DNA from: Cupriavidus taiwanensis
GTDB lineage: Bacteria > Pseudomonadota > Gammaproteobacteria > Burkholderiales > Burkholderiaceae
Assembly: GCF_900250075.1 (NCBI RefSeq)
Contig: NZ_LT977070.1
Coordinates: 434,001-498,000 of the forward strand
DNA: 64,000 nt
Direction: 5' to 3'
Shown here: positions 1 through 64,000 of the stretch, piece after piece
Numbering within the stretch: the first letter of the stretch is position 1
Layout: each line of letters starts with the position of its first letter
Translations under genes and position numbers: made by a program
Notes under the pieces: model-generated
Databases searched by the model: none
Told to the model about the DNA's origin: nothing
Seen by the model: only the letters and a program-made list of their open reading frames with translations

Positions 1-66
1 GTGTGGCTGCCGGAGGTGGGCGACTTCTTCCGCTCGCTGGGGCTGCCCTTCGATCCGGGCACCTGA
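1..66 (+). CDS. 3' end of an unidentified gene
   Basis: An open frame enters the window from the left and ends at the TGA at 64-66, leaving 21 C-terminal residues (VWLPEVGDFFRSLGLPFDPG then T). That is too little to name a family. It lies 52 bases before liuC on the same strand, so it probably belongs to the same leucine-degradation operon, but this rests on position only. Confidence 0.45.
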   Translation: MWLPEVGDFFRSLGLPFDPGT

Positions 67-118
67 GCCGCATCATCCCTATCCGCTATATGCGCCATAT
101 CCGCCAACGGAGCGAACC

Positions 119-907
119 ATGGAATTCACTGCCCTGACCGTCAATATCGCCAACCACGTCGCCACCGTCACGCTGAACCGGCCCGACGTGCGCAACGCCT
201 TCAACGAGACCGTGATCGCCGAACTGACCGGCGCCTTCCGCGCGCTGGGCGACATGGACGAGGTACGCGCCATCGTGCTGGCCGGCAACGGCCCGGCCTT
301 CTGCGCCGGCGCCGACCTGAACTGGATGAAGAAGATGGCGGGCTACTCCGACGACCAGAACCGCGCCGATGCGCTGACGCTGGCGCAGATGCTGCACACC
401 ATCTGGTCCTGTCCGCGCCCGGTGATTGCGCGCATCCAGGGCGACACCTATGCCGGCGGCATGGGCCTGGTGGCCGCGTGCGATATCGCGGTGGCGGCCG
501 AGCACGCGCATTTCTGCCTGTCCGAGGCGCGCCTGGGCCTGCTGCCCGCCACCATCAGCCCGTACGTGATCCGCGCCATGGGCGAGCAGGCCGCGCGCCG
601 CTATTTCATCACGGCCGAGCGCTTCGACGCGGCCGAGGCGCTGCGCCTGGGCCTGCTGCATGCGGTGGTGCCGGCCGAGGCGCTCGATGCCAAGGTCGCC
701 GAACTGACGGCCGCGCTGGTGGCCAACAGCCCCAACGCCGTGCGCGAGAGCAAGCGGCTGGTGCAGGACATCGCCGGGCGCGTGATCGACAACGACCTGC
801 TGGCGGATACGGCCGACCGCATCGCGAAGATCCGGGCGTCGGAAGAGGGGCGCGAAGGGGTGAAGTCGTTCCTGGAGAAGCGCACGCCGTCGTGGCGGCC
901 GGCTTGA
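119..907 (+). CDS. liuC: Methylglutaconyl-CoA hydratase (enoyl-CoA hydratase family)
   Basis: A 262-residue crotonase-fold protein. The oxyanion-hole segment GPAFCAGADLNWMKKM lies near residues 60-75, the second oxyanion segment GDTYAGGMGLVAACD near 110-125, and the SEARLGLLPATISPYV region with the catalytic-type Glu near 135. LiuC hydrates 3-methylglutaconyl-CoA to HMG-CoA in leucine breakdown in the cytoplasm. The leucine assignment comes from context: the biotin-carrying subunit of a methylcrotonyl-type carboxylase (5617) and HMG-CoA lyase (8829) follow on the same strand. GGAGCG sits just before the ATG. From sequence alone it could be another short-chain enoyl-CoA hydratase. Confidence 0.85.
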   Translation: MEFTALTVNIANHVATVTLNRPDVRNAFNETVIAELTGAFRALGDMDEVRAIVLAGNGPAFCAGADLNWMKKMAGYSDDQNRADALTLAQMLHTIWSCPRPVIARIQGDTYAGGMGLVAACDIAVAAEHAHFCLSEARLGLLPATISPYVIRAMGEQAARRYFITAERFDAAEALRLGLLHAVVPAEALDAKVAELTAALVANSPNAVRESKRLVQDIAGRVIDNDLLADTADRIAKIRASEEGREGVKSFLEKRTPSWRPA

Positions 908-1147
908 GTTCAAATAAAGGCGGCGCGCGATTGCGTGAAGATGGCGGCACGCTAGCCCCAAGCGCAGCGCTTCTTGCCGGCAACGTTCGCCAAATCCTGC
1001 CAAAGCTGCGCTAACGGGGAAAAGCCCGCGCGATTGCCAAGCCGCGGAAGTCGTCCCTACCATGACCCTCCCAATCCGCCCGCGACCCTCGCGCCGGCCG
1101 GCCCTGCCGGCAGCGCCGGCGCGGACGGCCAACCAAGGAGGGCTATC

Positions 1148-2548
1148 TTGGACCACCTGTCCCTTTCCCCAGGCAGCGGCGCGGCCGGCCTCGGCCAGCG
1201 CAGCCGCGCCGCTGTCTGGCACCCGTGCACGCGCCTTCGTCCTGACGACGACGCCGTGCCGCTGGCGATCGTGCGCGGCGAAGGCCCGTGGCTGCACGAT
1301 GCCGACGGCCAGCGCTACTTCGACGCCACCAGTTCCTGGTGGGTCAACCTGTTCGGCCATGCCAACCCGCGCATCAACGCCGCGCTGGCGAGCCAGCTGG
1401 AGACGCTCGAGCACGTGATGCTCTCGGGCTGCACGCACGCGCCCGCGGTGGAGCTGGCCGAGCGCCTGTCGGCGCTGACCGGCGGCGCGCTGGGCCATGT
1501 CTTCTACGCCTCGGACGGCGCCTCGGCGGTCGAGATCGCGCTGAAGATGAGCTTCCACTACTGGCGCAACACCGGCCTGCCCGCCAAGCGCGAGTTCGTC
1601 TGCTTGCGCCACGGCTACCACGGCGAAACCGTGGGCGCGCTCGCCGTGACCGACGTGGAGATTTTCCGCGACGCCTACGACGCGCTGATCCGCCGCGCGC
1701 ATGTGGTGATGTCGCCCGATGCGCGGCAGGCCCGGCGCGGCGAGTCCGCCGCCGACGTGGCGGCGCGCGCGCTGGCGGAGCTGGAGGCGCTGCTGCGCGA
1801 GCGCGCCGGCGCCATTGCCGCGCTGATCGTCGAGCCGCTGGTGCAGGGCGCCGCCGGCATGGCGATGCATGACCCGTCCTACCTGGATGGCGTGCGCGCG
1901 CTGTGCGACCGCTACCGCGTCCACCTGATCGCCGACGAGATCGCGGTGGGCTGCGGGCGCACCGGCACCTTCTTCGCGTGGGAGCAGTCGCGCGGCACCG
2001 AGGCGCCGCTGCCCGCGCATGCGTGGCCGGATTTCCTGTGCCTGTCCAAGGGCATCAGCGGCGGCTACCTGCCGCTGTCGCTGGTGCTGTCGCGCCCGGA
2101 GATCCAGCGCGCCTTCGTCGCCGACGAGCTGGCGCGCAGTTTCCTGCATTCGCACTCGTACACCGGCAACCCGCTTGCCTGCCGCGCGGCGCTGGCCACG
2201 TTGGACCTGTTCGCGCAGGACGATGTGCTGGCGCGCAACCGGGAGCGCGCGCAGTGGCTCGCCGACGGCATGGCCGCGCTGGCCGCCGACGCGCGCGTGC
2301 GCCATGTGCGCCAGCGTGGCCTGATCTGGGCCGCCGATGTTTGCGACGACGTTGCCGGCGCCGACTTTGCCGCGCGCTTCCACCATGCCGCGCGTGCGCG
2401 CGAGCTGCTGGTGCGCCCGATCGGCAATACGCTCTACGTGATGCCGCCCTACGTCTTCGACGCCGCGCAGGCACGCTGGCTGGGCGAACAGATGCTGGCC
2501 ACGCTCGACGACGTGACCGCGGGCAAGGAGGTACGCCATGCTGCTTGA
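1148..2548 (+). CDS. bioA: Adenosylmethionine-8-amino-7-oxononanoate aminotransferase
   Basis: BioA uses SAM as amino donor and PLP to turn KAPA into DAPA, the antepenultimate step of biotin synthesis. It is a class III aminotransferase: the N-terminal AVWHPCTRL and [14 protein letters not shown] segments are BioA hallmarks, and the PLP lysine is in [12 protein letters not shown] (about residue 301). I chose a TTG start at 1148 because a perfect AAGGAGG lies at 1135-1141, only seven bases upstream, and the resulting 466 residues fit the family. The upstream in-frame ATG at 974 would add 58 low-complexity residues rich in Pro and Ala without family similarity. It overlaps bioF by 11 bases. Confidence 0.93.
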
Positions 2549-3752
2549 ACAACTGAAGCAGGCCGCCGAACAGCGCCATGCGCTGGCACTGACGCGCCGC
2601 CGCCGCATCGCCCACACCGCCTGCGCGCCGCACCAGGCCGTGGGCGAGGACGGGACCGGGCCGGAGTCGCTGCTGACCTTCTGCAGCAACGACTACCTCG
2701 GCCTGGCCAGCCACCCGCAGGTCATCGCCGCGCTGGTGGAAGGCGCGCGGCGCTATGGCGCCGGCAGCGGCGCCTCGCACCTGGTCAGCGGCCATTCGCT
2801 CGCGCACGCGCAGCTGGAAGCCGAACTGGCACGCTGGTTCGCGCCGTACATCGCGCAGGCGCGCACGCTGTACTTCTGCACCGGCTACATGGCCAACATG
2901 GCGGTGCTGACCGCGCTCGGCGCGGCCGGGGCCACGCTGTTCTGCGAGTCGCTCAACCACGCGTCGCTGATCGACGGCGCACGGCTGGCGCGTGCCGACG
3001 TGCAGCGCTATCCGCATTGCGACAGCGCTGCGCTGGAGGCGCTGCTCGCGGCCAGCACCAGCGCCCGCAAGCTGATCGTCACCGACAGCGTATTCAGCAT
3101 GGACGGCAACGTCGCGCCGCTGCGCCAGCTGCTGGCGCTGGCCGAGCGTTATGACGCGTGGATCGTCGTCGACGATGCGCACGGCTTCGGCGTGCTCGGC
3201 GAGCAGGGACATGGCGTGCTGGAGGCGCTCGGCCTGTCGTCCGAACGCTTCATCTACATCGGCACGCTCGGCAAGGCGGCCGGCGTGGCGGGCGCCTTTG
3301 TCGCCGCGCACGAAACCATCATCGAGCACCTGGTCAACACCGCGCGGCCGTATATCTACACCACCGCCGCGCCGCCCGCCGTCGCGCATGCGCTGCTGGC
3401 CAGCCTGGCCATCATCGAAGGCGACGAGGGCCGGCAGCGCCGGGCCCAACTGGCGCGCTGCATCGCGCTGCTGCGCGAGGGCCTGGCCCAGCTGGCCGCC
3501 ATTGCGGGCTGGACCCTGGGCGACAGCCAGACCGCGGTGCAGCCGCTGATCGTCGGCGACAACGGGGCTGCGCTGGCGCTGTCGGCCACGCTGGAGGCCG
3601 ACGGCATTCGCGTCGGCGCGATCCGTCCGCCGACCGTGCCGGAGGGCACCGCGCGGCTGCGCATCACGCTGTCGGCGGCGCACACTGAAGCCGACGTGCA
3701 GCGCCTGCTCGATGCGCTGGCTGCCGCGGTGGCGCAGCGGGAGGCCGCATGA
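2538..3752 (+). CDS. bioF: 8-amino-7-oxononanoate synthase
   Basis: BioF condenses pimeloyl thioester with L-alanine, releasing CO2, to give KAPA. It is a 404-residue alpha-oxoamine synthase: [13 protein letters not shown] near residue 45, [14 protein letters not shown] near 75, the [14 protein letters not shown] cofactor region near 210 and the PLP lysine in [13 protein letters not shown] (about K246). The start overlaps the end of bioA, with AAGGAGG just before the ATG, so the two are translationally coupled. The stop overlaps bioD by four bases. Confidence 0.96.
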
Positions 3753-4504
3753 GCCCGCACGCGCCCGTCCCGCCCATTGCACCGTTCGCCTGCTTTGTCA
3801 CCGGCACCGATACCGGCATCGGCAAGACCCACGCCAGCGCCACGCTGCTGCATGCGCTCCATGCCGCCGGCTACCGCACCGCCGGCATGAAGCCGGTGGC
3901 CAGCGGCAGCGAATGGCGCGACGGCCACTGGCATAACGACGACGTGGCGCAGCTGCGCGCCGCCAGTTCGGTCGCGGTGCCGCTGGGCCAGACCTGCCCG
4001 TTCCTGCTGCGCACGCCATGCTCGCCGCACCTGGCCGCCGCGCAGGAAGGCGTGCGCATCACGCGCGCACCGATCCGCGCCGCCTTCGACGCGCTGCGCC
4101 GCCAGGCCGACGCCGTGGTGGTGGAGGGCGTGGGCGGCTTCAACGTGCCGCTCGACGCTGGCGCGGTGCGCTGGAACACCGCCGACCTCGCCGTGATGCT
4201 GAGCGTGCCGGTGGTGATGGTGGTCGGCATCCGGCTCGGCTGCCTGAACCATGCCGTGCTGACCGCCGAAGCCATCCGCGCGCGCGGCCTGCCGCTGGCC
4301 GGCTGGATCGCCAACCGGGTCGACCCGGACATGCTGCTGGCCGACGAGAACATCGCCACGCTGCGCGCATCGCTCGACGCGCCCTGCCTGGGCGAGCTGC
4401 CCTGGCAACTGGCGCCCGCCTCCGCCGCGGACCGGCTCGACCTCGCGCCGCTGTTGGCCGCCGCCACTCGTTACCAGGCCGAGGCCGCCGGCCTGGCTGC
4501 CTGA
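3749..4504 (+). CDS. bioD: Dethiobiotin synthetase
   Basis: BioD uses ATP and CO2 to close the ureido ring of DAPA, making dethiobiotin. The 251-residue protein has the family P-loop [10 protein letters not shown] at about residues 18-27, MKPVASGS near 50, and [13 protein letters not shown] near 125-137. The start sits in an ATGA overlap with the bioF stop, so it is the third gene of a tightly coupled bioAFD unit. bioB follows after a gap of about 18 bases. Confidence 0.95.
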
Positions 4505-4522
4505 ACAAAAATTCCATTGATC

Positions 4523-5545
4523 ATGACCCAAGCCCACACCGTTACCACCATCTCCGCCGAATCGCTGCGCCAGACCGCGCGCCAGCATGCCTTGCCCGAC
4601 GACGCCAAGTGGCGCGTCGATGACGTCGCCGCGCTGTTCGCGCTGCCGTTCAACGACCTGCTGTTCCGCGCCCAGCAGGTGCACCGCGAACACTTCGACG
4701 CCAACACCGTGCAGCTGTCGACGCTGCTGTCGATCAAGACCGGCGGCTGCGAAGAGGACTGCGGCTACTGCCCGCAGAGCGCGCACCACGACGCCGGCGT
4801 CAAGGCCGAGAAGCTGATGGCGCTGGAAGAAGTGCTGGACGCCGCGCGCGCGGCCAAGGCCAATGGCGCCACGCGCTTCTGCATGGGCGCCGCCTGGCGC
4901 AGCCCCAAGGACCGCCACCTGGAGCCGGTGATGGATATGGTGCGCGAAGTCAAGGCGATGGGGCTGGAGACCTGCGTCACGCTGGGCATGCTCAAGGCCG
5001 AGCAGGCGCAGCAGCTCAAGGAGGCGGGGCTGGACTACTACAACCACAACCTCGACACCTCGCCCGAGTTCTACGGCAAGATCATCACCACGCGCACTTA
5101 CCAGGACCGGCTCGACACCATCGGCCACGTGCGCGACGCCGGCATCAACGTCTGCTGCGGCGGCATCGTCGGCATGGGCGAGTCGCGCGAGGCGCGCGCG
5201 GGCCTGATCGCGCAGCTGGCCAATATGGACCCGTATCCCGAATCGGTGCCGATCAACAACCTGGTGCAGGTCGAGGGCACGCCGCTGGCCGGCACCGAAG
5301 CGCTGGATCCGTTCGAGTTCGTCCGCACCATCGCGGTGGCGCGCATCACCATGCCGCAGGCGATGGTGCGCCTGTCCGCCGGCCGCGAGGCCATGGACGA
5401 AGCGCTGCAGGCGCTGTGCTTCATGGCCGGCGCCAATTCGATCTTCTACGGCGAAAAGCTGCTGACCACCGGCAACCCGCAGGCCGACCGCGACCGTGCG
5501 CTGCTGGCCCGCCTCGACATCCGCGCCGAGGGCTACGCGGGATGA
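4523..5545 (+). CDS. bioB: Biotin synthase (radical SAM)
   Basis: BioB inserts sulfur into dethiobiotin to form biotin. The radical-SAM cluster motif CxxxCxxC is C76-C80-C83 in [16 protein letters not shown], followed by [17 protein letters not shown] and the [13 protein letters not shown] segment typical of BioB. The ATG at 4523 gives 340 residues; a TTG two codons earlier is possible. The gene completes the bioAFDB operon, and its own Shine-Dalgarno is weak. The upstream pimeloyl genes (bioC/bioH) are not in this window. Confidence 0.96.
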
Positions 5546-5616
5546 TGTGACAGGAAAGTGCCCGCTGGACGGCGCGCCGCCGTAATATCCCGGTTAGGGG
5601 ATAACAAGGAGGGCGC

Positions 5617-7647
5617 ATGTTCAACAAGATCCTGATCGCCAACCGCGGAGAAATCGCCTGCCGCGTGGCCGCCACCTGCCGCCGCCTGGGCATCCGCACC
5701 GTCGCGGTGTATTCCGATGCCGACGCCGAGGCGCGCCACGTTGCCTTCTGCGACGAGGCCGTGCATATCGGCGGCGCCGCCGCGCGCGACAGCTACCTGC
5801 GCGCCGACCATATCATCGAGATGGCGAAGGAGACCGGCGCCCAGGCCATCCACCCGGGCTACGGCTTCCTGTCCGAGAACGAGGCCTTCGCCGAGGCCTG
5901 CGCCGCGGCGGGGCTGGTCTTCATCGGCCCGCCTGCCTCCGCCATCCACGCGATGGGCAGCAAGAGCGCGGCCAAGCAGCTGATGGAAAAGGCGGCGGTG
6001 CCGCTGGTGCCGGGCTACCACGGCGAGGACCAGGACCCGGCGCTGCTGCGCCGCGAGGCCGACCGCATCGGCTACCCGGTGCTGCTCAAGGCCAGCGCGG
6101 GCGGCGGCGGCAAGGGCATGCGCGTGGTCGAGTCCGGCGACGGCTTCGAGGCCGCGCTGGCGTCGGTCAAGCGCGAGGCCAGCGCCAGCTTCGGCGACGA
6201 CAAGGTGCTGGTGGAGAAGTACCTGACCCGTCCGCGCCATATCGAGATCCAGGTGTTTGCCGATACCCACGGCAACTGCGTCTACCTGTTCGAGCGCGAC
6301 TGCTCGGTGCAGCGCCGCCACCAGAAGGTGCTGGAGGAAGCGCCGGCGCCGGGCATGACCGAGGAGCGCCGCCGCGCCATGGGCGAGGCGGCGGTGGCCG
6401 CGGCCAAGGCGGTTGGCTACGTCGGCGCCGGCACGGTGGAGTTCATCGCCGATTATTCCAACGGCGAGGACGGCTCGTTCTACTTCATGGAGATGAACAC
6501 CCGCCTGCAGGTGGAGCACCCGGTGACCGAGATGATCACCGGCCAGGACCTGGTCGAATGGCAGCTGCGCGTCGCCGCCGGTGAGCCGCTGCCGCTGGCG
6601 CAGGAGCAACTGCGCATCGACGGCCATGCGCTGGAAGCACGCATCTACGCCGAGAATCCCGACAAGCAGTTCCTGCCGTCCACCGGCACGCTGCGCTTCC
6701 TGCGCACGCCGCCGGCGGTGCAGTTCATGCGCGGCGAGGATGCCCACGGCCCGGCCGGCGTGCGCATCGATGCCGGCGTGCGCGAGGGCGATACCATCAG
6801 CCCGTTCTACGACCCGATGATCGCCAAGCTGATCGTCTGGGGCAAGGACCGCGACGAGGCGCTGGCGCGCATGCGCCAGGCGCTGGCGGCCTATCACGTG
6901 GTGGGGCTGTCGACCAACGTGGCCTTCCTGCAGCGGCTGGTCAAGTCGGAGGCGTTCCGCACCGCCGATCTCGACACCGGGCTGATCGCGCGCAACGAGG
7001 CGGTCCTGTTCCCGCCGCCCGCGCCGGTCGGCATGGAGCTGATCGCGCTGGCAGTGGCGGCGCTGTTGTATCGCGAGGCGCGCGAATTGCGCATCGATGC
7101 CGCCGATCCGCACTCGCCGTGGACCCACGCCGGCGCGTGGCGGCTGAACGGCGGCGTGTCGCGCAGGCTGCGTTTCGGCTATGGCGAGCAGGTGCTCGAC
7201 GTGAAGCTGGACAGCAATGCGCGTGGCAGCACCCTGATCTACGCCGACCAGGCCGCGCCCTTTGCCTATACCTGCCAGGCCGACGATCTTCGCGTCAACC
7301 TCGGCACGCGGCGCACGCACGGGCAGGTGCATGCCGATGGCGATACCTTCCACGTCTTCTACGCCGGGCGGCATGTGAGCCTGGCGTGGCTCGACCCGCT
7401 CGCCCACGCGGGGGAGACCGAAAGCGAGGGCGGCAAGCTGACCGCGCCGATGCCGGGCAAGGTCATTGCCGTGCTGGTCGAGGCCGGCAGCACGGTCACG
7501 CGCGGCGCGCCGCTGCTGGTGATGGAGGCGATGAAGATGGAGCACACCATCAGCGCGCCGGCCGACGGGGTGGTCAGCGAAATCCTCTACGACGTGGGCG
7601 AACAGGTGGCGGAAGGGGCCCAGTTGCTGGCGTTCGAACGGAACTAG
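5617..7647 (+). CDS. liuD: Methylcrotonyl-CoA carboxylase, biotin-containing alpha subunit
   Basis: A 676-residue biotin-dependent acyl-CoA carboxylase subunit. It has an N-terminal biotin carboxylase domain (FNKILIANRGEIACR at the start, ATP-grasp KASAGGGGKGMR near 157-168, EMNTRLQVEHPVTE near 293), a middle linker domain, and a C-terminal biotinyl domain with the MEAMKMEH motif (biotinylated lysine about K640). The substrate is assigned as 3-methylcrotonyl-CoA from the flanking liuC and HMG-CoA lyase; acetyl- or propionyl-CoA carboxylase are the alternatives. An AAGGAGG stands about eight bases before the ATG. The carboxyltransferase (beta) subunit presumably lies upstream of the window. 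Confidence 0.9.
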   Translation: MFNKILIANRGEIACRVAATCRRLGIRTVAVYSDADAEARHVAFCDEAVHIGGAAARDSYLRADHIIEMAKETGAQAIHPGYGFLSENEAFAEACAAAGLVFIGPPASAIHAMGSKSAAKQLMEKAAVPLVPGYHGEDQDPALLRREADRIGYPVLLKASAGGGGKGMRVVESGDGFEAALASVKREASASFGDDKVLVEKYLTRPRHIEIQVFADTHGNCVYLFERDCSVQRRHQKVLEEAPAPGMTEERRRAMGEAAVAAAKAVGYVGAGTVEFIADYSNGEDGSFYFMEMNTRLQVEHPVTEMITGQDLVEWQLRVAAGEPLPLAQEQLRIDGHALEARIYAENPDKQFLPSTGTLRFLRTPPAVQFMRGEDAHGPAGVRIDAGVREGDTISPFYDPMIAKLIVWGKDRDEALARMRQALAAYHVVGLSTNVAFLQRLVKSEAFRTADLDTGLIARNEAVLFPPPAPVGMELIALAVAALLYREARELRIDAADPHSPWTHAGAWRLNGGVSRRLRFGYGEQVLDVKLDSNARGSTLIYADQAAPFAYTCQADDLRVNLGTRRTHGQVHADGDTFHVFYAGRHVSLAWLDPLAHAGETESEGGKLTAPMPGKVIAVLVEAGSTVTRGAPLLVMEAMKMEHTISAPADGVVSEILYDVGEQVAEGAQLLAFERN

Positions 7648-7837
7648 GCAGGCAGCCAACGGCATCCGGCGGCGCGCGCCGCGTCACGGCGCGGCGCCGC
7701 TCATGACTTTGGGCGGCGCAGGCAAGGCATCCGCCGGTGCGGTCCCGCGCGCGCGACGCCGTGCTCCGCCATGCGCCCCCGCGGCGCATTCCTCTGCCAA
7801 AATAGCCCTTTGCACCACCAGAGTCGCTGGAGACATC

Positions 7838-8779
7838 ATGAAGTTGCAGTTGTACGTTCCCGATGGCCGTTACGATCCCTGGATCGAAGGTTTTGCCCAG
7901 GCGCTGCCCGAAGCCACCTGCGTGACCTGGGACGACAGCCGCGGCGAATCCGCCGATTACGCCGTGGTCTGGCGCCCGCCGGTCGAGATGCTGCGCGGCC
8001 GCACCGACCTGAAGGCGGTGTTCAACCTGGGTGCCGGGGTCGATGGCATCCTGCGCCTGCGCGACGAAGATCCGCAGGCGCTGCCGGCCGGCGTGCCGAT
8101 CGTGCGGCTGGACGACGCCGGCATGGCGGCGCAGATGGCCGAGTACGTCACCTCGGCCGTGCTGCGCTATTTCCGCCGGCTGGACGACTACGCCGCCCAG
8201 GCGCAGGCCGGCAAGTGGAAATTCCTCAAGCCGCACCGCCGCGCGGATTTCACCATCGGCGTGATGGGGGTCGGCACGCTCGGCACGCATATCGCCCGCA
8301 CGCTGGCCGGCTTCGGCTTCCCGGTGCGCGGCTGGAGCCGCAGCGCGCGCGCCGTCGAGGGCGTGGTGGGGTTCCATGGCGATGCCGGCCGCGCGCCGTT
8401 CCTGGACGGCCTGCGCGTGCTGGTCAATGTGCTGCCGCTGACGCCGCAGACCGAGAGCATCCTGAACGGCGAACTGTTCGGCAAGCTGGCGCAGGGTGCC
8501 TACGTGATCAATGTCGCGCGCGGCCAGCACCTGGTCGAAGCCGACCTGCTCGCGGCGGTGCAGGCCGGCCAGGTCGCGGGCGCCACGCTGGACGTGTTCC
8601 GCACCGAGCCGCTGCCATCCGACCACCCGTTCTGGCAGGAGCCGCGCATCACCATTACCCCGCATATCTCGGCGCTGACGCTGCGCGAGGACAGCATCGC
8701 GCAGATCGCCGGCAAGATCCGCGCGCTGCGCGCCGGCCAGCCGATCGCTGGCGTGGTCGACCTGCAGCGCGGCTACTGA
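7838..8779 (+). CDS. ghrA: Glyoxylate/hydroxypyruvate reductase A-type dehydrogenase
   Basis: A 313-residue D-2-hydroxyacid dehydrogenase. The Rossmann motif GVMGVGTLGTHIARTLAGFG is near residues 141-160. The substrate region VFNLGAGVDGIL and the late FRTEPLPSDHPFWQEPRITITPHISA block match the GhrA branch that reduces glyoxylate or hydroxypyruvate with NADPH. The ATG at 7838 starts the conserved sequence MKLQLYVPDG; upstream codons in the same frame are low-complexity. It is placed among leucine-catabolism genes without an obvious link to them. The exact substrate is inferred from the family. Confidence 0.82.
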   Translation: MKLQLYVPDGRYDPWIEGFAQALPEATCVTWDDSRGESADYAVVWRPPVEMLRGRTDLKAVFNLGAGVDGILRLRDEDPQALPAGVPIVRLDDAGMAAQMAEYVTSAVLRYFRRLDDYAAQAQAGKWKFLKPHRRADFTIGVMGVGTLGTHIARTLAGFGFPVRGWSRSARAVEGVVGFHGDAGRAPFLDGLRVLVNVLPLTPQTESILNGELFGKLAQGAYVINVARGQHLVEADLLAAVQAGQVAGATLDVFRTEPLPSDHPFWQEPRITITPHISALTLREDSIAQIAGKIRALRAGQPIAGVVDLQRGY

Positions 8780-8828
8780 CCCGCCATACCCGCCCCATAC
8801 CCCACCGGATAAACGACAGGAGACAGCC

Positions 8829-9764
8829 ATGACCATGCCTAACTACGTGAAGATCGTTGAAGTGGGCCCGCGCGACGGCCTGCAGAACGAGAAGGCAATG
8901 GTGCCGACGGACGTGAAGGTCGCGCTGATCAACCAGCTGACCGACGCCGGCTTCGTCAATATCGAGGCCGCCTCGTTCGTGTCGCCCAAATGGGTGCCGC
9001 AGATGGCCGACGGCGCCGACGTGATGGCGCGCATCCAGCGCCGCGCCGGCACGCTGTATTCGGCGCTGACGCCCAACATGAAAGGCTTCGAGGGCGCGAT
9101 CGCGGCCGGCGCCGACGAGGTGGTGATCTTCGGCGCGGCCAGCGAGGCGTTCTCGCAGAAGAACATCAACTGCTCGATCGCCGAGTCGATCGCGCGCTTC
9201 GCGCCGGTAGCGGCGGCGGCCAAGGAGCAGGGCGTGCGCCTGCGCGGCAGCATCTCGTGCGCGCTCGGCTGCCCGTACCAGGGCGAGGTGCCGGTCAGCT
9301 CGGTGGTCGACGTGGTGCGGCGCATGCGCGAACTGGGCTGTGACGAGATCGACATCGCCGACACCATCGGCGTGGGCACGCCAGTGCGCGTGCAGGAAGT
9401 GATGCGCGCCGCGGCGGCGGAGTTTGCGCTGGACCGGATCTCCGGCCATTTCCACGACACCTACGGCCAGGCCCTGTCCAACATCCTGGCCAGCCTGGAA
9501 GTGGGCGTCGCGATCTTCCATGCCTCGGTCGCGGGCCTGGGCGGCTGCCCCTATGCCAAGGGCGCCACCGGCAACGTCGCCACCGAAGACGTGCTCTACA
9601 TGCTGCATGGCATGGGCATCCACACCGGCATCGACCTGGAAGCGGTGGTGCGCGCCGGCGACTACATCTCGCAGGCGATCGGACGCGCCAACAGTTCGCG
9701 CGTGGGCCGCGCCCTGCTGACCAAATGGGCCGCCGCCAGCGACGCGGCGCCGGCCTGCGTGTAA
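8829..9764 (+). CDS. mvaB: Hydroxymethylglutaryl-CoA lyase
   Basis: The enzyme cleaves HMG-CoA to acetyl-CoA and acetoacetate, the last step of leucine breakdown. The 311-residue TIM-barrel protein shows VGPRDGLQNEKA at the N-terminus, the metal-binding SGHFHDTYGQAL near 210, and the HMGL signature GGCPYAKGATGNVATEDVLYML with the active-site Cys near 238. ACAGGAGACAG precedes the ATG; a second ATG two codons later is possible. With liuC and liuD it makes this region a leucine/isovalerate degradation cluster. Confidence 0.93.
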   Translation: MTMPNYVKIVEVGPRDGLQNEKAMVPTDVKVALINQLTDAGFVNIEAASFVSPKWVPQMADGADVMARIQRRAGTLYSALTPNMKGFEGAIAAGADEVVIFGAASEAFSQKNINCSIAESIARFAPVAAAAKEQGVRLRGSISCALGCPYQGEVPVSSVVDVVRRMRELGCDEIDIADTIGVGTPVRVQEVMRAAAAEFALDRISGHFHDTYGQALSNILASLEVGVAIFHASVAGLGGCPYAKGATGNVATEDVLYMLHGMGIHTGIDLEAVVRAGDYISQAIGRANSSRVGRALLTKWAAASDAAPACV

Positions 9765-9789
9765 AGCGCGGCGGCAAACAGGAGAACGC

Positions 9790-10302
9790 ATGACGATGCC
9801 TGATGAAGCGCTGCCAGAGTCCGCGCAGCGCGTGGCCGAACTGCTGGCCGGTCTGGGCCACGACCGGCCCGTGGTGATGCTGCCGGCGACCGGCAGGACC
9901 TCGGCCGAGGCTGCCGCCGGGCTGGGCTGCAGCGTGGCCGAAATCGCCAAGTCCATCATTTTCCGCCGCGTCGCCGACGATGCGCCGGTGCTGGTGATCG
10001 CCAGCGGCAGCAACCGCGTCGACGAGGCCAAGGTGGCCGCGCGCGTGGGCGCGCTGGGCAAGGCCGACGCGCGCTTCGTGCGCGAGAAGACCGGCTATGC
10101 CATCGGCGGCGTCTGCCCGATCGGCCATGCGGTGGCGCCGGTGATGCTGCTGGACCAGGACCTGTTCCGCTATGACAGCCTGTGGGCCGCGGCCGGCCAT
10201 CCGCACGCGGTGTTCAACCTGACCCCGCACCAGCTGCAACAGATGACCGGGGCCGAAGTGGCCGATGTCGCGCTCGCGGCCATGCCCGGAGCCGCGGCAT
10301 GA
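9790..10302 (+). CDS. YbaK/EbsC-family aminoacyl-tRNA deacylase
   Basis: A 170-residue YbaK/ProX-type editing domain, a family that hydrolyses mischarged tRNAs such as Cys- or Ala-tRNAPro. The N-terminal half carries GRTSAEAAAGLGCSVAEIAKSIIFR with the conserved Lys, and the core carries GSNRVDEAKVAARVG and REKTGYAIGGVCPIGH, the family's active-site region. It is separated by 25 bases from the lyase gene, and its stop overlaps the next start (ATGA). Its tRNA specificity cannot be read from the sequence. Confidence 0.85.
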   Translation: MTMPDEALPESAQRVAELLAGLGHDRPVVMLPATGRTSAEAAAGLGCSVAEIAKSIIFRRVADDAPVLVIASGSNRVDEAKVAARVGALGKADARFVREKTGYAIGGVCPIGHAVAPVMLLDQDLFRYDSLWAAAGHPHAVFNLTPHQLQQMTGAEVADVALAAMPGAAA

Positions 10303-10727
10303 GCCCGGACCTGCGCCCCGGCCTGGCGTTCACCTGGCAATACACGGTGCCGCCCAAGGCCACGGTGCCGCGCCTGTATGACGATATCGCGGGGTGCGCC
10401 GAGATGCCCGACGTGCTGGCCACCGGCTACCTGGTCGGCATCATGGAGTGCGCCTGTCTGCAGATGCTGCGCGAGCACCTGGACTGGCCGCGCGAGCAGT
10501 CGCTCGGCACGCTGGTCAGTTTCTCGCACCTGGCGCCGACGCCGCCGGGCATGACGGTAACGGTCAGGGGCGAGCTGGTCGAGGTGGACGGGCGCCGCCT
10601 GCGCTTCCAGCTGAGCGCGTGGGACGGCGAGGACAAGATCTCCGAGGGCGTGCACGAGCGCCACCTCATCGACGCCGGCCGCTTCAACCAGAAGGTCGCG
10701 GCCAAGGCCGCGCGCGCGGCGGCCTGA
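10299..10727 (+). CDS. Thioesterase-family hot-dog protein
   Basis: About 142 residues starting in an ATGA overlap with the YbaK-type gene. The sequence resembles the fluoroacetyl-CoA thioesterase/4HBT-like group: an N-terminal strand TWQYTVPPKATVPRLYDD, a long helix with MECACLQMLREHL, then LGTLVSFSHLAPTPPGMTVTVRGELVEVDG and RLRFQLSAWDGEDKISEGVHERHLID. These proteins hydrolyse acyl-CoA thioesters in the cytosol. Given the neighbours a housekeeping role on short acyl-CoAs is plausible, but the substrate is unknown. Confidence 0.75.
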   Translation: MSPDLRPGLAFTWQYTVPPKATVPRLYDDIAGCAEMPDVLATGYLVGIMECACLQMLREHLDWPREQSLGTLVSFSHLAPTPPGMTVTVRGELVEVDGRRLRFQLSAWDGEDKISEGVHERHLIDAGRFNQKVAAKAARAAA

Positions 10728-11012
10728 GTGGCGAGCGCGCGCAACGCCATGGCTACGATGCCCCGCTCGCCCGGTGCGCTCGCCGCGGAATTGGCCAGGC
10801 AGGCCGACGCCGCGATGCAAGCCACCCCGGTGCCGTCGCCGTGCCGCAACGTCTGCCGCATGGACCCGTCGAGCGGCTATTGCGAGGGCTGCCTGCGCAC
10901 CATCGAAGAGATTGCCGGCTGGTCGTCGGCCGGCGACGAGGACAAGCGCCGCATCTGGGCGCAGCTGCCGCGGCGCGCCGCATGGCTGGCGGGCGAGGAG
11001 GCATCGTCGTGA
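10728..11012 (+). CDS. DUF1289-family small cysteine protein
   Basis: A small protein (94 residues from the GTG that directly abuts the previous stop; ATGs at 10749 and 10758 are alternatives). The C-terminal half has the DUF1289 pattern CRNVCRMDPSSGYCEGCLRT, four cysteines that look like a metal or Fe-S site, then an acidic segment and a Trp-containing helix. The function of the family is not established. It is translationally coupled to genes on both sides; its stop overlaps the next start (GTGA). Confidence 0.8.
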   Translation: MASARNAMATMPRSPGALAAELARQADAAMQATPVPSPCRNVCRMDPSSGYCEGCLRTIEEIAGWSSAGDEDKRRIWAQLPRRAAWLAGEEASS

Positions 11013-11938
11013 GCGAAAGCACCGTGCCGCGCTTGCCGGCCACCATGCGCGTGTTCGAGCGTGGCTGGCTGTCGGCCAACAACATCCTGTTTGCGGAAGG
11101 CGACGATACCGCGCTGGTCGACACCGGCTACGTCACCCACGCGCCGCAGACGGTGGCGCTGGTGGCCTCGGCGCTGCAGGGCCGGCCGCTGGCACGCGTG
11201 ATCAATACCCATCTGCACTCGGACCACTGCGGCGGCAATGCCGCGCTGCAGGCACGCTGGCAGCCGCGCACCGCGATCCCCGCGGCCGAGGCCGGGGCCG
11301 TGGCGGCGTGGGATACCGATGCGCTCAGCTACAAGGCCACCGGCCAGCAGTGCGACCGCTTTACCTTCGACAGCGTGCTCAACGACGGCGACACGCTGCG
11401 CCTGGGCGGCATCGACTGGCAGGTGGTGGCGGCCCCCGGCCATGACCCGCACGCGGTGATGCTGTTTGCGCCCGCCGAGCGCATCCTGATTTCTGGCGAT
11501 GCGCTGTGGCAGAACGGTTTCGGCGTGATCTTTCCGGAACTGGAGGGCGAGAGCGGCTTCGCCGAACAGGCGGCCGTGCTGGCGCGCATCGCGCAGCTCG
11601 ACGTGCGCGTGGTGATCCCCGGCCACGGCAGCGTGTTCACCGACGTCGCCGCGGCGGTCGAACGCGCGCAGGGACGCCTGGCGTACCTGAGCGCCGACCC
11701 GGCGCGCAATGCCGCGCATGCGGTCAAGGTGCTGGTGAAATTCAAGCTGCTGGAAGCGCAGCGGATGACGCTGGCGGCATTGGCCGCGTGGATGGAGGCG
11801 GCGCCGCTGATGGCCCACATGCGCGAGCGCTTTATGCCGGGGCAGCAGATGGCGGAGATCTGCGCGCAGACGGTGGGGGCGCTGGCGCGGGTGGGGGCGG
11901 CGCAGGTCGAGGGGGAGTGGGTGGTGAATCGGGATTGA
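11009..11938 (+). CDS. Metallo-beta-lactamase fold hydrolase
   Basis: A 309-residue MBL-fold protein starting at a GTG in a GTGA overlap with the DUF1289 gene. The metal-binding HxHxDH motif is in NTHLHSDHCGGN near residue 70, followed by the downstream ligands in APGHDPHAVML, ILISGDALWQNGFG and VVIPGHGSVF. The C-terminal third is helical. The motif set fits glyoxalase II-like or thioesterase-like hydrolases rather than true beta-lactamases. It is the last gene of the coupled run from 9790 and faces a TonB receptor gene across a palindrome. Confidence 0.82.
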   Translation: MSESTVPRLPATMRVFERGWLSANNILFAEGDDTALVDTGYVTHAPQTVALVASALQGRPLARVINTHLHSDHCGGNAALQARWQPRTAIPAAEAGAVAAWDTDALSYKATGQQCDRFTFDSVLNDGDTLRLGGIDWQVVAAPGHDPHAVMLFAPAERILISGDALWQNGFGVIFPELEGESGFAEQAAVLARIAQLDVRVVIPGHGSVFTDVAAAVERAQGRLAYLSADPARNAAHAVKVLVKFKLLEAQRMTLAALAAWMEAAPLMAHMRERFMPGQQMAEICAQTVGALARVGAAQVEGEWVVNRD

Positions 11939-11990
11939 TTGCCCGCCGATGCCGCGCTTCATGGCGAGGGATCCGTCGCTCCTGCTGGTT

Positions 11991-12022
11991 TGCTCCCTCT
12001 CCCGCGCGCGGGAGAGGGAGCA
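11991..12022. repeat. Perfect 32-bp palindrome between converging genes
   Basis: The left half is TGCTCCCTCTCCCGCG and the right half its exact complement. It lies between the ends of two converging genes (11938 and 12057). From general knowledge, CCCTCTCCCGC/GCGGGAGAGGG palindromes are dispersed in many betaproteobacterial genomes; here it probably acts as a bidirectional terminator or mRNA-stabilising hairpin. No U-tract follows on either side. Confidence 0.75.
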
Positions 12023-12056
12023 CACAAGCGGGATGCGTGGCCTCGCGGCAGGCCGG

Positions 12057-14252
12057 TCAGAACGACGTCCTGAACCCCACCTTCACACTCCTGCCCGCCA
12101 GCGGCGCGATATCCCGCAGGATCGATGCCGAGTTGCGCGCGTCCTGGTTGGTCAGGTTGTCGCCGCGCAGGTACACCAGCGTTTGCGTGCCCGCCACCTT
12201 GAACTTGTAGGTCAGCGCCAGGCTCAGCAGCGTGTAGGCATCGGTAGGCGTGTCGTTGGACGGCACGCGCGTCTGCTTGGCCGCGTAGGTGACATCGACG
12301 CGCGCGCCCCAGGGCCCGGCGCCATACACCAGCGCGCCGCCCAGGCGCAGCGGCGCCAGCCGCGGCAGTGGTTCGCCGGTGTCGCGGTTTTCGCCGCGCA
12401 CGTAGTCGGCGCGTGCCTCGAAGTCCAGCGTGTCGCTGCTGGTCAGCATCTTCTGCAGCAGGCGCGTCTTGCCTTCGGCCTCGAAGCCGTACAGCGTCGC
12501 CGGCACGCCCAGGTACTGGAATTCGGGCAGCGCATCCGGGCTGCCGACCGCGACCACGTCGCCGGCCTCGTCGCGTGCGCGGCCGGTGGCGCTGAGCGCG
12601 AGGTAGTTGGCAAAGCGGCTGTAGTAGCCCGACACGCCGGCGCTGTGCGCGCCTGACTTGAAGCGCACGCCCAGGTCGATCGAGGTCGCGCGCTCCTTGT
12701 TGGCGTTGGGGTTGCCCACTTCCCAGGCGCCGGTGGCGACATGGGGGCCGTTGGCGTACAGCTCGTAGAAGGTCGGCGCGCGTTCCGTGTAGGACAGGTT
12801 GCTGGTCAGCGACCACGCCGGGTTCATCTTGTACAGCAGGCCGGCCGAGGCGCTGGTGGCGTTGAAGCTGCGGCTGGCGTCGGCGAAGCGGTCGTTGCCG
12901 TTGGCGCTGGCCTTGACGCTGCTGTGGTCGAGCCGGCCGCCGAAGTTCAGCTTCAGGTCGCCGCCGGCGGTCAGGGGCAGTTCCTCGAATACGAACAGCG
13001 CGGCATTGTCGGTGTTGGTGCTGGGCACGAAGGCCTCCTCGCCCAGCGCCGAGAAGTTGGTGTGGCCAAACTGCGTGCCGACCACGCCGGTCAGGTTGCC
13101 GATCTTGGCGTGCCGGGCCTCGAAGCGCGCATCCCAGCCGCGGTTCTTGAAGATCGTGCCGGTTTCGCCGTCCTCGATTTCGCGGTGCTCGTAGTCGGTG
13201 AAGCTGACCTTGCCCTTGACCGACTCGAGCCAGCCGCCGGTGTTGCCGGCCAGGTTGCGCGCCTCGCCTTCCAGCGCGAAGCGGTCCTGCTTCATCTTCA
13301 GCCGCACCGCGTCCTCGGCGGGCGTGCCGTAGTCGTTGCGGTAGGCGCTGTAGTTGGCGCCGAGGAAGCCATCGGCCCAGGTGTAGGAACCGCCCAGCGA
13401 GCCGCCCTGCTGGTCGGCGCTGGTATTGGGCAGGCGCCCGTAGGGCTCGGCCTCGCCTTCGGGCAGCGGCTCGGCGTTGCGCAGGCGGTCGCTGCGCGCG
13501 TAGCCGGGGATGCGCAGGTCGCTGGTCTTGCGCGCGAAGGCGTCGGCGTGGACGGCAAACTTGCCGTTGCCTGCCTCGATCAACGCGCTGGCGTTGCGGG
13601 CCTGGTCGCCGCCGGCGGTGGCGCTGGCATCGACCGCGCCACCTACGCCTTCGATCGGCTCCTTGGGGATGCGGTTGTCGATCACGTTGACCACGCCGCC
13701 GATGGCATTGCCGCCGTACATCAGCGCCGCCGGGCCGCGCACGACTTCGATGCGCTCGGCCACCAGCGGATCCACCGGCACGGCGTGGTCGTAAGACAGC
13801 GTGGACGCGTCGACCGTGGTGCCGCCGTTCTGCAGCACCTTGATGCGGTCGCCGTCGAGCCCGCGGATCACCGGCCGGCTGGCGTTGGGGCCGAAGTAGG
13901 TGGACGATACCCCGGGCAGCTTGTCGAGGGTCTCGCCCAGCGTGCTGGCCTGGCGCACCGCCAGCGCGTCGCCGCCCAGTGTGGAGACCGGCGCCACCAT
14001 GTCGTTCAGGTCGCTGCCCAGCGGGTTGGCGGTGACCACGACTTCGCGCAGCGTGGCCCCGGCCGGGGTGGCTGGAGCGGCGGCGGGAGCGGCATCGGCG
14101 GCCGGCGCCGCGGCGGTTTGCGCGAGCGCGGCGGGCGCTGCGAAAGCGGCGGCCAGCGTGGCGGTCAGGGAGGCGGCAAGCGCCGCCAGCGGGGTCAGGC
14201 GCGGGGCGGCAGGCTGGGTGTAACGGCGGGCGGTGTAACGGTTCTTCGACAT
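12057..14252 (-). CDS. znuD: TonB-dependent outer-membrane receptor, ZnuD-like
   Basis: A 731-residue outer-membrane receptor. A signal peptide of about 45 residues ends near ALAQ. An Ala/Pro-rich linker leads to a TonB-box-like LREVVVTANPLGSDLND. The plug domain follows (LDKLPGVSSTYFGPNASRPVIRGLDGDRIKVLQNG, then ERIEVVRGPAALMYGGNAIGGVVNVID). The rest is a beta-barrel ending in an aromatic C-terminus (GFRTSF). The plug resembles the ZnuD group that imports zinc or heme; I saw no His-rich extracellular loop. Position supports zinc: it lies 159 bases after a COG0523 GTPase/small-protein pair with a Zur-like box. The symbol is by analogy. Confidence 0.75.
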   Translation of the reverse strand: MSKNRYTARRYTQPAAPRLTPLAALAASLTATLAAAFAAPAALAQTAAAPAADAAPAAAPATPAGATLREVVVTANPLGSDLNDMVAPVSTLGGDALAVRQASTLGETLDKLPGVSSTYFGPNASRPVIRGLDGDRIKVLQNGGTTVDASTLSYDHAVPVDPLVAERIEVVRGPAALMYGGNAIGGVVNVIDNRIPKEPIEGVGGAVDASATAGGDQARNASALIEAGNGKFAVHADAFARKTSDLRIPGYARSDRLRNAEPLPEGEAEPYGRLPNTSADQQGGSLGGSYTWADGFLGANYSAYRNDYGTPAEDAVRLKMKQDRFALEGEARNLAGNTGGWLESVKGKVSFTDYEHREIEDGETGTIFKNRGWDARFEARHAKIGNLTGVVGTQFGHTNFSALGEEAFVPSTNTDNAALFVFEELPLTAGGDLKLNFGGRLDHSSVKASANGNDRFADASRSFNATSASAGLLYKMNPAWSLTSNLSYTERAPTFYELYANGPHVATGAWEVGNPNANKERATSIDLGVRFKSGAHSAGVSGYYSRFANYLALSATGRARDEAGDVVAVGSPDALPEFQYLGVPATLYGFEAEGKTRLLQKMLTSSDTLDFEARADYVRGENRDTGEPLPRLAPLRLGGALVYGAGPWGARVDVTYAAKQTRVPSNDTPTDAYTLLSLALTYKFKVAGTQTLVYLRGDNLTNQDARNSASILRDIAPLAGRSVKVGFRTSF

Positions 14253-14411
14253 GGCGCGCGGAGCAATGCAGTGGCGATCGGCCCGGCTGGCACGGCGGCG
14301 TCCGGCCAGGCACGGCGCGCCCGCGAGGGGCGTGGCGGCGCGGCCGGAAGGGCGCGTGTTCAGCTCGGAATGCGTAAGACGGCGGGTGCGCGGCGCTGGC
14401 CGCGTCCCGGA

Positions 14412-14813
14412 TCAGGCGAGGGCGATGGCCGGCGCCGGCGGCGCGCGCGACTGGAACGGATGAGAAGAGGGCAGGTCGGGCCAGCGCCAGGCCAGGCTGG
14501 CCGGCTTGACCGGCTTGCCGAAGGCAAGCTGCAACGGCGGCAGCTTGCCGCAATGCGTGTCGGCGACGGTGGCGCCATCGAACAGCACGCACGAGTGCCC
14601 GCTGAAGGCCTGCGCCAGCGGGTGCGGGTCAGTGTCGGACGCGGCGGTGGTGTCGGCAACCGCCGGGGCGCCAGCCGGTGCCAGCAGGCCGCCGTGGACG
14701 ATACGGTGGGTCAGTCCGGCATGCTGGGCCAGCAGCAGGCACAGCGCCAGCCACAGCGCGGACCAGAGGCCCGGGCCGTGCGCGCGCAGGCGGGCGAACC
14801 AGTCAGTGCGCAT
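14412..14813 (-). CDS. Small membrane-anchored protein (DUF2946-like?)
   Basis: A 133-residue protein whose start overlaps the end of the upstream cobW-type gene by 11 bases, so the two are coupled. An N-terminal hydrophobic segment (LWSALWLALCLLLAQHAG) is a signal anchor or signal peptide. The rest holds His and Cys residues (HRIVHGG, SGHSCVLFDGATVADTHC). This His/Cys layout recalls DUF2946 proteins found beside metal receptors, but that match is by eye. A role in zinc handling in the periplasm is inferred from its place between cobW and the ZnuD-like receptor. Confidence 0.65.
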   Translation of the reverse strand: MRTDWFARLRAHGPGLWSALWLALCLLLAQHAGLTHRIVHGGLLAPAGAPAVADTTAASDTDPHPLAQAFSGHSCVLFDGATVADTHCGKLPPLQLAFGKPVKPASLAWRWPDLPSSHPFQSRAPPAPAIALA

Positions 14814-16086
14814 GGGGATGGCGGCCCGGATGGCCGTGATCGTCGGCGGGATCGCCGCAGCCGCAGTCGTCGCCATGGCTGTGATCGTGGCCGTGATCGT
14901 GATCGTCGTCGAAATCATCGACCCAGGCCGGGAACGGGTCCGGATACGCGGCCCAGGCCTCCACCCCGGCGGCGATCTCGGCATCGCTCAGCAGGCAGGC
15001 GTCGAGACGGGCCTGGAGCGCGGCATGGTCCAGGTCCAGGCCGATCAGCACCAGTTCCTGGCGGCGGTCGCCGAATGGCGCCGGGGCGCCGCCGTCATGC
15101 ATGTCGGCTTCGACTTCCGCGCGCTCGGCGGCGTCGGCCGGCCATTCGGCCGGGTCCAGCGCCGCCCACCAGGCGCCGGCGCCGCCATGGCGGCAGACGC
15201 CGCCGGACTGGTTCCAGTCGCCCGCGGTCTCCATGCGGCTCGCCAGCCAGAACAGGCCTTTGGAGCGCAGCACGCTGCCGTGCTCGCGCAGCCATTCGGT
15301 ATGGATCAGGTTGGCGAAGCGTTGCGGGTGGAACGGGCGGCGGCGGCGGTAGACCAGCGTGGAGACGCCGCTGGCGGCGTCCGCCGCGGGCGCCTCGCCA
15401 CGCAGCGCGGCGAGCCAGCCGGCGCCATCGGCGGCGGCTTCGAAATCAAAGCGGCCGGTGCCCTGCACGCGTCCGGGCGGCACCTTGCCGAAGCTGGCCT
15501 CGACGATGTCGGCGCGCGGGTTCAGCGCCTGCAGTGCTGCGCGCAGCCGCGCCAGCTCGGCGGCGCCGACGAGGTCGGCCTTGTTCAGCACGATCACGTC
15601 GCAGCCTTCGATCTGCGCCACCAGCACTTCGGCCACGGTGCGGTCGTCGTCCTGGTCGTGCGCCAGGCCACGGTCGGCGAGGAACTCGGCTTCGTTGAGG
15701 TCGCGCAGCACGGTGGCGGCATCGACCACGGTCACCAGCGTATCGGGCTGCACGGCCGCGTCGGGCCCCGCGCCATGCTCGGCCTCGAACAGGAAGCCTT
15801 CGGCGATCGCCAGCGGCTCGTCCAGGCCGTCGGCCTCGACCAGCAGCGCGTCGAAACGGCCCGTGGCGGCCAGCCTTGCGGCTTCGGCGAGCAGCGGCTC
15901 GCCCCACGGCAGCAGCGTGGCCTCGCAACCGGGCGGCACGGGCGCCAGTGCTTGCCCGTCCTGCGCGCCGCAGACCAGCACGCCGACACGCCCGCCGGCG
16001 CCATGCGCGAGCAGGTGGTTCAGCAGCGAGGTCTTGCCGGCGCCGGCAAAACCGGACAGCACGGTGACGGGCAGGCGATCAGCCAT
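14803..16086 (-). CDS. COG0523/CobW-family GTPase lacking the CxCC motif
   Basis: A G3E-family GTPase of 427 residues, presumably a metallochaperone or metal-insertion factor. It shows Walker A GFAGAGKTS near residues 12-20, a Walker B-like LLVEADGLDEP, and the guanine motif NKAD near 190. The C-terminal domain is followed by a His/Asp/Cys tail (DDDHDHGHDHSHGDDCGCG and more His). The usual GCICC motif is replaced by PPGCEATL, so only one cysteine of the metal site remains. The ATG at 16086 begins the conserved MADRLPVTVLSG; the 55 in-frame codons upstream lack similarity and run through the promoter. A Zur-like box lies 55-75 bases upstream. Confidence 0.85.
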   Translation of the reverse strand: MADRLPVTVLSGFAGAGKTSLLNHLLAHGAGGRVGVLVCGAQDGQALAPVPPGCEATLLPWGEPLLAEAARLAATGRFDALLVEADGLDEPLAIAEGFLFEAEHGAGPDAAVQPDTLVTVVDAATVLRDLNEAEFLADRGLAHDQDDDRTVAEVLVAQIEGCDVIVLNKADLVGAAELARLRAALQALNPRADIVEASFGKVPPGRVQGTGRFDFEAAADGAGWLAALRGEAPAADAASGVSTLVYRRRRPFHPQRFANLIHTEWLREHGSVLRSKGLFWLASRMETAGDWNQSGGVCRHGGAGAWWAALDPAEWPADAAERAEVEADMHDGGAPAPFGDRRQELVLIGLDLDHAALQARLDACLLSDAEIAAGVEAWAAYPDPFPAWVDDFDDDHDHGHDHSHGDDCGCGDPADDHGHPGRHPHAH

Positions 16087-16140
16087 GGCAGCAGCAGGGA
16101 ATGTGGAGGAGGCAACGCAGCGCGCAAAGGTCGCGGGCGC

Positions 16141-16160
16141 GTTGTTGCAACAAGGTTGCG
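16141..16160 (-). promoter_or_regulatory. Candidate Zur operator of the second cobW gene
   Basis: On the plus strand this reads GTTGTTGCAACAAGGTTGCG, containing the inverted repeat GCAAC-AAG-GTTGC. It shares 16 of 20 positions with a box in front of zur (19019-19038). On the minus strand it lies directly downstream of a possible -10 (TAAATT, about 16161-16166), where a repressor would block initiation. Zur as the binder is inferred from the shared box and gene content. Confidence 0.6.
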
Positions 16161-16249
16161 AATTTACCAGAAAGGCCGCGGCGGCAACAGCCGGATGATT
16201 CTCAATGTCAGGCCGTGGTCCTGGCGCGACAAGGGCTGGTGCGCGGCCC

Positions 16250-16280
16250 AAAAAACAAACGGCCCGGATACCCGGGCCGT
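16250..16280 (-). terminator. Intrinsic terminator of dksA
   Basis: On the minus strand the stem ACGGCCCGG/CCGGGCCGT with a four-base loop is followed by GTTTGTTTTTT. It stands about 40 bases after the dksA stop and separates dksA from the cobW promoter. Confidence 0.88.
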
Positions 16281-16321
16281 CATGTTGCGCAGGCTGCGCC
16301 GGCTGGCCGGCGCGCCGTGCT

Positions 16322-17008
16322 TCAGTCGCCGAACAGCTTCTGGCGCAGTTCGCGGCGTTGCTGCGCTTCCAGCGACAGCGTCGCGGTGGGGCGCGCCAGC
16401 AGGCGCGGCACGCCGATCGGCTCGCCGGTTTCTTCGCACCAGCCGTAGTCGCCGGACTCGATGCGCTGCAGCGACTGTTCGACCTTCTTCAGCAGCTTGC
16501 GCTCGCGGTCGCGCGTGCGCAGTTCCAGCGCGTGTTCTTCCTCGATGGTGGCGCGGTCGGCCGGGTCCGGCACGATCACGGTTTCGCGCAGGTGCTCCGT
16601 GGTCTGGTCAGCGTTCTTCAGGATTTCGTCGCGCAGCTGTTCAAGGCGGTGCTTGAAGAAGGCGAGCTGCGCTTCGTTCATGTAATCCTTGTCGCTCATC
16701 TTCAGGATTTCAGCTTCAGTCAGAAGTTTGTTGCTGCTCATGGTTGCTGCTGATTCTCTTGTTGATGCGGCCGGCGGCGTCTCAGTCCGCGCGGGTGCGC
16801 TGTCCGCGCGCTTGCGCGCCACGGTTGTTTCACTCTGGCTGGCTGCAGTCTTGCTGCTTCGCGGGCCTCCCTTCCTTGCGCCCGCTTCGGCGTTCGCCGT
16901 ACTGCCGCGGGGAGCGGGCGCGGCCTTCACAGGCTGCGCCTTGAGCGTCTCTGCCGCTGCACTACCAGTCTTGCTGCGGCTTTCTTTGGTCTTCGTTGCG
17001 GCTGTCAT
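16322..17008 (-). CDS. dksA: DksA-type RNA polymerase-binding transcription factor
   Basis: DksA binds the secondary channel of RNA polymerase and acts with ppGpp. The C-terminal 139 residues (from an internal ATG at 16741) form the DksA core: the coiled coil with DPADRATIEEEHALELRTRDRERKLLKK, whose tip has the DxxDxA motif, then the zinc-finger region. That region reads YGWCEETGEP...LARPTATLSLEAQ, with a single Cys (about C191) instead of four, so it cannot hold zinc the classical way. The 89-residue N-terminal extension is Ala/Lys/Ser-rich and probably disordered. I kept the long form because GAGAGGTG precedes the ATG at 17008 and no ribosome site precedes 16741. It sits between two zinc-linked cobW genes. 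Confidence 0.9.
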   Translation of the reverse strand: MTAATKTKESRSKTGSAAAETLKAQPVKAAPAPRGSTANAEAGARKGGPRSSKTAASQSETTVARKRADSAPARTETPPAASTRESAATMSSNKLLTEAEILKMSDKDYMNEAQLAFFKHRLEQLRDEILKNADQTTEHLRETVIVPDPADRATIEEEHALELRTRDRERKLLKKVEQSLQRIESGDYGWCEETGEPIGVPRLLARPTATLSLEAQQRRELRQKLFGD

Positions 17009-17351
17009 GGGGACACCTCTCTCTCGCGTCAGTCAGTGACGGCGCGCGTCGGGGTACCCCAAGCGGAACAGGCGGTCTCCGCACGAAGCACTGCGACCGC
17101 ACCTGCTGGCGGCCTGCCTCATGCTGACGACAACCGCCGCCCTGCAAGTCCACCGGCAAGCGGTGGACCGGACACCGGCGGCGGGAAAAAGGTGCGCCAC
17201 CGGTATCAAATCCGGCCTATTGTACTTGAACAAATTTTTCGGAGATATGGGGAAAACCGGCTGGCGCTTCGGTATTTCCCCGGTACCCCGAACGGGGGGC
17301 AGCCGCGCGGCGGTGTCGGAAGGGATGCCGCCCATGGGACGGCAGGCGCAC
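17009..17351. other. Intergenic leader region of dksA
   Basis: This 343-base gap has no gene. On the minus strand TACAAT at 17224-17219 is a reasonable -10 for dksA and would give a leader of about 200 bases. A hairpin GTCCACCG-GCAAG-CGGTGGAC (17148-17168) lies in that leader. The A/T-rich patch around 17221-17245 stands out from the GC-rich surroundings. The -35 is not clear. Confidence 0.45.
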
Positions 17352-18443
17352 TCAGGCCAGGCAGTTCTCCAGGCCTTTGAGGATGGCGTCGCGGGGCAGG
17401 TCCACGCCGATGAACACCATGCGCGTGCCCGGGGTTTCGTCTTCCCACTTGGCACCGATGTCGCTGCCCATCAGCTGGTGAACGCCCTGGAACACCACTT
17501 TGCGGTCCACCCCCTCCATATATAGTACGCCCTTGTAGCGCAACAGTTTTTCCCCGTAAACCGCGAGGATTCCGGACAGGAATTCTTCCAGCTTGCCGTA
17601 GTGGAACGGCTTGTCGCTGCGGAACACGAACGACGCGATGCGGTCGGTGTGATGATGGTGGTGATGGTGGTCGTGCGCATGGCCGTGGGCGTGCCCATGG
17701 TCGTGGCCGTGATCATGGCCGCAGTCGGCGCCGCAATGCTCGCCGTGTTCGTGGTCATGGTCGTGGTCGTGATCGTGTTCCTCGGCGCGCAGGAATTCGG
17801 GGTCGATCTCGAGCTTGGCGTTCAGGTTGAAGCCGCGCAGGTCGAAGATGGTGTCGATCGGGGCCTCGCCGAAATTAACCAGGCGGATCGGCGCGCGCGG
17901 GTTCATATGCAGCAGGCGGTGGCGCAGCTCGGCCACGTCGCCTTCGCTGACCAGGTCGGACTTGGTGATGAAGATGGCATCGGCAAAGCCGACCTGGCGC
18001 TGCGCCTCTTCCTGCTGGTCCAGCTGCAGGTGGGCATGCTTGGCGTCGACCAGCGTGATCACTGCGTCTAGCAGGTAGCGCGAGGCGATTTCCTCGTCCA
18101 TGAAAAAGGTCTGCGCCACCGGGCCCGGGTTGGCCACGCCGGTGGTCTCGATCACCACGCGGTCGAAGTCGATCTCGCCGGCGTCGCGGCGCGTCAGCAG
18201 CGTCGACAGCGCCTGCACCAGGTCACCGCGGATGGTGCAGCAGATGCAGCCGTTGCTCATCTGCACGATCTGCTCGCGGCCATCCTGTACCAGGATCTCG
18301 TTGTCGATGTTCTCTTCGCCGAACTCGTTCTCGATCACGGCGATCTTCATGCCGTGCTGCTCGTTCAGGATGCGCTTGAGCAGGGTGGTCTTGCCGCTGC
18401 CGAGGAAGCCGGTCAGGATCGTGACCGGAATCAGTTTGGACAT
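17352..18443 (-). CDS. COG0523/CobW-family zinc metallochaperone GTPase
   Basis: A 363-residue G3E GTPase. Walker A is GFLGSGKTT (residues 12-20), the metal motif GCICC is near 63-67, the ExxG region is VIETTGVANPGP, and the guanine-recognition motif appears as TKSD. A long His-rich stretch near residues 220-260 (HDHDHDHEHGEHCGADCGHD and on to a run of seven His) can bind several metal ions. The C-terminal CobW_C domain ends the protein. It starts 28 bases after zur on the same strand, so it is probably co-transcribed and made under zinc limitation. Family members deliver zinc to client proteins; no client is evident from the sequence. Confidence 0.9.
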   Translation of the reverse strand: MSKLIPVTILTGFLGSGKTTLLKRILNEQHGMKIAVIENEFGEENIDNEILVQDGREQIVQMSNGCICCTIRGDLVQALSTLLTRRDAGEIDFDRVVIETTGVANPGPVAQTFFMDEEIASRYLLDAVITLVDAKHAHLQLDQQEEAQRQVGFADAIFITKSDLVSEGDVAELRHRLLHMNPRAPIRLVNFGEAPIDTIFDLRGFNLNAKLEIDPEFLRAEEHDHDHDHDHEHGEHCGADCGHDHGHDHGHAHGHAHDHHHHHHHTDRIASFVFRSDKPFHYGKLEEFLSGILAVYGEKLLRYKGVLYMEGVDRKVVFQGVHQLMGSDIGAKWEDETPGTRMVFIGVDLPRDAILKGLENCLA

Positions 18444-18471
18444 TGTTGGTTCTCCGGGAAATGAGTGCCGG

Positions 18472-18993
18472 TCAGTGGGCGGTGCGCGAACGCTTGCCGC
18501 ACTCGGCGCAGACGCCGTTCACGGTCAGTTCGACATGTTCGATGGCAAAGCCGCTGGGCACGCGCGGCGCGGCCGGCTGCGCCGGGGCGGCGGCATCGTC
18601 CAGGCAGAAGGTGCGGTCACAGCGGGTGCAGTGGAAATGGCTGTGCTGGCGATGCTCCTGCGCGCGCGCGGCCTCGTGCTCGACCAGGCTGAAGCGGAAC
18701 ACGCGGTCGTTGCCGGCGCGCTTCTGCGCCACGCCCTGGTCCACCAGCCAGTCCAGCACGCGGTAGACGGTGACGCGGTCGATGGTCTCGCCGGCCTCGG
18801 GCAGCCGGTCGATCACGGCCTGGTGCGTCAGCGCCTCGTCGCTGCCGATCAGGCACGCCAGGATGCACAGCCGCGGCTGGGTCACGCGCGCGCCCAGCCG
18901 GCGCAGGCGCTCATGGGCGGCCTCCAGGGCCGCCGGGGTCGGGATTGCCGGTTCCGGCGCCATGGCCGGCCGGTCCGGACTGGGACGGGTCAT
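18472..18993 (-). CDS. zur: Fur-family zinc uptake regulator
   Basis: Zur represses zinc uptake genes when zinc is bound. The protein (173 residues) has the Fur winged helix (LGARVTQPRLCILACLIGSDEALTHQAVIDRL, then VTVYRVLDWLVDQGVAQK). Its dimer domain has HSHFHCTRC and CAECGKR, the two CxxC pairs of the structural zinc site. Zur rather than Fur is inferred from the cobW genes and ZnuD-like receptor beside it. The ATG at 18993 is only about seven bases from a possible -10, so translation may be leaderless or begin at the ATG at 18963. A Zur-like box overlaps the promoter, suggesting autoregulation. Confidence 0.88.
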   Translation of the reverse strand: MTRPSPDRPAMAPEPAIPTPAALEAAHERLRRLGARVTQPRLCILACLIGSDEALTHQAVIDRLPEAGETIDRVTVYRVLDWLVDQGVAQKRAGNDRVFRFSLVEHEAARAQEHRQHSHFHCTRCDRTFCLDDAAAPAQPAAPRVPSGFAIEHVELTVNGVCAECGKRSRTAH

Positions 18994-19018
18994 GGCCGGA
19001 TTTAACCATAGCCCTACG

Positions 19019-19038
19019 GTTGTTGCAATTCAGTTGCG
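19019..19038 (-). promoter_or_regulatory. Candidate Zur operator over the zur-cobW promoter
   Basis: The plus-strand sequence GTTGTTGCAATTCAGTTGCG matches the box before the second cobW gene at 16 of 20 positions. On the minus strand TTGCAA inside it is a plausible -35, with TTAAAT 17 bases downstream as -10. A repressor bound here would cover the -35. Confidence 0.6.
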
Positions 19039-19098
19039 TCAGCCGCGACGGCGGATTGCGCCTATGATCGGCACAGGACCACCTGAGCGGAGACCCCC

Positions 19099-19998
19099 AT
19101 GCTGAATGACGCGAGCGCGCTGCTGTTCCCGAATTTCGAACCGTTCCGGCAACAGGTCGGCGAGGTCGAGATCGCCGGGGTGCGGGGCGGCTCGGGGCCG
19201 CCGCTGCTGCTGCTGCACGGCCACCCGCAAAGCCACCTGATCTGGCACCGGGTGGCGCCCGCGCTGGCAGACCACTTCACCGTGATCGCCACCGACCTGC
19301 GCGGCTACGGCAGCAGTGCGGCGCCGCCCGGCAATGCCGGCCACGAGCGCTACAGCAAGCGCACCATGGCGCAGGACCAGGTGGCGCTGATGGCGGCCCT
19401 CGGTTTCCATCGCTTTGCGCTATGCGGCCATGACCGCGGCGCGCGCGTCTCGCACCGGCTCTGCCTGGACCACCCCGAGGCGGTCAGCCGCGCCATGCTG
19501 CTCGACATCGCGCCCACGCTGGCCATGTACGAGCGCACCAGCATGGCCTTTGCCGCGGCCTACTGGCACTGGTTCTTCCTGATCCAGCCGGCGCCGTTCC
19601 CCGAGACCCTGATCAATGCCGAGCCCGATTTCTATATCCAGAAGCTGATGGGCCTGCGTCACGCCGGCCTGGCGGCGTTCGCGCCCGACGCGATGGCCGC
19701 CTACACCGCGGCAATGCGCGACCCGGCGCGCGTGCACGCCATGTGCGAGGACTACCGCGCCGCCGCCACCATCGACCTCGAGCACGACCGCGCCGAGCGC
19801 GAGGCCGGGCGCCGCCTGGCGCTGCCGCTGCGCGTGCTGTGGGGCGAGCACGGCGTGGTGGCGCGCTGCTTCGAGCCGCTGGCGCTGTGGCAGGAGGTGG
19901 CCGCCGACGTAAGCGGGCGCGCGCTGCCCTGCGGCCATTACATCCCCGAGGAAGCCCCCGACCCGCTGCTGGAGGAAATGCTCGGTTTCTTCCGCTAG
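19099..19998 (+). CDS. Haloacetate (fluoroacetate-type) dehalogenase
   Basis: An alpha/beta hydrolase of 299 residues. It has HGHPQSHLIWH near residue 40, DLRGYGSSAAP near 75, the nucleophile elbow GHDRGAR (Asp112, with Arg113 and Arg116), Asp136 in LLDIAP, and the catalytic His280 in CGHYIP. The WHWFF segment supplies the His157-Trp158 pair that holds the halide in fluoroacetate dehalogenases. Together these match the residue set of that family, not a general esterase or epoxide hydrolase. It would hydrolyse the carbon-halogen bond of haloacetates to glycolate in the cytosol. It stands alone, divergent from zur. Confidence 0.85.
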   Translation: MLNDASALLFPNFEPFRQQVGEVEIAGVRGGSGPPLLLLHGHPQSHLIWHRVAPALADHFTVIATDLRGYGSSAAPPGNAGHERYSKRTMAQDQVALMAALGFHRFALCGHDRGARVSHRLCLDHPEAVSRAMLLDIAPTLAMYERTSMAFAAAYWHWFFLIQPAPFPETLINAEPDFYIQKLMGLRHAGLAAFAPDAMAAYTAAMRDPARVHAMCEDYRAAATIDLEHDRAEREAGRRLALPLRVLWGEHGVVARCFEPLALWQEVAADVSGRALPCGHYIPEEAPDPLLEEMLGFFR

Positions 19999-20288
19999 CC
20001 GGCGGCGGCTGTCGCGAAACGCGGACTTTGTGGGCGATTGCTGCCATAACTTTCCCGTTTCACGCCATATGCCGCGGATTGCAGGCGGGTTAGCCCCTAT
20101 ACCTGGGCATTGTCTGGTGTTGCTAACATCATCCTCGCCCTTGCGGTTTACGGCAGCGGCAGCGGCGCCAGCCGGTCACGGTGCAAACGCGGCGAGTGAG
20201 ACCGCGCCAGAGTTCCCCGCGCGAGCAGGGCTCCAGCCGGCGGCAAGGCATTGCATGACGGGTATTGAAGGAACCAGGAGAAGAGAGC

Positions 20289-21275
20289 ATGAAACGAGTG
20301 GCAAAGACGATCGCGGCCGCGCTGGCAATCGGCGCGATGGGCATGGCGGCAGGCGCGTACGCGCAGGAATTCCCGGGCGGCAAGCCGATTTCGGCCGTGG
20401 TGCCGTTCTCTGCGGGCGGCCCGACCGACAAGGTCTCGCGCGAGTTGACCGCGATCATGTCCAAGCACCTTGGCGCGACCATCGTGATCGAAAACCTGGG
20501 CGGCGCCGGTGGCACCATCGGCGCCAAGAAGGTGGCCCAGTCCAAGAACGACGGCCACACCGTGCTGATCCACCATATCGGCATGGCCACGGCCCCGGCG
20601 CTGTACCGCAACCTGGGCTTCGATCCGCTCAAGGACTTCGAGATGGTCGGCGAGATCGCCGACGTGCCGATGATCCTGGTCGGCAACAAGTCGCTGCCGC
20701 CAAACAGCTTCAAGGAACTGCTGCCGTACATCAAGGCCAACGCTGCCAAGTTGTCGCTGGCCAATGCCGGCATCGGTTCGGCCTCGCACCTGTGCGGGCT
20801 GCTGTTCCAGAGCGCGATCCAGACCGAGCTGACCACGGTGCCGTACAAGGGCGCGGCTCCGGCGCTGACGGATATCCTCGGCGGCCAGGTCAACCTGCTG
20901 TGCGACCAGACCACCAACCTGGCTGGCCACCTGAAGGCGCATTCGGTCAAGGCGTACGCCGCCATGCAGGCAAAACGCGTGGAAGCGTTCAAGGACGTCC
21001 CGACCGCGGCGGAGCAGGGCATGCCCAATGTGGAAGTCAAGGTCTGGCACGCCATGTACGCGCCCAAGGGCACGCCCAAGCCGGTGATCGACAAGCTGTC
21101 GGCCGCCCTGCAGAAGGCCGTGGCCGACCCGGCGTTCCGCGCCAAGATGGCCGAGCTGGGCGCCGAAGCGGTGCCGGCGCAGCGCGCCACGCCTGAATCG
21201 CTGCGCACCTACCTGAGCGCAGAGATCAACAAGTGGACCCCGGTGATCAAGAAGGCCGGCGTCTATGCGGATTGA
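20289..21275 (+). CDS. Bug-family (TctC-like) periplasmic solute-binding protein
   Basis: A 328-residue tripartite tricarboxylate receptor. A signal peptide (MKRVAKTIAAALAIGAMGMA, cleaved after AYA) precedes KPISAVVPFSAGGPTDKVSR, the Bug strand-loop that contacts a carboxylate. ENLGGAGGTIGAKKVA and VPYKGAAPALTDILGGQVNLLCDQ are further family hallmarks. No membrane partner (tctA/tctB) is nearby, as is usual for the many orphan Bug proteins of this lineage. The ligand is unknown. GGAGAAGAG before the ATG at 20289 sets the start. The 290 bases before it hold no clear element. Confidence 0.9.
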   Translation: MKRVAKTIAAALAIGAMGMAAGAYAQEFPGGKPISAVVPFSAGGPTDKVSRELTAIMSKHLGATIVIENLGGAGGTIGAKKVAQSKNDGHTVLIHHIGMATAPALYRNLGFDPLKDFEMVGEIADVPMILVGNKSLPPNSFKELLPYIKANAAKLSLANAGIGSASHLCGLLFQSAIQTELTTVPYKGAAPALTDILGGQVNLLCDQTTNLAGHLKAHSVKAYAAMQAKRVEAFKDVPTAAEQGMPNVEVKVWHAMYAPKGTPKPVIDKLSAALQKAVADPAFRAKMAELGAEAVPAQRATPESLRTYLSAEINKWTPVIKKAGVYAD

Positions 21276-21329
21276 TCCGATGGAGTGATGCATGCGGCGC
21301 GCTGGCCTGCCGGCCGGTGCGTTGTGCCG

Positions 21330-21359
21330 AAGGGCCATGCCTTGCGCATGGCCCTTTTT
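21330..21359 (+). terminator. Intrinsic terminator after the Bug gene
   Basis: The stem AAGGGCCATGC/GCATGGCCCTT with a five-base loop is followed by a T-run, about 55 bases after the stop. It isolates the Bug gene from hslV. Confidence 0.88.
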
Positions 21360-21439
21360 GTTTGCGGGGCGGCGCGACCAGCGGTGGCGGGCATCCTATA
21401 TTGGTCAGACTGCCGCCGCCGGCGAGGTGCGCGACAGGC

Positions 21440-21469
21440 CTTGAAACCGTGCCGGGGCGTCGCCAACTA
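21440..21469 (+). promoter_or_regulatory. Candidate sigma32 (heat-shock) promoter of hslVU
   Basis: CTTGAAA at 21440-21446 is a perfect sigma32 -35 core. GCCAACTA at 21462-21469, 15 bases on, partly matches CCCCATNT. The hslV ATG follows about 28 bases downstream, and hslVU is a known sigma32 target in enterobacteria. Confidence 0.55.
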
Positions 21470-21497
21470 CGGTCCTGACATATTCACGGAAGCCACC

Positions 21498-22034
21498 ATG
21501 GAACAGTATCACGGCACTACCATCGTCAGCGTCCGCCGCGGCAATCAGGTCGCGCTGGGCGGTGATGGTCAGGTCACGCTCGGCAATATCGTGATGAAGG
21601 GCACCGCGCGCAAGGTGCGCCGCATCTACAACGGCAAGGTGCTGGTCGGGTTTGCCGGCAGCACCGCCGACGCTTTCTCGCTGCTGGACCGCTTCGAGGC
21701 CAAGTTGGAGAAATACCAGGGCAACCTGACCCGCGCCGCAGTCGACCTCGCCAAGGACTGGCGCTCGGACCGCGCGCTGCGCCGGCTGGAGGCCATGCTG
21801 ATCACCGCCGACCGCGACACCACGCTGGTCATCACCGGCAATGGCGACGTGCTGGACCCCGAGGGCGGCATCGCCGCGATCGGTTCGGGCGGCGCCTATG
21901 CGCAGTCGGCGGCCAAGGCGCTGATGGAAAACACCGAGATGGCGCCGAAGGACGTGGTCGAAAAAGCGCTGACCATCGCCGGCGAGCTCTGCATCTATAC
22001 CAACACCAATTTCGTCATCGAGACGCTGGAATAA
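21498..22034 (+). CDS. hslV: HslV peptidase subunit of the HslUV protease
   Basis: HslV is the threonine peptidase ring of the ATP-dependent HslUV protease in the cytosol. The 178-residue protein begins MEQYHG followed by TTIVSVRRG, so the catalytic Thr would be residue 7 after removal of a short propeptide. [33 protein letters not shown] and the C-terminal [13 protein letters not shown] are family-typical. hslU follows after 65 bases. Confidence 0.96.
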
Positions 22035-22099
22035 GCCGCTGGCACCAGCGGGGGCCGGCGTACGCCCCCCGCGCACCGCGCCCCAACTGAACGGATACC

Positions 22100-23431
22100 A
22101 TGTCGCACACCATGACCCCGTCGGAAATCGTTTCCGAACTCGACAAGCACATCATCGGCCAGAACAAGGCCAAGAAGGCCGTGGCGGTGGCGCTGCGCAA
22201 CCGCTGGCGCCGCCAGCAGGTGGCCGAGCCGCTGCGCCAGGAAATCACCCCCAAGAACATCCTGATGATCGGCCCGACCGGCGTCGGCAAGACCGAGATC
22301 GCACGGCGCCTGGCCAAGCTGGCCGACGCGCCCTTCATCAAGATCGAGGCGACCAAGTTCACCGAGGTGGGCTATGTCGGCCGCGACGTCGACACCATCG
22401 TGCGCGACCTCGCCGAGATGGCGATCAAGCAGACGCGCGAATCCGAGATGAAGAAGGTGCGCACCAAGGCCGAGGACGCCGCCGAGGACCGCCTGCTCGA
22501 CGTGCTGCTGCCGCCGCCGCGCGATATCGGCTTCTCGCAGCCGGAAGAGAAGGATTCCAACACGCGCCAGGTGTTCCGCAAGAAGCTGCGCGAAGGCCAG
22601 CTCGACGACAAGGACATCGAGCTCGAGGTCTCCGCCGGCATGCCGAGCATGGACATCATGGGCCCGCCGGGCATGGAAGACATGACCGAGCAGATCCGCA
22701 CCATGTTTGCCGGCCTGGGCCAGGGCAAGAAGGCGCGCCGCAAGATGAAGGTCAAGGAAGCGTTCAAGCTGCTGATCGACGAAGAGGCCGCCAAGCTGGT
22801 CAATGACGAGGAACTGAAGCACAAGGCCATCGCCAACGTCGAGCAGAACGGCATCGTGTTCCTGGACGAGATCGACAAGATCGCCAGCCGCAGCGATATC
22901 GGCGGCGGCGAAGTGTCGCGCCAGGGCGTGCAGCGCGACCTGCTGCCGCTGGTCGAGGGCACCACGGTCAACACCAAGTACGGCATGATCAAGACCGACC
23001 ATATCCTGTTCATCGCCTCGGGCGCGTTCCACCTGTCCAAGCCGAGCGACCTGATCCCCGAGCTGCAAGGCCGCTTCCCGATCCGCGTGGAACTGGAATC
23101 GCTGTCGGTGCAGGACTTCGAGGCTATCCTGACGCAGACCGATGCCAGCCTGACCAAGCAATACCAGGCGCTGCTGAACACCGAGGAGGTCAACCTGGTG
23201 TTCGCGCCGGACGGCATCCGCCGGCTCGCCGAGATCGCGTTCTCGGTCAACGAGAAGGTCGAGAACATCGGCGCGCGCCGGCTCTACACGGTGATGGAGC
23301 GGCTGCTGGAGGATCTGTCGTTCCATGCCAGCAAGTCGTCCGGCGAGACCGTGACCATCGACGCCGCGTACGTCGAGGAACGCCTGGGCGACCTCGCCGG
23401 CAACGAGGACCTGTCGCGCTACGTGCTGTAA
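22100..23431 (+). CDS. hslU: HslU ATPase subunit of the HslUV protease
   Basis: A 443-residue AAA+ unfoldase. It has the N-terminal [34 protein letters not shown] region, Walker [10 protein letters not shown] near 62-70, the pore loop GYVGRD near 90, an intermediate I-domain, Walker [11 protein letters not shown] near 255 and the C-terminal EDLSRYVL tail that docks into HslV. Length and motif order match the family. It forms an operon with hslV and ends at a double terminator. Confidence 0.97.
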
Positions 23432-23452
23432 AGCCCGCGGCATGGCAAAACG

Positions 23453-23506
23453 AAAGGCGCACTGCGGTGCGCCTTTTTGAAAGGCGCACCGCAGTGCGCC
23501 TTTTTT
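23453..23506. terminator. Twin hairpin terminator after hslU
   Basis: Two hairpins lie in tandem. The first has stem AAAGGCGCAC/GTGCGCCTTT with loop TGCG, the second the same stem with loop CGCA; each ends in a T-run. The second unit is the exact reverse complement of the first, so the pair can also fold as one long hairpin. It can stop transcription in both directions. Confidence 0.88.
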
Positions 23507-23670
23507 CATGTCCGTGCGTTTCCACCTGCCACATCGCGGTAAGGCTCGTAAGCAATGGTAAGCCCGCTGGCCGGCGTGGCCGGGCGATGCGACCCTTGCG
23601 CACCTTGACGGTCGATTGACCGGTGCGGGAGCCACCGCATCCCCCTCAACCCACTGGCAGGAGAAATCAC

Positions 23671-23964
23671 ATGGTCCATTACAAGACCCGCCGGGTGGTG
23701 CTCGCCACGGGCGGCCTGCTGGCCGCGCTGGCCGCCGCAACGGCCTTCCTTTGCATCCGTCCGGCGATGCCGGCGGCCGAAGCCGCGCAATCGGGCACCC
23801 TGGGCGCGGCCGCCGCCGCGGCGGCAACGCTGGCGCTGGATTCGGGCGCGCTGTTCACGCTGGCGGACCGCCATGCCGGCGATGCCATGCGCATCGCCGA
23901 CAGCGGTGCGCCGCCGGACGGTGCCGACGGCCTGGACTGGGACTACGTCCAGTTGCGCCTGTAG
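23671..23964 (+). CDS. Hypothetical membrane-anchored small protein
   Basis: A 97-residue protein of unknown function. A basic N-terminus (MVHYKTRRVV) precedes a hydrophobic segment (LATGGLLAALAAATAFLCI) that would act as signal anchor. An Ala-rich stretch and an acidic C-terminus (GLDWDYVQLRL) follow. GGCAGGAGAAA before the ATG at 23671 supports translation from there rather than from the in-frame codon 48 bases upstream. It is a single gene flanked by terminators. Confidence 0.6.
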   Translation: MVHYKTRRVVLATGGLLAALAAATAFLCIRPAMPAAEAAQSGTLGAAAAAAATLALDSGALFTLADRHAGDAMRIADSGAPPDGADGLDWDYVQLRL

Positions 23965-23983
23965 CGCGGCGCCATGCCACGCC

Positions 23984-24019
23984 ATGCAAAAGGCCGCGCA
24001 CGTGCGCGGCCTTTTGCAT
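23984..24019. terminator. Perfect 36-bp palindrome, bidirectional terminator
   Basis: The left half ATGCAAAAGGCCGCGCAC is followed immediately by its exact complement. AAAA on the left and TTTT on the right give a U-run on each strand. It separates the small protein gene from the converging regA gene. Confidence 0.82.
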
Positions 24020-24041
24020 TGGGGAACCCCGTTCAGCGCCT

Positions 24042-24653
24042 TCAGCGTGATACCGGCCGCTTGCCCAGCTTGCGCTGCAAGGTGCGCCGGTGCATGTTCA
24101 GCGCGCGCGCCGTCGCGGAGATATTGCCGCCATGCTCGGCCAGCACGCGCTGGATATGTTCCCACTCCAGCCGCGCCACCGACAACGGCACCGGTTCTTC
24201 CAGCGCGGCCTGCGCCGCGTCTTCCGACACGCCCGCCATCAGCGCGGTCAGGATCGAATCGACATTGGCCGGCTTGGCCAGGTATTCATCGGCGCCTTGC
24301 TTGACCGCCGCCACCGCGGTGGCGATGCTGGCGTAGCCGGTCAGGATCAGGATGCGCGCGTCGGGCAGGGCCTGCCGCAGCGGCGCCACCAGCTGCAGCC
24401 CGGACTCGGCGGGCGCGGTGCTGCCGGCTTCGGGCGGCGGCTCCAGGTGCAGGTCCAGCGTGACGTAGGCAAAGTCGGTGCGCGCCGCCAGCGCCAGCGC
24501 GGTGCGGCCGTCGTGCGCCACCGCCACGGCATAGCCGCGGCGCGTCAGAGCGCGCGCCAGCGTGCCGGCAAAGACTTCGTCGTCGTCGATCACCAGGAAG
24601 GGCGTGCCGGCCGGTGCGGTGGCTTCGGGTACCGGGGTAAGGGGTTCGGTCAT
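24042..24653 (-). CDS. regA: RegA/PrrA-family response regulator
   Basis: A 203-residue redox response regulator. The receiver domain has FLVIDDDEVFAGTLARALTRRG, the phospho-acceptor Asp in YVTLDLHLEP, and LILTGYASIATAVAAVKQGADEYLAKP with the conserved Lys. A proline-containing linker leads to a Fis-type helix-turn-helix (LAEHGGNISATARALNMHRRTLQRKL) nearly identical in pattern to RegA/ActR/PrrA. It overlaps the kinase gene by four bases. The receiver carries an unusual insertion after the Asp (PPPEAGSTAPAESG). Confidence 0.9.
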   Translation of the reverse strand: MTEPLTPVPEATAPAGTPFLVIDDDEVFAGTLARALTRRGYAVAVAHDGRTALALAARTDFAYVTLDLHLEPPPEAGSTAPAESGLQLVAPLRQALPDARILILTGYASIATAVAAVKQGADEYLAKPANVDSILTALMAGVSEDAAQAALEEPVPLSVARLEWEHIQRVLAEHGGNISATARALNMHRRTLQRKLGKRPVSR

Positions 24654-26044
24654 AACGCAGAAGGCATGGTGGCGGTGGCGGCCGCGGAGGTGGAAAGCGT
24701 GGAGAGCGCGGGCAGGCGCAGTTCGGCGACGGTGCCGCCGCCCGGGCGGTCATGCCAGGCGAGTTCGCCGCCCATCTGGCGGGCGGCGCTTTGCGCCAGG
24801 TACAGGCCGATGCCCTGGCCGCCATGCTGGCTGGCCACCGGGGTTTCGCCGAGCTGGCCGCGCAGCGCTTCGGGGATGCCGTCGCCGTGGTCGGCAACGC
24901 GGAACGACAGCCATGGCGCGGTATTGCCGGGGGCCATGGCGATCTGCAGCTGCAACGGCTGCGCGCCGCGGCTGGCGGCCTGCTGGCTGCGCGCGGCGTT
25001 GTCCAGCAGGATGGTCAGGATCTGGCCCACGCGCGCGGTTTCCACCGCCTGCGCGCCGGCGCCCGGCGTGGCCACGGCCTGCAGGCTGGCATTGGGATGG
25101 CGCAGCTGCCAGCGCTCGGCAAACGCCGGCAGCCAGCCGTCGATGCGCTGCGGCGCCAGCGTGGCCGGGTCTTCGCGCAGCCGCGCCAGGGTCGAGCGGC
25201 ACAGCGCCAGCTGCTGCTCCATGGTCTGCAGGTCGGGCAGATAGCCGCTGATGGCGGCGGCGCCGCGGCCGGCGTCGGAGGCATCGGCGCGCAGCTCGCC
25301 GGCAATCACCGCCAGCGTCGCCAGCGGCGTGCCGATTTCATGCGCCACCGCGGCGGCCTGGCCGTTCAGGTCCTCGACGCGCGCTTCGCGCAGCAGCTGC
25401 TCGCGCGCCAGGTTCAGCTGCGCCTCGCGCTGGCGCAGCACGCCCGACAGGCGCGCCACGAACAGCGCGATCATCACCGCGCTGGCGACGAAGTTCAGCC
25501 ACATGCCGGCCAGGTGGTAGGTCACCGCGTTGTCCGGGTTGTGCAGGTCCAGCGGCACGTACTCGATCAGCAGCACCGTGTAGCAGGCCAGCGCGTACAG
25601 CGACAGCGCAATCACCTGGCGCCACGGCAGGATGGCCGCGGCGATGGCCAGCCCCGGCAGGTAGAACGAGACGAACGGGTTGGTGGCGCCGCCGGTGTAG
25701 AACAGGATCGCCGACAGCGCGGTCAGGTCGACCAGCAGCTGGCCCATCAGCTCGGCCTCGCCGGGCGCGCTGTTGCGCCGCGTGTGCTGGCGCAGCCGCA
25801 GGCCGGTGAGCAGGTTGAACAGCGCCTGCAGCCCCAGCACCACCAGCAGCGGCGTGTAGGGCAGGCGGATGCCGGCAATCGGCTCGCACACCAGCACGGT
25901 CAGCGCCTGTCCGCCCAGCAGCGCCCAGCGCAGCCAGAACAGCCGGCGCAGCGTCACCTGGCCATGGCGTGCCGAACTGCCGGCCGGCAGGGGCGACAGG
26001 AACGGGAAGTCAGGCAGGCGGGTCACGGCTGGGGCGGTGCGCAT
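24650..26044 (-). CDS. regB: RegB/PrrB-family redox sensor histidine kinase
   Basis: A 464-residue membrane kinase with about six transmembrane segments in residues 30-210. The heptad GGATNPF, the ubiquinone-sensing motif of RegB, is near 117-123. The H-box is VAHEIGTPLATL (about His235). A cysteine in QLALCRSTLARL (about C282) lies where RegB has its redox-active Cys. The ATP-binding domain has DNAARS and GGQGIGLYLAQSAARQMGG. In relatives RegB/RegA tunes respiration and carbon or nitrogen metabolism to the quinone pool. The gene precedes regA in one operon. Confidence 0.9.
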   Translation of the reverse strand: MRTAPAVTRLPDFPFLSPLPAGSSARHGQVTLRRLFWLRWALLGGQALTVLVCEPIAGIRLPYTPLLVVLGLQALFNLLTGLRLRQHTRRNSAPGEAELMGQLLVDLTALSAILFYTGGATNPFVSFYLPGLAIAAAILPWRQVIALSLYALACYTVLLIEYVPLDLHNPDNAVTYHLAGMWLNFVASAVMIALFVARLSGVLRQREAQLNLAREQLLREARVEDLNGQAAAVAHEIGTPLATLAVIAGELRADASDAGRGAAAISGYLPDLQTMEQQLALCRSTLARLREDPATLAPQRIDGWLPAFAERWQLRHPNASLQAVATPGAGAQAVETARVGQILTILLDNAARSQQAASRGAQPLQLQIAMAPGNTAPWLSFRVADHGDGIPEALRGQLGETPVASQHGGQGIGLYLAQSAARQMGGELAWHDRPGGGTVAELRLPALSTLSTSAAATATMPSAL

Positions 26045-26230
26045 GGCGCGAGTGTATCAATGCCGCCGCGGGGCGCCGGCGCGTGCGACACCTTGCCGCA
26101 TTGGCGCGTTGCCGCGCCGGCTGCCAGACTGGCTGGTTGCGTTGTCGATCGCGCGTGCCGGGCGGCTACGGCGGGCTCGGGCATGGGCGGTCCCCGCATG
26201 GTCTAATGTCTGCTTTCAGGAGAGCCTTTG

Positions 26231-26713
26231 ATGCAAGCCAAATTCCGCCCGGCCACGCTGGCCGCTACCTTTGCCCTGGCCGCCACGCTGGCATCGGGCG
26301 CCGCGCTGGCGCAGGTCGATGTCAGCAGCGCCTGGGTGCGCGGCACGGTGCCGACCCAGACCGCTTCGGGCGCCTTCATGGTGCTGCACGCGCACCAGGA
26401 CGCAAAGCTGGTCGGCGTCTCGTCGCCGGTGGCGTCGGCCGAGCTGCACGAGATGAAGATGGAAGGCAACGTGATGCGCATGCGCCAGATCAAGTCGCTG
26501 GACCTGCCCAGGATGCAGAACGTCGAACTGAAGCCGGGCGGCTACCACGTGATGCTGATGGACCTGAAGGCCCAGCTCAAGCCCGGCGATACCGTGCCCA
26601 TCACGCTGAAGATCGAGCAGGGCGGCAAGGTGATCGAGCAGAAAGTCACGGCCGAAGTGCGCAGCATGGTGCCGGGCGCCGCCAGCGGCGGCCACGGCGA
26701 GCACAAGCACTGA
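26231..26713 (+). CDS. PCu(A)C-type periplasmic copper chaperone
   Basis: A 160-residue exported copper protein. The signal peptide ends at ALAQ near residue 28. The Cu(I) site pattern of the family is visible: ASAELHEMKMEGNVMRM and, about 20 residues later, GGYHVMLM. Such proteins pass copper to the CuA centre of cytochrome oxidase. The C-terminus has His (GGHGEHKH), adding possible metal binding. AGGAGAG before the ATG at 26231 fixes the start. It diverges from regB, a plausible functional link through respiration. Confidence 0.9.
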   Translation: MQAKFRPATLAATFALAATLASGAALAQVDVSSAWVRGTVPTQTASGAFMVLHAHQDAKLVGVSSPVASAELHEMKMEGNVMRMRQIKSLDLPRMQNVELKPGGYHVMLMDLKAQLKPGDTVPITLKIEQGGKVIEQKVTAEVRSMVPGAASGGHGEHKH

Positions 26714-26738
26714 CCGGCGGCCGGCCCGCGCCGGGGCG

Positions 26739-27674
26739 TCAGCCGCGCAGGCTGATCGGCTCGTCCGCTTCCGGGCTCGACGCCGCCGCCAGCACGCGCT
26801 CGCGCAGCCAGGCGTGGGCGGGATCGGCCTCGGTGCGCTGGTGCCAGATCATGCTGAAGGTGAAGTCGTCCAGCGCGAACGGCGGCGCGAACACGGCGTA
26901 GCGCGGATCGTCTTCCAGCGCGGCCAGGCTGCGCCGCGCGGTGGTCAGCACCAGGTTGGTCCCGGCGATCAGCGCCGGCGCCACGCTCCAGTGCGGCACC
27001 ACGCAGGCGATCTTGCGCCGTCCCCCCAGCTTGGCCACGGCCGTGTCGATCGCGTCCATGCGTTCGCTGTGGGTGGCGACCAGCACGTGCGAGCGCGCCA
27101 GGTAGGCCACCTGGTCGAGCCGGCCGGTATCGCGCACGGTGGCGGCATCGACCGCGCAGGCATAGCTTTCGCGGAACAGCTCGGCGGACTGCACGCCTTC
27201 GGGCTGGTGGCTGAACACCCCCAGCGCCATGTCGATCTCGCCATCGGCCACCTGCGCGGTCATGCCCTCGCGGCTGGCCTGCGACACCACCAGGTCGATA
27301 TTGGGCGCGGCCTTGCGCACCGCGCGCAGCAGCCGCGGCAGCACCACCAGCGCGCCGTAGTCGGACATCGCCAGCCGGAAGCTGCGCCGCGCGGTGGCCG
27401 GCTGGAAGCCGCTCGGCCCCAGCAGGATGCGCACCTGCGCCAGCGCCTCGGCCAGCGGCCCCGACAGCTCGTGCGCGCGCGCGCTCAGCACCAGCCCGCC
27501 CTTGCCGCGCACCAGGATCGGGTCGTCGAGCAGCTGCCGCAGCCGCCCGAGCGCATGGCTGACCGCCGGCTGGCTCAGGTGCAGCCGCAGCGCGGCGCGG
27601 GAGATATGGCGCTCCGCCAGCAGCGCTTCCAGCACCACCAGCAGGTTGAGGTCGATTCCGCGTAGGCTATTCAT
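26739..27674 (-). CDS. LysR-family transcriptional regulator
   Basis: A 311-residue LTTR. The N-terminal winged helix (LRGIDLNLLVVLEALLAERHISRAALRLHLSQPAVSHALGRLRQL) is of the NodD/LeuO-like subgroup, and a periplasmic-binding-like sensor domain follows from residue 90. The start is set at the ATG at 27674, where the conserved MNSLRGIDLN begins. It diverges from a small transporter gene, its likely target. The inducer is unknown. Confidence 0.88.
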   Translation of the reverse strand: MNSLRGIDLNLLVVLEALLAERHISRAALRLHLSQPAVSHALGRLRQLLDDPILVRGKGGLVLSARAHELSGPLAEALAQVRILLGPSGFQPATARRSFRLAMSDYGALVVLPRLLRAVRKAAPNIDLVVSQASREGMTAQVADGEIDMALGVFSHQPEGVQSAELFRESYACAVDAATVRDTGRLDQVAYLARSHVLVATHSERMDAIDTAVAKLGGRRKIACVVPHWSVAPALIAGTNLVLTTARRSLAALEDDPRYAVFAPPFALDDFTFSMIWHQRTEADPAHAWLRERVLAAASSPEADEPISLRG

Positions 27675-27714
27675 TCGGCGAATATTAAACGTACGAAAGC
27701 AGAATTGGAAATTC
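27673..27714. promoter_or_regulatory. Palindromes in the LysR/transporter divergent promoter
   Basis: ATTCG-G-CGAAT (27673-27683) overlaps the LysR start, and GAATT-GGA-AATTC (27702-27714) lies midway to the transporter gene. The region is strikingly AT-rich for this genome. One or both are likely LysR binding sites. Confidence 0.5.
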
Positions 27715-27767
27715 GCAAAGCGATATTTCAAACTGCTGGCATCGCATCTTGCCCTATGGAGCGCGCC

Positions 27768-28322
27768 ATGTCAGGCACCCAGCTGTCGTTTTCGATCCCG
27801 GCATCGCTCTGGCTGCCGCTTGGCACCGCCGTGCTGGCCGGTGCCGCGATCCCGTTCCAGGCCGGGGCCAACGCCACGCTCGGGCGCATGCTTGGCCATC
27901 CGCTGTCGGCCACGCTGGTGTCGCTGCTGGTCAGCCTGCTGGCGCTGCTGCCGGTGCTGTGGCTGATGCGGGTGCCGCTGCCGTCGCCGGCGGCGCTGGC
28001 GCAGGCGCCGGCCTGGCTGTGGAGCGGCGGGGTGCTGGGGGTGTTCTATATCTCGGCCGCGCTGATCATGGCGCCCAGGCTGGGCGCCGCCGGCTTCATT
28101 GCCGCGGTGGTGGCCGGGCAGGTGCTGGCCGCGCTGCTGGTCGACCAGTTCGGCCTGGCCGGGTTTGCGGTGCGCGCGCTGACGCCGACGCGGGTGGCCG
28201 GCGCCGCGCTGATCGTGGCCGGGATGCTGGCGATGCAGTGGGACAGCGGCGCGGCCGTTGCGCCGGCGCGTCAGCCGGCCGCTGGATCGGGTACGGAAGC
28301 GGGTGCGGATTCCGGCGTCTGA
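27768..28322 (+). CDS. DMT-superfamily YdcZ-like membrane protein
   Basis: A 184-residue protein with five to six hydrophobic helices (LPLGTAVLAGAAIPFQAGAN, TLVSLLVSLLALLPVLWLM, WLWSGGVLGVFYISAALIMA, GFIAAVVAGQVLAALLV, VAGAALIVAGMLAMQW). The pattern GANATLGRMLGHPLSATLVS matches DUF606/YdcZ, half-size relatives of drug/metabolite transporters. The ATG at 27768 has GGAGCG upstream; an ATG at 27756 is an alternative. The C-terminal 25 residues are Ala/Gly-rich. The substrate is unknown. Its 3' end overlaps a gene on the other strand by 52 bases. Confidence 0.75.
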   Translation: MSGTQLSFSIPASLWLPLGTAVLAGAAIPFQAGANATLGRMLGHPLSATLVSLLVSLLALLPVLWLMRVPLPSPAALAQAPAWLWSGGVLGVFYISAALIMAPRLGAAGFIAAVVAGQVLAALLVDQFGLAGFAVRALTPTRVAGAALIVAGMLAMQWDSGAAVAPARQPAAGSGTEAGADSGV

Positions 28323-28522
28323 CCATCCCGCCGCGCCGCCAGGCACGCCGGACACAGGCAGTGCTGGCCCGGCACGATGTGCCGCGCCGGCAGCAGCGGC
28401 TGGCTGGCGCACCAGCACTCGGGCAGTCCTGCCACATAGCCGCAGACAAAGCCTGCGCCGCAGCGGCTGCAATGTTCGACCGGTCGCAACTGCCCGGTCA
28501 GCACCGCGGTGGCGTCGCTCAT
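28271..28522 (-). CDS. Cysteine-rich CWC-family small protein
   Basis: An 83-residue protein starting at the ATG at 28522 (MSDATAVLTG). It has HCSRCGAGFVCG, then CWCAS, then CLCPACL: the CxxC...C...CWC layout of the Cys-rich CWC family, probably a zinc or other metal knuckle. Its function is unknown. The last 17 codons lie opposite the end of the YdcZ-like gene, so the two converge and overlap. Confidence 0.7.
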   Translation of the reverse strand: MSDATAVLTGQLRPVEHCSRCGAGFVCGYVAGLPECWCASQPLLPARHIVPGQHCLCPACLAARRDGQTPESAPASVPDPAAG

Positions 28523-29810
<1,288 letters not shown>

Positions 29811-29882
29811 GCGGAGCCCCGCAGCGGCGCCGGCCACGGCCGGCCGCTCCGGCATATCCCACCACCTTCCGAGTTGCCCGGC

Positions 29883-30833
29883 GTGCCTTCCAGTCTTTCC
29901 TCACCGCGCCGTGTCCGCGCTCGCCTCCGCCGCCGTCCCGCGGGCGATACCTCGGGCGGCACGGTCTGGCTGTTCGATCTCGACAACACGCTGCACGATG
30001 CCTCGCACGCGATCTTCCCGGCGATCAACCGGCTGATGACCGCGTACGTGGCGCGCGTGCTCGGCTGCGACGAAGCCACCGCCAGCCGCGTGCGCGTGGA
30101 CTACTGGCAGCGCTACGGCGCCACGCTGCTCGGCATGATCCGCCACCACGGCGTCGACCCGGCGGACTTCCTGCGCGCCGCGCATGAGTTCCCGGCGCTG
30201 GCCGAGATGGTACGGGTCCGGCGCGGCCTGGCCGCGCACCTGCTGCGCCTGCCCGGGCGCAAGATCCTGGTCACCAACGCGCCGCAGGACTATGCGCGCG
30301 CGGTGCTGGAGATCGCCGGCATTCGGCACTGCTTCGAGCGCGTGGTGGCGATCGAGCAGATGTGGGTGCACGGGCATCTGCGGCCCAAGCCGGACCGCCG
30401 CATGCTGCGCCGGCTGCTGGCGCAGGCCCGCATCGCGCCGCATCGCGCGGTGCTGGTCGAGGACACGGTGTCGCATCTCAAGCGCTACGCCGGCACCGGC
30501 ATCCGCACCGCGTGGGTGACGGGCTACCTGCGCACGGTCGCGCCTTCACGACCGCACAGGGTGCCCGCCGCGCCCGCCGCCGCGCATGACGACGGCAGCC
30601 GCCGCGACGCCGCGGTGCGCTCGACGCTGCAGGCCGAGGACCGACGCCATGCCGGCCACGCCGTGCAGGAGCGCTCGGTGACGCTGGTGGCCGCCGAGAC
30701 CCAGGCGCCGCAGGCGCAGCCCGACAACGTGCCGCGCGTGCGTGCGCGCGTGCCGAACCGGCCGGCCTATGTGGACATAAAAGTACAATCGATGCATCAA
30801 CTCCAACGACGAATGCGGAGAACCGGGTCATGA
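29883..30833 (+). CDS. Pyrimidine 5'-nucleotidase (HAD family)
   Basis: A HAD hydrolase of about 316 residues. Motif I VWLFDLDNTLHDASHAIF is near residue 30, motif II ILVTNAPQDYARAVLE near 135, and KPDRRMLRRLL and VLVEDTVSHLKRY complete motifs III and IV. The pattern is that of pyrimidine 5'-nucleotidases (SdtI/YjjG-like) that dephosphorylate UMP or CMP. The last 90 residues are disordered and basic, unlike the compact family. The start is uncertain: GTG at 29883 or TTG at 29874, neither with a good ribosome site. It sits between argB and slmA and overlaps slmA by four bases. Confidence 0.85.
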   Translation: MPSSLSSPRRVRARLRRRPAGDTSGGTVWLFDLDNTLHDASHAIFPAINRLMTAYVARVLGCDEATASRVRVDYWQRYGATLLGMIRHHGVDPADFLRAAHEFPALAEMVRVRRGLAAHLLRLPGRKILVTNAPQDYARAVLEIAGIRHCFERVVAIEQMWVHGHLRPKPDRRMLRRLLAQARIAPHRAVLVEDTVSHLKRYAGTGIRTAWVTGYLRTVAPSRPHRVPAAPAAAHDDGSRRDAAVRSTLQAEDRRHAGHAVQERSVTLVAAETQAPQAQPDNVPRVRARVPNRPAYVDIKVQSMHQLQRRMRRTGS

Positions 30834-31492
30834 CGCAAAGCAACGGGCGCGAACCAGAGGCGGTCATCGCGGGCAGCGAGCCGGACGCCGACCAGCAGCG
30901 GGCGGCGCCGGCGCGCAAGCGTCCGCGCCCCGGCGAGCGCCGCGTGCAGATCCTGCAGACGCTGGCGACCATGCTGGAACACCCGCGCGGGGAGAAGATC
31001 ACCACCGCGGCGCTGGCCGCGCGCCTGAGCGTGTCCGAGGCGGCGCTGTACCGGCATTTCGCCAGCAAGGCGCAGATGTACGAGGGGCTGATCGGCTTTA
31101 TCGAGCAGACCGTGTTCGGCCTGATCAACCAGATCACCGACAAGGAAGAGCACGGCCTGCGCCAGGCGCATGCGATCGTGCGCATGCTGCTGTCGTTCGC
31201 GGAAAAGAACCCGGGCATGACGCGCGTGCTGACCGGCGAGGCCCTGGTGGGCGAGCACGAACGGCTGCAGGAGCGCATCAACCAGGTGGTGGACCGCATC
31301 GAGGCGTCGCTGCGCCAGTGCCTGAAGGTGGCGGTGACCCAGGCCGCGTTTCCGGCGGATGCCGATATTCCCGCGCGCGCCGCGCTGATCATGGCGGCGG
31401 TGCAGGGCCAGTGGCACCGCTATGCCAAGAGCGGTTTCCGCAAGTCACCGTCGGACCATGCCGACGCGCATCTGCGCGTGCTGCTGGGCTGA
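30830..31492 (+). CDS. slmA: Nucleoid occlusion factor SlmA (TetR family)
   Basis: SlmA binds DNA and blocks FtsZ assembly over the nucleoid. The 220-residue protein has a basic N-terminal tail (RKRPRPGERRVQILQTLATMLE), a TetR helix-turn-helix (KITTAALAARLSVSEAALYRHFASKAQMYEGLIGFIEQ) that matches SlmA closely, and the SlmA ligand-domain segment (ADADIPARAALIMAAVQGQWHRYAKSGF). It starts in an ATGA overlap with the nucleotidase gene. The order argB-nucleotidase-slmA is an arrangement I recall from other Burkholderiales. Confidence 0.93.
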   Translation: MTQSNGREPEAVIAGSEPDADQQRAAPARKRPRPGERRVQILQTLATMLEHPRGEKITTAALAARLSVSEAALYRHFASKAQMYEGLIGFIEQTVFGLINQITDKEEHGLRQAHAIVRMLLSFAEKNPGMTRVLTGEALVGEHERLQERINQVVDRIEASLRQCLKVAVTQAAFPADADIPARAALIMAAVQGQWHRYAKSGFRKSPSDHADAHLRVLLG

Positions 31493-31517
31493 ATGCAACC
31501 AGCCGGGCCGATTGCTC

Positions 31518-31523
31518 TATAAT
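31518..31523 (+). promoter_or_regulatory. -10 box of the metX leader promoter
   Basis: A perfect TATAAT lies 8-9 bases before the riboswitch fold, so the transcript should begin at about 31530, right at the first paired base. TGCAAC at 31494-31499 is a weak -35 candidate. Confidence 0.75.
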
Positions 31524-31530
31524 TGCCCGG

Positions 31531-31619
31531 TCGCGCCGATTTGATGACTGGCTTGCGGGCGCGCGGCAGCCACGGACAGGGTTCCGATGGCTCGCCACTA
31601 TAAATGCGGCTAAAGAGGT
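31531..31619 (+). ncRNA. SAM-II riboswitch in the metX leader
   Basis: P1 is CGCGCC (31532-31537) with GGCGCG (31558-31563). The loop reads GATTTGA...CTTGC, as in SAM-II RNAs. A 30-base insertion that can form its own hairpin follows, then the 3' core TATAAATGCGGCTAAAGAGG. The GATTT, TTGC, ATAAATG and GCTAAA blocks occur in the order and spacing of known SAM-II elements, where they build the SAM-binding pseudoknot. It precedes metX, a methionine gene, as expected. Binding of SAM should lower metX expression. Confidence 0.85.
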
Positions 31620-31692
31620 TGGGTCGGCGCCCCATGCCACCACGGCAGTGGATGGCGCCGGCACGCGGAATCCCGCAGGGAATCCAGCGAAT

Positions 31693-31741
31693 CCCGACTT
31701 GGCTGCGACGCTTGATACGCAAATGCCGGTCGGGTTTTTTT
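31693..31741 (+). terminator. Intrinsic terminator in the metX leader
   Basis: Stem CCCGAC/GTCGGG, extended by GGC/GCC, is followed by TTTTTTT, about 75 bases after the riboswitch and just before metX. It implies control by premature termination. GGGTCGG at 31621-31627 could pair with CCGACTT at 31694-31700 and act as an antiterminator. Another strong hairpin, with GGCGCC arms, occupies about 31626-31659. Confidence 0.8.
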
Positions 31742-31768
31742 ATGCCCGTTCGCCACGGGCCGGATTCC

Positions 31769-32950
31769 ATGACTGATGTCGCCCTGCCGACCGCCGCGCC
31801 TGCCGCGTTCGACCTGCCGCCGGATTCGGTCGGCGTGGTCGCGCCGCAGCGCATGCACTTTGCCGAGCCGCTGAAGCTGCGCAACGGCTCGTCCATCGCC
31901 GGCTACGACCTGATGGTCGAGACCTACGGCACGCTCAATGCGGACCGCTCCAACGCGGTGCTGGTCTGCCACGCACTGAACGCCTCGCACCATGTCGCGG
32001 GCGTCTATGCCGAAGACCGGCGCAACGTGGGCTGGTGGGACAACATGGTCGGTCCCGGCAAGCCGCTCGATACCAACCGCTTCTTCGTCATCGGCATCAA
32101 CAACCTGGGCTCGTGCTTCGGCTCGACCGGGCCGATGAGCCTGAACCCGGCCACCAGCGCACCCTATGGCGCGTCGTTCCCCGTGGTCACGGTGGAAGAC
32201 TGGGTCAATGCGCAGGCGCGCGTGGCCGACGCGTTCGGCATCACGCAGTTCGCCGCGGTGATGGGCGGCAGCCTGGGCGGCATGCAGGCGGTGGCCTGGA
32301 GCCTGATGTACCCGGAGCGCCTGCGCCATTGCATCGTGATCGCCTCCACGCCCAAGCTGTCGGCGCAGAATATCGCCTTCAACGAAGTGGCGCGCAGCGC
32401 GATCCTGTCGGACCCGGATTTCCACGGCGGCAACTACTACGCGTACGGCGTCAAGCCCAAGCGTGGGCTGCGCGTGGCGCGCATGATCGGCCATATCACC
32501 TACCTGTCGGACGAGGACATGGCCGAGAAATTCGGCCGCGAGCTCAAGAGCGAGGACATCCGCTTTTCGTTCGATGTCGAGTTCCAGGTGGAAAGCTATT
32601 TGCGCTACCAGGGCGACAAGTTCGCCGAGTACTTCGACGCCAACACCTACCTGCTGATCACGCGCGCGCTCGATTATTTCGACCCGGCGCTGGCTTACGG
32701 CGGCGACCTGACACGCGCGATGGCGCAGACCCAGGCCAGCTTCCTGGTGGCCAGCTTCGGCACCGACTGGCGCTTCGCGCCCAGCCGCAGCCGCGAGCTG
32801 GTCAAGGCGCTGCTGGACAACAAGCGCCCGGTCTCGTACGCCGAGATCGACGCGCCGCACGGCCACGATGCCTTCCTGCTCGACGACCCGCGCTATCACA
32901 ACCTGATGCGCGCCTACTACGACCGCATCGCGGAGGAGATCGGCGCATGA
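31769..32950 (+). CDS. metX: Homoserine O-acyltransferase
   Basis: MetX acylates homoserine, opening methionine synthesis. The 393-residue alpha/beta-hydrolase has [14 protein letters not shown] near residue 72, the nucleophile in [13 protein letters not shown] (about Ser168), the Asp in [13 protein letters not shown] near 332 and the His in PHGHDAFLL near 365. MetX proteins use acetyl-CoA or, in many proteobacteria, succinyl-CoA; I cannot decide which. An in-frame ATG at 31742, right after the terminator T-run, is an alternative start. It overlaps metW by four bases. Confidence 0.93.
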
Positions 32951-33558
32951 ACGCCCTGGCCAATCCCAATATCCTGGCCCTGCGCCCCGACTTCCGCGCG
33001 ATCGCGCGCTGGATCGAACCCAATTCCACCGTGCTCGACCTGGGCTGCGGCGATGGCAGCCTGCTGCGCGTGCTGCAGGACGAGCTCGAGGTGCAGGCCT
33101 ACGGCATCGAGATCCGCGACGAAGGCGTGCTGGCCTGCGCGCAGAAGGGCGTGCATGTCATCCAGCAGAACCTGGAGGGCGGGCTGGCGCTGTTCGAGGA
33201 CAAGAGCTTCGACACGGTGATCCTGTCGCAGACGCTGCAGACCATCCACAACACCGCGCAGGTGCTGCGCGACACGCTGCGGGTCGGGCGCGAGTGCATC
33301 GTCTCGTTCCCGAACTTCGGCTACTGGCCGCACCGCCTGTCGGTGTTCCGCGGGCGCATGCCGGTGTCGGAGTCGCTGCCTTACCAGTGGTACAACACGC
33401 CCAACGTGCGCGTGCTGACCATCAGCGACTTCGAGGCGCTGGCGCCCAAGGTCGGCCTGCGCGTGCTCGACCGCGTGGTGATGCACGAGGGCGTGACCGT
33501 CAACTGGGGCGTCAACTGGCGCGGCAGCCTGGCGGTGTACCGGGTCTGCGCGGCCTGA
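32947..33558 (+). CDS. metW: MetW methyltransferase-like partner of MetX
   Basis: A 203-residue class I methyltransferase fold with [15 protein letters not shown] near residue 28, then [18 protein letters not shown] and [13 protein letters not shown]. The long [33 protein letters not shown] segment is the MetW signature. MetW is always paired with MetX and is needed for methionine synthesis. It starts in an ATGA overlap with metX, so both genes lie under the same SAM-II riboswitch and terminator. Confidence 0.94.
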
Positions 33559-33580
33559 GCCGGTCGAGCGGGTTGCGCGC

Positions 33581-34009
33581 CTAGCCCGGCAGCGCGCCGG
33601 CCTGGTACTGCGCCGCGAATTCCGCCGACGGCGGGATAGGCTTGATGATGTCGATCAGCACGCCGTTGGGATCGGCGGTAATGAAGTGCCGCTGGCCGAA
33701 GGCTTCGTCGCGCAGTGGCTGCAGGATCGGCAGGCCCGCCGCGCGCAGCCGGTCATGGACCACATCCGCATCTTCCACCTCGAAGTTCAGCAGCAACCCT
33801 TGCGCGCGCTGGCCGCGGGCCGGCGGGGGGATGGTGTCGTGGGTGCCGTCGAGCACGGCGAGGCTGACTGACGGGTCATCCGCCAGTTGCAGGTGCACGT
33901 ACCAGTCGCTGGCGAACAGGGCAGTAAAGCCGAAATGCTGTTGATAGAACGCGGCCGTCCCGGCCACGTCGGCAGTCATGATGACCGGGTAATAGCTGGT
34001 GACTTTCAT
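33581..34009 (-). CDS. VOC-family (glyoxalase/bleomycin resistance) protein
   Basis: A 142-residue protein with two beta-alpha-beta-beta-beta modules: [23 protein letters not shown]...[16 protein letters not shown] and [24 protein letters not shown]...[18 protein letters not shown]. Metal-ligand positions are not obvious. Such proteins act in glyoxal detoxification, dioxygenation or drug binding; the function here is unknown. GAGGGAAG precedes the ATG. It diverges from a TetR gene with a strong inverted repeat between, so it is the likely TetR target. Confidence 0.8.
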
Positions 34010-34031
34010 GATGGCTTCCCTCGTCTCAAAT

Positions 34032-34077
34032 ACATGCAGCCTGTATGTAAATAGATATTAAGATACAGGCTGCATGT
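34032..34077. promoter_or_regulatory. Inverted-repeat operator between VOC and TetR genes
   Basis: Two 15-base arms, ACATGCAGCCTGTAT (34032-34046) and its exact complement (34063-34077), are separated by 16 AT-rich bases. Each arm is part of an imperfect 19-base palindrome (TACAT..CAG..CTG..ATGTA). This looks like two operator copies for the adjacent TetR regulator, covering both divergent promoters. Confidence 0.75.
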
Positions 34078-34095
34078 TTGCAAGGAATCCGAAGC

Positions 34096-34662
34096 GTGTC
34101 CCGAACCAACCGCGAGCGTACCGAAGCCACCCGCCAGGCGCTGACGGAGGCCGCGCGTGCCCTGTTCGTCAGCCGTGGCTACGGCGACACGTCGACGCCT
34201 GACGTCTGTGCCGCCGCCGGCATCACCCGCGGCGCGCTGTACCACCACTTTGCCGACAAGCGCGACCTGTTCCGCCATGTGCTGGCCGAAGAAGCCGCGG
34301 CCGTCGCCGCCGATATCGAAGCCGCCACGCCGGCGGGGCAAGACCCTGCTGGGGCATTGCTCAGCGGGGCGCAGGCGTATCTGCAGACAATGACGGTGCC
34401 CGGCCGCACCCGCCTGCTGCTAGTGGAGGGGCCGGCGGTGCTGGGATTGCGCGAGATGCTGGCCCTCGACGAAGCCAACGCCGCCCGCACCCTGCGCGAG
34501 GGGCTGGAGGCAGCGGGCGTCGATGCAGACGGCGTGGCGCCGCTGCTGTCGGCGGCGTTCGACCGCGCCGCGCTGGAGATCGAAGCCGGCGCCGATGCCG
34601 GCCGCGTGCGCGACGCGATGCTGTGGCTGCTGCGCCGGGTGCTGGGGCAGACCGGGGGCTAG
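34096..34662 (+). CDS. TetR-family transcriptional regulator
   Basis: A 188-residue repressor. The TetR helix-turn-helix (TRQALTEAARALFVSRGYGDTSTPDVCAAAGITRGALYHHFADKRDLF) fills residues 10-55, and a ligand-binding helical domain follows. I chose the GTG at 34096, eight bases after AAGGAA; a TTG at 34078 is possible. The inverted repeat upstream and the divergent VOC gene suggest a self-contained detoxification switch. The ligand is unknown. Confidence 0.85.
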   Translation: MSRTNRERTEATRQALTEAARALFVSRGYGDTSTPDVCAAAGITRGALYHHFADKRDLFRHVLAEEAAAVAADIEAATPAGQDPAGALLSGAQAYLQTMTVPGRTRLLLVEGPAVLGLREMLALDEANAARTLREGLEAAGVDADGVAPLLSAAFDRAALEIEAGADAGRVRDAMLWLLRRVLGQTGG

Positions 34663-34684
34663 CACTCCGTGCCCCAGCGGATCG

Positions 34685-35599
34685 TCACCGCGGCGCGTCG
34701 CCGGCGCTGCCCGCCAGGTGGTCGACAAAGGCCCGCACCTTGGGCGGAACATGCCGCGTCGGCGTGTACACCGCGTATGCCGTGCCGATGTAGGGCTCCA
34801 GGATGTCCCAGTCGCCCAGCACGGTGACCACACGCCCCCGCTCCAACGCATCGCCCAGCGAGAAATCCGGCACCAGCCCGATGCCGGCATCGCGCTCCAC
34901 CATGCTCATGATCGCCAGGCTGTTGTTGAGCGTCAGCCGCGGCGGGATGCGGACCTCCACCTTGTCGCCGCCGGACTGGGGGCGCAGGGTCCAGCGCTCG
35001 CCGAAATTGCCGTAGCCCAGGTACAGGCAGCGCGCGGCCGGCAGGTCGGCCGGCGTGGCCGGCGCGCCGTGGCGTTCCAGATAAGCGGGCGAGGCCACCA
35101 GCCGGTAGCGCACCTCGCGCAGCGGCCGCGCCGCCAGGCCCGGGGCCAGTTCGCGCGCGATGCGCACGGCCACGTCCAGGCCCTCTTCCACCAGATCGAC
35201 CATGCGGTCGGCCAGCGTCAGTTGCAGGTCCAGTCCCGGATACTTCGCCAGCAACGGCGGCAGCCGCGGCGCCAGCCAGGCTTGCCCGAACGACACCGGC
35301 GCGCTCACGCGCAGCACGCCGTGCGGCGCGCCGCCGTGCTCGCCGGCCAGCGCGGTGACCTCGCGCGCCGCGGCAGTCATGCGCGCGCACGCGGCGTAGA
35401 CCGACTGGCCCAGCTCGGTCAGCGCGAACGCGCGCGTGGTCCGCTGCAGCAGGCTTGCACCGAGCCTGGCTTCGAGCCGGGAGACATGGCGGCTGACCGC
35501 CGACGGCGTCATGCCAAGGTCCTGTGCGGCGGCCGAGAAGCTCCCGCACTCGACCACGCGCGCGAACACCGACATCGCATTGAGTGGCGTATCAAGCAT
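34685..35599 (-). CDS. LysR-family transcriptional regulator (CrgA/AaeR type)
   Basis: A 304-residue LTTR. The winged helix (LNAMSVFARVVECGSFSAAAQDLGMTPSAVSRHVSRLEARLG) is followed by the effector domain with GVLRVSAPVSFGQAWLAPRLPPLLAKYPGLDLQL. The layout is of the CrgA-like subgroup. It diverges from an EamA transporter across a 111-base gap that holds a palindrome. The target is probably that transporter. Confidence 0.88.
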   Translation of the reverse strand: MLDTPLNAMSVFARVVECGSFSAAAQDLGMTPSAVSRHVSRLEARLGASLLQRTTRAFALTELGQSVYAACARMTAAAREVTALAGEHGGAPHGVLRVSAPVSFGQAWLAPRLPPLLAKYPGLDLQLTLADRMVDLVEEGLDVAVRIARELAPGLAARPLREVRYRLVASPAYLERHGAPATPADLPAARCLYLGYGNFGERWTLRPQSGGDKVEVRIPPRLTLNNSLAIMSMVERDAGIGLVPDFSLGDALERGRVVTVLGDWDILEPYIGTAYAVYTPTRHVPPKVRAFVDHLAGSAGDAPR

Positions 35600-35615
35600 G
35601 CTTAACCCCTCGTTT

Positions 35616-35632
35616 TTGACCTGTAGTCAAAT
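35616..35632. promoter_or_regulatory. LysR-type palindrome upstream of the regulator and EamA gene
   Basis: TTTGAC-CTGTA-GTCAAA is a perfect inverted repeat with T-N11-A spacing inside it, as LTTR boxes have. It sits 17 bases upstream of the LysR start in an AT-rich divergent promoter. Confidence 0.6.
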
Positions 35633-35710
35633 ACTAATTGAGGTCTGGCTGCATTGTTGACTTTGAAGACGAGTGAAACAATGCTGGCATTAGCTAGACC
35701 GGAGTTCCTC

Positions 35711-36598
35711 ATGCCTTCGCAACAACCCCAGCGCGGCGGCGCCTGGCGCATGGTGGCAGCCATGATGCTGTCGGGCACCATCGGCTGGTTCGTGGTAACC
35801 AGCGGCCAGCCGCCGCTGGATGTGGTGTTCTTCCGCTGCCTGTTCGGTGGCGCCGCGCTGCTGGGCGTGCTGACCTTGCAGCGCGGCTGGGTGCGCATGA
35901 CCCGCGCCCAGGCCGGCTGGCTGGCGCTGGGCGGAATCACGCTGGTGCTCAACTGGCTGGCGCTGTTCTCGGCGTACGCGTACAGCGGCATCGCCATCGC
36001 CACGGTGGTCTACCACACCCAGCCGTTCTTCCTGCTGCTGCTGACGTCGGTGCTGCAGCGCGAGCCGTTCCCGTTCGCGCGGCTGCCATGGCTGCTGCTG
36101 GCCTTTGCCGGCGTCATGCTGATCACCGGGCTGGAGCACGGCGCGGGCGGCGCGTCGATGCTGGCCGGCATTGGCCTGGGACTGCTGGCGGCACTGCTGT
36201 ACGCCGTGACCACGCTGGCCACGCGGCGGCTGCAGGCGATCCCGCCCGGCCAGATCGCCGGCCTGCAGATGGTGCTGGGCGTGCTGATGCTGGCACCGCT
36301 GGCGCATCCGGCGGCGGGCAGCTATGGCGGCGGCACCTGGGCGGCGCTGCTGGCGCTGGGGCTGGTGCACACCGGCGTGATGTACACGCTGCTGTATGGT
36401 GCCTTCCAGCGGCTGTCGGTGGTGTCCATTGCCACGCTGTCGTTCATCTATCCGCTGGTCGCGATCGTCATCGACGTGATGGTGTTCGGCGTAGTGCTGG
36501 GGCCGTTGCAGGTGGCCGGCATGGCGCTGGTGCTGCTCGGGGTGGTTGCCAACCAGCTCGGCTGGGCGCTGCCGTTGCGGCGGCGGGCGCAGGGATGA
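35711..36598 (+). CDS. EamA-family (DMT superfamily) transporter
   Basis: A 295-residue inner-membrane protein with ten predicted helices in two EamA repeats, for example MMLSGTIGWFVVTSG at the start, VVYHTQPFFLLLLTSVLQRE in the first repeat and LLYGAFQRLSVVSIATLSFIYPLVAIVIDV in the second. Family members export amino acids, metabolites or drugs. The ATG at 35711 with GGAG upstream fits the first helix; an in-frame ATG at 35654 would add 19 residues. It is likely controlled by the divergent LysR. Confidence 0.87.
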   Translation: MPSQQPQRGGAWRMVAAMMLSGTIGWFVVTSGQPPLDVVFFRCLFGGAALLGVLTLQRGWVRMTRAQAGWLALGGITLVLNWLALFSAYAYSGIAIATVVYHTQPFFLLLLTSVLQREPFPFARLPWLLLAFAGVMLITGLEHGAGGASMLAGIGLGLLAALLYAVTTLATRRLQAIPPGQIAGLQMVLGVLMLAPLAHPAAGSYGGGTWAALLALGLVHTGVMYTLLYGAFQRLSVVSIATLSFIYPLVAIVIDVMVFGVVLGPLQVAGMALVLLGVVANQLGWALPLRRRAQG

Positions 36599-36670
36599 GG
36601 CCCAGGGCACGGCCAGCGGAAGGCCGCGCTTGACCGGAGCGCTGACTACGGTTAGTGTAGGCAGCTAAGC

Positions 36671-36682
36671 GAACGATCGTTC
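36671..36682 (+). promoter_or_regulatory. Palindrome upstream of the thioesterase gene
   Basis: GAACGATCGTTC is a perfect 12-base palindrome 30 bases before the thioesterase ATG. Sites of the form GAACGNNCGTTC are typical for TetR regulators of acyl-CoA genes. No such regulator is adjacent. Confidence 0.5.
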
Positions 36683-36711
36683 TATTCCAACGAGACCAGC
36701 CTGCTTCCGCC

Positions 36712-37560
36712 ATGTCCACTGCGCCCCAGATCCACGCCGACGCTGCCGCAAGCCAGCTCCATCCCTTCGACGACGCGCTGGCGCTGGCGCCGGCCGGCGA
36801 ACACCGCTTCCAGGGCCGCACCACGCCGGCGTACTGGAACATGATCGGGCCGTTCGGCGGCATCACGGCCGCCACGCTGCTGCAGGCGGCGCTGGACCAT
36901 CCGCAGCGCCTGGGCGAGCCGGTTTCACTGACCGTCAACTTTGCCGGCCCGATCGCCGAGGGCCCGTTCGAGATCGAGGCGCGCCCGGTCCGCACCAATC
37001 GCTCGACCCAGCACTGGACCCTGGAACTGCGCCAGGGCGATGCCGTGACCACCACCGCCACCGCGATGTTCGCGGTGCGGCGCGACACCTGGGCCTGCGA
37101 CGAAGCGGTGATGCCGGACGTGCCGGCCGCCGACGTGCTGCCGACCATGGGCGGGTTTGCGCCGGTGCGCTGGCTCAAGGCTTACGACATGCGGCCGGTG
37201 CGCGGCGCCAAGCCAACCGCGGAGGCCGGTACCGAGCACCCGGACAGCCTGACCCAGTTCTGGCTGCGCGACGCGCCGGCGCGCACGCCGGATTTCGCCG
37301 CGGTGGCGGCCTGGGCCGACAGCTTCTACCCGCGCATCTTCCTCAAGCGCGCGGGCTTCGTGCCGGCCGGCACGGTGTCGATGACCACGTATTTCCATGC
37401 CGACGCGGCCACGCTGGCCGCGCTGGGCGACAGCCATGTGCTCGCCAGCGCGCAGGCGCAGGTGTTCCGGCAAGGCTTTTTCGACCAGCGCGCGCAGCTG
37501 TGGAGCGCCGCGGGCGAGCTGATCGCCACGTCGCACCAGATCGTCTACTACAAGGAATAG
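36712..37560 (+). CDS. Acyl-CoA thioesterase (TesB-like double hot-dog)
   Basis: A 282-residue protein with two hot-dog domains. The first has RTTPAYWNMIGPFGGITAATLLQAAL and VSLTVNFAGPIAEGPFEIEARPVRTNRSTQHWTLELRQGD. The second has AGFVPAGTVSMTTYFHADAATLAALGD and ends ATSHQIVYYKE. These features match the TesB-like thioesterase group that releases fatty acids from CoA. The substrate length is unknown. Confidence 0.85.
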   Translation: MSTAPQIHADAAASQLHPFDDALALAPAGEHRFQGRTTPAYWNMIGPFGGITAATLLQAALDHPQRLGEPVSLTVNFAGPIAEGPFEIEARPVRTNRSTQHWTLELRQGDAVTTTATAMFAVRRDTWACDEAVMPDVPAADVLPTMGGFAPVRWLKAYDMRPVRGAKPTAEAGTEHPDSLTQFWLRDAPARTPDFAAVAAWADSFYPRIFLKRAGFVPAGTVSMTTYFHADAATLAALGDSHVLASAQAQVFRQGFFDQRAQLWSAAGELIATSHQIVYYKE

Positions 37561-37571
37561 GCCCGGCCCGC

Positions 37572-38831
37572 TCAGGCCACCGCTTCGCGCGCCTGAGCCT
37601 CGTAGCGGTGCACGGTGTGGCGCATCGCCCAGAGCAGCATCACGCCGGGCAGCGCCACCGCCACGGTGCCCAGATAGAACGGCGCCCAGCCCCAGGCTTC
37701 GACCATATAGCCCGACGTCGGCCCCACGTAGACCCGGCCCACCGACGCCAGCGCCGACAGCAGCGCATACTGCGTGGCCGAGAACGAGCGGTTGCACAGC
37801 GTCATCAGCAGCGCGACGAAGGCCGCCGTGCCCATGCCGCCGCACAGGTTCTCGACCGCGATGGTGGCGCCCATGGTCCACAGGTGCGGCGGGGTCACCG
37901 CCAGGATCCAGTAACCGAGGTTCGACACCGCCTGCAGCACGCCGAACAGCATCAGCGAGCGGTACAGGCCCAGGCGCACCATCAGCGTGCCGCCGAACAG
38001 CGCGCCGAGGATGGTCGCGGCCAGCCCCAGGGTCTTGTTGACGATGCCGACCTCACCGGCGGAGAAGCCGGCGCCGCGGATCAGGAAGGTTGTCGACAGG
38101 CTGCCGGCGAAGGCGTCGCCGAGCTTGTACAGCACGATCAGCAGCAGCAGCCACCAGGCCCCCGGGCGCGCGAAGAAGTCGCGCAGCGGGCCCACCACCG
38201 CCTCTTCCAGCGAGCGCGGCGCGCGCGCGGGCACGTCGGGCTCCGGCGCCCACAGCAGCGTGACGATGCCCACGCCCATCAGCGCCGCCATCAGCAGGTA
38301 GGTCTGTTGCCAGCCCAGCACGCGATCCGCCAGCCACAGTGCCAGGCCGCCCGAGACCAGCATCGCCAGCCGGTAGCCCAGCACCTTGACCGCCGCGCCG
38401 GCGCCGCGCTCCGCCGGGCGCAGCACGTCGGTGCTGTAGGCGTCGAAGACGATGTCCTGCGAGGCCGACAGGAACGCCACCAGCGTGGCCAGCGCCGCCA
38501 GCATCCACAGCGCCTGCTGCGGCGGGCAGAACGCCATGCCGGCGATGCCCAGCACCAGCCCGACCTGGGTCAGCAGCAGCCAGCCGCGCCGGCGCCCCAT
38601 CAGCGGCGGGGTGTAGCGGTCCATCAGCGGCGCCCACAGGAACTTGAAGATATAGGCTTGGCCCACCAGCGAGAAAAAGCCGATGGTCTTGATGTCCAGC
38701 CCTTCGACCGTCATCCACGCCTGCAAGGTGCCCGAGGTCAGCGCCAGCGGCAGGCCGGAGGCGAAGCCCAGCATCAGCATGGCGCCGATGCGGCGGTTGC
38801 GGAAGATATCGAGATAGGTCTGGAAATTCAT
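37572..38831 (-). CDS. ampG: AmpG-family muropeptide permease
   Basis: A 419-residue, twelve-helix MFS transporter. The N-terminus (GFASGLPLALTSGTLQAWMTVEGLDIKTIGFFSLVGQAYIFKFLWAPLMDRY) is characteristic of AmpG, which imports GlcNAc-anhydro-MurNAc peptides for cell-wall recycling. SASQDIVFDAYSTDVLRPAERGAGAAVKVLGYRLAML is another family marker. It diverges from an M48 peptidase gene by about 100 bases. Confidence 0.9.
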   Translation of the reverse strand: MNFQTYLDIFRNRRIGAMLMLGFASGLPLALTSGTLQAWMTVEGLDIKTIGFFSLVGQAYIFKFLWAPLMDRYTPPLMGRRRGWLLLTQVGLVLGIAGMAFCPPQQALWMLAALATLVAFLSASQDIVFDAYSTDVLRPAERGAGAAVKVLGYRLAMLVSGGLALWLADRVLGWQQTYLLMAALMGVGIVTLLWAPEPDVPARAPRSLEEAVVGPLRDFFARPGAWWLLLLIVLYKLGDAFAGSLSTTFLIRGAGFSAGEVGIVNKTLGLAATILGALFGGTLMVRLGLYRSLMLFGVLQAVSNLGYWILAVTPPHLWTMGATIAVENLCGGMGTAAFVALLMTLCNRSFSATQYALLSALASVGRVYVGPTSGYMVEAWGWAPFYLGTVAVALPGVMLLWAMRHTVHRYEAQAREAVA

Positions 38832-38930
38832 GGGTGGGGCAGCCGTGTGCCGCCCGTGCGGCTGCGCGGGCGCCGTGTATTATTGCACCACCTGTTTGCC
38901 CACTCTCCGATTGCGCCCAAGGAATCGCCC

Positions 38931-39908
38931 ATGCGTCGCCGCCTGCAAGGTGTTCAGCGTCTCTATCGACAGCGTCGACTGCGGCTGGCCCGTGCGCTGG
39001 CGCTGGCCGCGGCCGTGCTGCCGCTCGGCTGGAGCGTGCCGGCGCCGGCGCAGCCGCAGGACGGCAGTGCCGGCGGCATCCGGCTGAATCCGGGCGGCTC
39101 CGCGGTGCGCAACATCGTGCCGGCCGAGGTGATCGAGCAGCAGGCCGTGCAGGAGTACGAGCAGCTCAAGCAGGAGGCCATCGCCAAGCGCGCGCTGGCT
39201 CCCGACAACCATCCGCAGCTGGTGCGCCTGCGTGCCATAGGCAAGCGGCTGCTGCCGCAGACCGCGCGCTGGAACGAGCGCGCGCGGCAATGGCAGTGGG
39301 AGATCAACCTGATCGGCTCGAAGCAGGTCAATGCGTTCTGCATGCCGGGCGGCAAGATAGCGGTCTATACCGGGCTGCTCGACCAGCTCAAGCTGACCGA
39401 TGACGAAGTCGCCATGGTGATGGGGCACGAGATCGCGCACGCGCTGCAGGAGCATGCACGCGAGCGCGCCGCCAAATCCGAGATCACCAACCTCGGCGCC
39501 AACGTGATCTCGCAGCTGTTCGGCTTCGGCAACCTCGGCAATATGGCGCTGGGCACGGGCGCGCACCTGCTGACGCTGCGCTTTTCCCGCTCGGACGAGT
39601 CCGAGGCCGACCTGATCGGCATGGATGTGGCCGCGCGCGCCGGCTACGATCCGCGCGCGGCGGTGTCGCTGTGGCAGAAGATGGGCAAGGTCTCGCAGTC
39701 CGGCGCCGAATTCCTGTCGACCCATCCGTCCGGGCGCAGCCGCATCGCCGACCTGGAAAAGCACTTGCCCGAGGTGCTGCCGCTGTACGCGCGCGCGATC
39801 CACACCACGGTGGACAAGCTGCCGCCCTACCGCCCCAATATGACGGGGCTGGGCGATGCGCCGGTGGATGCCGGCGACGAGGACCGGCAAAAGCCGCTGA
39901 AGCGCTGA
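38931..39908 (+). CDS. Periplasmic M48-family zinc metallopeptidase
   Basis: A 325-residue protein. The basic N-terminus and hydrophobic stretch (ARALALAAAVLPLGWSVPAP) are a signal sequence. The active-site HExxH is MGHEIAHALQEHARERA (His166, Glu167, His170), and the third ligand is the Glu in FSRSDESEADLIGMDVAARAGYDP. SKQVNAFCMPGGKIAVYTGLL and LSTHPSGRSRIADLEKHLP are typical of the HtpX/BepA-like soluble branch. An outer-membrane quality-control role is possible by analogy. AAGGAATCG precedes the ATG. Confidence 0.9.
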   Translation: MRRRLQGVQRLYRQRRLRLARALALAAAVLPLGWSVPAPAQPQDGSAGGIRLNPGGSAVRNIVPAEVIEQQAVQEYEQLKQEAIAKRALAPDNHPQLVRLRAIGKRLLPQTARWNERARQWQWEINLIGSKQVNAFCMPGGKIAVYTGLLDQLKLTDDEVAMVMGHEIAHALQEHARERAAKSEITNLGANVISQLFGFGNLGNMALGTGAHLLTLRFSRSDESEADLIGMDVAARAGYDPRAAVSLWQKMGKVSQSGAEFLSTHPSGRSRIADLEKHLPEVLPLYARAIHTTVDKLPPYRPNMTGLGDAPVDAGDEDRQKPLKR

Positions 39909-40002
39909 ACGGCGTTGCGGCCCGCCGCGCCGCATTCCGCACAGCGCCTTGATGGCCTGAAGCCGGCGCCGGGAACAATGCGACAACCGCAGGGGGGCCC
40001 GC

Positions 40003-42072
40003 ATGAGCCTGAACCGCATGAGCCCGTCGGAACGGCGGGCCGCGTATCTGCTGATCTTCGCCGGCTGCGAGGCCGAGCCCGACCGCTTCACCAGCGACCT
40101 GCCGGTCAGCTCCGAAGTCTGGTTGCTGTATGCGTCCGGCGAATCGTTCGAGGTGCCGCGCGGCCTGCTGCTGACCCCGCACCACGGCGCCGGCATCGCC
40201 GCGCTGCGTGCCGCGGTGCTGCGGCGCCTGCCCGCGCTGGCCGGGCCGGCAGCGGACCAAGCCGGCCCGCGCTTCCTTGCCGCCAATGAATCCCATCTGC
40301 TGGCGCAGATCGATTTCTTCGACATGCTGCGCCTGCTGCCGCTGACCGCCTGGTGGCAGCGCGAAGTGCGCGCGCCGATGGCCGGCATCAGGTGGACGCC
40401 CGCCGCGCGCCGCGCGCTGGCGCTGAGCCTGACCGGCGATGCGCTGGTGCGCTGGCTGGGCGAGTCGGTGCTGGCCCATGTCGGCAGCGAGGCGGCGCTG
40501 GCGCGCTTCAAGGACATCGGCTACACCGCGGCGCGTACCCGCTTCGGCGGTCTCGCCGCGCCGGCCGGGCAAGCGCTGGGGCGGCTGGTCAATGTGGCCG
40601 CGCAGTACGTCGCGCTGACGCTGCTGGGGCTGCGCGACGACAGCTTCCCGCCCGGGGGCCTGACGCGGCGCGTCACCCAGGCCAGCCGCCAGGTGCTGGA
40701 GACGCTGTGGGAGTGCCTGCGGGAGGACCATGTGGAAGGGCCAGCCACGCCGACAGCCGGCATGGCCGCCGGAGACGTCGCCGCTGCCGCCGCCATCTCG
40801 CCGCTATGGCGCATCTCGGCCAACCGGCCGGCCGAGCACGCCGTGTTCGCCTCGCGCAAGACCGTCAAGGCCGATGCGGCCATCCGCGTGTTCGATACCG
40901 GCGGGCAGGGCGTGCGCTGGGCCGTGATCGATTCCGGCATCGACGCGCGCCATCCGGCCTTCTTCGATCCGCTCAAGCTCGACGGGCCGCTGCCGGTGCG
41001 CGACGGGCTGATCGCGCCGCGCCTGTCGCGCGTGGTCAGGACGCTGGATTTCACGCGCCTGTCGGCGATCACCAGCGGCCGCCTGCCGCCCATGCCCAAG
41101 GGCAAGCGCGGACCCGGCGAGGCGGAACTGCGGCAGCGCATCGCCGCGATTGCCGAGGACCTGGCGCATGGCCGCATCATCGACTGGTCGGTGATCGAGC
41201 CCCTGCTTGAAATCAGCCACGATGACCCGGCGCAGTACGTTGCGCCGGGCGGCAGCCACGGCACGCATGTGGCGGGCATCATCGGCGCCGGCTGGCCGTC
41301 GTCGACCTACCTGGCGCGGCCAGACCCCATGCCGCTGCCGCCAGAGCTGATGGAGGCCGGCGATGTCAGCGGCATCTGCCCGCGCATCGAACTGCTCGAC
41401 CTGCGCATTTTCGATGCGCAGGGCAGGGGCGACGAGTTCGGCATCCTGGGCGCGCTGCAGTATGTGCGCTGGCTCAACCAGAGCCGCGACCGGCAGTCGG
41501 TGCATGGCATCAACTTGAGCGTGGCGTTGCGCCACGACGTGCGCAGCTACGCCTGCGGCAGCACCCCGGTGTGCGTCGAGTGCGACCGCCTGGTGGCCAG
41601 CGGGGTGGTCGTGGTGGCCGCGGCCGGCAACTATGGCTACGACGAGGCCTTCGCCGCCGAGCACATGGGCGCCGGCTTCCGCGGCCAGACCATTACCGAT
41701 CCCGGCAACGCACGGGCCGTGATCACGGTGGGCGCGACCCACCGCACCGATCCCTACCGCTTCGGCATTTCCTACTTTTCCAGCCATGGCCCCACCGGCG
41801 ATGGCCGCATCAAGCCCGACCTGGTCGCGCCGGGGGAGAAGATCACCTCGACCGTGCCCGGCGGCACGCTGGCGTCGATGGATGGCACCAGCATGGCGGC
41901 ACCCCATGTGTCCGGGGTCGCGGCGCTGCTGCTGTCGCGCAACAATGAACTGATGGGCCAGCCCGAGACCGTCAAGAGCATCCTGTGCGCCGCCGCCACG
42001 GACCTGGGGCGCGAGCGCGCCTTCCAGGGCGCCGGGCTGGTCGACGCGCTGCGCGCGCTGCAGCGGGTGTAG
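40003..42072 (+). CDS. Subtilisin-like S8 serine protease with large N-terminal domain
   Basis: A 689-residue protease without signal peptide, so apparently cytosolic. The triad is Asp310 in WAVIDSGIDARHP, His419 in GGSHGTHVAGIIGAG and Ser630 in MDGTSMAAPHVSGVAALLLS; VVVAAAGNYGYDE supplies the oxyanion Asn. The first 300 residues are an uncharacterised, partly helical domain, and about 85 extra residues lie between the Asp and His motifs. VCVECDRL places a Cys pair after the His motif. Substrate and role are unknown. It is a single gene ending at a bidirectional terminator. Confidence 0.87.
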   Translation: MSLNRMSPSERRAAYLLIFAGCEAEPDRFTSDLPVSSEVWLLYASGESFEVPRGLLLTPHHGAGIAALRAAVLRRLPALAGPAADQAGPRFLAANESHLLAQIDFFDMLRLLPLTAWWQREVRAPMAGIRWTPAARRALALSLTGDALVRWLGESVLAHVGSEAALARFKDIGYTAARTRFGGLAAPAGQALGRLVNVAAQYVALTLLGLRDDSFPPGGLTRRVTQASRQVLETLWECLREDHVEGPATPTAGMAAGDVAAAAAISPLWRISANRPAEHAVFASRKTVKADAAIRVFDTGGQGVRWAVIDSGIDARHPAFFDPLKLDGPLPVRDGLIAPRLSRVVRTLDFTRLSAITSGRLPPMPKGKRGPGEAELRQRIAAIAEDLAHGRIIDWSVIEPLLEISHDDPAQYVAPGGSHGTHVAGIIGAGWPSSTYLARPDPMPLPPELMEAGDVSGICPRIELLDLRIFDAQGRGDEFGILGALQYVRWLNQSRDRQSVHGINLSVALRHDVRSYACGSTPVCVECDRLVASGVVVVAAAGNYGYDEAFAAEHMGAGFRGQTITDPGNARAVITVGATHRTDPYRFGISYFSSHGPTGDGRIKPDLVAPGEKITSTVPGGTLASMDGTSMAAPHVSGVAALLLSRNNELMGQPETVKSILCAAATDLGRERAFQGAGLVDALRALQRV

Positions 42073-42094
42073 CCCGACGCCGCGGCGGGCAACA

Positions 42095-42119
42095 AAAAAG
42101 CCGGCAGTGCCGGCTTTTT
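42095..42119. terminator. Bidirectional terminator between the S8 protease gene and argC
   Basis: AAAAAGCCGGCA-G-TGCCGGCTTTTT is a perfect inverted repeat with U-runs on both strands, placed between the converging stops at 42072 and 42141. Confidence 0.92.
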
Positions 42120-42140
42120 GATGTGCGGGAATGGCTGGCC

Positions 42141-43088
42141 TCAGGCGCGCAGTCCGCTGGCCTCGTCGGCGCCCACATGCACGTTCATGCATTGCACCGC
42201 GGCGCCGGCCGCGCCCTTGCCCAGGTTGTCCAGGCGCGCCACCAGGTTCAGGCGCTCGGCATTGCCGAACACGAACAGGTCGACGCGGTTGGTGTCGTTG
42301 TTGGCCTGCACGTCGAAGAAACCGCCGTCGAGGTTGTCGGCGCTGTTGTACGGCATCACGCGCACGAACTGCTCGCCTTCATAGTGCTGGCGATAGATCT
42401 CGACGATCTGCTCGGGGCTGACCTTGCGCGCCAGCCGCTCGGCAAACACCGGCACCGTCACCGCCAGGCCCTTCAGGAAGTTGCCGACGATGGGGTTGAA
42501 GATCGGCGCCTGGGCCAGGCCGGCCTGCACGCGCATTTCCGGCAGGTGCTTGTGCTCCAGGCCGAGCGCGTAGGGACGCGGGCTGTTCAGCTTCGGGTTA
42601 CCGCCGGCTTCGAACTCGGCAATCATCGACTTGCCGCCGCCGCTGTAGCCGGTCAGCGAGAACGCCGACAGCGGGTAGTCGGCCGGCAGCACGCCGGCAT
42701 CCACCAGCGGGCGCACCGCCAGCACGAAGGCGCTGGCGTGGCAGCCCGGCACCGCGATGCGCTTGCTCGCGCGGATCTTGTCGCGCTGGCCGCGCGCCAG
42801 TTCGGGCAGGCCGTAGGCCCAGTTGTCGGCGGTGCGGAACGCGGTGCTGGCGTCGATCACGCAGGTGTTGGGGTTGGTTACCAGCGACACCGCCTCGCGC
42901 GAGGCCACGTCGGGCAGGCACAGGAAGGCGACGTCGGCGGCGTTCAGGAAGCGTGCTCGTTCGGCCGGGTCCTTGCGCTTGTCTTCGGCAATGCGCAGCA
43001 GTTCCACGTCGGCACGACCGGAAAGATAGTCAAGCAGCCGGAGACCGGTGGTGCCTTCCTGACCATCGACGAACACTTTGAAAACCAT
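42141..43088 (-). CDS. argC: N-acetyl-gamma-glutamyl-phosphate reductase (type 2)
   Basis: ArgC reduces N-acetylglutamyl phosphate with NADPH, the step after ArgB. The 315-residue protein has [19 protein letters not shown] at the start, [15 protein letters not shown] near 75, the active-site Cys in [14 protein letters not shown] near 120 and [12 protein letters not shown] near 155. The length and motif spacing fit the short type 2 enzymes. The ATG at 43088 begins the conserved segment; 27 in-frame codons upstream are not conserved. A possible -10 TACAAT lies at 43173-43168. Confidence 0.93.
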
Positions 43089-43251
43089 GGCTGACTCACT
43101 CAATGAAGTGCGGGGGAATGCTTTGGATATGAGAAATCTCCCCTGCCGGGCGCTGTGGGGAACCTGCATTGTAGCGGGGATGGGGGCCGATCGCAGGGGT
43201 TTGTACGGATTGGAATTATTGCGATTGGCACAGTTCAGAACTTGCTGGCGT

Positions 43252-43266
43252 TAACCAAATGGGTTA
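43252..43266 (+). promoter_or_regulatory. MqsA-type operator before mqsR
   Basis: TAACC-AAATG-GGTTA has the same arms and five-base spacer as the palindrome bound by MqsA before E. coli mqsRA. It ends six bases before the mqsR ATG, so it should mediate autorepression by the antitoxin. Confidence 0.75.
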
Positions 43267-43272
43267 GTTTGC

Positions 43273-43567
43273 ATGGAGAAGGGAACAGCGCATTACAGCC
43301 TGGCGGAAGTGCGTGCACTTCTCGAGGCGGGACGAATGAGGCTGACTCGTACTGCTTACGATGGAGCGAACCAGATGGGGCTGAATAAGCGAAGTGTGCG
43401 TGACATACTTCTGCAACTTGCCCCCCGGGACTTTTACAAGAGCATGAGCCTATGAGGATCACACGGTGTGGCAGGACGTCTATCGGCCTATCACACCGAA
43501 TGGCGCCTTGTATGTGAAGCTCATAGTCACCGATGGCGTTTTGGTCGTTTCATTCAAATTCAGGTAG
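43273..43567 (+). pseudogene. mqsR: MqsR-type mRNA interferase toxin, frameshifted
   Basis: The first frame (43273-43455) encodes 60 residues, MEKGTAHYSLAEVRALLEAG onward to PRDFYKSMSL, then stops at TGA. The rest of MqsR continues in the +1 frame from 43451: YEDHTVWQDVYRPITPNGAL, then YVKL...VVSFKFR and TAG at 43565-43567. The joined length (97-98) equals E. coli MqsR. All catalytic-type residues survive: Lys56 before the break, and Gln, Tyr and Lys in WQDVY, LYVKL and SFKFR after it. MqsR cleaves mRNA at GCU. The break lies in AGCCTATGAG. It may be a recent mutation, a sequencing error, or a programmed shift. Confidence 0.8.
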
Positions 43568-43593
43568 TTCGCAGAGCAAGGAGGAACGGTCAG

Positions 43594-43992
43594 ATGAAGT
43601 GCCCGGAATGTGGCGGCGCCGAACTCGTGGATGGACTGCGAGACGTGCCCTATACATATCGTGGCGAGACCACGGTAATTCGCGATGTCAGGGGGGATTG
43701 GTGCCCGAGGTGCGGAGAAGGAGTCATGCCCATGCATGACGATTCACTGGGCGAAGCGATGCTCGCCTTTAACAAGCAAGTCAACGCCAAATACCTGGAC
43801 CCCACCTTCATCACTGAGGTTCGCAAAAAGCTCCGCCTTGATCAGCGCGAGGCAGCCGAAATATTTGGCGGGGGCGTCAATGCATTTTCTCGGTATGAGA
43901 CGGGGCGAACCATGCCGCCGCTGGCGCTGATCAAGCTGCTGAAAGTGCTGGACCGCCACCCCGAACTGCTAGCGGAAGTCCGGGCGGCCTGA
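43594..43992 (+). CDS. mqsA: MqsA antitoxin
   Basis: A 132-residue antitoxin and repressor. The N-terminal zinc domain has MKCPECGGAELVDG and DWCPRCGEGVM, two CxxC pairs as in E. coli MqsA. The C-terminal Xre-type helix-turn-helix has VRKKLRLDQREAAEIFGGGVNAFSRYETGRTMPPLALIKLLKVLDRHPELL, extremely close to the E. coli protein. AAGGAGG eight bases before the ATG gives strong translation. It is intact although its toxin is broken. GC content is clearly lower than in neighbours, suggesting horizontal gain. Confidence 0.93.
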   Translation: MKCPECGGAELVDGLRDVPYTYRGETTVIRDVRGDWCPRCGEGVMPMHDDSLGEAMLAFNKQVNAKYLDPTFITEVRKKLRLDQREAAEIFGGGVNAFSRYETGRTMPPLALIKLLKVLDRHPELLAEVRAA

Positions 43993-44000
43993 AGCTATGG

Positions 44001-44777
44001 TCAGAGCGGAAAGTTATAGTCGATCGACAGCGGCGCGTGGTCGCTGAACTTCTCGTCCTTGTAGATCGAGCACAGCTGCGCCGTGTCCGCGATCTTCGGC
44101 GTGGCGAGGTGGTAGTCGATGCGCCAGCCCACGTTCTTCGCGTACGCCTGGCCACGGTTGCTCCACCAGGTGTACTGGTCCGGGCGCGGGTCCAGCTTGC
44201 GGAACACGTCGACATAGCCGTGCACGTCGAACAGCTCGCCGATCCAGGCTCGTTCCTCCGGCAGGAACCCTGAATTCTTCAGGTTGCCCTTCCAGTTCTT
44301 GATGTCGATTTCCTTGTGCGCGATGTTGACGTCGCCGCACAGCACGATTTCGCGGCCGCTCGCCTTCAGTTGCAGCAGGTGCGGCAGGAACGCTTCCATG
44401 AAGCGGAACTTGGCCAGCTGGCGTTCCTCGCCGCTCGAGCCGGACGGCACGTACACCGAAATCACCGCCAGATGCGGATACTGCACTTCCACATAGCGGC
44501 CCTCGCTGTCGAATTCGGTGTTGCCGAAGCCGGTGATGACCCGCTCGGGCTTGTGGCGCGTATAGAGGCCGACGCCGCTATAGCCCTTCTTCTCGGCGTA
44601 ATGGAAAAAGCCGTGGTAACCGTGTGGCGTCAGGAACGCTTCCGTCATGTCGGCGGCCTGCGCCTTCAGTTCCTGCACACAGACCATGTCTGCGTCCTGC
44701 TTGCCCATCCAGTCGAAAAAGCCCTTCTTCGACGCGGAGCGGATGCCGTTGAGGTTGGCGCTGATAATCCGTAACAT
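44001..44777 (-). CDS. xth: Exodeoxyribonuclease III family AP endonuclease
   Basis: Exonuclease III nicks abasic DNA and removes 3' blocks in base-excision repair. The 258-residue protein has MLRIISANLNGIRSASKKGF, the Glu in VCVQELKAQ, GYSGVGLYTRH, LCGDVNIAHKEIDIKN, and the C-terminal WRIDYHLATP and FSDHAPLSIDY motifs with the catalytic Asp-His. The start at 44777 diverges from pyrE by only 27 bases. Confidence 0.95.
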   Translation of the reverse strand: MLRIISANLNGIRSASKKGFFDWMGKQDADMVCVQELKAQAADMTEAFLTPHGYHGFFHYAEKKGYSGVGLYTRHKPERVITGFGNTEFDSEGRYVEVQYPHLAVISVYVPSGSSGEERQLAKFRFMEAFLPHLLQLKASGREIVLCGDVNIAHKEIDIKNWKGNLKNSGFLPEERAWIGELFDVHGYVDVFRKLDPRPDQYTWWSNRGQAYAKNVGWRIDYHLATPKIADTAQLCSIYKDEKFSDHAPLSIDYNFPL

Positions 44778-44804
44778 TCGGGGAAATTTTGAATTCAGAG
44801 AGAA

Positions 44805-45500
44805 ATGATGACGCAGCAGAATCCGCCCGCGGCGACAGCCGGTACTGACCTTAGCCAGACCTTTATCCGCTTTGCGCTCGACGCGGGCGTGCTGTCGTTC
44901 GGCGAGTTCGTCACCAAGGCCGGCCGCAAGTCGCCTTACTTCTTCAATGCCGGCCTGTTCAACCAGGGCGGCATGCTGGGCCAGGTGGCGCAATTCTATG
45001 CGAAAACCCTGCTGGCCTCGGGCGTGCAATTCGACGTGCTGTTCGGGCCGGCGTACAAGGGCATCACCCTGGCGTCGGCGACGGCGGTGGCGCTGGCCGG
45101 CATGGGACGTGATGTCGGCTTCGCCTACAACCGCAAGGAAGCCAAGGACCACGGCGAAGGCGGCACGCTGGTGGGGGCCAAGCTGCAGGGCAAGGTGGTG
45201 ATCGTAGACGACGTGATCTCCGCCGGCACCTCGGTGCGCGAATCGGTCAACCTGATCCGCGCCGCCGGTGCCGAGCCGGCCGCGGTGCTGATCGCGCTGG
45301 ACCGCATGGAAAAGAGCGGCACCGCCGAGCAGGTCGGCACCCATTCGGCGGTGCAGGACGTGCAGCGCGAATTCGGCATCCCGGTGATCGCCATCGCCAG
45401 CCTGAAGGACCTGCTGGCCTATCTCGACGCCTCGCAGGATCCGGCGCTGGGCGCCTCGCGCGAGGCCGTGGCGGCCTATCGTCAGCGTTACGGCGTCTGA
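44805..45500 (+). CDS. pyrE: Orotate phosphoribosyltransferase
   Basis: PyrE joins orotate to PRPP, giving OMP in pyrimidine synthesis. The 231-residue protein has [21 protein letters not shown] near residue 35, the flexible loop [15 protein letters not shown] near 107 and the PRPP-binding motif [13 protein letters not shown] near 133. Two ATGs (44805, 44808) are possible. A 12-base-pair hairpin (45515-45539) follows the stop. Confidence 0.96.
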
Positions 45501-45514
45501 AACCGTTGAAGGAA

Positions 45515-45539
45515 CCGGGCGCTGGCAGCCAGCGCCCGG
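45515..45539 (+). other. Strong hairpin after pyrE
   Basis: CCGGGCGCTGGC-A-GCCAGCGCCCGG is a perfect inverted repeat 15 bases after the pyrE stop. No U-run follows, so it is more likely an mRNA 3' stabiliser or a Rho-dependent end than an intrinsic terminator. Confidence 0.55.
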
Positions 45540-45590
45540 GGCGTGGCCGGTAGGCACACGGCTGACTTTCGGACTGGGAGGGAGCGCGGC

Positions 45591-46898
45591 GTGGCGGCAA
45601 AGGAGCGGCAGGAACGGGCAGTGCGGCAGGCGGCAACGCCATCCCCAACGGCGGAGTCTGCCGGCAACGGCGATTCGCTGGCCGAGCGCGGCGCCCAGGT
45701 GCGGCCGCGCAAGCCGGTGCGCAAGGCGGCCAAGGCCCCGGACCGGCCGGCGCACGAGGCCTATGCCGTGCGCGCGCTGGTGCTGCAGGGCGGCGGCGCG
45801 CTGGGTGCCTACCAGGCCGGCGTGTACCAGGGCCTGGCCGACGGAGGCATCTTTCCCAACTGGGTCGCCGGCATTTCGATCGGTGCCTTGAACGCGGCCA
45901 TCATCGCCGGCAATCCGCCGCAGCGCCGGGTCGAGCAGCTGCGGGCGTTCTGGGAGCACATCTGCGCGCAGCCGTGGCTGCCCAGCCTGTCGTACACCTG
46001 GTTTGCCGATGAAGCGGCAAGCTGGCCCGAGCCCATGCGGATCTGGTTCGACGGCCTGCACGCGGCGCGCGCCATGCTGGAGGGCCAGCGCGGCTTCTTC
46101 CAGCCGCGCAGCTGGGCGGCGCTGATGTCGCGCTACTCGGACCCGACCCATGCCAGCTTCTACGACACCAAGCCGCTGAAGGCCACGCTGGAGCGCTTTG
46201 CCGACTTCGACCTGATCAACCATCGCCCCGACCTGATGCGGGTCTCGGTGGGCGCGGTCAATGTGCGCACCGGCAACTTCGCCTACTTCGACAATACCCG
46301 CGACAAGCTCTGCGCCGAGCATTTCATGGCCTCGGGCGCGCTGCCGCCGGGGTTCCCGGCGGTGGAGATCGATGGCGAATACTACTGGGACGGCGGGCTG
46401 GTCTCGAACACGCCGCTGGCCGAGGTGCTGACGGCGCAGCCGCGGCGCGACGCGCTGATCTTCCAGGTGGACCTGTGGAGCGCGCGCGGCAAGCTGCCGC
46501 ATGACCTGATCGACGTGGCCGAGCGCCAGAAGGACATCCAATATTCCAGCCGCACCCGGGCCATCACCGACTATATGCGCGAGCAGCAGAACCTGCGCCG
46601 CATGCTCAACGAGGTGATGGCGCTGGTGCCGCAGTCAAAGCGCGACAACGACTGGTACCGCCGTGCCGCGGAGCAGTCGTGCGATGCGCGCCGCAACGTG
46701 ATCCAGCTGATCTACCGCGACAAGTCGTTCGAGAACCTGGCCAAGGACTACCAGTTCGGTCCGCTGACCATGCATGAGCACTGGACCAGCGGCTTGGAGG
46801 ATATCCGCCAGACGCTGCGCCATCCGCAATGGCTGGCCATGCCCAGCCGCGAGCAGCCCTTCGTCACGCACGACGTGCATCGCGGCAACGGCGGCTGA
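45591..46898 (+). CDS. Patatin-like phospholipase with DUF3734
   Basis: A protein of about 435 residues. After a basic, Pro/Ala-rich N-terminus comes the patatin domain: VLQGGGALGAYQAGVYQGL (oxyanion), the nucleophile in GISIGALNAA and the catalytic Asp in DGGLVSNTPL. The C-terminal 150 residues (YMREQQNLRRMLNEV, then NVIQLIYRDKSFENLAKDYQFGPLTMHEHWTSG) match DUF3734, which accompanies patatin in PHB-making bacteria. It hydrolyses acyl esters; the lipid target is unknown. I prefer the GTG at 45591 because GGGAGGGAG precedes it. Confidence 0.86.
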   Translation: MAAKERQERAVRQAATPSPTAESAGNGDSLAERGAQVRPRKPVRKAAKAPDRPAHEAYAVRALVLQGGGALGAYQAGVYQGLADGGIFPNWVAGISIGALNAAIIAGNPPQRRVEQLRAFWEHICAQPWLPSLSYTWFADEAASWPEPMRIWFDGLHAARAMLEGQRGFFQPRSWAALMSRYSDPTHASFYDTKPLKATLERFADFDLINHRPDLMRVSVGAVNVRTGNFAYFDNTRDKLCAEHFMASGALPPGFPAVEIDGEYYWDGGLVSNTPLAEVLTAQPRRDALIFQVDLWSARGKLPHDLIDVAERQKDIQYSSRTRAITDYMREQQNLRRMLNEVMALVPQSKRDNDWYRRAAEQSCDARRNVIQLIYRDKSFENLAKDYQFGPLTMHEHWTSGLEDIRQTLRHPQWLAMPSREQPFVTHDVHRGNGG

Positions 46899-46917
46899 GC
46901 ACGCCGCGCGCGCCGGC

Positions 46918-47727
46918 TCAATCGACGTTGATCTTGGCCAGTTCCGGACGCGCCGGCGGATAAGCCGGCTTCAGGTCCTCGAAGACCTTGGTGATGATCT
47001 CGGCCACCATCAGGTTGCGGTGCGTCTTGGAATCGGCCGGCACCACGTACCAGGGGCAGTCGGGCGTGCTGGTCGCCATGATGGCCGCCTCGTAGGCATC
47101 CATGTAGGCCTTCCAGTGCTTGCGCTCGGCAAGGTCCTGGGTATCGAACTTCCAGTGCTTCTCCGGGTCCGCCAGCCGTGCCTCGAGCCGTGATTTCTGC
47201 TCGTCGCGCGAAATATGCAGGAAGCACTTGACGATGGTGGTGCCGGTCTCGGTCAGCATCGCCTCGAATTCGCGGATCTGGCGGTAGCGCCGTTCGCATT
47301 CGGCGGCGTCGATCCAGTCGTGCACGCGCGTGATCAGCACGTCTTCGTAGTGGCTGCGATTGAACACCACGATCTCGCCCGACTTCGGCACCTGCAGGTG
47401 GATGCGCCACAGGAAATCGCGCGCCAGCTCCTCGGGCGATGGCGCCTTGAAGCCCACCACGCGGATGCCCAGCGGATCGAAGCTGCGGAACACGCCGCGC
47501 ACGGTGCCGTCCTTGCCGCTGGTATCCATGCCCTGGAGCACCACCAGCAGCTTGCGGCGGTGCTCGGCATAGAAGATGTCCTGCTGCGCGTCGAGGGCGT
47601 TGCTCAACTCGATGATGCGGGCCAGGTCTTCCTCTTTCTTGCCGCATGACAGCGGCTTGCTGCCCGGGTCGAAGTCGGCAAGGCGGAATCGCTTGCCCGA
47701 GGTGATGCGGAAATCGTCCAGCGGCAT
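46918..47727 (-). CDS. ppk2: Polyphosphate kinase 2 family protein
   Basis: PPK2 enzymes use polyphosphate to phosphorylate nucleotides. The 269-residue protein has the P-loop VLQGMDTSGKDGTVRGVF near residue 65, the lid segment VVGFKAPSPEELARDFLWR near 90, Walker B-like IVVFNRSHYEDVLITRVHDW near 120 and SRDEQKSRLEAR in the lid. The layout fits single-domain PPK2. Whether it prefers NMP or NDP cannot be read. Confidence 0.92.
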   Translation of the reverse strand: MPLDDFRITSGKRFRLADFDPGSKPLSCGKKEEDLARIIELSNALDAQQDIFYAEHRRKLLVVLQGMDTSGKDGTVRGVFRSFDPLGIRVVGFKAPSPEELARDFLWRIHLQVPKSGEIVVFNRSHYEDVLITRVHDWIDAAECERRYRQIREFEAMLTETGTTIVKCFLHISRDEQKSRLEARLADPEKHWKFDTQDLAERKHWKAYMDAYEAAIMATSTPDCPWYVVPADSKTHRNLMVAEIITKVFEDLKPAYPPARPELAKINVD

Positions 47728-47798
47728 GGGCGCTCCATTCGCGATGATCTGCGGGATCAGGGAATCGGGCGCCCCGGGGACTGCGCTGCAGGGGAGGG

Positions 47799-47820
47799 AA
47801 AAAGGGGCGCGCAGCCCCTA
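47799..47820 (-). terminator. Intrinsic terminator of dapF
   Basis: On the minus strand AGGGGC/GCCCCT with a five-base loop is followed by a T-run. It begins only four bases beyond the dapF stop. Confidence 0.8.
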
Positions 47821-47823
47821 TGG

Positions 47824-48690
47824 TCAGGCCGGCAGGGCCGCCAGGTCAATGCTGCCTTCGAACACAGTGGTGGCCGGGCCGGTCATGCGCACGGGTTCGG
47901 CGTCGCCGTCCCAGGCAATGGTCAGCTCGCCGCCATGGGTGTGGACCCGCACCGGTGAATCCAGCAGGCCGCGCCGGATGCCGGCCACCACCGCCGCGCA
48001 GGCGCCGGTGCCGCAGGCCAAGGTTTCGCCGGCACCGCGCTCGAACACGCGCAGGCGGATGGCGTGGCGGTCCTCGACCTGCATGAAGCCGGCATTGACG
48101 CGGTTGGGGAAGGCCGGATGGTGCTCGATCACCGGGCCGTCCTGCAGCACCGGGAAGTTCTCGACATCGTCCACCAACTGCACCGCGTGCGGGTTGCCCA
48201 TCGACACCGCCGAGATCCATTCGGTGCGGCCGTTGACCTCGAGGCCGTACAGCGTGTCGACGCCCTCGGCACGCGTCGGCAGGCCCGAGGCGAGGAACGG
48301 CACGCGCGCCGGTTCCAGCTCGGGCGCGCCCATGTCGACCGTGACCTGGCCATCGTCCTGCAGCGTCAGCGTGATCACGCCGTTCATGACCTCGACGCGC
48401 ACCGAACGCTTGTCGGTCATGCCCTGCTCGGTGACAAAGCGCACGAAGCAGCGCGCGCCATTGCCGCAGTGCTCGACCTCGCTGCCATCGGCATTGACGA
48501 TGCGGTAGCGGAAATCGACGTCCGGGCGCGTCGGCTTCTCGACGATCAGGATCTGGTCCGCGCCCACGCCGAAATGCCGGCTGGCCAGCGCGCGCCACTG
48601 GGCCGGGGTCAGGTCGATCTGCTGGTGGATGCCATCGAGCACGACAAAGTCGTTGCCCGCGCCATGCATCTTGGTGAACTTGAGTTTCAT
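47824..48690 (-). CDS. dapF: Diaminopimelate epimerase
   Basis: DapF interconverts LL- and meso-diaminopimelate for lysine and peptidoglycan. The 288-residue protein has [14 protein letters not shown] at the start. The two catalytic cysteines are in [12 protein letters not shown] near 77 and [15 protein letters not shown] near 220. It follows the two LpxL-type genes on the same strand after about 50 bases, so may share their transcript. Confidence 0.96.
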
Positions 48691-48742
48691 GGTGGGGATT
48701 GTAGCGGCGCGGCGCCGGACGTGCCGGCGCGCTCAGTAGCGC

Positions 48743-49636
48743 TCAGTAAATCTCGGGCTCGCCCGGCAGGCGGTGCTTGAAGCGCTTGTGGACCCAATAG
48801 TACTCAGGCACGCGCGGGCGGATGCAGTCCTCGAAGAAGGCATTCATGCGACGCGTGTCGTCGGTCACGCTGGCGCCCGGGTAGTGCTCCCACGCCGGCA
48901 GCACGCGCAGCACATAGCCCTGGTAGTCGGGCAGCATCTCGGTGTAGATCGGCACCACCCTGGCGCCGGTCAGGCGCGCCAGCCGCGAGACCGAGGTCAG
49001 CGTCAGCGCCTGCACGCCGAAGAACGGCACGAATTCCGAGTCGCGCTCGCCGAAGTCCATGTCGGCGATCAGCTGCAGCGCCTCGCCCTTCTTCAGGCAG
49101 CGCAGGATGTCGCGCGCGCTGTCGTTGCGCGAGATCATGTTGGCGCCGAAGCGCCCGCGTGCCTGCTTGAGGAAGCCGTCGAACAGCGCGTTCTTCTGCT
49201 TCGTGTAGAGCGATGCGCCGGAGCGGCCGACATGCTCGCGCAGGTGGATGGTGAGCCGGATCGCGCCGGCTTCGACGCCCGCCAGGTGCAGCGTCACCAG
49301 GATGTGCGGCGTGCCGTCGAGTCCGACCAGCCCGGCCTGGTCGTCGATCTGCACCCAGCGGCGCATCTGCGCCTCGCTGCCGGTCCAGAAGATGCCGCGC
49401 TCGGCAAAGCTGCGGAACAGCAGGCGGAAGCTCTGGCGCGACAGCGCGTCGATCTCGGCCTCGGTGCGGTCCGGGAAGCACAGGCGCAGGTTGGCCTGCA
49501 CCACCTTGCGCCGCTCGCTCGGAATCCGGTACAGCAGGCTGCCCAGCGCCTCGCCGAAGCGCGCGACGAAGGGGTAGGGCAGTTTGCCCAGCACGGTCAG
49601 CAGGCCGATGCCGAGCCACGTGAACACACGGCTCAT
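48743..49636 (-). CDS. lpxL: LpxL/HtrB-family lipid A acyltransferase (second of pair)
   Basis: A 297-residue inner-membrane acyltransferase that adds a secondary acyl chain to Kdo-lipid A. An N-terminal helix (FTWLGIGLLTVLGKLPYPFV) anchors it. The catalytic HX4E motif is LHLAGVEAG near residue 117, RNDSARDILRCLKKGEALQLIADMDFG follows near 170, and PEYYWVHKRFKHRLPGEPEIY ends the protein as in HtrB. It overlaps the upstream paralogue by four bases (ATGA). The two probably add different acyl chains. Confidence 0.9.
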   Translation of the reverse strand: MSRVFTWLGIGLLTVLGKLPYPFVARFGEALGSLLYRIPSERRKVVQANLRLCFPDRTEAEIDALSRQSFRLLFRSFAERGIFWTGSEAQMRRWVQIDDQAGLVGLDGTPHILVTLHLAGVEAGAIRLTIHLREHVGRSGASLYTKQKNALFDGFLKQARGRFGANMISRNDSARDILRCLKKGEALQLIADMDFGERDSEFVPFFGVQALTLTSVSRLARLTGARVVPIYTEMLPDYQGYVLRVLPAWEHYPGASVTDDTRRMNAFFEDCIRPRVPEYYWVHKRFKHRLPGEPEIY

Positions 49637-50547
49637 GAAATCGATCGATCCGTCGCCGGCTCGGAATCCGTGCCCTCGGTAGCCCGCGTGTCCGGGGTGC
49701 CGGGAGTGCCCGCTCCGGCGGGTTGCTTGTAGCGGTTGTAGCCCCACAGGTATTGCGTCGGGCACAGGCGCACCAGTTCCTCGATGGTGCGGTTGATGAC
49801 CGCGGCGGCGTCGGCCGGATCGGCCGGCAGCATGCCGCCGTCCTCGATCACGCGCAGATGGCCGCGGTAGCCGGCGCCGCGCGGCAGCCGCTCGGCGAAG
49901 ATCGCCACCACCGGCGCGCCGGTCAGCTGCTGCAGCCGGTGCACCAGCGCCATCGTATAAGCGGGCTTGCCGAAGAACGGCGCCCAGTTGCCTTCGCCGC
50001 CGCTGGGCACCTGATCGGGCAGGATGCCCACCGCCTGGCCGCGCTTGAGCGCCTTCACCAGCATGCGCACGCCGCGCGGCGTGGCCGGCGCCATGTGCAT
50101 GTTGGGTCGGGTGCGCATCTTCTCGATCCAGTCGCGCAGCCACGGCTGGTGCGGCGGCTTGAACAGCGCGGTCACCGGGCGGTGCAGGGCGTGGGATTGC
50201 GGCAGCACCTCGAAGCAGCCCAGGTGCGGGGTCAGGATGATGATGCCCTTGCCGCGCGCCTGCAGGTTGGCCAGTTCGGGCCACAGGTGGTCGTCGAAGC
50301 CGTACAGCTTCGCGCCGATCCTGCGGCGGCTCCAGAAGTAGGGCATCTCGATGATCATGCGCCCGGCCGAGCGGGCGGCCTCGTCGATCATCGCCTCGGT
50401 GGCGTCGGGGAAGGCGAGCCTGAAGTTTTCCCGCAGGCGCTGGCCATAGCGGCCCGGCAGACGGGCGATCAGCAGGCCCAGCGCGCCGCCGGCGGCCTGC
50501 AGCAGCCGCAGCGGAAAACGGGAGATCAGCCAGAATAAAAAAGTCAT
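49633..50547 (-). CDS. lpxL: LpxL/HtrB-family lipid A acyltransferase (first of pair)
   Basis: A 304-residue paralogue of the next gene. The membrane anchor is MTFLFWLISRFPLRLLQAAGGA, the HX4E motif is LTPHLGCFEV, and GQAVGILPDQVPSGGEGNWAPFFG and QYLWGYNRYKQPAG are family segments. The last 30 residues are Thr/Pro-rich and disordered. The ATG at 50547 begins the membrane helix. It diverges from metK across about 280 bases that hold the metK leader. Confidence 0.9.
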   Translation of the reverse strand: MTFLFWLISRFPLRLLQAAGGALGLLIARLPGRYGQRLRENFRLAFPDATEAMIDEAARSAGRMIIEMPYFWSRRRIGAKLYGFDDHLWPELANLQARGKGIIILTPHLGCFEVLPQSHALHRPVTALFKPPHQPWLRDWIEKMRTRPNMHMAPATPRGVRMLVKALKRGQAVGILPDQVPSGGEGNWAPFFGKPAYTMALVHRLQQLTGAPVVAIFAERLPRGAGYRGHLRVIEDGGMLPADPADAAAVINRTIEELVRLCPTQYLWGYNRYKQPAGAGTPGTPDTRATEGTDSEPATDRSIS

Positions 50548-50684
50548 CAGGCGTGGAAGAAGGGTCCAGGCAAGTCCGCCGCCGGGTCTGTGCCGGGATA
50601 GACGGGCAGGCAGGCGTTGGTCCGGCATGCCGGCAAGGTGTCGTACCGCACGCCTGTGGCGCTGCAACGACGCCTGCAGGCGCG

Positions 50685-50690
50685 TATAAT
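50685..50690 (+). promoter_or_regulatory. -10 box of the metK leader promoter
   Basis: A perfect TATAAT lies eight bases before the first stem of the SAM-II-like element, the same spacing as at metX. TGCAAC at 50663-50668 is a weak -35, again as at metX. Confidence 0.72.
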
Positions 50691-50697
50691 AGCGTGT

Positions 50698-50768
50698 ATC
50701 GCCGAGTTAACTGACAACTTGCGGGGCGATGCGGCTCTAACCGGGCTGCCTGAAATACCGCTAAAGCG
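50698..50768 (+). ncRNA. SAM-II-like riboswitch in the metK leader
   Basis: P1 is ATCGCC (50698-50703) with GGCGAT (50725-50730). Its loop reads GAGTTAACTGACAACTTGCGG, aligning with the GATTTGA...CTTGC loop of the metX element. A small hairpin (GCGGC/GCTGC, 50731-50749) follows, then TGAAATACCGCTAAAGCG, the counterpart of the ATAAATG..GCTAAA core. GCGG in the loop can pair with CCGC in the 3' part to form the pseudoknot. It differs from SAM-II at some core bases, so confidence is lower. metK makes SAM, which fits feedback control. Confidence 0.65.
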
Positions 50769-50824
50769 TCGCCGCCATGAACCGAACAGGCTGGCACGCA
50801 ATAGCCAACCTGGAGAATAAGTTC

Positions 50825-51988
50825 GTGGCAAACGACTTCCTTTTTACTTCGGAATCCGTCTCCGAAGGCCATCCCGACAAGGTCGCCGACCAGATTTCCG
50901 ACGCCGTCCTGGACGCCATCCTGGCGCAGGACAAGTATGCGCGTGTGGCAGCTGAGACGCTTTGCAACACCGGTCTGGTGGTGCTCGCCGGGGAAATCAC
51001 CACGACCGCCAACGTCGACTATATCCAGATCGCGCGCGACACCATCAAGCGCATCGGGTACGACAACACCGATTACGGCATCGACTACAAGGGCTGCGCC
51101 GTGCTGGTGGCCTATGACAAGCAGTCGCCGGATATCGCCCAGGGCGTCGACCGTGCCTCGGACGACTACCTGAACCAGGGCGCCGGCGACCAGGGCCTGA
51201 TGTTCGGCTACGCCTGCGACGAAACCCCGGAACTGATGCCGTTCCCGATCTACTACGCGCACCGCCTGGTCGAGCGCCAGTCGCTGCTGCGCCGCGACGG
51301 CCGCCTGCCCTGGCTGCGCCCGGACGCCAAGTCGCAGGTCACGGTGCGCTATGTCGACGGCAAGCCGCACAGCGTGGACACCGTGGTGCTGTCGACCCAG
51401 CATTCGCCCGACATCACCCAGGCGCAGATCCGCGAGGCCGTGATCGAGGAGATCATCAAGCCGGTGCTGCCGGCCGAGATGCTCAAGGAAACCAAGTACC
51501 TGGTGAACCCGACCGGGCGCTTCGTGATCGGCGGGCCGCAGGGCGACTGCGGCCTGACCGGGCGCAAGATCATCGTCGACACCTACGGCGGCGCCTCGCC
51601 GCACGGCGGCGGCGCGTTCTCGGGCAAGGACCCGTCCAAGGTCGACCGCTCGGCCGCCTACGCCGCGCGCTACGTGGCCAAGAACGTGGTGGCCGCGGGC
51701 CTGGCGCGGCAGTGCCAGGTGCAGGTCAGCTACGCCATCGGCGTGGCGCGGCCGATCAACGTGACGGTCTATACCGAAGGCACCGGCAAGATCCCGGACG
51801 CCAAGATCGCGGAACTGGTGCAGGAGCATTTCGACCTGCGCCCGAAGGGCATCGTGCAGATGCTGGACCTGCTGCGTCCGATCTACGAGAAGACCGCGGC
51901 CTATGGCCACTTCGGCCGCGAAGAGCCGGAGTTCTCGTGGGAAGCCACCGACAAGGCGGCTGCGCTGCGCGCCGCGGCGGGCCTGTAA
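50825..51988 (+). CDS. metK: S-adenosylmethionine synthetase
   Basis: MetK makes SAM from methionine and ATP. The 387-residue protein begins with GTG in [23 protein letters not shown], the conserved start with the ATP His. [21 protein letters not shown] near 118-138 and [18 protein letters not shown] near 260-277 are the family signatures. GGAGAAT stands nine bases before the GTG. An in-frame ATG at 50777 would add 16 residues but lacks a ribosome site. Confidence 0.96.
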
Positions 51989-52023
51989 GCGCCGCCGCCC
52001 GCGTCAGTCGTCCTGACGGCAAG

Positions 52024-52057
52024 CCCCGCCGGTCCGCAAGGGCCCGCGGGGTTTTTT
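52024..52057 (+). terminator. Intrinsic terminator of metK
   Basis: Stem CCCCGC/GCGGGG with an inner loop is followed by TTTTTT, about 35 bases after the metK stop. Confidence 0.88.
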
Positions 52058-52192
52058 AACGCGGGTTTGATCCTGGACCAGTTGCCGCGTGACGCCGGCG
52101 CCACGGCCGGCGCTCGGAGTAAAATTCCGGCACGCCATGCCGCCGCCGCGGCGGCCACCCCCAAACACTGGTAACCGTTCCCAGAGGATGCC

Positions 52193-53134
52193 ATGTCCGA
52201 AGCGCCTGTCCTTGCCCCGTCGTCCCTCGCCCGGCCTCCTGCCGCCGGCCAGCTCGACCTGATCCGTCCGCAGCCCTATACGGAGTGGGCGCCCGAGGTC
52301 AGCGCCGAAGCGCGCGCCACGCTGCGCCGCGAGCTGGAGCAAGGCGCGGTACTCTACTTCCCCAACCTGAAGTTCCAATTCCAGCCGGGCGAAGAGCGCT
52401 TCCTCGACGCCCGCTATTCCGACGGCAAGTCCAAGAACATCAATCTGCGCGCCGGCGACACCGCGGTGCGCGGCGCGCAGGGCACCGAGCAGGACCTGGC
52501 CGACCTCTACGCGCTGATCCGCCGCTACGCCGACAGCAGCGAGTCGCTGATCCGCACGCTGTTCCCGGAATACATTCCCCACATGACGCGCGCCGGCACC
52601 TCGCTGCGGCCCAGCGAGATCGCCGGGCGCCCGGTCAGCTGGCGCAAGGACGACACCCGCCTGCACGTCGATTCGTTCCCGTCCAACCCGATGCTGGGCA
52701 AGCGCCTGTTGCGCGTGTTCCACAATATCGACCCGGCCGCGCCGCGCGTGTGGCGCGTGGGCGAGCCGTTCGGCGACTTTGCGCAGAAGTTTGTGCCCAG
52801 GACGCACGGCATGTGGCCGGGGCAGGCGGCGCTGATGAAGCTGCTGCATATCACCAAGCGCCGCCGCTCCGAATACGACCACCGCATGCTGCAGCTGCAT
52901 GACCTGGCCAAGGCCGACCTGGACTACCAGGCCAACGTGCCCCAGCAGGAATTCCACTTCCCGCCGGGTGCGACCTGGATCGTCTTCAGCGACCAGCTGC
53001 TGCACGCCGCCATGCGCGGGCGCGCGATGATGGAGCAGACCATCTACCTGGCGCCGCAGGCGATTTCGGACCACACCCATTCGCCGGAGGCGGTGCTGTC
53101 GCGCATGCTTGGACGGCCGATGCTGGTGTCGTGA
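52193..53134 (+). CDS. kdoO: Kdo 3-hydroxylase (Fe(II)/2-oxoglutarate dioxygenase)
   Basis: KdoO hydroxylates the inner Kdo of lipopolysaccharide at C3 to give Ko, known from Burkholderia and Yersinia. The 313-residue protein has GAVLYFPNLKFQFQPGEERFLD near residue 55, the iron-binding HxD in TRLHVDSFPSNP near 160, and a later His in SDQLLHAAMRGR near 265 with Arg as probable 2-oxoglutarate ligand. The Kdo hydroxylase family pattern is clear by eye. Two LpxL-type genes lie just beyond metK, supporting an envelope role. AGAGG precedes the ATG by five bases. Confidence 0.85.
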   Translation: MSEAPVLAPSSLARPPAAGQLDLIRPQPYTEWAPEVSAEARATLRRELEQGAVLYFPNLKFQFQPGEERFLDARYSDGKSKNINLRAGDTAVRGAQGTEQDLADLYALIRRYADSSESLIRTLFPEYIPHMTRAGTSLRPSEIAGRPVSWRKDDTRLHVDSFPSNPMLGKRLLRVFHNIDPAAPRVWRVGEPFGDFAQKFVPRTHGMWPGQAALMKLLHITKRRRSEYDHRMLQLHDLAKADLDYQANVPQQEFHFPPGATWIVFSDQLLHAAMRGRAMMEQTIYLAPQAISDHTHSPEAVLSRMLGRPMLVS

Positions 53135-53156
53135 GGCGCGGCCTGCGGGCCCGCAC

Positions 53157-54560
53157 CTAACGCAGCAGCAGGCGCAGCATGGTGTCGAAGGTCTTGCCGT
53201 AAGGCGGCTTGAGCAGGCCGGCGCCGTTCAGGCTGGCCTGGTGGAACACCGGCTTCACCTTCGAGAAGGTGTCGAAGCCCGCCTGCCCGTGATACGCGCC
53301 CATGCCGCTGGCGCCGACGCCGCCGAACGGCAGGCCGTCCTGGGCGATATGGAACAGGGTGTCGTTCACGGTAACGCCGCCGGCGACGGTCTGCTTCATC
53401 ACATGGCCGATGGCGCCGCGGTCGCGCTCGAACAGGTATAGCGCCAGCGGGCGCGGACGCGCGTTGATATAGTCCACCGCCTCGTCGAGGGTGCGGTAGG
53501 TGACCACCGGCAGCACCGGCCCGAAGATCTCCTCGCGCAGGGCGGTCACGCCCTCGGGCACGTCCAGCAGCAGCACCGGCGGCAAGCGCCGCGCCTGCGC
53601 ATCCGGCTGCGCGTCGGACAGCGGCACCATGGTTGCGCCCTGGGCCGCGGCCTCGTCGACCAGCCCTGCCAGCCGCGCGAAATGCCGCGGGCTGATGATG
53701 CTGGTGTAGTCGGGATTGCGCGCCAGGTCGGGATAGAGCCGGCCGACGCAGCGGCGCGCCGCCTCCACTAGTGGCCCGCGCAGGTCTTCCGGCACCAGCA
53801 CGTAATCCGGCGCGATGCAGGTCTGCCCCGCGTTCATCAGCTTGCCCACCAGGATGCGCTCCACGGCGCGCTCCAGGTCGGCGCCGGCGCCGATGATGGC
53901 GGGGGACTTGCCACCCAGCTCCAGCGTCACCGGCGTCAGGTTCGCGGCCGCCGCGCGCATCACATGGTGGCCCACCGCGGTCGAGCCCGTGAACAGCAGA
54001 TGGTCGAACGGCAGCGCGGTGAAGGCGCTGGCCACTTCGGCATCGCCGTTGATCACCACGATCTCGTCCGGTGCGAAGTGCTGCGGCACCAGTTGCGCCA
54101 ACAGCGCCGCGAAACGCGGCGTGTATTCCGACAGCTTGACCATGGCGCGGTTGCCTGCCGCCAGTGCGCCGGCGAGCGGGCCTGCGGTCAGGTACAGCGG
54201 ATAGTTCCAGGGCACCACGATGCCCACCACGCCGAGCGGCTGCGGCACCAGGCGTGAGCGTCCGGGACGGAACCAGAACCCGGTGGGCGCGCGCCGCACG
54301 CGCATCCAGCGCTTGCCGTGGCGCAGGGCATCGTCGATGCCGGCCAGGCTGGGGAAAACCTCCAGCAGCGCGGTTTCCTGGCGGGGACGATTGGTGAAGT
54401 CGGCGTGGATTGCCGCGGCAATTTCGGCCTGGTTTTCGGTCACCAGGCGCCGCAGGCGCTGCAGGCGATCGGCGCGCACGGTCCAGGCGGGCAGCTGGTC
54501 GCGCCGCGAGGCGGCATGCATCGCGCCGAAGACGGACGACAGGTCGGGAATTTCTCGCAC
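53157..54560 (-). CDS. calB: Coniferyl-aldehyde-dehydrogenase-like aldehyde dehydrogenase
   Basis: A 467-residue NAD(P)-dependent aldehyde dehydrogenase. VVPWNYPLYLTAGPLAGALAAGN near 110, FTGSTAVGHHV, the Glu in LELGGKSP near 205 and the Cys in NAGQTCIAPDYVLVP near 240 are the catalytic features. It lacks a membrane anchor but has the FAMHAA-type N-terminus and C-terminal SLNGAGLLKPPYGKTFD of coniferyl aldehyde dehydrogenases. The GTG at 54560 has AGGAGCG upstream; a TTG at 54626 is a longer alternative. The physiological aldehyde is unknown. Confidence 0.85.
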   Translation of the reverse strand: MREIPDLSSVFGAMHAASRRDQLPAWTVRADRLQRLRRLVTENQAEIAAAIHADFTNRPRQETALLEVFPSLAGIDDALRHGKRWMRVRRAPTGFWFRPGRSRLVPQPLGVVGIVVPWNYPLYLTAGPLAGALAAGNRAMVKLSEYTPRFAALLAQLVPQHFAPDEIVVINGDAEVASAFTALPFDHLLFTGSTAVGHHVMRAAAANLTPVTLELGGKSPAIIGAGADLERAVERILVGKLMNAGQTCIAPDYVLVPEDLRGPLVEAARRCVGRLYPDLARNPDYTSIISPRHFARLAGLVDEAAAQGATMVPLSDAQPDAQARRLPPVLLLDVPEGVTALREEIFGPVLPVVTYRTLDEAVDYINARPRPLALYLFERDRGAIGHVMKQTVAGGVTVNDTLFHIAQDGLPFGGVGASGMGAYHGQAGFDTFSKVKPVFHQASLNGAGLLKPPYGKTFDTMLRLLLR

Positions 54561-54838
54561 GGCTGCGCTCCTGGATTTGCGCACATTGGCGCACCATCGC
54601 GCAAGATAAGGCAGCGCGCCGGCCAAGACAATGGAAGCCTGCTACCAGAATGCCGATTCAAACGCCCGTCCGTCGCGCCCGTGCCTTTGGTTGCCGCAGC
54701 CCCGCTCCGGCCTTGAGCCAGCGCAGCCAGCGCCTACACTGAATCTCACGGCTTGCCATCCGCTGGACGGACAGGGCGCGCGCGCCGGCGCAGCCCGGCT
54801 CATGCATGCGCGCCGCCTGCGGACTCGCGGGGAGACAG

Positions 54839-56518
54839 ATGGAAACCACCTATGACTACGTCATCGTCGGCGCGGGCTCGGCGGGCTGTGCGCTGGCGGG
54901 GCGCCTGGCCGACAGCGGCGACGACACCATCGCGCTGGTCGAGGCCGGGCACCACGACCACCATGTGCTGGTGCGCACACCCGCGGGCCTGGCGGCGCTG
55001 CTGCCGCGCGCGGGGGCGCGCAACTACGGCTTCCACACCGTGCCGCAGCCGGGCCTGAACGGCCGCCGCGGCTACCAGCCGCGCGGGCGCGGGCTGGGCG
55101 GCTGCTCGTCGGTCAACGCCATGATCTACACGCGCGGCCGGCCCGCGGACTACGATGCCTGGGCCGACGCCGGCTGCGATGGCTGGTCCTGGGACGATGT
55201 GCTGCCATACTTCCGCCGCGCCGAATGCAACGAGCGCCTGGCGGGCAGCGACGACGATCCGCTGCACGGCGGCAACGGCCCGCTGCATGTCAGCGACCTG
55301 CGCACGCCCAACCCGTTCGCCGAGCGCTTTATCGAGGCCGCGCAGCAGGCCGGCTATCCGCGCAACGACGATTTCAATGGCGAAGAGCAGGAGGGCATCG
55401 GCTGGTACCAGGTCACGCAGCACGCGGGCGAACGCTGGAATGCCGCGCGTGCGTACCTGCATGGCGGCAACCCGCGCGACCGCGCCTGCAACGGCGGCCG
55501 CGCGCGGCTGCGCGTGCTGACCGACACGCAGGCCCTGCGCATCGTGTTCGAAGGCCGCCACGCCGCCGGGGTGCTGGTACAGCGTGACGGCCGCCAGCAG
55601 CTGCTGCGCGCGCGTCGCGACGTGATCGTGTGCGCGGGCACGTTCGGCTCGCCGCAGCTGCTGATGGTCTCGGGGGTCGGGCCCGCCGCGCACCTGCGCG
55701 AGCACGGCATCGGCGTGGTCCATGACCTGCCCGGCGTGGGCGCCAACCTGCAAGACCATCTGGACGTGGTGCTGCACAAGCGCACCGCGGTGCCCGAGCT
55801 GTTCGGCGTGTCGTTCGGTGGCATCGCCAGGCTACTGTCCGAAATGCTGCGCTACCGGCGCGAGCGCGCCGGCATGATGTCGAGCAACTTCGCCGAGGCC
55901 GGCGGCTTCGTACGCAGCCACCCGGCGCTGCCCGAGCCCGACCTGCAGCTGCATTTCGTGGTCGGCCTGGCCGACGACCATATGCGCAAGCTGAATCTCG
56001 GCCATGGCTATTCCTGCCATGTCTGCCTGCTGCGCCCGCGCAGCCGCGGCGAGGTTCGCCTGGCCTCGGCCGATATCCGGCGCGCGCCGCTGATCGATCC
56101 GAACTACCTCGGCGACGCGCGCGACCTCGACGACCTGGTGGCAGGCGTGCGCATCGTGCGCAGCATCCTGGCGCAGCCGCAGCTGGCCTGCTTCGGCGGG
56201 CGCGAGCTCTATACGGCCGGACTGCGCGCCGATGGCAGCGACGATGCCGCCGTGCGCGAGCTGATCCGCGAGCGTGCCGACACCATCTACCACCCGGTCG
56301 GCACCTGCCGCATGGGCATGGATGCGATGGCGGTGGTCGACCCGCAACTGCGCGTGCGCGGCGTCGAAGGGCTGCGCGTGGTCGATGCCTCGGTGATGCC
56401 CACGCTGATCGGCGGCAACACCAATGCGCCCGCGATCATGATCGGCGAGCGCGCGCACGACCTGATCCGCTATGCGCCGCGGGTGATGCTGCGGGTGCTG
56501 GAGTCGATGGAGGCCTAG
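54839..56518 (+). CDS. GMC-family FAD oxidoreductase (choline dehydrogenase-like)
   Basis: A 559-residue flavoenzyme. The FAD fold is YDYVIVGAGSAGCALAGRLA at the N-terminus, GMC signature 1 is RGRGLGGCSSVNAMIYTRG near 80, signature 2 is AGTFGSPQLLMVSGVGP near 265, the catalytic His is in HPVGTCRMG near 480, and NTNAPAIMIGERAHDLI closes the FAD site. Such enzymes oxidise alcohols to aldehydes; the divergent aldehyde dehydrogenase could take the next step. The substrate is not evident. GGGGAGACAG precedes the ATG. Confidence 0.9.
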   Translation: METTYDYVIVGAGSAGCALAGRLADSGDDTIALVEAGHHDHHVLVRTPAGLAALLPRAGARNYGFHTVPQPGLNGRRGYQPRGRGLGGCSSVNAMIYTRGRPADYDAWADAGCDGWSWDDVLPYFRRAECNERLAGSDDDPLHGGNGPLHVSDLRTPNPFAERFIEAAQQAGYPRNDDFNGEEQEGIGWYQVTQHAGERWNAARAYLHGGNPRDRACNGGRARLRVLTDTQALRIVFEGRHAAGVLVQRDGRQQLLRARRDVIVCAGTFGSPQLLMVSGVGPAAHLREHGIGVVHDLPGVGANLQDHLDVVLHKRTAVPELFGVSFGGIARLLSEMLRYRRERAGMMSSNFAEAGGFVRSHPALPEPDLQLHFVVGLADDHMRKLNLGHGYSCHVCLLRPRSRGEVRLASADIRRAPLIDPNYLGDARDLDDLVAGVRIVRSILAQPQLACFGGRELYTAGLRADGSDDAAVRELIRERADTIYHPVGTCRMGMDAMAVVDPQLRVRGVEGLRVVDASVMPTLIGGNTNAPAIMIGERAHDLIRYAPRVMLRVLESMEA

Positions 56519-58185
56519 CCCTCGAAGCCGCGCGACGCCACCCGCCCGAGCGCGCCGGCATCCGCATCCAGCGTGCCGAACACGCGCCCGTGCTGGCGTC
56601 CGAGCCGGCTGGCGACGAACAGCTCCGCGTGCGCGGGATCGGCATGCGCCAGCATCAGCGCCGCCTGCGCGGTCAGCACCAGGCCCTGGGCGAAGCGGCG
56701 CGCATTGGCTTCGAGCTGGTCGGGGTTCTCGCGCAGCATCGCCTGCAGCGAGGCCAGTTCGGCGCGCACCGCGGGGTGGCCGCCGGCGCGGCGCGACAGG
56801 TCCTGCAGCAGCCGCGCGCCATCGTCCGGATTGCGCTGGAGCGCGCGCAGTAGGTCGAGGCACATGATGTTGCCCGAGCCTTCCCAGATCGAATTGACCG
56901 GCGCCTCGCGGTACAGCCGCGCCATCGGCCCCTCTTCGACATAGCCGTTGCCGCCCCAGACTTCCATCGCTTCGCCGGTGGCTTCGAGCGTGCGCTTGCA
57001 CACCCAGAACTTGGCCGCGGGCGTGACCACGCGTTTCCATGCAGTGGCGAGCGGGTCGGGGTTGTCGCCCTCGGCCTGCGCGAAGGCCTGGCCCAGCTCC
57101 ATCATCAGCAGCGTGGCGGCTTCGGATTCCAGCGCCAGGTCCGCCAGCACGTTGCGCATCAGCGGCTGGTCGCACAGCAGGCGGCCGAAGGCGCTGCGGT
57201 GGCGCGTGTGGTGCAGCGCCTGCACGTAGGCCGCGCGCAGGATCGCGGCGCTGCCGATCACGCAGTCCAGGCGCGTGCTGGTCGCCATCTCGATGATGGT
57301 CGGGATGCCACGGCCTTCCTCGCCGATCAGGATGCCGGTGGCGTCGCGGAACTCGACTTCGCTGCTGGCGTTGGAGCGGTTGCCGAGCTTGTCCTTGAGC
57401 CGCTGGATCTGCACCGCGTTGCGGCTGCCATCGTCGCGAAAGCGCGGCACGAAGAAGCACGACAGCGGACCGTCTTCTGCCCCCATGCGCGCGACCACCA
57501 GGTGCGCGTCGCACATCGGCGCGGAGAAGAACCACTTGTGCCCGGTCAGCGCGTATTCGGCGCCACGGCCTTCGCCACGCACGGCGCGCGCCACGGTGGT
57601 GTTGGCGCGCACGTCGGAGCCGCCTTGCTTCTCGGTCATGCCCATGCCGATCATGATCGCGGTCTTGTCGCGCCAGGGCAGGTCGCGCGCATCATGTTCG
57701 CTCGCATACAGGCGCGGCTCCAGCTCGGCGAACAGTGCGGCTTCCTTGCGCAGCACCGGAATGCTGGCAAAGGTCATGGTGGGCGGGCACAGCGAGCCCG
57801 ATTCCACCTGAGCCTGCAGGAAGTACCCCGCGGTGCGCGCAGCCCAGGCGCCGGCGCGCGGTTGCGCGAACGGCAAGGCCTGCAGCTGCTGGCCGCGCAG
57901 CAGCCCCAGCAGCGCGTGCCAGCCCGGATGGAACTCGACCGTATCAATGCGCTCGCCGGTGCGGCTGTGCGTATGCAGCTCGGGCGCATGGCGGTTGGCG
58001 TCCGCGGCCCATTGCTGCACTTCCGGCTCGCCCAGGCGCGCGCCGAACTGCCGCAGCGCGTCGGCATGCCAGCCGCCGCCCAGGCGCTCCAGCGCTGCCC
58101 GCAGCAGGGGATCGCTGTCGAACAAGTTGTAGTGCGCGAGATCCGGCACCTGGTTGAAGACGCGATGGGTGGAAGCGTCGGTCAT
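56515..58185 (-). CDS. aidB: AidB-type acyl-CoA dehydrogenase-like flavoprotein
   Basis: A 556-residue flavoprotein. The N-terminal HRVFNQVPDLAHYNLFDSDPLLRAALERLGGGW is the AidB signature, absent from true acyl-CoA dehydrogenases. GMGMTEKQGGSDVRANTT, HKWFFSAPMCDAHLV, LKDKLGNRSNASSEVEF and YREAPVNSIWEGSGNIMCLDLLR all follow E. coli AidB. AidB binds DNA and FAD in the adaptive response to alkylation. The ATG at 58185 starts the conserved part. It converges with the GMC gene, overlapping by four bases. No ada gene is near. Confidence 0.88.
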   Translation of the reverse strand: MTDASTHRVFNQVPDLAHYNLFDSDPLLRAALERLGGGWHADALRQFGARLGEPEVQQWAADANRHAPELHTHSRTGERIDTVEFHPGWHALLGLLRGQQLQALPFAQPRAGAWAARTAGYFLQAQVESGSLCPPTMTFASIPVLRKEAALFAELEPRLYASEHDARDLPWRDKTAIMIGMGMTEKQGGSDVRANTTVARAVRGEGRGAEYALTGHKWFFSAPMCDAHLVVARMGAEDGPLSCFFVPRFRDDGSRNAVQIQRLKDKLGNRSNASSEVEFRDATGILIGEEGRGIPTIIEMATSTRLDCVIGSAAILRAAYVQALHHTRHRSAFGRLLCDQPLMRNVLADLALESEAATLLMMELGQAFAQAEGDNPDPLATAWKRVVTPAAKFWVCKRTLEATGEAMEVWGGNGYVEEGPMARLYREAPVNSIWEGSGNIMCLDLLRALQRNPDDGARLLQDLSRRAGGHPAVRAELASLQAMLRENPDQLEANARRFAQGLVLTAQAALMLAHADPAHAELFVASRLGRQHGRVFGTLDADAGALGRVASRGFEG

Positions 58186-58390
58186 GATGTCTCCTCGAGC
58201 TGGGCTTGCCGTTTGCTTGCATGGTAGAGCACGCCGCGCCAGCATGAGTGCATGGTCGTGCGCTTATGGTCGATTTTTGCGATGCACCATGCGCGATTCG
58301 ATACCTTTTTGCACAGCTGTGGCACCACCCACGGGGGGCAACTGGCACTGGCGCCCACCGGTGCTCTGTGCTTAAATTCACCCCGTTGGA

Positions 58391-60469
<2,079 letters not shown>

Positions 60470-60505
60470 GGCAGTAGCTGAAAATCTGCCGAAGTTGCGG
60501 CAGGA

Positions 60506-60532
60506 CGGGCATGGCCTCGCAAGCCATGCCCG
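60506..60532 (+). other. Hairpin between thiC and thiO
   Basis: CGGGCATGGC (60506-60515) pairs with GCCATGCCCG (60523-60532) around a seven-base loop. No U-run follows. It may stabilise the thiC message end or damp transcription into thiO. Confidence 0.5.
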
Positions 60533-60625
60533 CGCAAGATCCGCCGCCGCGCAGCGCCCCGCGCGGCGGCACCGATAACAAGGAGGCCGGACGCGGCCGC
60601 ATGGCGCGCCCGGCACAACACCCTC

Positions 60626-61816
60626 ATGACAGCAGTGCAGTCGTTTGACGTCGCCATCCTCGGGGCCGGCCTTGCCGGTCGCCTGGCCGCCTGGTTGCTG
60701 GTCCGCAGCGGCGCCCGCGTGGCGCTGGTGGAGCGGGCCGGCCCGGACGGCGCGGGCTCGGCCGCCTACGTGGCCGCGGCCATGCTGGCGCCGCTGGCCG
60801 AGTCGGCCATCGCCGAGCGCCGCATCGTCGACCTCGGCATCGCCAGCGTCGACCTGTGGCGCGCCTGGCTGGCCGAGTTGCCGGAGCCGGTCTTCTTCCA
60901 GGAAGACGGCACGCTGGTGGTCTGGCATGCGCGCGACCGCGCCGAGATGTCGCTGTTCACCAGCCGCATGCGCGCGGTGGCGCCGCCGGAGCTGGTGGCG
61001 CAACGGCTGCGCGCGCTCGACGGCAAGGGCGTGGGCGAGGTCGAGCCGGCGCTGGCGGGCCGCTTTCCGCAAGGGCTGCTGCTGGCCGGAGAAGGCCAGC
61101 TCGACAACCGCGGCGCGCTGCGCGCGCTGCTGTCGTGCGCGGTCAGCGAAGGCGTGCATTGCGTCTGGGAGGCGGGCGAGGTCGATGCCGGCTCGCTGTC
61201 GCAGCTCGGCATCCACGCCGACGTGGTGCTGGACTGCCGCGGCCTGGGCGCACGCAGCGCGTGGCCGGCGCAGCCGGGCGGCAGCCAGCCCGGACTGCGT
61301 GGGCTGCGCGGCGAAGTGGTGCGCGTGCATGCGCCCGACGTCAAGCTGCACCGCCCGGTGCGCCTGTTGCATCCGCGCTATCCGATCTATATCGCGCCCA
61401 AGCCCAACGACCTGTATGTGATCGGCGCGACCGAGCTGGAAAGCGAGGACGATTCGCCGATGAGCGTGCGTTCCGCGCTGGAGCTGCTGTCGGCGGCGCA
61501 TTCGCTGCATCCGGCCTTCGGCGAGGCGCGCGTGCTGGAACTGAACGTGCAGCGCCGCCCCACGCGGCCCGACCACCTGCCGGCGATCCGCGTCGACCAG
61601 CGCGCGCGCGTGGTGCGCGTGAACGGCCTGTACCGCCACGGCTTCCTGATCGCCCCGGCGGTGACCGAGGCGGCGTGCGCGGTGGTGGGCGCGCTGCTCA
61701 AGGGCGATCCCGCCGCGCATGCCGTGCCTGCCGCGCTGCGCTGGCCCGGTATGATCGAGGCGGTGACCGAAGCGCCCGCGCCCACCATAGGCGCGCGCTC
61801 CGGCACGCTGCATTAA
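60626..61816 (+). CDS. thiO: Glycine oxidase (FAD-dependent)
   Basis: ThiO oxidises glycine to the imine used for the thiazole ring. The 396-residue DAO-type flavoprotein has VAILGAGLAGRLAAWLLVRSGARVALVE at the N-terminus, YVAAAMLAPLAESA near 52, VVLDCRGLGARS near 200, and the C-terminal VNGLYRHGFLIAPAVTEAA FAD segment. There is no good ribosome site before the ATG. A 15-codon open frame (60601-60648) overlaps the start in another frame. Confidence 0.88.
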   Translation: MTAVQSFDVAILGAGLAGRLAAWLLVRSGARVALVERAGPDGAGSAAYVAAAMLAPLAESAIAERRIVDLGIASVDLWRAWLAELPEPVFFQEDGTLVVWHARDRAEMSLFTSRMRAVAPPELVAQRLRALDGKGVGEVEPALAGRFPQGLLLAGEGQLDNRGALRALLSCAVSEGVHCVWEAGEVDAGSLSQLGIHADVVLDCRGLGARSAWPAQPGGSQPGLRGLRGEVVRVHAPDVKLHRPVRLLHPRYPIYIAPKPNDLYVIGATELESEDDSPMSVRSALELLSAAHSLHPAFGEARVLELNVQRRPTRPDHLPAIRVDQRARVVRVNGLYRHGFLIAPAVTEAACAVVGALLKGDPAAHAVPAALRWPGMIEAVTEAPAPTIGARSGTLH

Positions 61817-61828
61817 TGCAAGACTGAC

Positions 61829-62026
61829 ATGGATATCCTGCTCAACGGCCGACCGCTCGCCCTTGCCGAATCCGCCACGCTGGCGGACGCGGTGAGCGCG
61901 GCGCAGATCGCGCCCCCCTTTGCCGCGGCGGTCAACGGCCAGTTCGTGCCGCGCGCCGCGCACGCCAACACCCCTCTTGCGGCCGGCGACCGCATCGACC
62001 TCGTGCAACCCGTGACGGGAGGCTGA
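61829..62026 (+). CDS. thiS: ThiS sulfur-carrier protein
   Basis: A 65-residue ubiquitin-like carrier that ends in VTGG, the C-terminal Gly-Gly that is thiocarboxylated to donate sulfur for thiazole. MDILLNGRPLALAESATLADAV and the late LAAGDRIDLVQPVTGG match ThiS. It starts 12 bases after thiO, and thiG follows after three bases, so the three are co-transcribed. Confidence 0.93.
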   Translation: MDILLNGRPLALAESATLADAVSAAQIAPPFAAAVNGQFVPRAAHANTPLAAGDRIDLVQPVTGG

Positions 62027-62029
62027 CCC

Positions 62030-62863
62030 ATGACCTTCGAACCTTCCGCAACCCTGCGCGACCCGTTCGTGCTGTACGGCGAGTCGTTCGGCTCGCGCCT
62101 GCTGCTGGGCACCGCGCGCTATCCGTCGCCGGCCACGCTGGAAGCGGCCGTGCAGGCGTCGACCCCGGCCATGATCACGGTCGCGCTGCGCCGCCAGGGC
62201 GCGGTGGGCGATGGCGAGGGCGGCCAGGCGTTCTGGCAGATGCTCAAGGCGCTGAACGTGCCGGTGCTGCCCAACACCGCCGGCTGCTTCACCGCGCAGG
62301 AAGTCATCACCACCGCGATGATGGCGCGCGAGGTGTTCGAGACGCCGTGGATCAAGCTCGAGCTGATCGGCGACGACTACACCCTGCAGCCCGATACGCT
62401 CAATCTGCCGGCCGTGGCGGATACGCTGATCAAGGAGGGCTTCAAGGTGCTGCCGTACTGCACCGAGGACCTGGTGCTGTGCCGCCGCCTGCTCGACGTC
62501 GGCTGCCAGGCGCTGATGCCGTGGGCCGCGCCGATCGGCACCGGCCGCGGCGCGGTCAACCCGCACGCGATGCGCGTGCTGCGCGAGCGCCTGCCCGATA
62601 CGCCGCTGATCGTCGATGCCGGCCTGGGCCTGCCGTCGCACGCGGCGCAGGTGCTGGAGTGGGGCTATGACGGCGTGCTGCTCAATACCGCGGTGGCGCA
62701 GGCTGCCTATCCGGTCGACATGGCGCGCGCCTTCGCGCAGGCCGTGGCCGCGGGCCGCACCGCCTACCTGGCCGGGCCGATGCCCGAGCGCGAAGTCGCG
62801 CAGGCCAGCACCCCGGTGGTCGGCATGCCGTTCTGGCACGCCGACACGGAGCAGCGCGCATGA
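62030..62863 (+). CDS. thiG: Thiazole synthase
   Basis: ThiG builds thiazole phosphate from DXP, dehydroglycine and ThiS thiocarboxylate. The 277-residue TIM barrel has LYGESFGSRLLLGTARYPSP near 15, the Schiff-base Lys in IKLELIGDD near 107, and CRRLLDVGCQALMPWAAPIGTGRG near 155. It overlaps thiE by four bases. Confidence 0.96.
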   Translation: MTFEPSATLRDPFVLYGESFGSRLLLGTARYPSPATLEAAVQASTPAMITVALRRQGAVGDGEGGQAFWQMLKALNVPVLPNTAGCFTAQEVITTAMMAREVFETPWIKLELIGDDYTLQPDTLNLPAVADTLIKEGFKVLPYCTEDLVLCRRLLDVGCQALMPWAAPIGTGRGAVNPHAMRVLRERLPDTPLIVDAGLGLPSHAAQVLEWGYDGVLLNTAVAQAAYPVDMARAFAQAVAAGRTAYLAGPMPEREVAQASTPVVGMPFWHADTEQRA

Positions 62864-63993
62864 CCCGCCGCCCCGTGCACGCCCCCAGCGACGGCCCGCT
62901 GCGCCAGGCGGTGCTGGAACACTATGGCGATACCTTCGGCGTCGACGACAAGCCGTGGCAGGCCTGGCGCCTGCAAGACGCGCCGGCGCAGCCCGGTGCC
63001 CACGACGTGCTGCTGTCCGACGGCGAAGCCGATGCCGACACCATCGCGCGCGTTGCCGCCGCCGGCGCCACGCTGGTCGAGACCGACCGCGAAGGCGGCC
63101 AGTGGATCGACACCGTGCGCTCGCCGATGGGCACCTGGGTGTTCTCGGTCGCCGCGGATACCGACCAGCCGCATTCGCCGGCCTTCGTCGCGGTGCTGCT
63201 GGCCTGCCTGTCGCTGCATTTCCCGGCCCACGATGCGCTGTGCCTGGCGCGCGCCTGGGCGCCGGGCTCGGCCGACTGGCCATCCGATTTCGCGCGCTTC
63301 CCGCACGTGCGCCACGCCGCGCTGGTGGCGCCCGAGCAGACCGTGGCGCCGTTCGCTTCGTGCCCCGCGCTGGGCCTGTACGTGGTGGTGCCGGATGCCG
63401 AATGGATCGAGCGCCTGGCGCCGCTGAACGTACCCACGCTGCAGCTGCGCTTCAAGTCCGGCGACGCCGCCGCGGTGCGCGCCGAGATCGCGCGCGCGGC
63501 CAGGGCCATGCAGGGCTCGTCGTCGCGCCTGTTCATCAACGACCACTGGCAAGCGGCGCTCGACTACCACGCCGCCAACGGCGCGCACAGCGGCATCTAC
63601 GGCATCCACCTCGGCCAGGAAGATCTCGACGACGCCGACCTCGACGCGATTCGTGCGTCCGGCTTGCGGCTGGGCGTGTCCACGCACGGTTACGCCGAGA
63701 TGCTGCGCGTGGCCGCGATCCGCCCCAGCTACCTGGCGCTGGGCGCGATCTTCCCGACCACCACCAAGGTGATGCCGACCCAGCCGCAAGGCATGGGCCG
63801 CTTCCGTGCGTATGCGAAGCTGATGCAGCCGGTGATCCCGTCGCTGGTCGGCATCGGCGGCGTCAACGCGTCGAATATGCGCGAGGTGCTGGCCGTCGGC
63901 GTCGGCAGCGCCGCCGTGGTGCGCGCGGTCACCGAGGCCGACGACGTGCCGGCCGCGGTGGCCCGCCTCGTCAGCCTGTTCCCGGCCGGCTGA
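62860..63993 (+). CDS. thiE: Thiamine-phosphate synthase with extra N-terminal domain
   Basis: ThiE joins HMP-PP and thiazole phosphate to thiamine phosphate. The catalytic part is the C-terminal 200 residues: LQLRFKSGD near 190, RLFINDHWQAALDYHAANGA near 222, GIYGIHLGQEDLDD near 246, LGVSTHG near 270, LALGAIFPTTTKVMP near 290 and IGGVNASNM near 330. The first 170 residues are extra compared with the usual 210-residue enzyme. They include DVLLSDGEADADTIARVAAAG and AFVAVLLACLSLHFPAHDALCLARAW, which loosely recall the C-terminal part of a ThiD-type kinase. The start is in an ATGA overlap with thiG. Confidence 0.9.
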   Translation: MTRRPVHAPSDGPLRQAVLEHYGDTFGVDDKPWQAWRLQDAPAQPGAHDVLLSDGEADADTIARVAAAGATLVETDREGGQWIDTVRSPMGTWVFSVAADTDQPHSPAFVAVLLACLSLHFPAHDALCLARAWAPGSADWPSDFARFPHVRHAALVAPEQTVAPFASCPALGLYVVVPDAEWIERLAPLNVPTLQLRFKSGDAAAVRAEIARAARAMQGSSSRLFINDHWQAALDYHAANGAHSGIYGIHLGQEDLDDADLDAIRASGLRLGVSTHGYAEMLRVAAIRPSYLALGAIFPTTTKVMPTQPQGMGRFRAYAKLMQPVIPSLVGIGGVNASNMREVLAVGVGSAAVVRAVTEADDVPAAVARLVSLFPAG

Positions 63994-64000
63994 GCGCGCC

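Follow-up and report, generated by a model that had tools for sequence, protein, structure and literature searches.

A SAM-II-like leader element upstream of metK in Cupriavidus and many related genera, a probable riboswitch for SAM synthetase

Within one 64,000-nucleotide stretch of Cupriavidus taiwanensis DNA (hereafter the window), both metX and metK are preceded by leaders that an earlier note had read as related SAM-sensing elements, the one before metK perhaps a variant class. This raises the question of what the metK leader is and what it does. Judged by its sequence, the element is a separate sister form of the SAM-II kind, which we termed type K, and we consider it quite probable that this subtype acts as a riboswitch of the SAM-II structural kind, placing metK translation under feedback OFF control by SAM.

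The metX leader contains a diverged SAM-II element, type X, which we defined as GATTTGA..CAGCTTGC..GCTAAAG, and its features lie upstream of the metX start (ATG 31769) as follows:
31532–31615 (+): element of the metX leader, type X (diverged SAM-II) and containing an inserted hairpin; partial match to RF00521
31692–31741 (+): terminator-like hairpin and T-run before metX, from the fold of 31685–31742

A TATAAT box (31518–31523) is followed, after eight bases, by P1 (31532–31537/31558–31563), the inserted hairpin (fold −18.7) and GCTAAAG (31609–31615). RF00521 matched this element partially (31532–31563; 19.8 bits, E 0.022, under the cutoff of 36), and type-X relatives in four loci reached 36.9–44.8 bits; this sub-cutoff match itself, together with the relatives above the cutoff, supports the earlier assignment of the metX element as SAM-II-like. 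Across the order Burkholderiales, RF00521 exceeded its cutoff in 51 of 300 genomes and matched at E ≤ 0.01 in 141 of 300; on the window's own genome it gave no match at E ≤ 0.001, and 14 control genomes were equally silent. Further downstream, the fold of 31685–31742 reached −20.3 kcal/mol (z −2.46), and the pattern scanner listed no terminator in the metX leader. Elsewhere in the order, type X precedes metX (L156), metZ (L146, an ORF matching O-succinylhomoserine sulfhydrylase with 684 bits) and metH (L150, an ORF cut by the locus end, with methionine synthase as its best model); in other gamma-proteobacteria it stands before metZ-like genes (tblastn) or metE (PF08267). According to the accessible text of Leyn et al. 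(2014; PMC4239095), the metXZ element of beta-proteobacteria comprises six conserved regions, a pseudoknot and a terminator upstream of metX or metZ, and SAM_alpha occurs in Rhizobiales and Rhodobacterales only. Compared by this description alone, the metX element of the window fits the metXZ element in its pseudoknot, its terminator and its position upstream of metX/metZ. We also observed matches to RF02424 (Bp2_287, a candidate sRNA of Burkholderia) on the strand opposite type-X elements and their surroundings, in the window (31561–31740, −) as well as in L051, L042, L057, L131 and others; because the matches fall antisense to type X, the model of this family may have been built from a SAM-II leader in reverse complement.

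The metK leader (50685–50825) repeats the layout of the metX leader (31518–31615), with TATAAT, P1, pseudoknot and inserted hairpin in one order:
50685–50690 (+): −10 box TATAAT, read from the sequence
50698–50730 (+): P1 stem (ATCGCC 50698–50703 with GGCGAT 50725–50730) and loop L1 (GAGTTAA..GACAACTTGCGG)
50731–50749 (+): inserted hairpin, from fold and alignments
50753–50770 (+): AAAT, then the pseudoknot strand CCGCTAAAGCGTC, from covariation and pocket alignments
50721–50724/50758–50761, 50719–50720/50763–50764, 50718/50766 and 50713–50715/50768–50770 (+): P2 pairs
50774–50829 (+): predicted expression platform, GCCATGAAC (50774–50782) pairing with GTTCGTGGC (50821–50829) over the GTG start, with an inner hairpin beside the SD
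50825–51988 (+): metK, methionine adenosyltransferase (SAM synthetase); NCBIfam TIGR01034, 602 bits

The motifs that the earlier note had named are all found in the sequence: a GA.TT.A loop (GAGTTAA, 50704–50710) and CTTGCGG (50718–50724), the inserted hairpin with its arms GCGGCTC/GGGCTGC, and GAAAT (50752–50756) followed by CCGCTAAAG (50758–50766). Its spacing of eight bases between TATAAT and P1 holds at metX, whereas it is seven at metK. The scanner found no full sigma-70 promoter in either leader; TATAAT lies ≤16 nt upstream of P1 in all 24 same-genus leaders, and we infer that transcription of the metK leader starts approximately at P1. The inserted hairpin (−9.6 kcal/mol, z −2.39; 7 of 200 shuffles equally good) is variable among type-K relatives and missing from the compact ones. 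As for the coding sequence, an in-frame ATG at 50777 was rejected as the start since an ATG occupies that place in just 8 of 24 same-genus leaders, leaving GTG 50825 as the most likely metK start; the encoded protein is 98% identical to MetK of Cupriavidus lacunae (L176). The gapped core CTTGC..GAAAT..GCTAAAG occurs once in the 64 kb and in none of 100 shuffles. A search of the 6.77-Mb genome for a second type-K copy found none, the next match (15.7 bits, E 1.6) being without the core motif. Likewise, blastn against plasmids gave no site covering 80% of the query; among the 20 matches listed, only the query's last 61 bases, which are the start of the metK coding sequence, were matched. Two other features of the window are a TPP riboswitch (RF00059, 69.6 bits; 58387–58488, +) upstream of thiamine genes and two small ORFs (approximately 43270–43992, +) that presumably resemble a toxin–antitoxin pair of the MqsR/MqsA type.

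Rfam 15, applied to the window at E ≤ 10, returned no RF00521, RF01826, RF01727 or other riboswitch match over the metK element; the sole match was a fortuitous one to isrH (7.6 bits), on the opposite strand. The same was seen elsewhere: in 20 type-K loci Rfam gave no match over the element at E ≤ 10, and in 17 further loci (13 tandem, 4 metK) none on its strand at E ≤ 1, while the tandem type-X partner matched RF00521 in 12 of the 13 tandem loci. In L057, the antisense Bp2_287 match overlaps type K by 12 bases. The type-K consensus reads GA[G/U]UUAA..GACAACUUGC NN - P1′ - AAAU.. NN GCUAAAGCGUC. With a SAM-II core, a loop signature of its own, a U10 counterpart that is usually G, no Rfam riboswitch match and no terminator found, the metK version is indeed a variant, as had been suspected.

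Type K is widespread. A covariance model of it, with P1 as sole structure and P2 left out, matched at E ≤ 0.01 in 175 of 300 Burkholderiales genomes, which fall in 92 of the 134 genera; type X is included among these matches, as the model picks it up too, less strongly (L030, L045, L047 and L058 being left out of that comparison). A class-wide search with the model matched 27 of 274 genomes, 24 of them outside the order, mostly with type X or tandems; two genomes of one genus outside the order (L300, L306) have type K 96–103 nt before metK with a UU/AA extension. In named genomes, the exact core pattern was found in at least 120 stretches, with carriers including Cupriavidus, Herbaspirillum, Massilia, Undibacterium, Polynucleobacter, Thiobacillus and Accumulibacter. 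Among the matches listed, 102 of 120 named loci (70 of 80 plus 32 of 40) have metK no more than 300 nt downstream, and a MATE gene follows type K in seven of the 120. The wider regulon that two SAM-sensing leaders had suggested thus takes shape, with the SAM-II form at metX, metZ, metH and metE and type K at metK and others. At five loci (L053, L067, L070, L111, L116; first ~220 bases, −), an SAH riboswitch (RF01057, 52–55 bits) lies ~1.3 kb from the metK type K, which suggests that metK and SAH-controlled genes are neighbours there.

The earlier note had expected P1 and pseudoknot bases to differ and still pair, and had named covariation among homologous metK leaders as its check. Using tool shuffles and a tree-based null of our own in place of R-scape, we found covariation in favour of the structure: P1 and two P2 pairs covary across metK leaders. 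For this we took from the model matches only the 77 loci with metK downstream; the first alignment had been made without L024 (long insert), L028 (another match from a genome already represented) and repeated rows. In the 76 distinct leaders, 95.6% of cells pair, compared with 89.9% when shuffled and 30–57% when slid, and eight pairs are changed on both sides (all six of P1 and two of P2). A second set, of 67 distinct named leaders from the matches listed, gave 96.6% pairing cells and seven pairs changed on both sides; since the pattern by which it was picked fixes most of P2, only P1 and two extension pairs are informative in this alignment. The dinucleotide that follows UUGC and the one that precedes GCUAA read GG/CC in 40, AG/CU in 27 and GA/UC in 8 of 101 parsed type-K elements. 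The remaining 26 are mixed, and in some of these the junction is shorter and the dinucleotides do not pair; of 165 model matches, 21 went unparsed, and these type counts partly result from the parser's own pattern. With model columns 37–56 and identical rows dropped (147 to 130 rows), the four best of 1540 column pairs under the tree null all fell in the proposed structure (E 0, 0.1, 1.1 and 2.0), this null being heavy-tailed, so that only the first pair is clearly significant.

Turning to the ligand, we take the SAM-II pocket to be formed by U10, U11, U21, U44 and A45–A47, with U10 corresponding to U8 of SAM-V. By our own mapping, the type-K counterparts of U11, U12, U21, U44 and A45–A47 are kept in 74–76 of 76 distinct leaders, while at the U10 position 62 leaders have G, 13 have U and one has a gap. 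For SAM-V, SAM binding is reported to be virtually identical to that of SAM-II: the sulfonium lies next to a base triple of U9, U20 and A48, the adenine is paired by U47, which also forms a weak pair with U8, and A50 contacts the amino acid part (PMC6061858, as far as its accessible text goes). Our best guess for the ligand of type K is still SAM.

That type K would instead be a riboswitch of other specificity on the SAM-II scaffold, responding to SAH, MTA, methionine or another compound, is a reading we regard as unlikely. It draws on the G at the U10 position in 62 of 76 leaders, on SAM-I variants reported with their ligand changed to spermidine (PMC10853860, accessible text), and on tandems in which type K follows SAM-II, an arrangement that would act as a logic gate if the ligands differed. 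However, the downstream gene in those 102 of 120 named loci among the matches listed is SAM synthetase itself, and the residues that would face the sulfonium are conserved when mapped with the accessible SAM-V description (PMC6061858).

These tandems, with type X first and type K second, were found in 30 loci of the order (three spurious matches, covering L154 and L159 and third elements in L051 and L089, left out) and, by a stricter pattern, in 32 of 159 fetched loci; the reverse order was not seen among the tandems of these 159. All 32 have a T-run of at least five between the two elements, and 24 lead into an ORF of ~100 aa starting with MYDC or MFDC (for example L035, L044, L057, L078, L082 and L093). 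Two MYDC proteins had no family in Pfam, and 23 of these 24 loci also contain a gene resembling the L078 MATE pump (PF01554). Other tandems stand before HD-domain proteins (L095, L295: PF13328) or ORFs without an assigned function, and MoxR-type ATPases (PF07728) follow a tandem in L285 (near 1408–1522, +) and a lone type K in L068 (1471–1528, −); together with L097 and L294, these loci place type K or tandems before MoxR-type ATPase or HD-domain genes that have no evident connection to methionine. Sherlock et al. (2022; PMC9481103) report, in the text accessible, 44 SAM-II riboswitches in tandem, and in some of them a terminator is followed by an element controlling the RBS; the idea of two mechanisms is therefore already known. 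Extending it, one could suppose that type K is an aptamer class of its own with changed recognition (G10 for U10), which behind a SAM-II terminator switch would form a two-step or two-input gate that allows expression of accessory genes (for the MYDC/MFDC protein with its MATE pump, MoxR-type ATPases and HD-domain proteins) only upon a collapse of SAM or a change in a second ligand; we consider this improbable.

How might a SAM-II-like aptamer before metK control expression? The scanner found no intrinsic terminator in the metK leader. Instead, the region between the pseudoknot and the gene is predicted to fold back on the start: 50767–50835 reached −26.0 kcal/mol (z −3.14), with one of 200 shuffles equally good. 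Across 178 distinct leaders, the 24-nt stretch directly 3′ of the pseudoknot can base-pair with the 20 nt leading up to its own metK start (mean −14.2 kcal/mol), compared with −9.6 kcal/mol when partners were shuffled among leaders (lowest of 50 shuffles, −10.1), and a second complementarity score on 180 leaders agreed with this excess for the own RBS. Examples of such flank/RBS pairs are GCAGGCTC/GAGCCTGC, GCTTCTCCG/CGGAGAAGC and CAGACTCC/GGAGTCTG; in the window, the flank/SD duplex is weak (−6.1), and it is the start codon that the stem covers. In 125 of 177 leaders, the SD is predominantly paired (probability of being unpaired <0.3), compared with 43 of 99 controls with shuffled heads. Pseudoknot-free folding gave a closed stem with or without the aptamer, and the SD was clearly more open with the aptamer in only 9% of the 177 leaders. 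A competing helix of L1–P1′ with the flank, considered as the ON state, was rejected, being barely better than shuffled (−11.57 versus −11.17; lowest shuffle, −11.39).

As the 3′ flank matches its own metK RBS beyond shuffled partners, a translational OFF switch for SAM is probable. In such a switch, the nascent RNA would begin near P1 and fold into an H-type pseudoknot; SAM would sit within P2, with the GCUAAA strand on one side and the L1 uridines on the other, and its binding would lock the pseudoknot, freeing the 3′ flank to pair with the metK RBS or start codon. Translation of SAM synthetase would then drop. The sequence comparisons bear out the RNA structure (by covariation), the near-invariant pocket, the linkage to metK and the anti-RBS complementarity; the ligand, the OFF direction and the coupling of the pocket to the anti-RBS stem are what we infer. 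A conserved pseudoknot beside a closed RBS stem could also be a protein site, and a structured leader might govern metK via a protein or via RNA stability without a small ligand; against this very unlikely reading, the core is the ligand pocket common to SAM-II, unpaired invariant residues included. That the element is a DNA operator or a chance similarity with no RNA function is hardly credible given the compensatory changes in P1 and P2, a core found in 0 of 100 shuffles and model matches in 175 of 300 genomes, even if the core's primary sequence is highly conserved and the scanner sees no full promoter.

A SAM-II-type switch being the preferred reading, one of its nearest known relatives is SAM-II itself (SAM_alpha, RF00521), with which type K shares the P1 + P2 pseudoknot, the GA.UU loop, CUUGC, AAA, GCUAAAG and an association with methionine/SAM genes; the metK element has the H-type pseudoknot of SAM-II, with P1, L1 and a P2 whose 3′ strand is GCUAAA. 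Unlike SAM-II, type K has no RF00521 match, mostly G for U10, a ACAACUUGC loop and two extra covarying P2 pairs, and an anti-RBS takes the place of the terminator. The metXZ element shares the core with type K, and the accessible text of Leyn et al. describes none at metK (PMC4239095). With SAM-V (RF01826) and tandem SAM-II/SAM-V, according to the parts of the reports accessible, type K has in common the SAM-II-like pocket, translational control and the second position after a terminator-type SAM-II (PMC6061858, PMC2704228, PMC9481103); however, the type-K loci scanned gave no RF01826 match, and in type K the predicted partner of the sequence 3′ of the pseudoknot is an SD some tens of nucleotides farther along, whereas the SAM-V SD is described as lying inside P2a. 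The tandem SAM-II riboswitches of PMC9481103 share the arrangement of terminator first and RBS second, and the accessible text gives no gene or lineage for them. Finally, the SAM/SAH riboswitch (RF01727) is likewise a translational pseudoknot in metK leaders, yet in the text accessible it is reported in Rhodobacterales only, and the type-K loci gave no RF01727 match. In the open-access literature searched, we found no description of a SAM-II-like element before metK in beta-proteobacteria. Type K is a genuine variant of the SAM-II kind, conserved across many genera and not described in that literature.

Regulation of metK in beta-proteobacteria had been sought without success, as the accessible text of Leyn et al. 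(2014) has it (PMC4239095). Lying upstream of metK in many genera and absent from Rfam, type K would fill this gap in metK control, and it ties the metX element to SAM-II. The natural series of U10 and G10, of X and K, and of single and tandem elements offers a view of how SAM pockets and expression platforms evolve, and type K brings unexpected genes into view as candidates for SAM control. On the strength of these leaders, many beta-proteobacteria probably use type K to turn metK down when SAM is plentiful.
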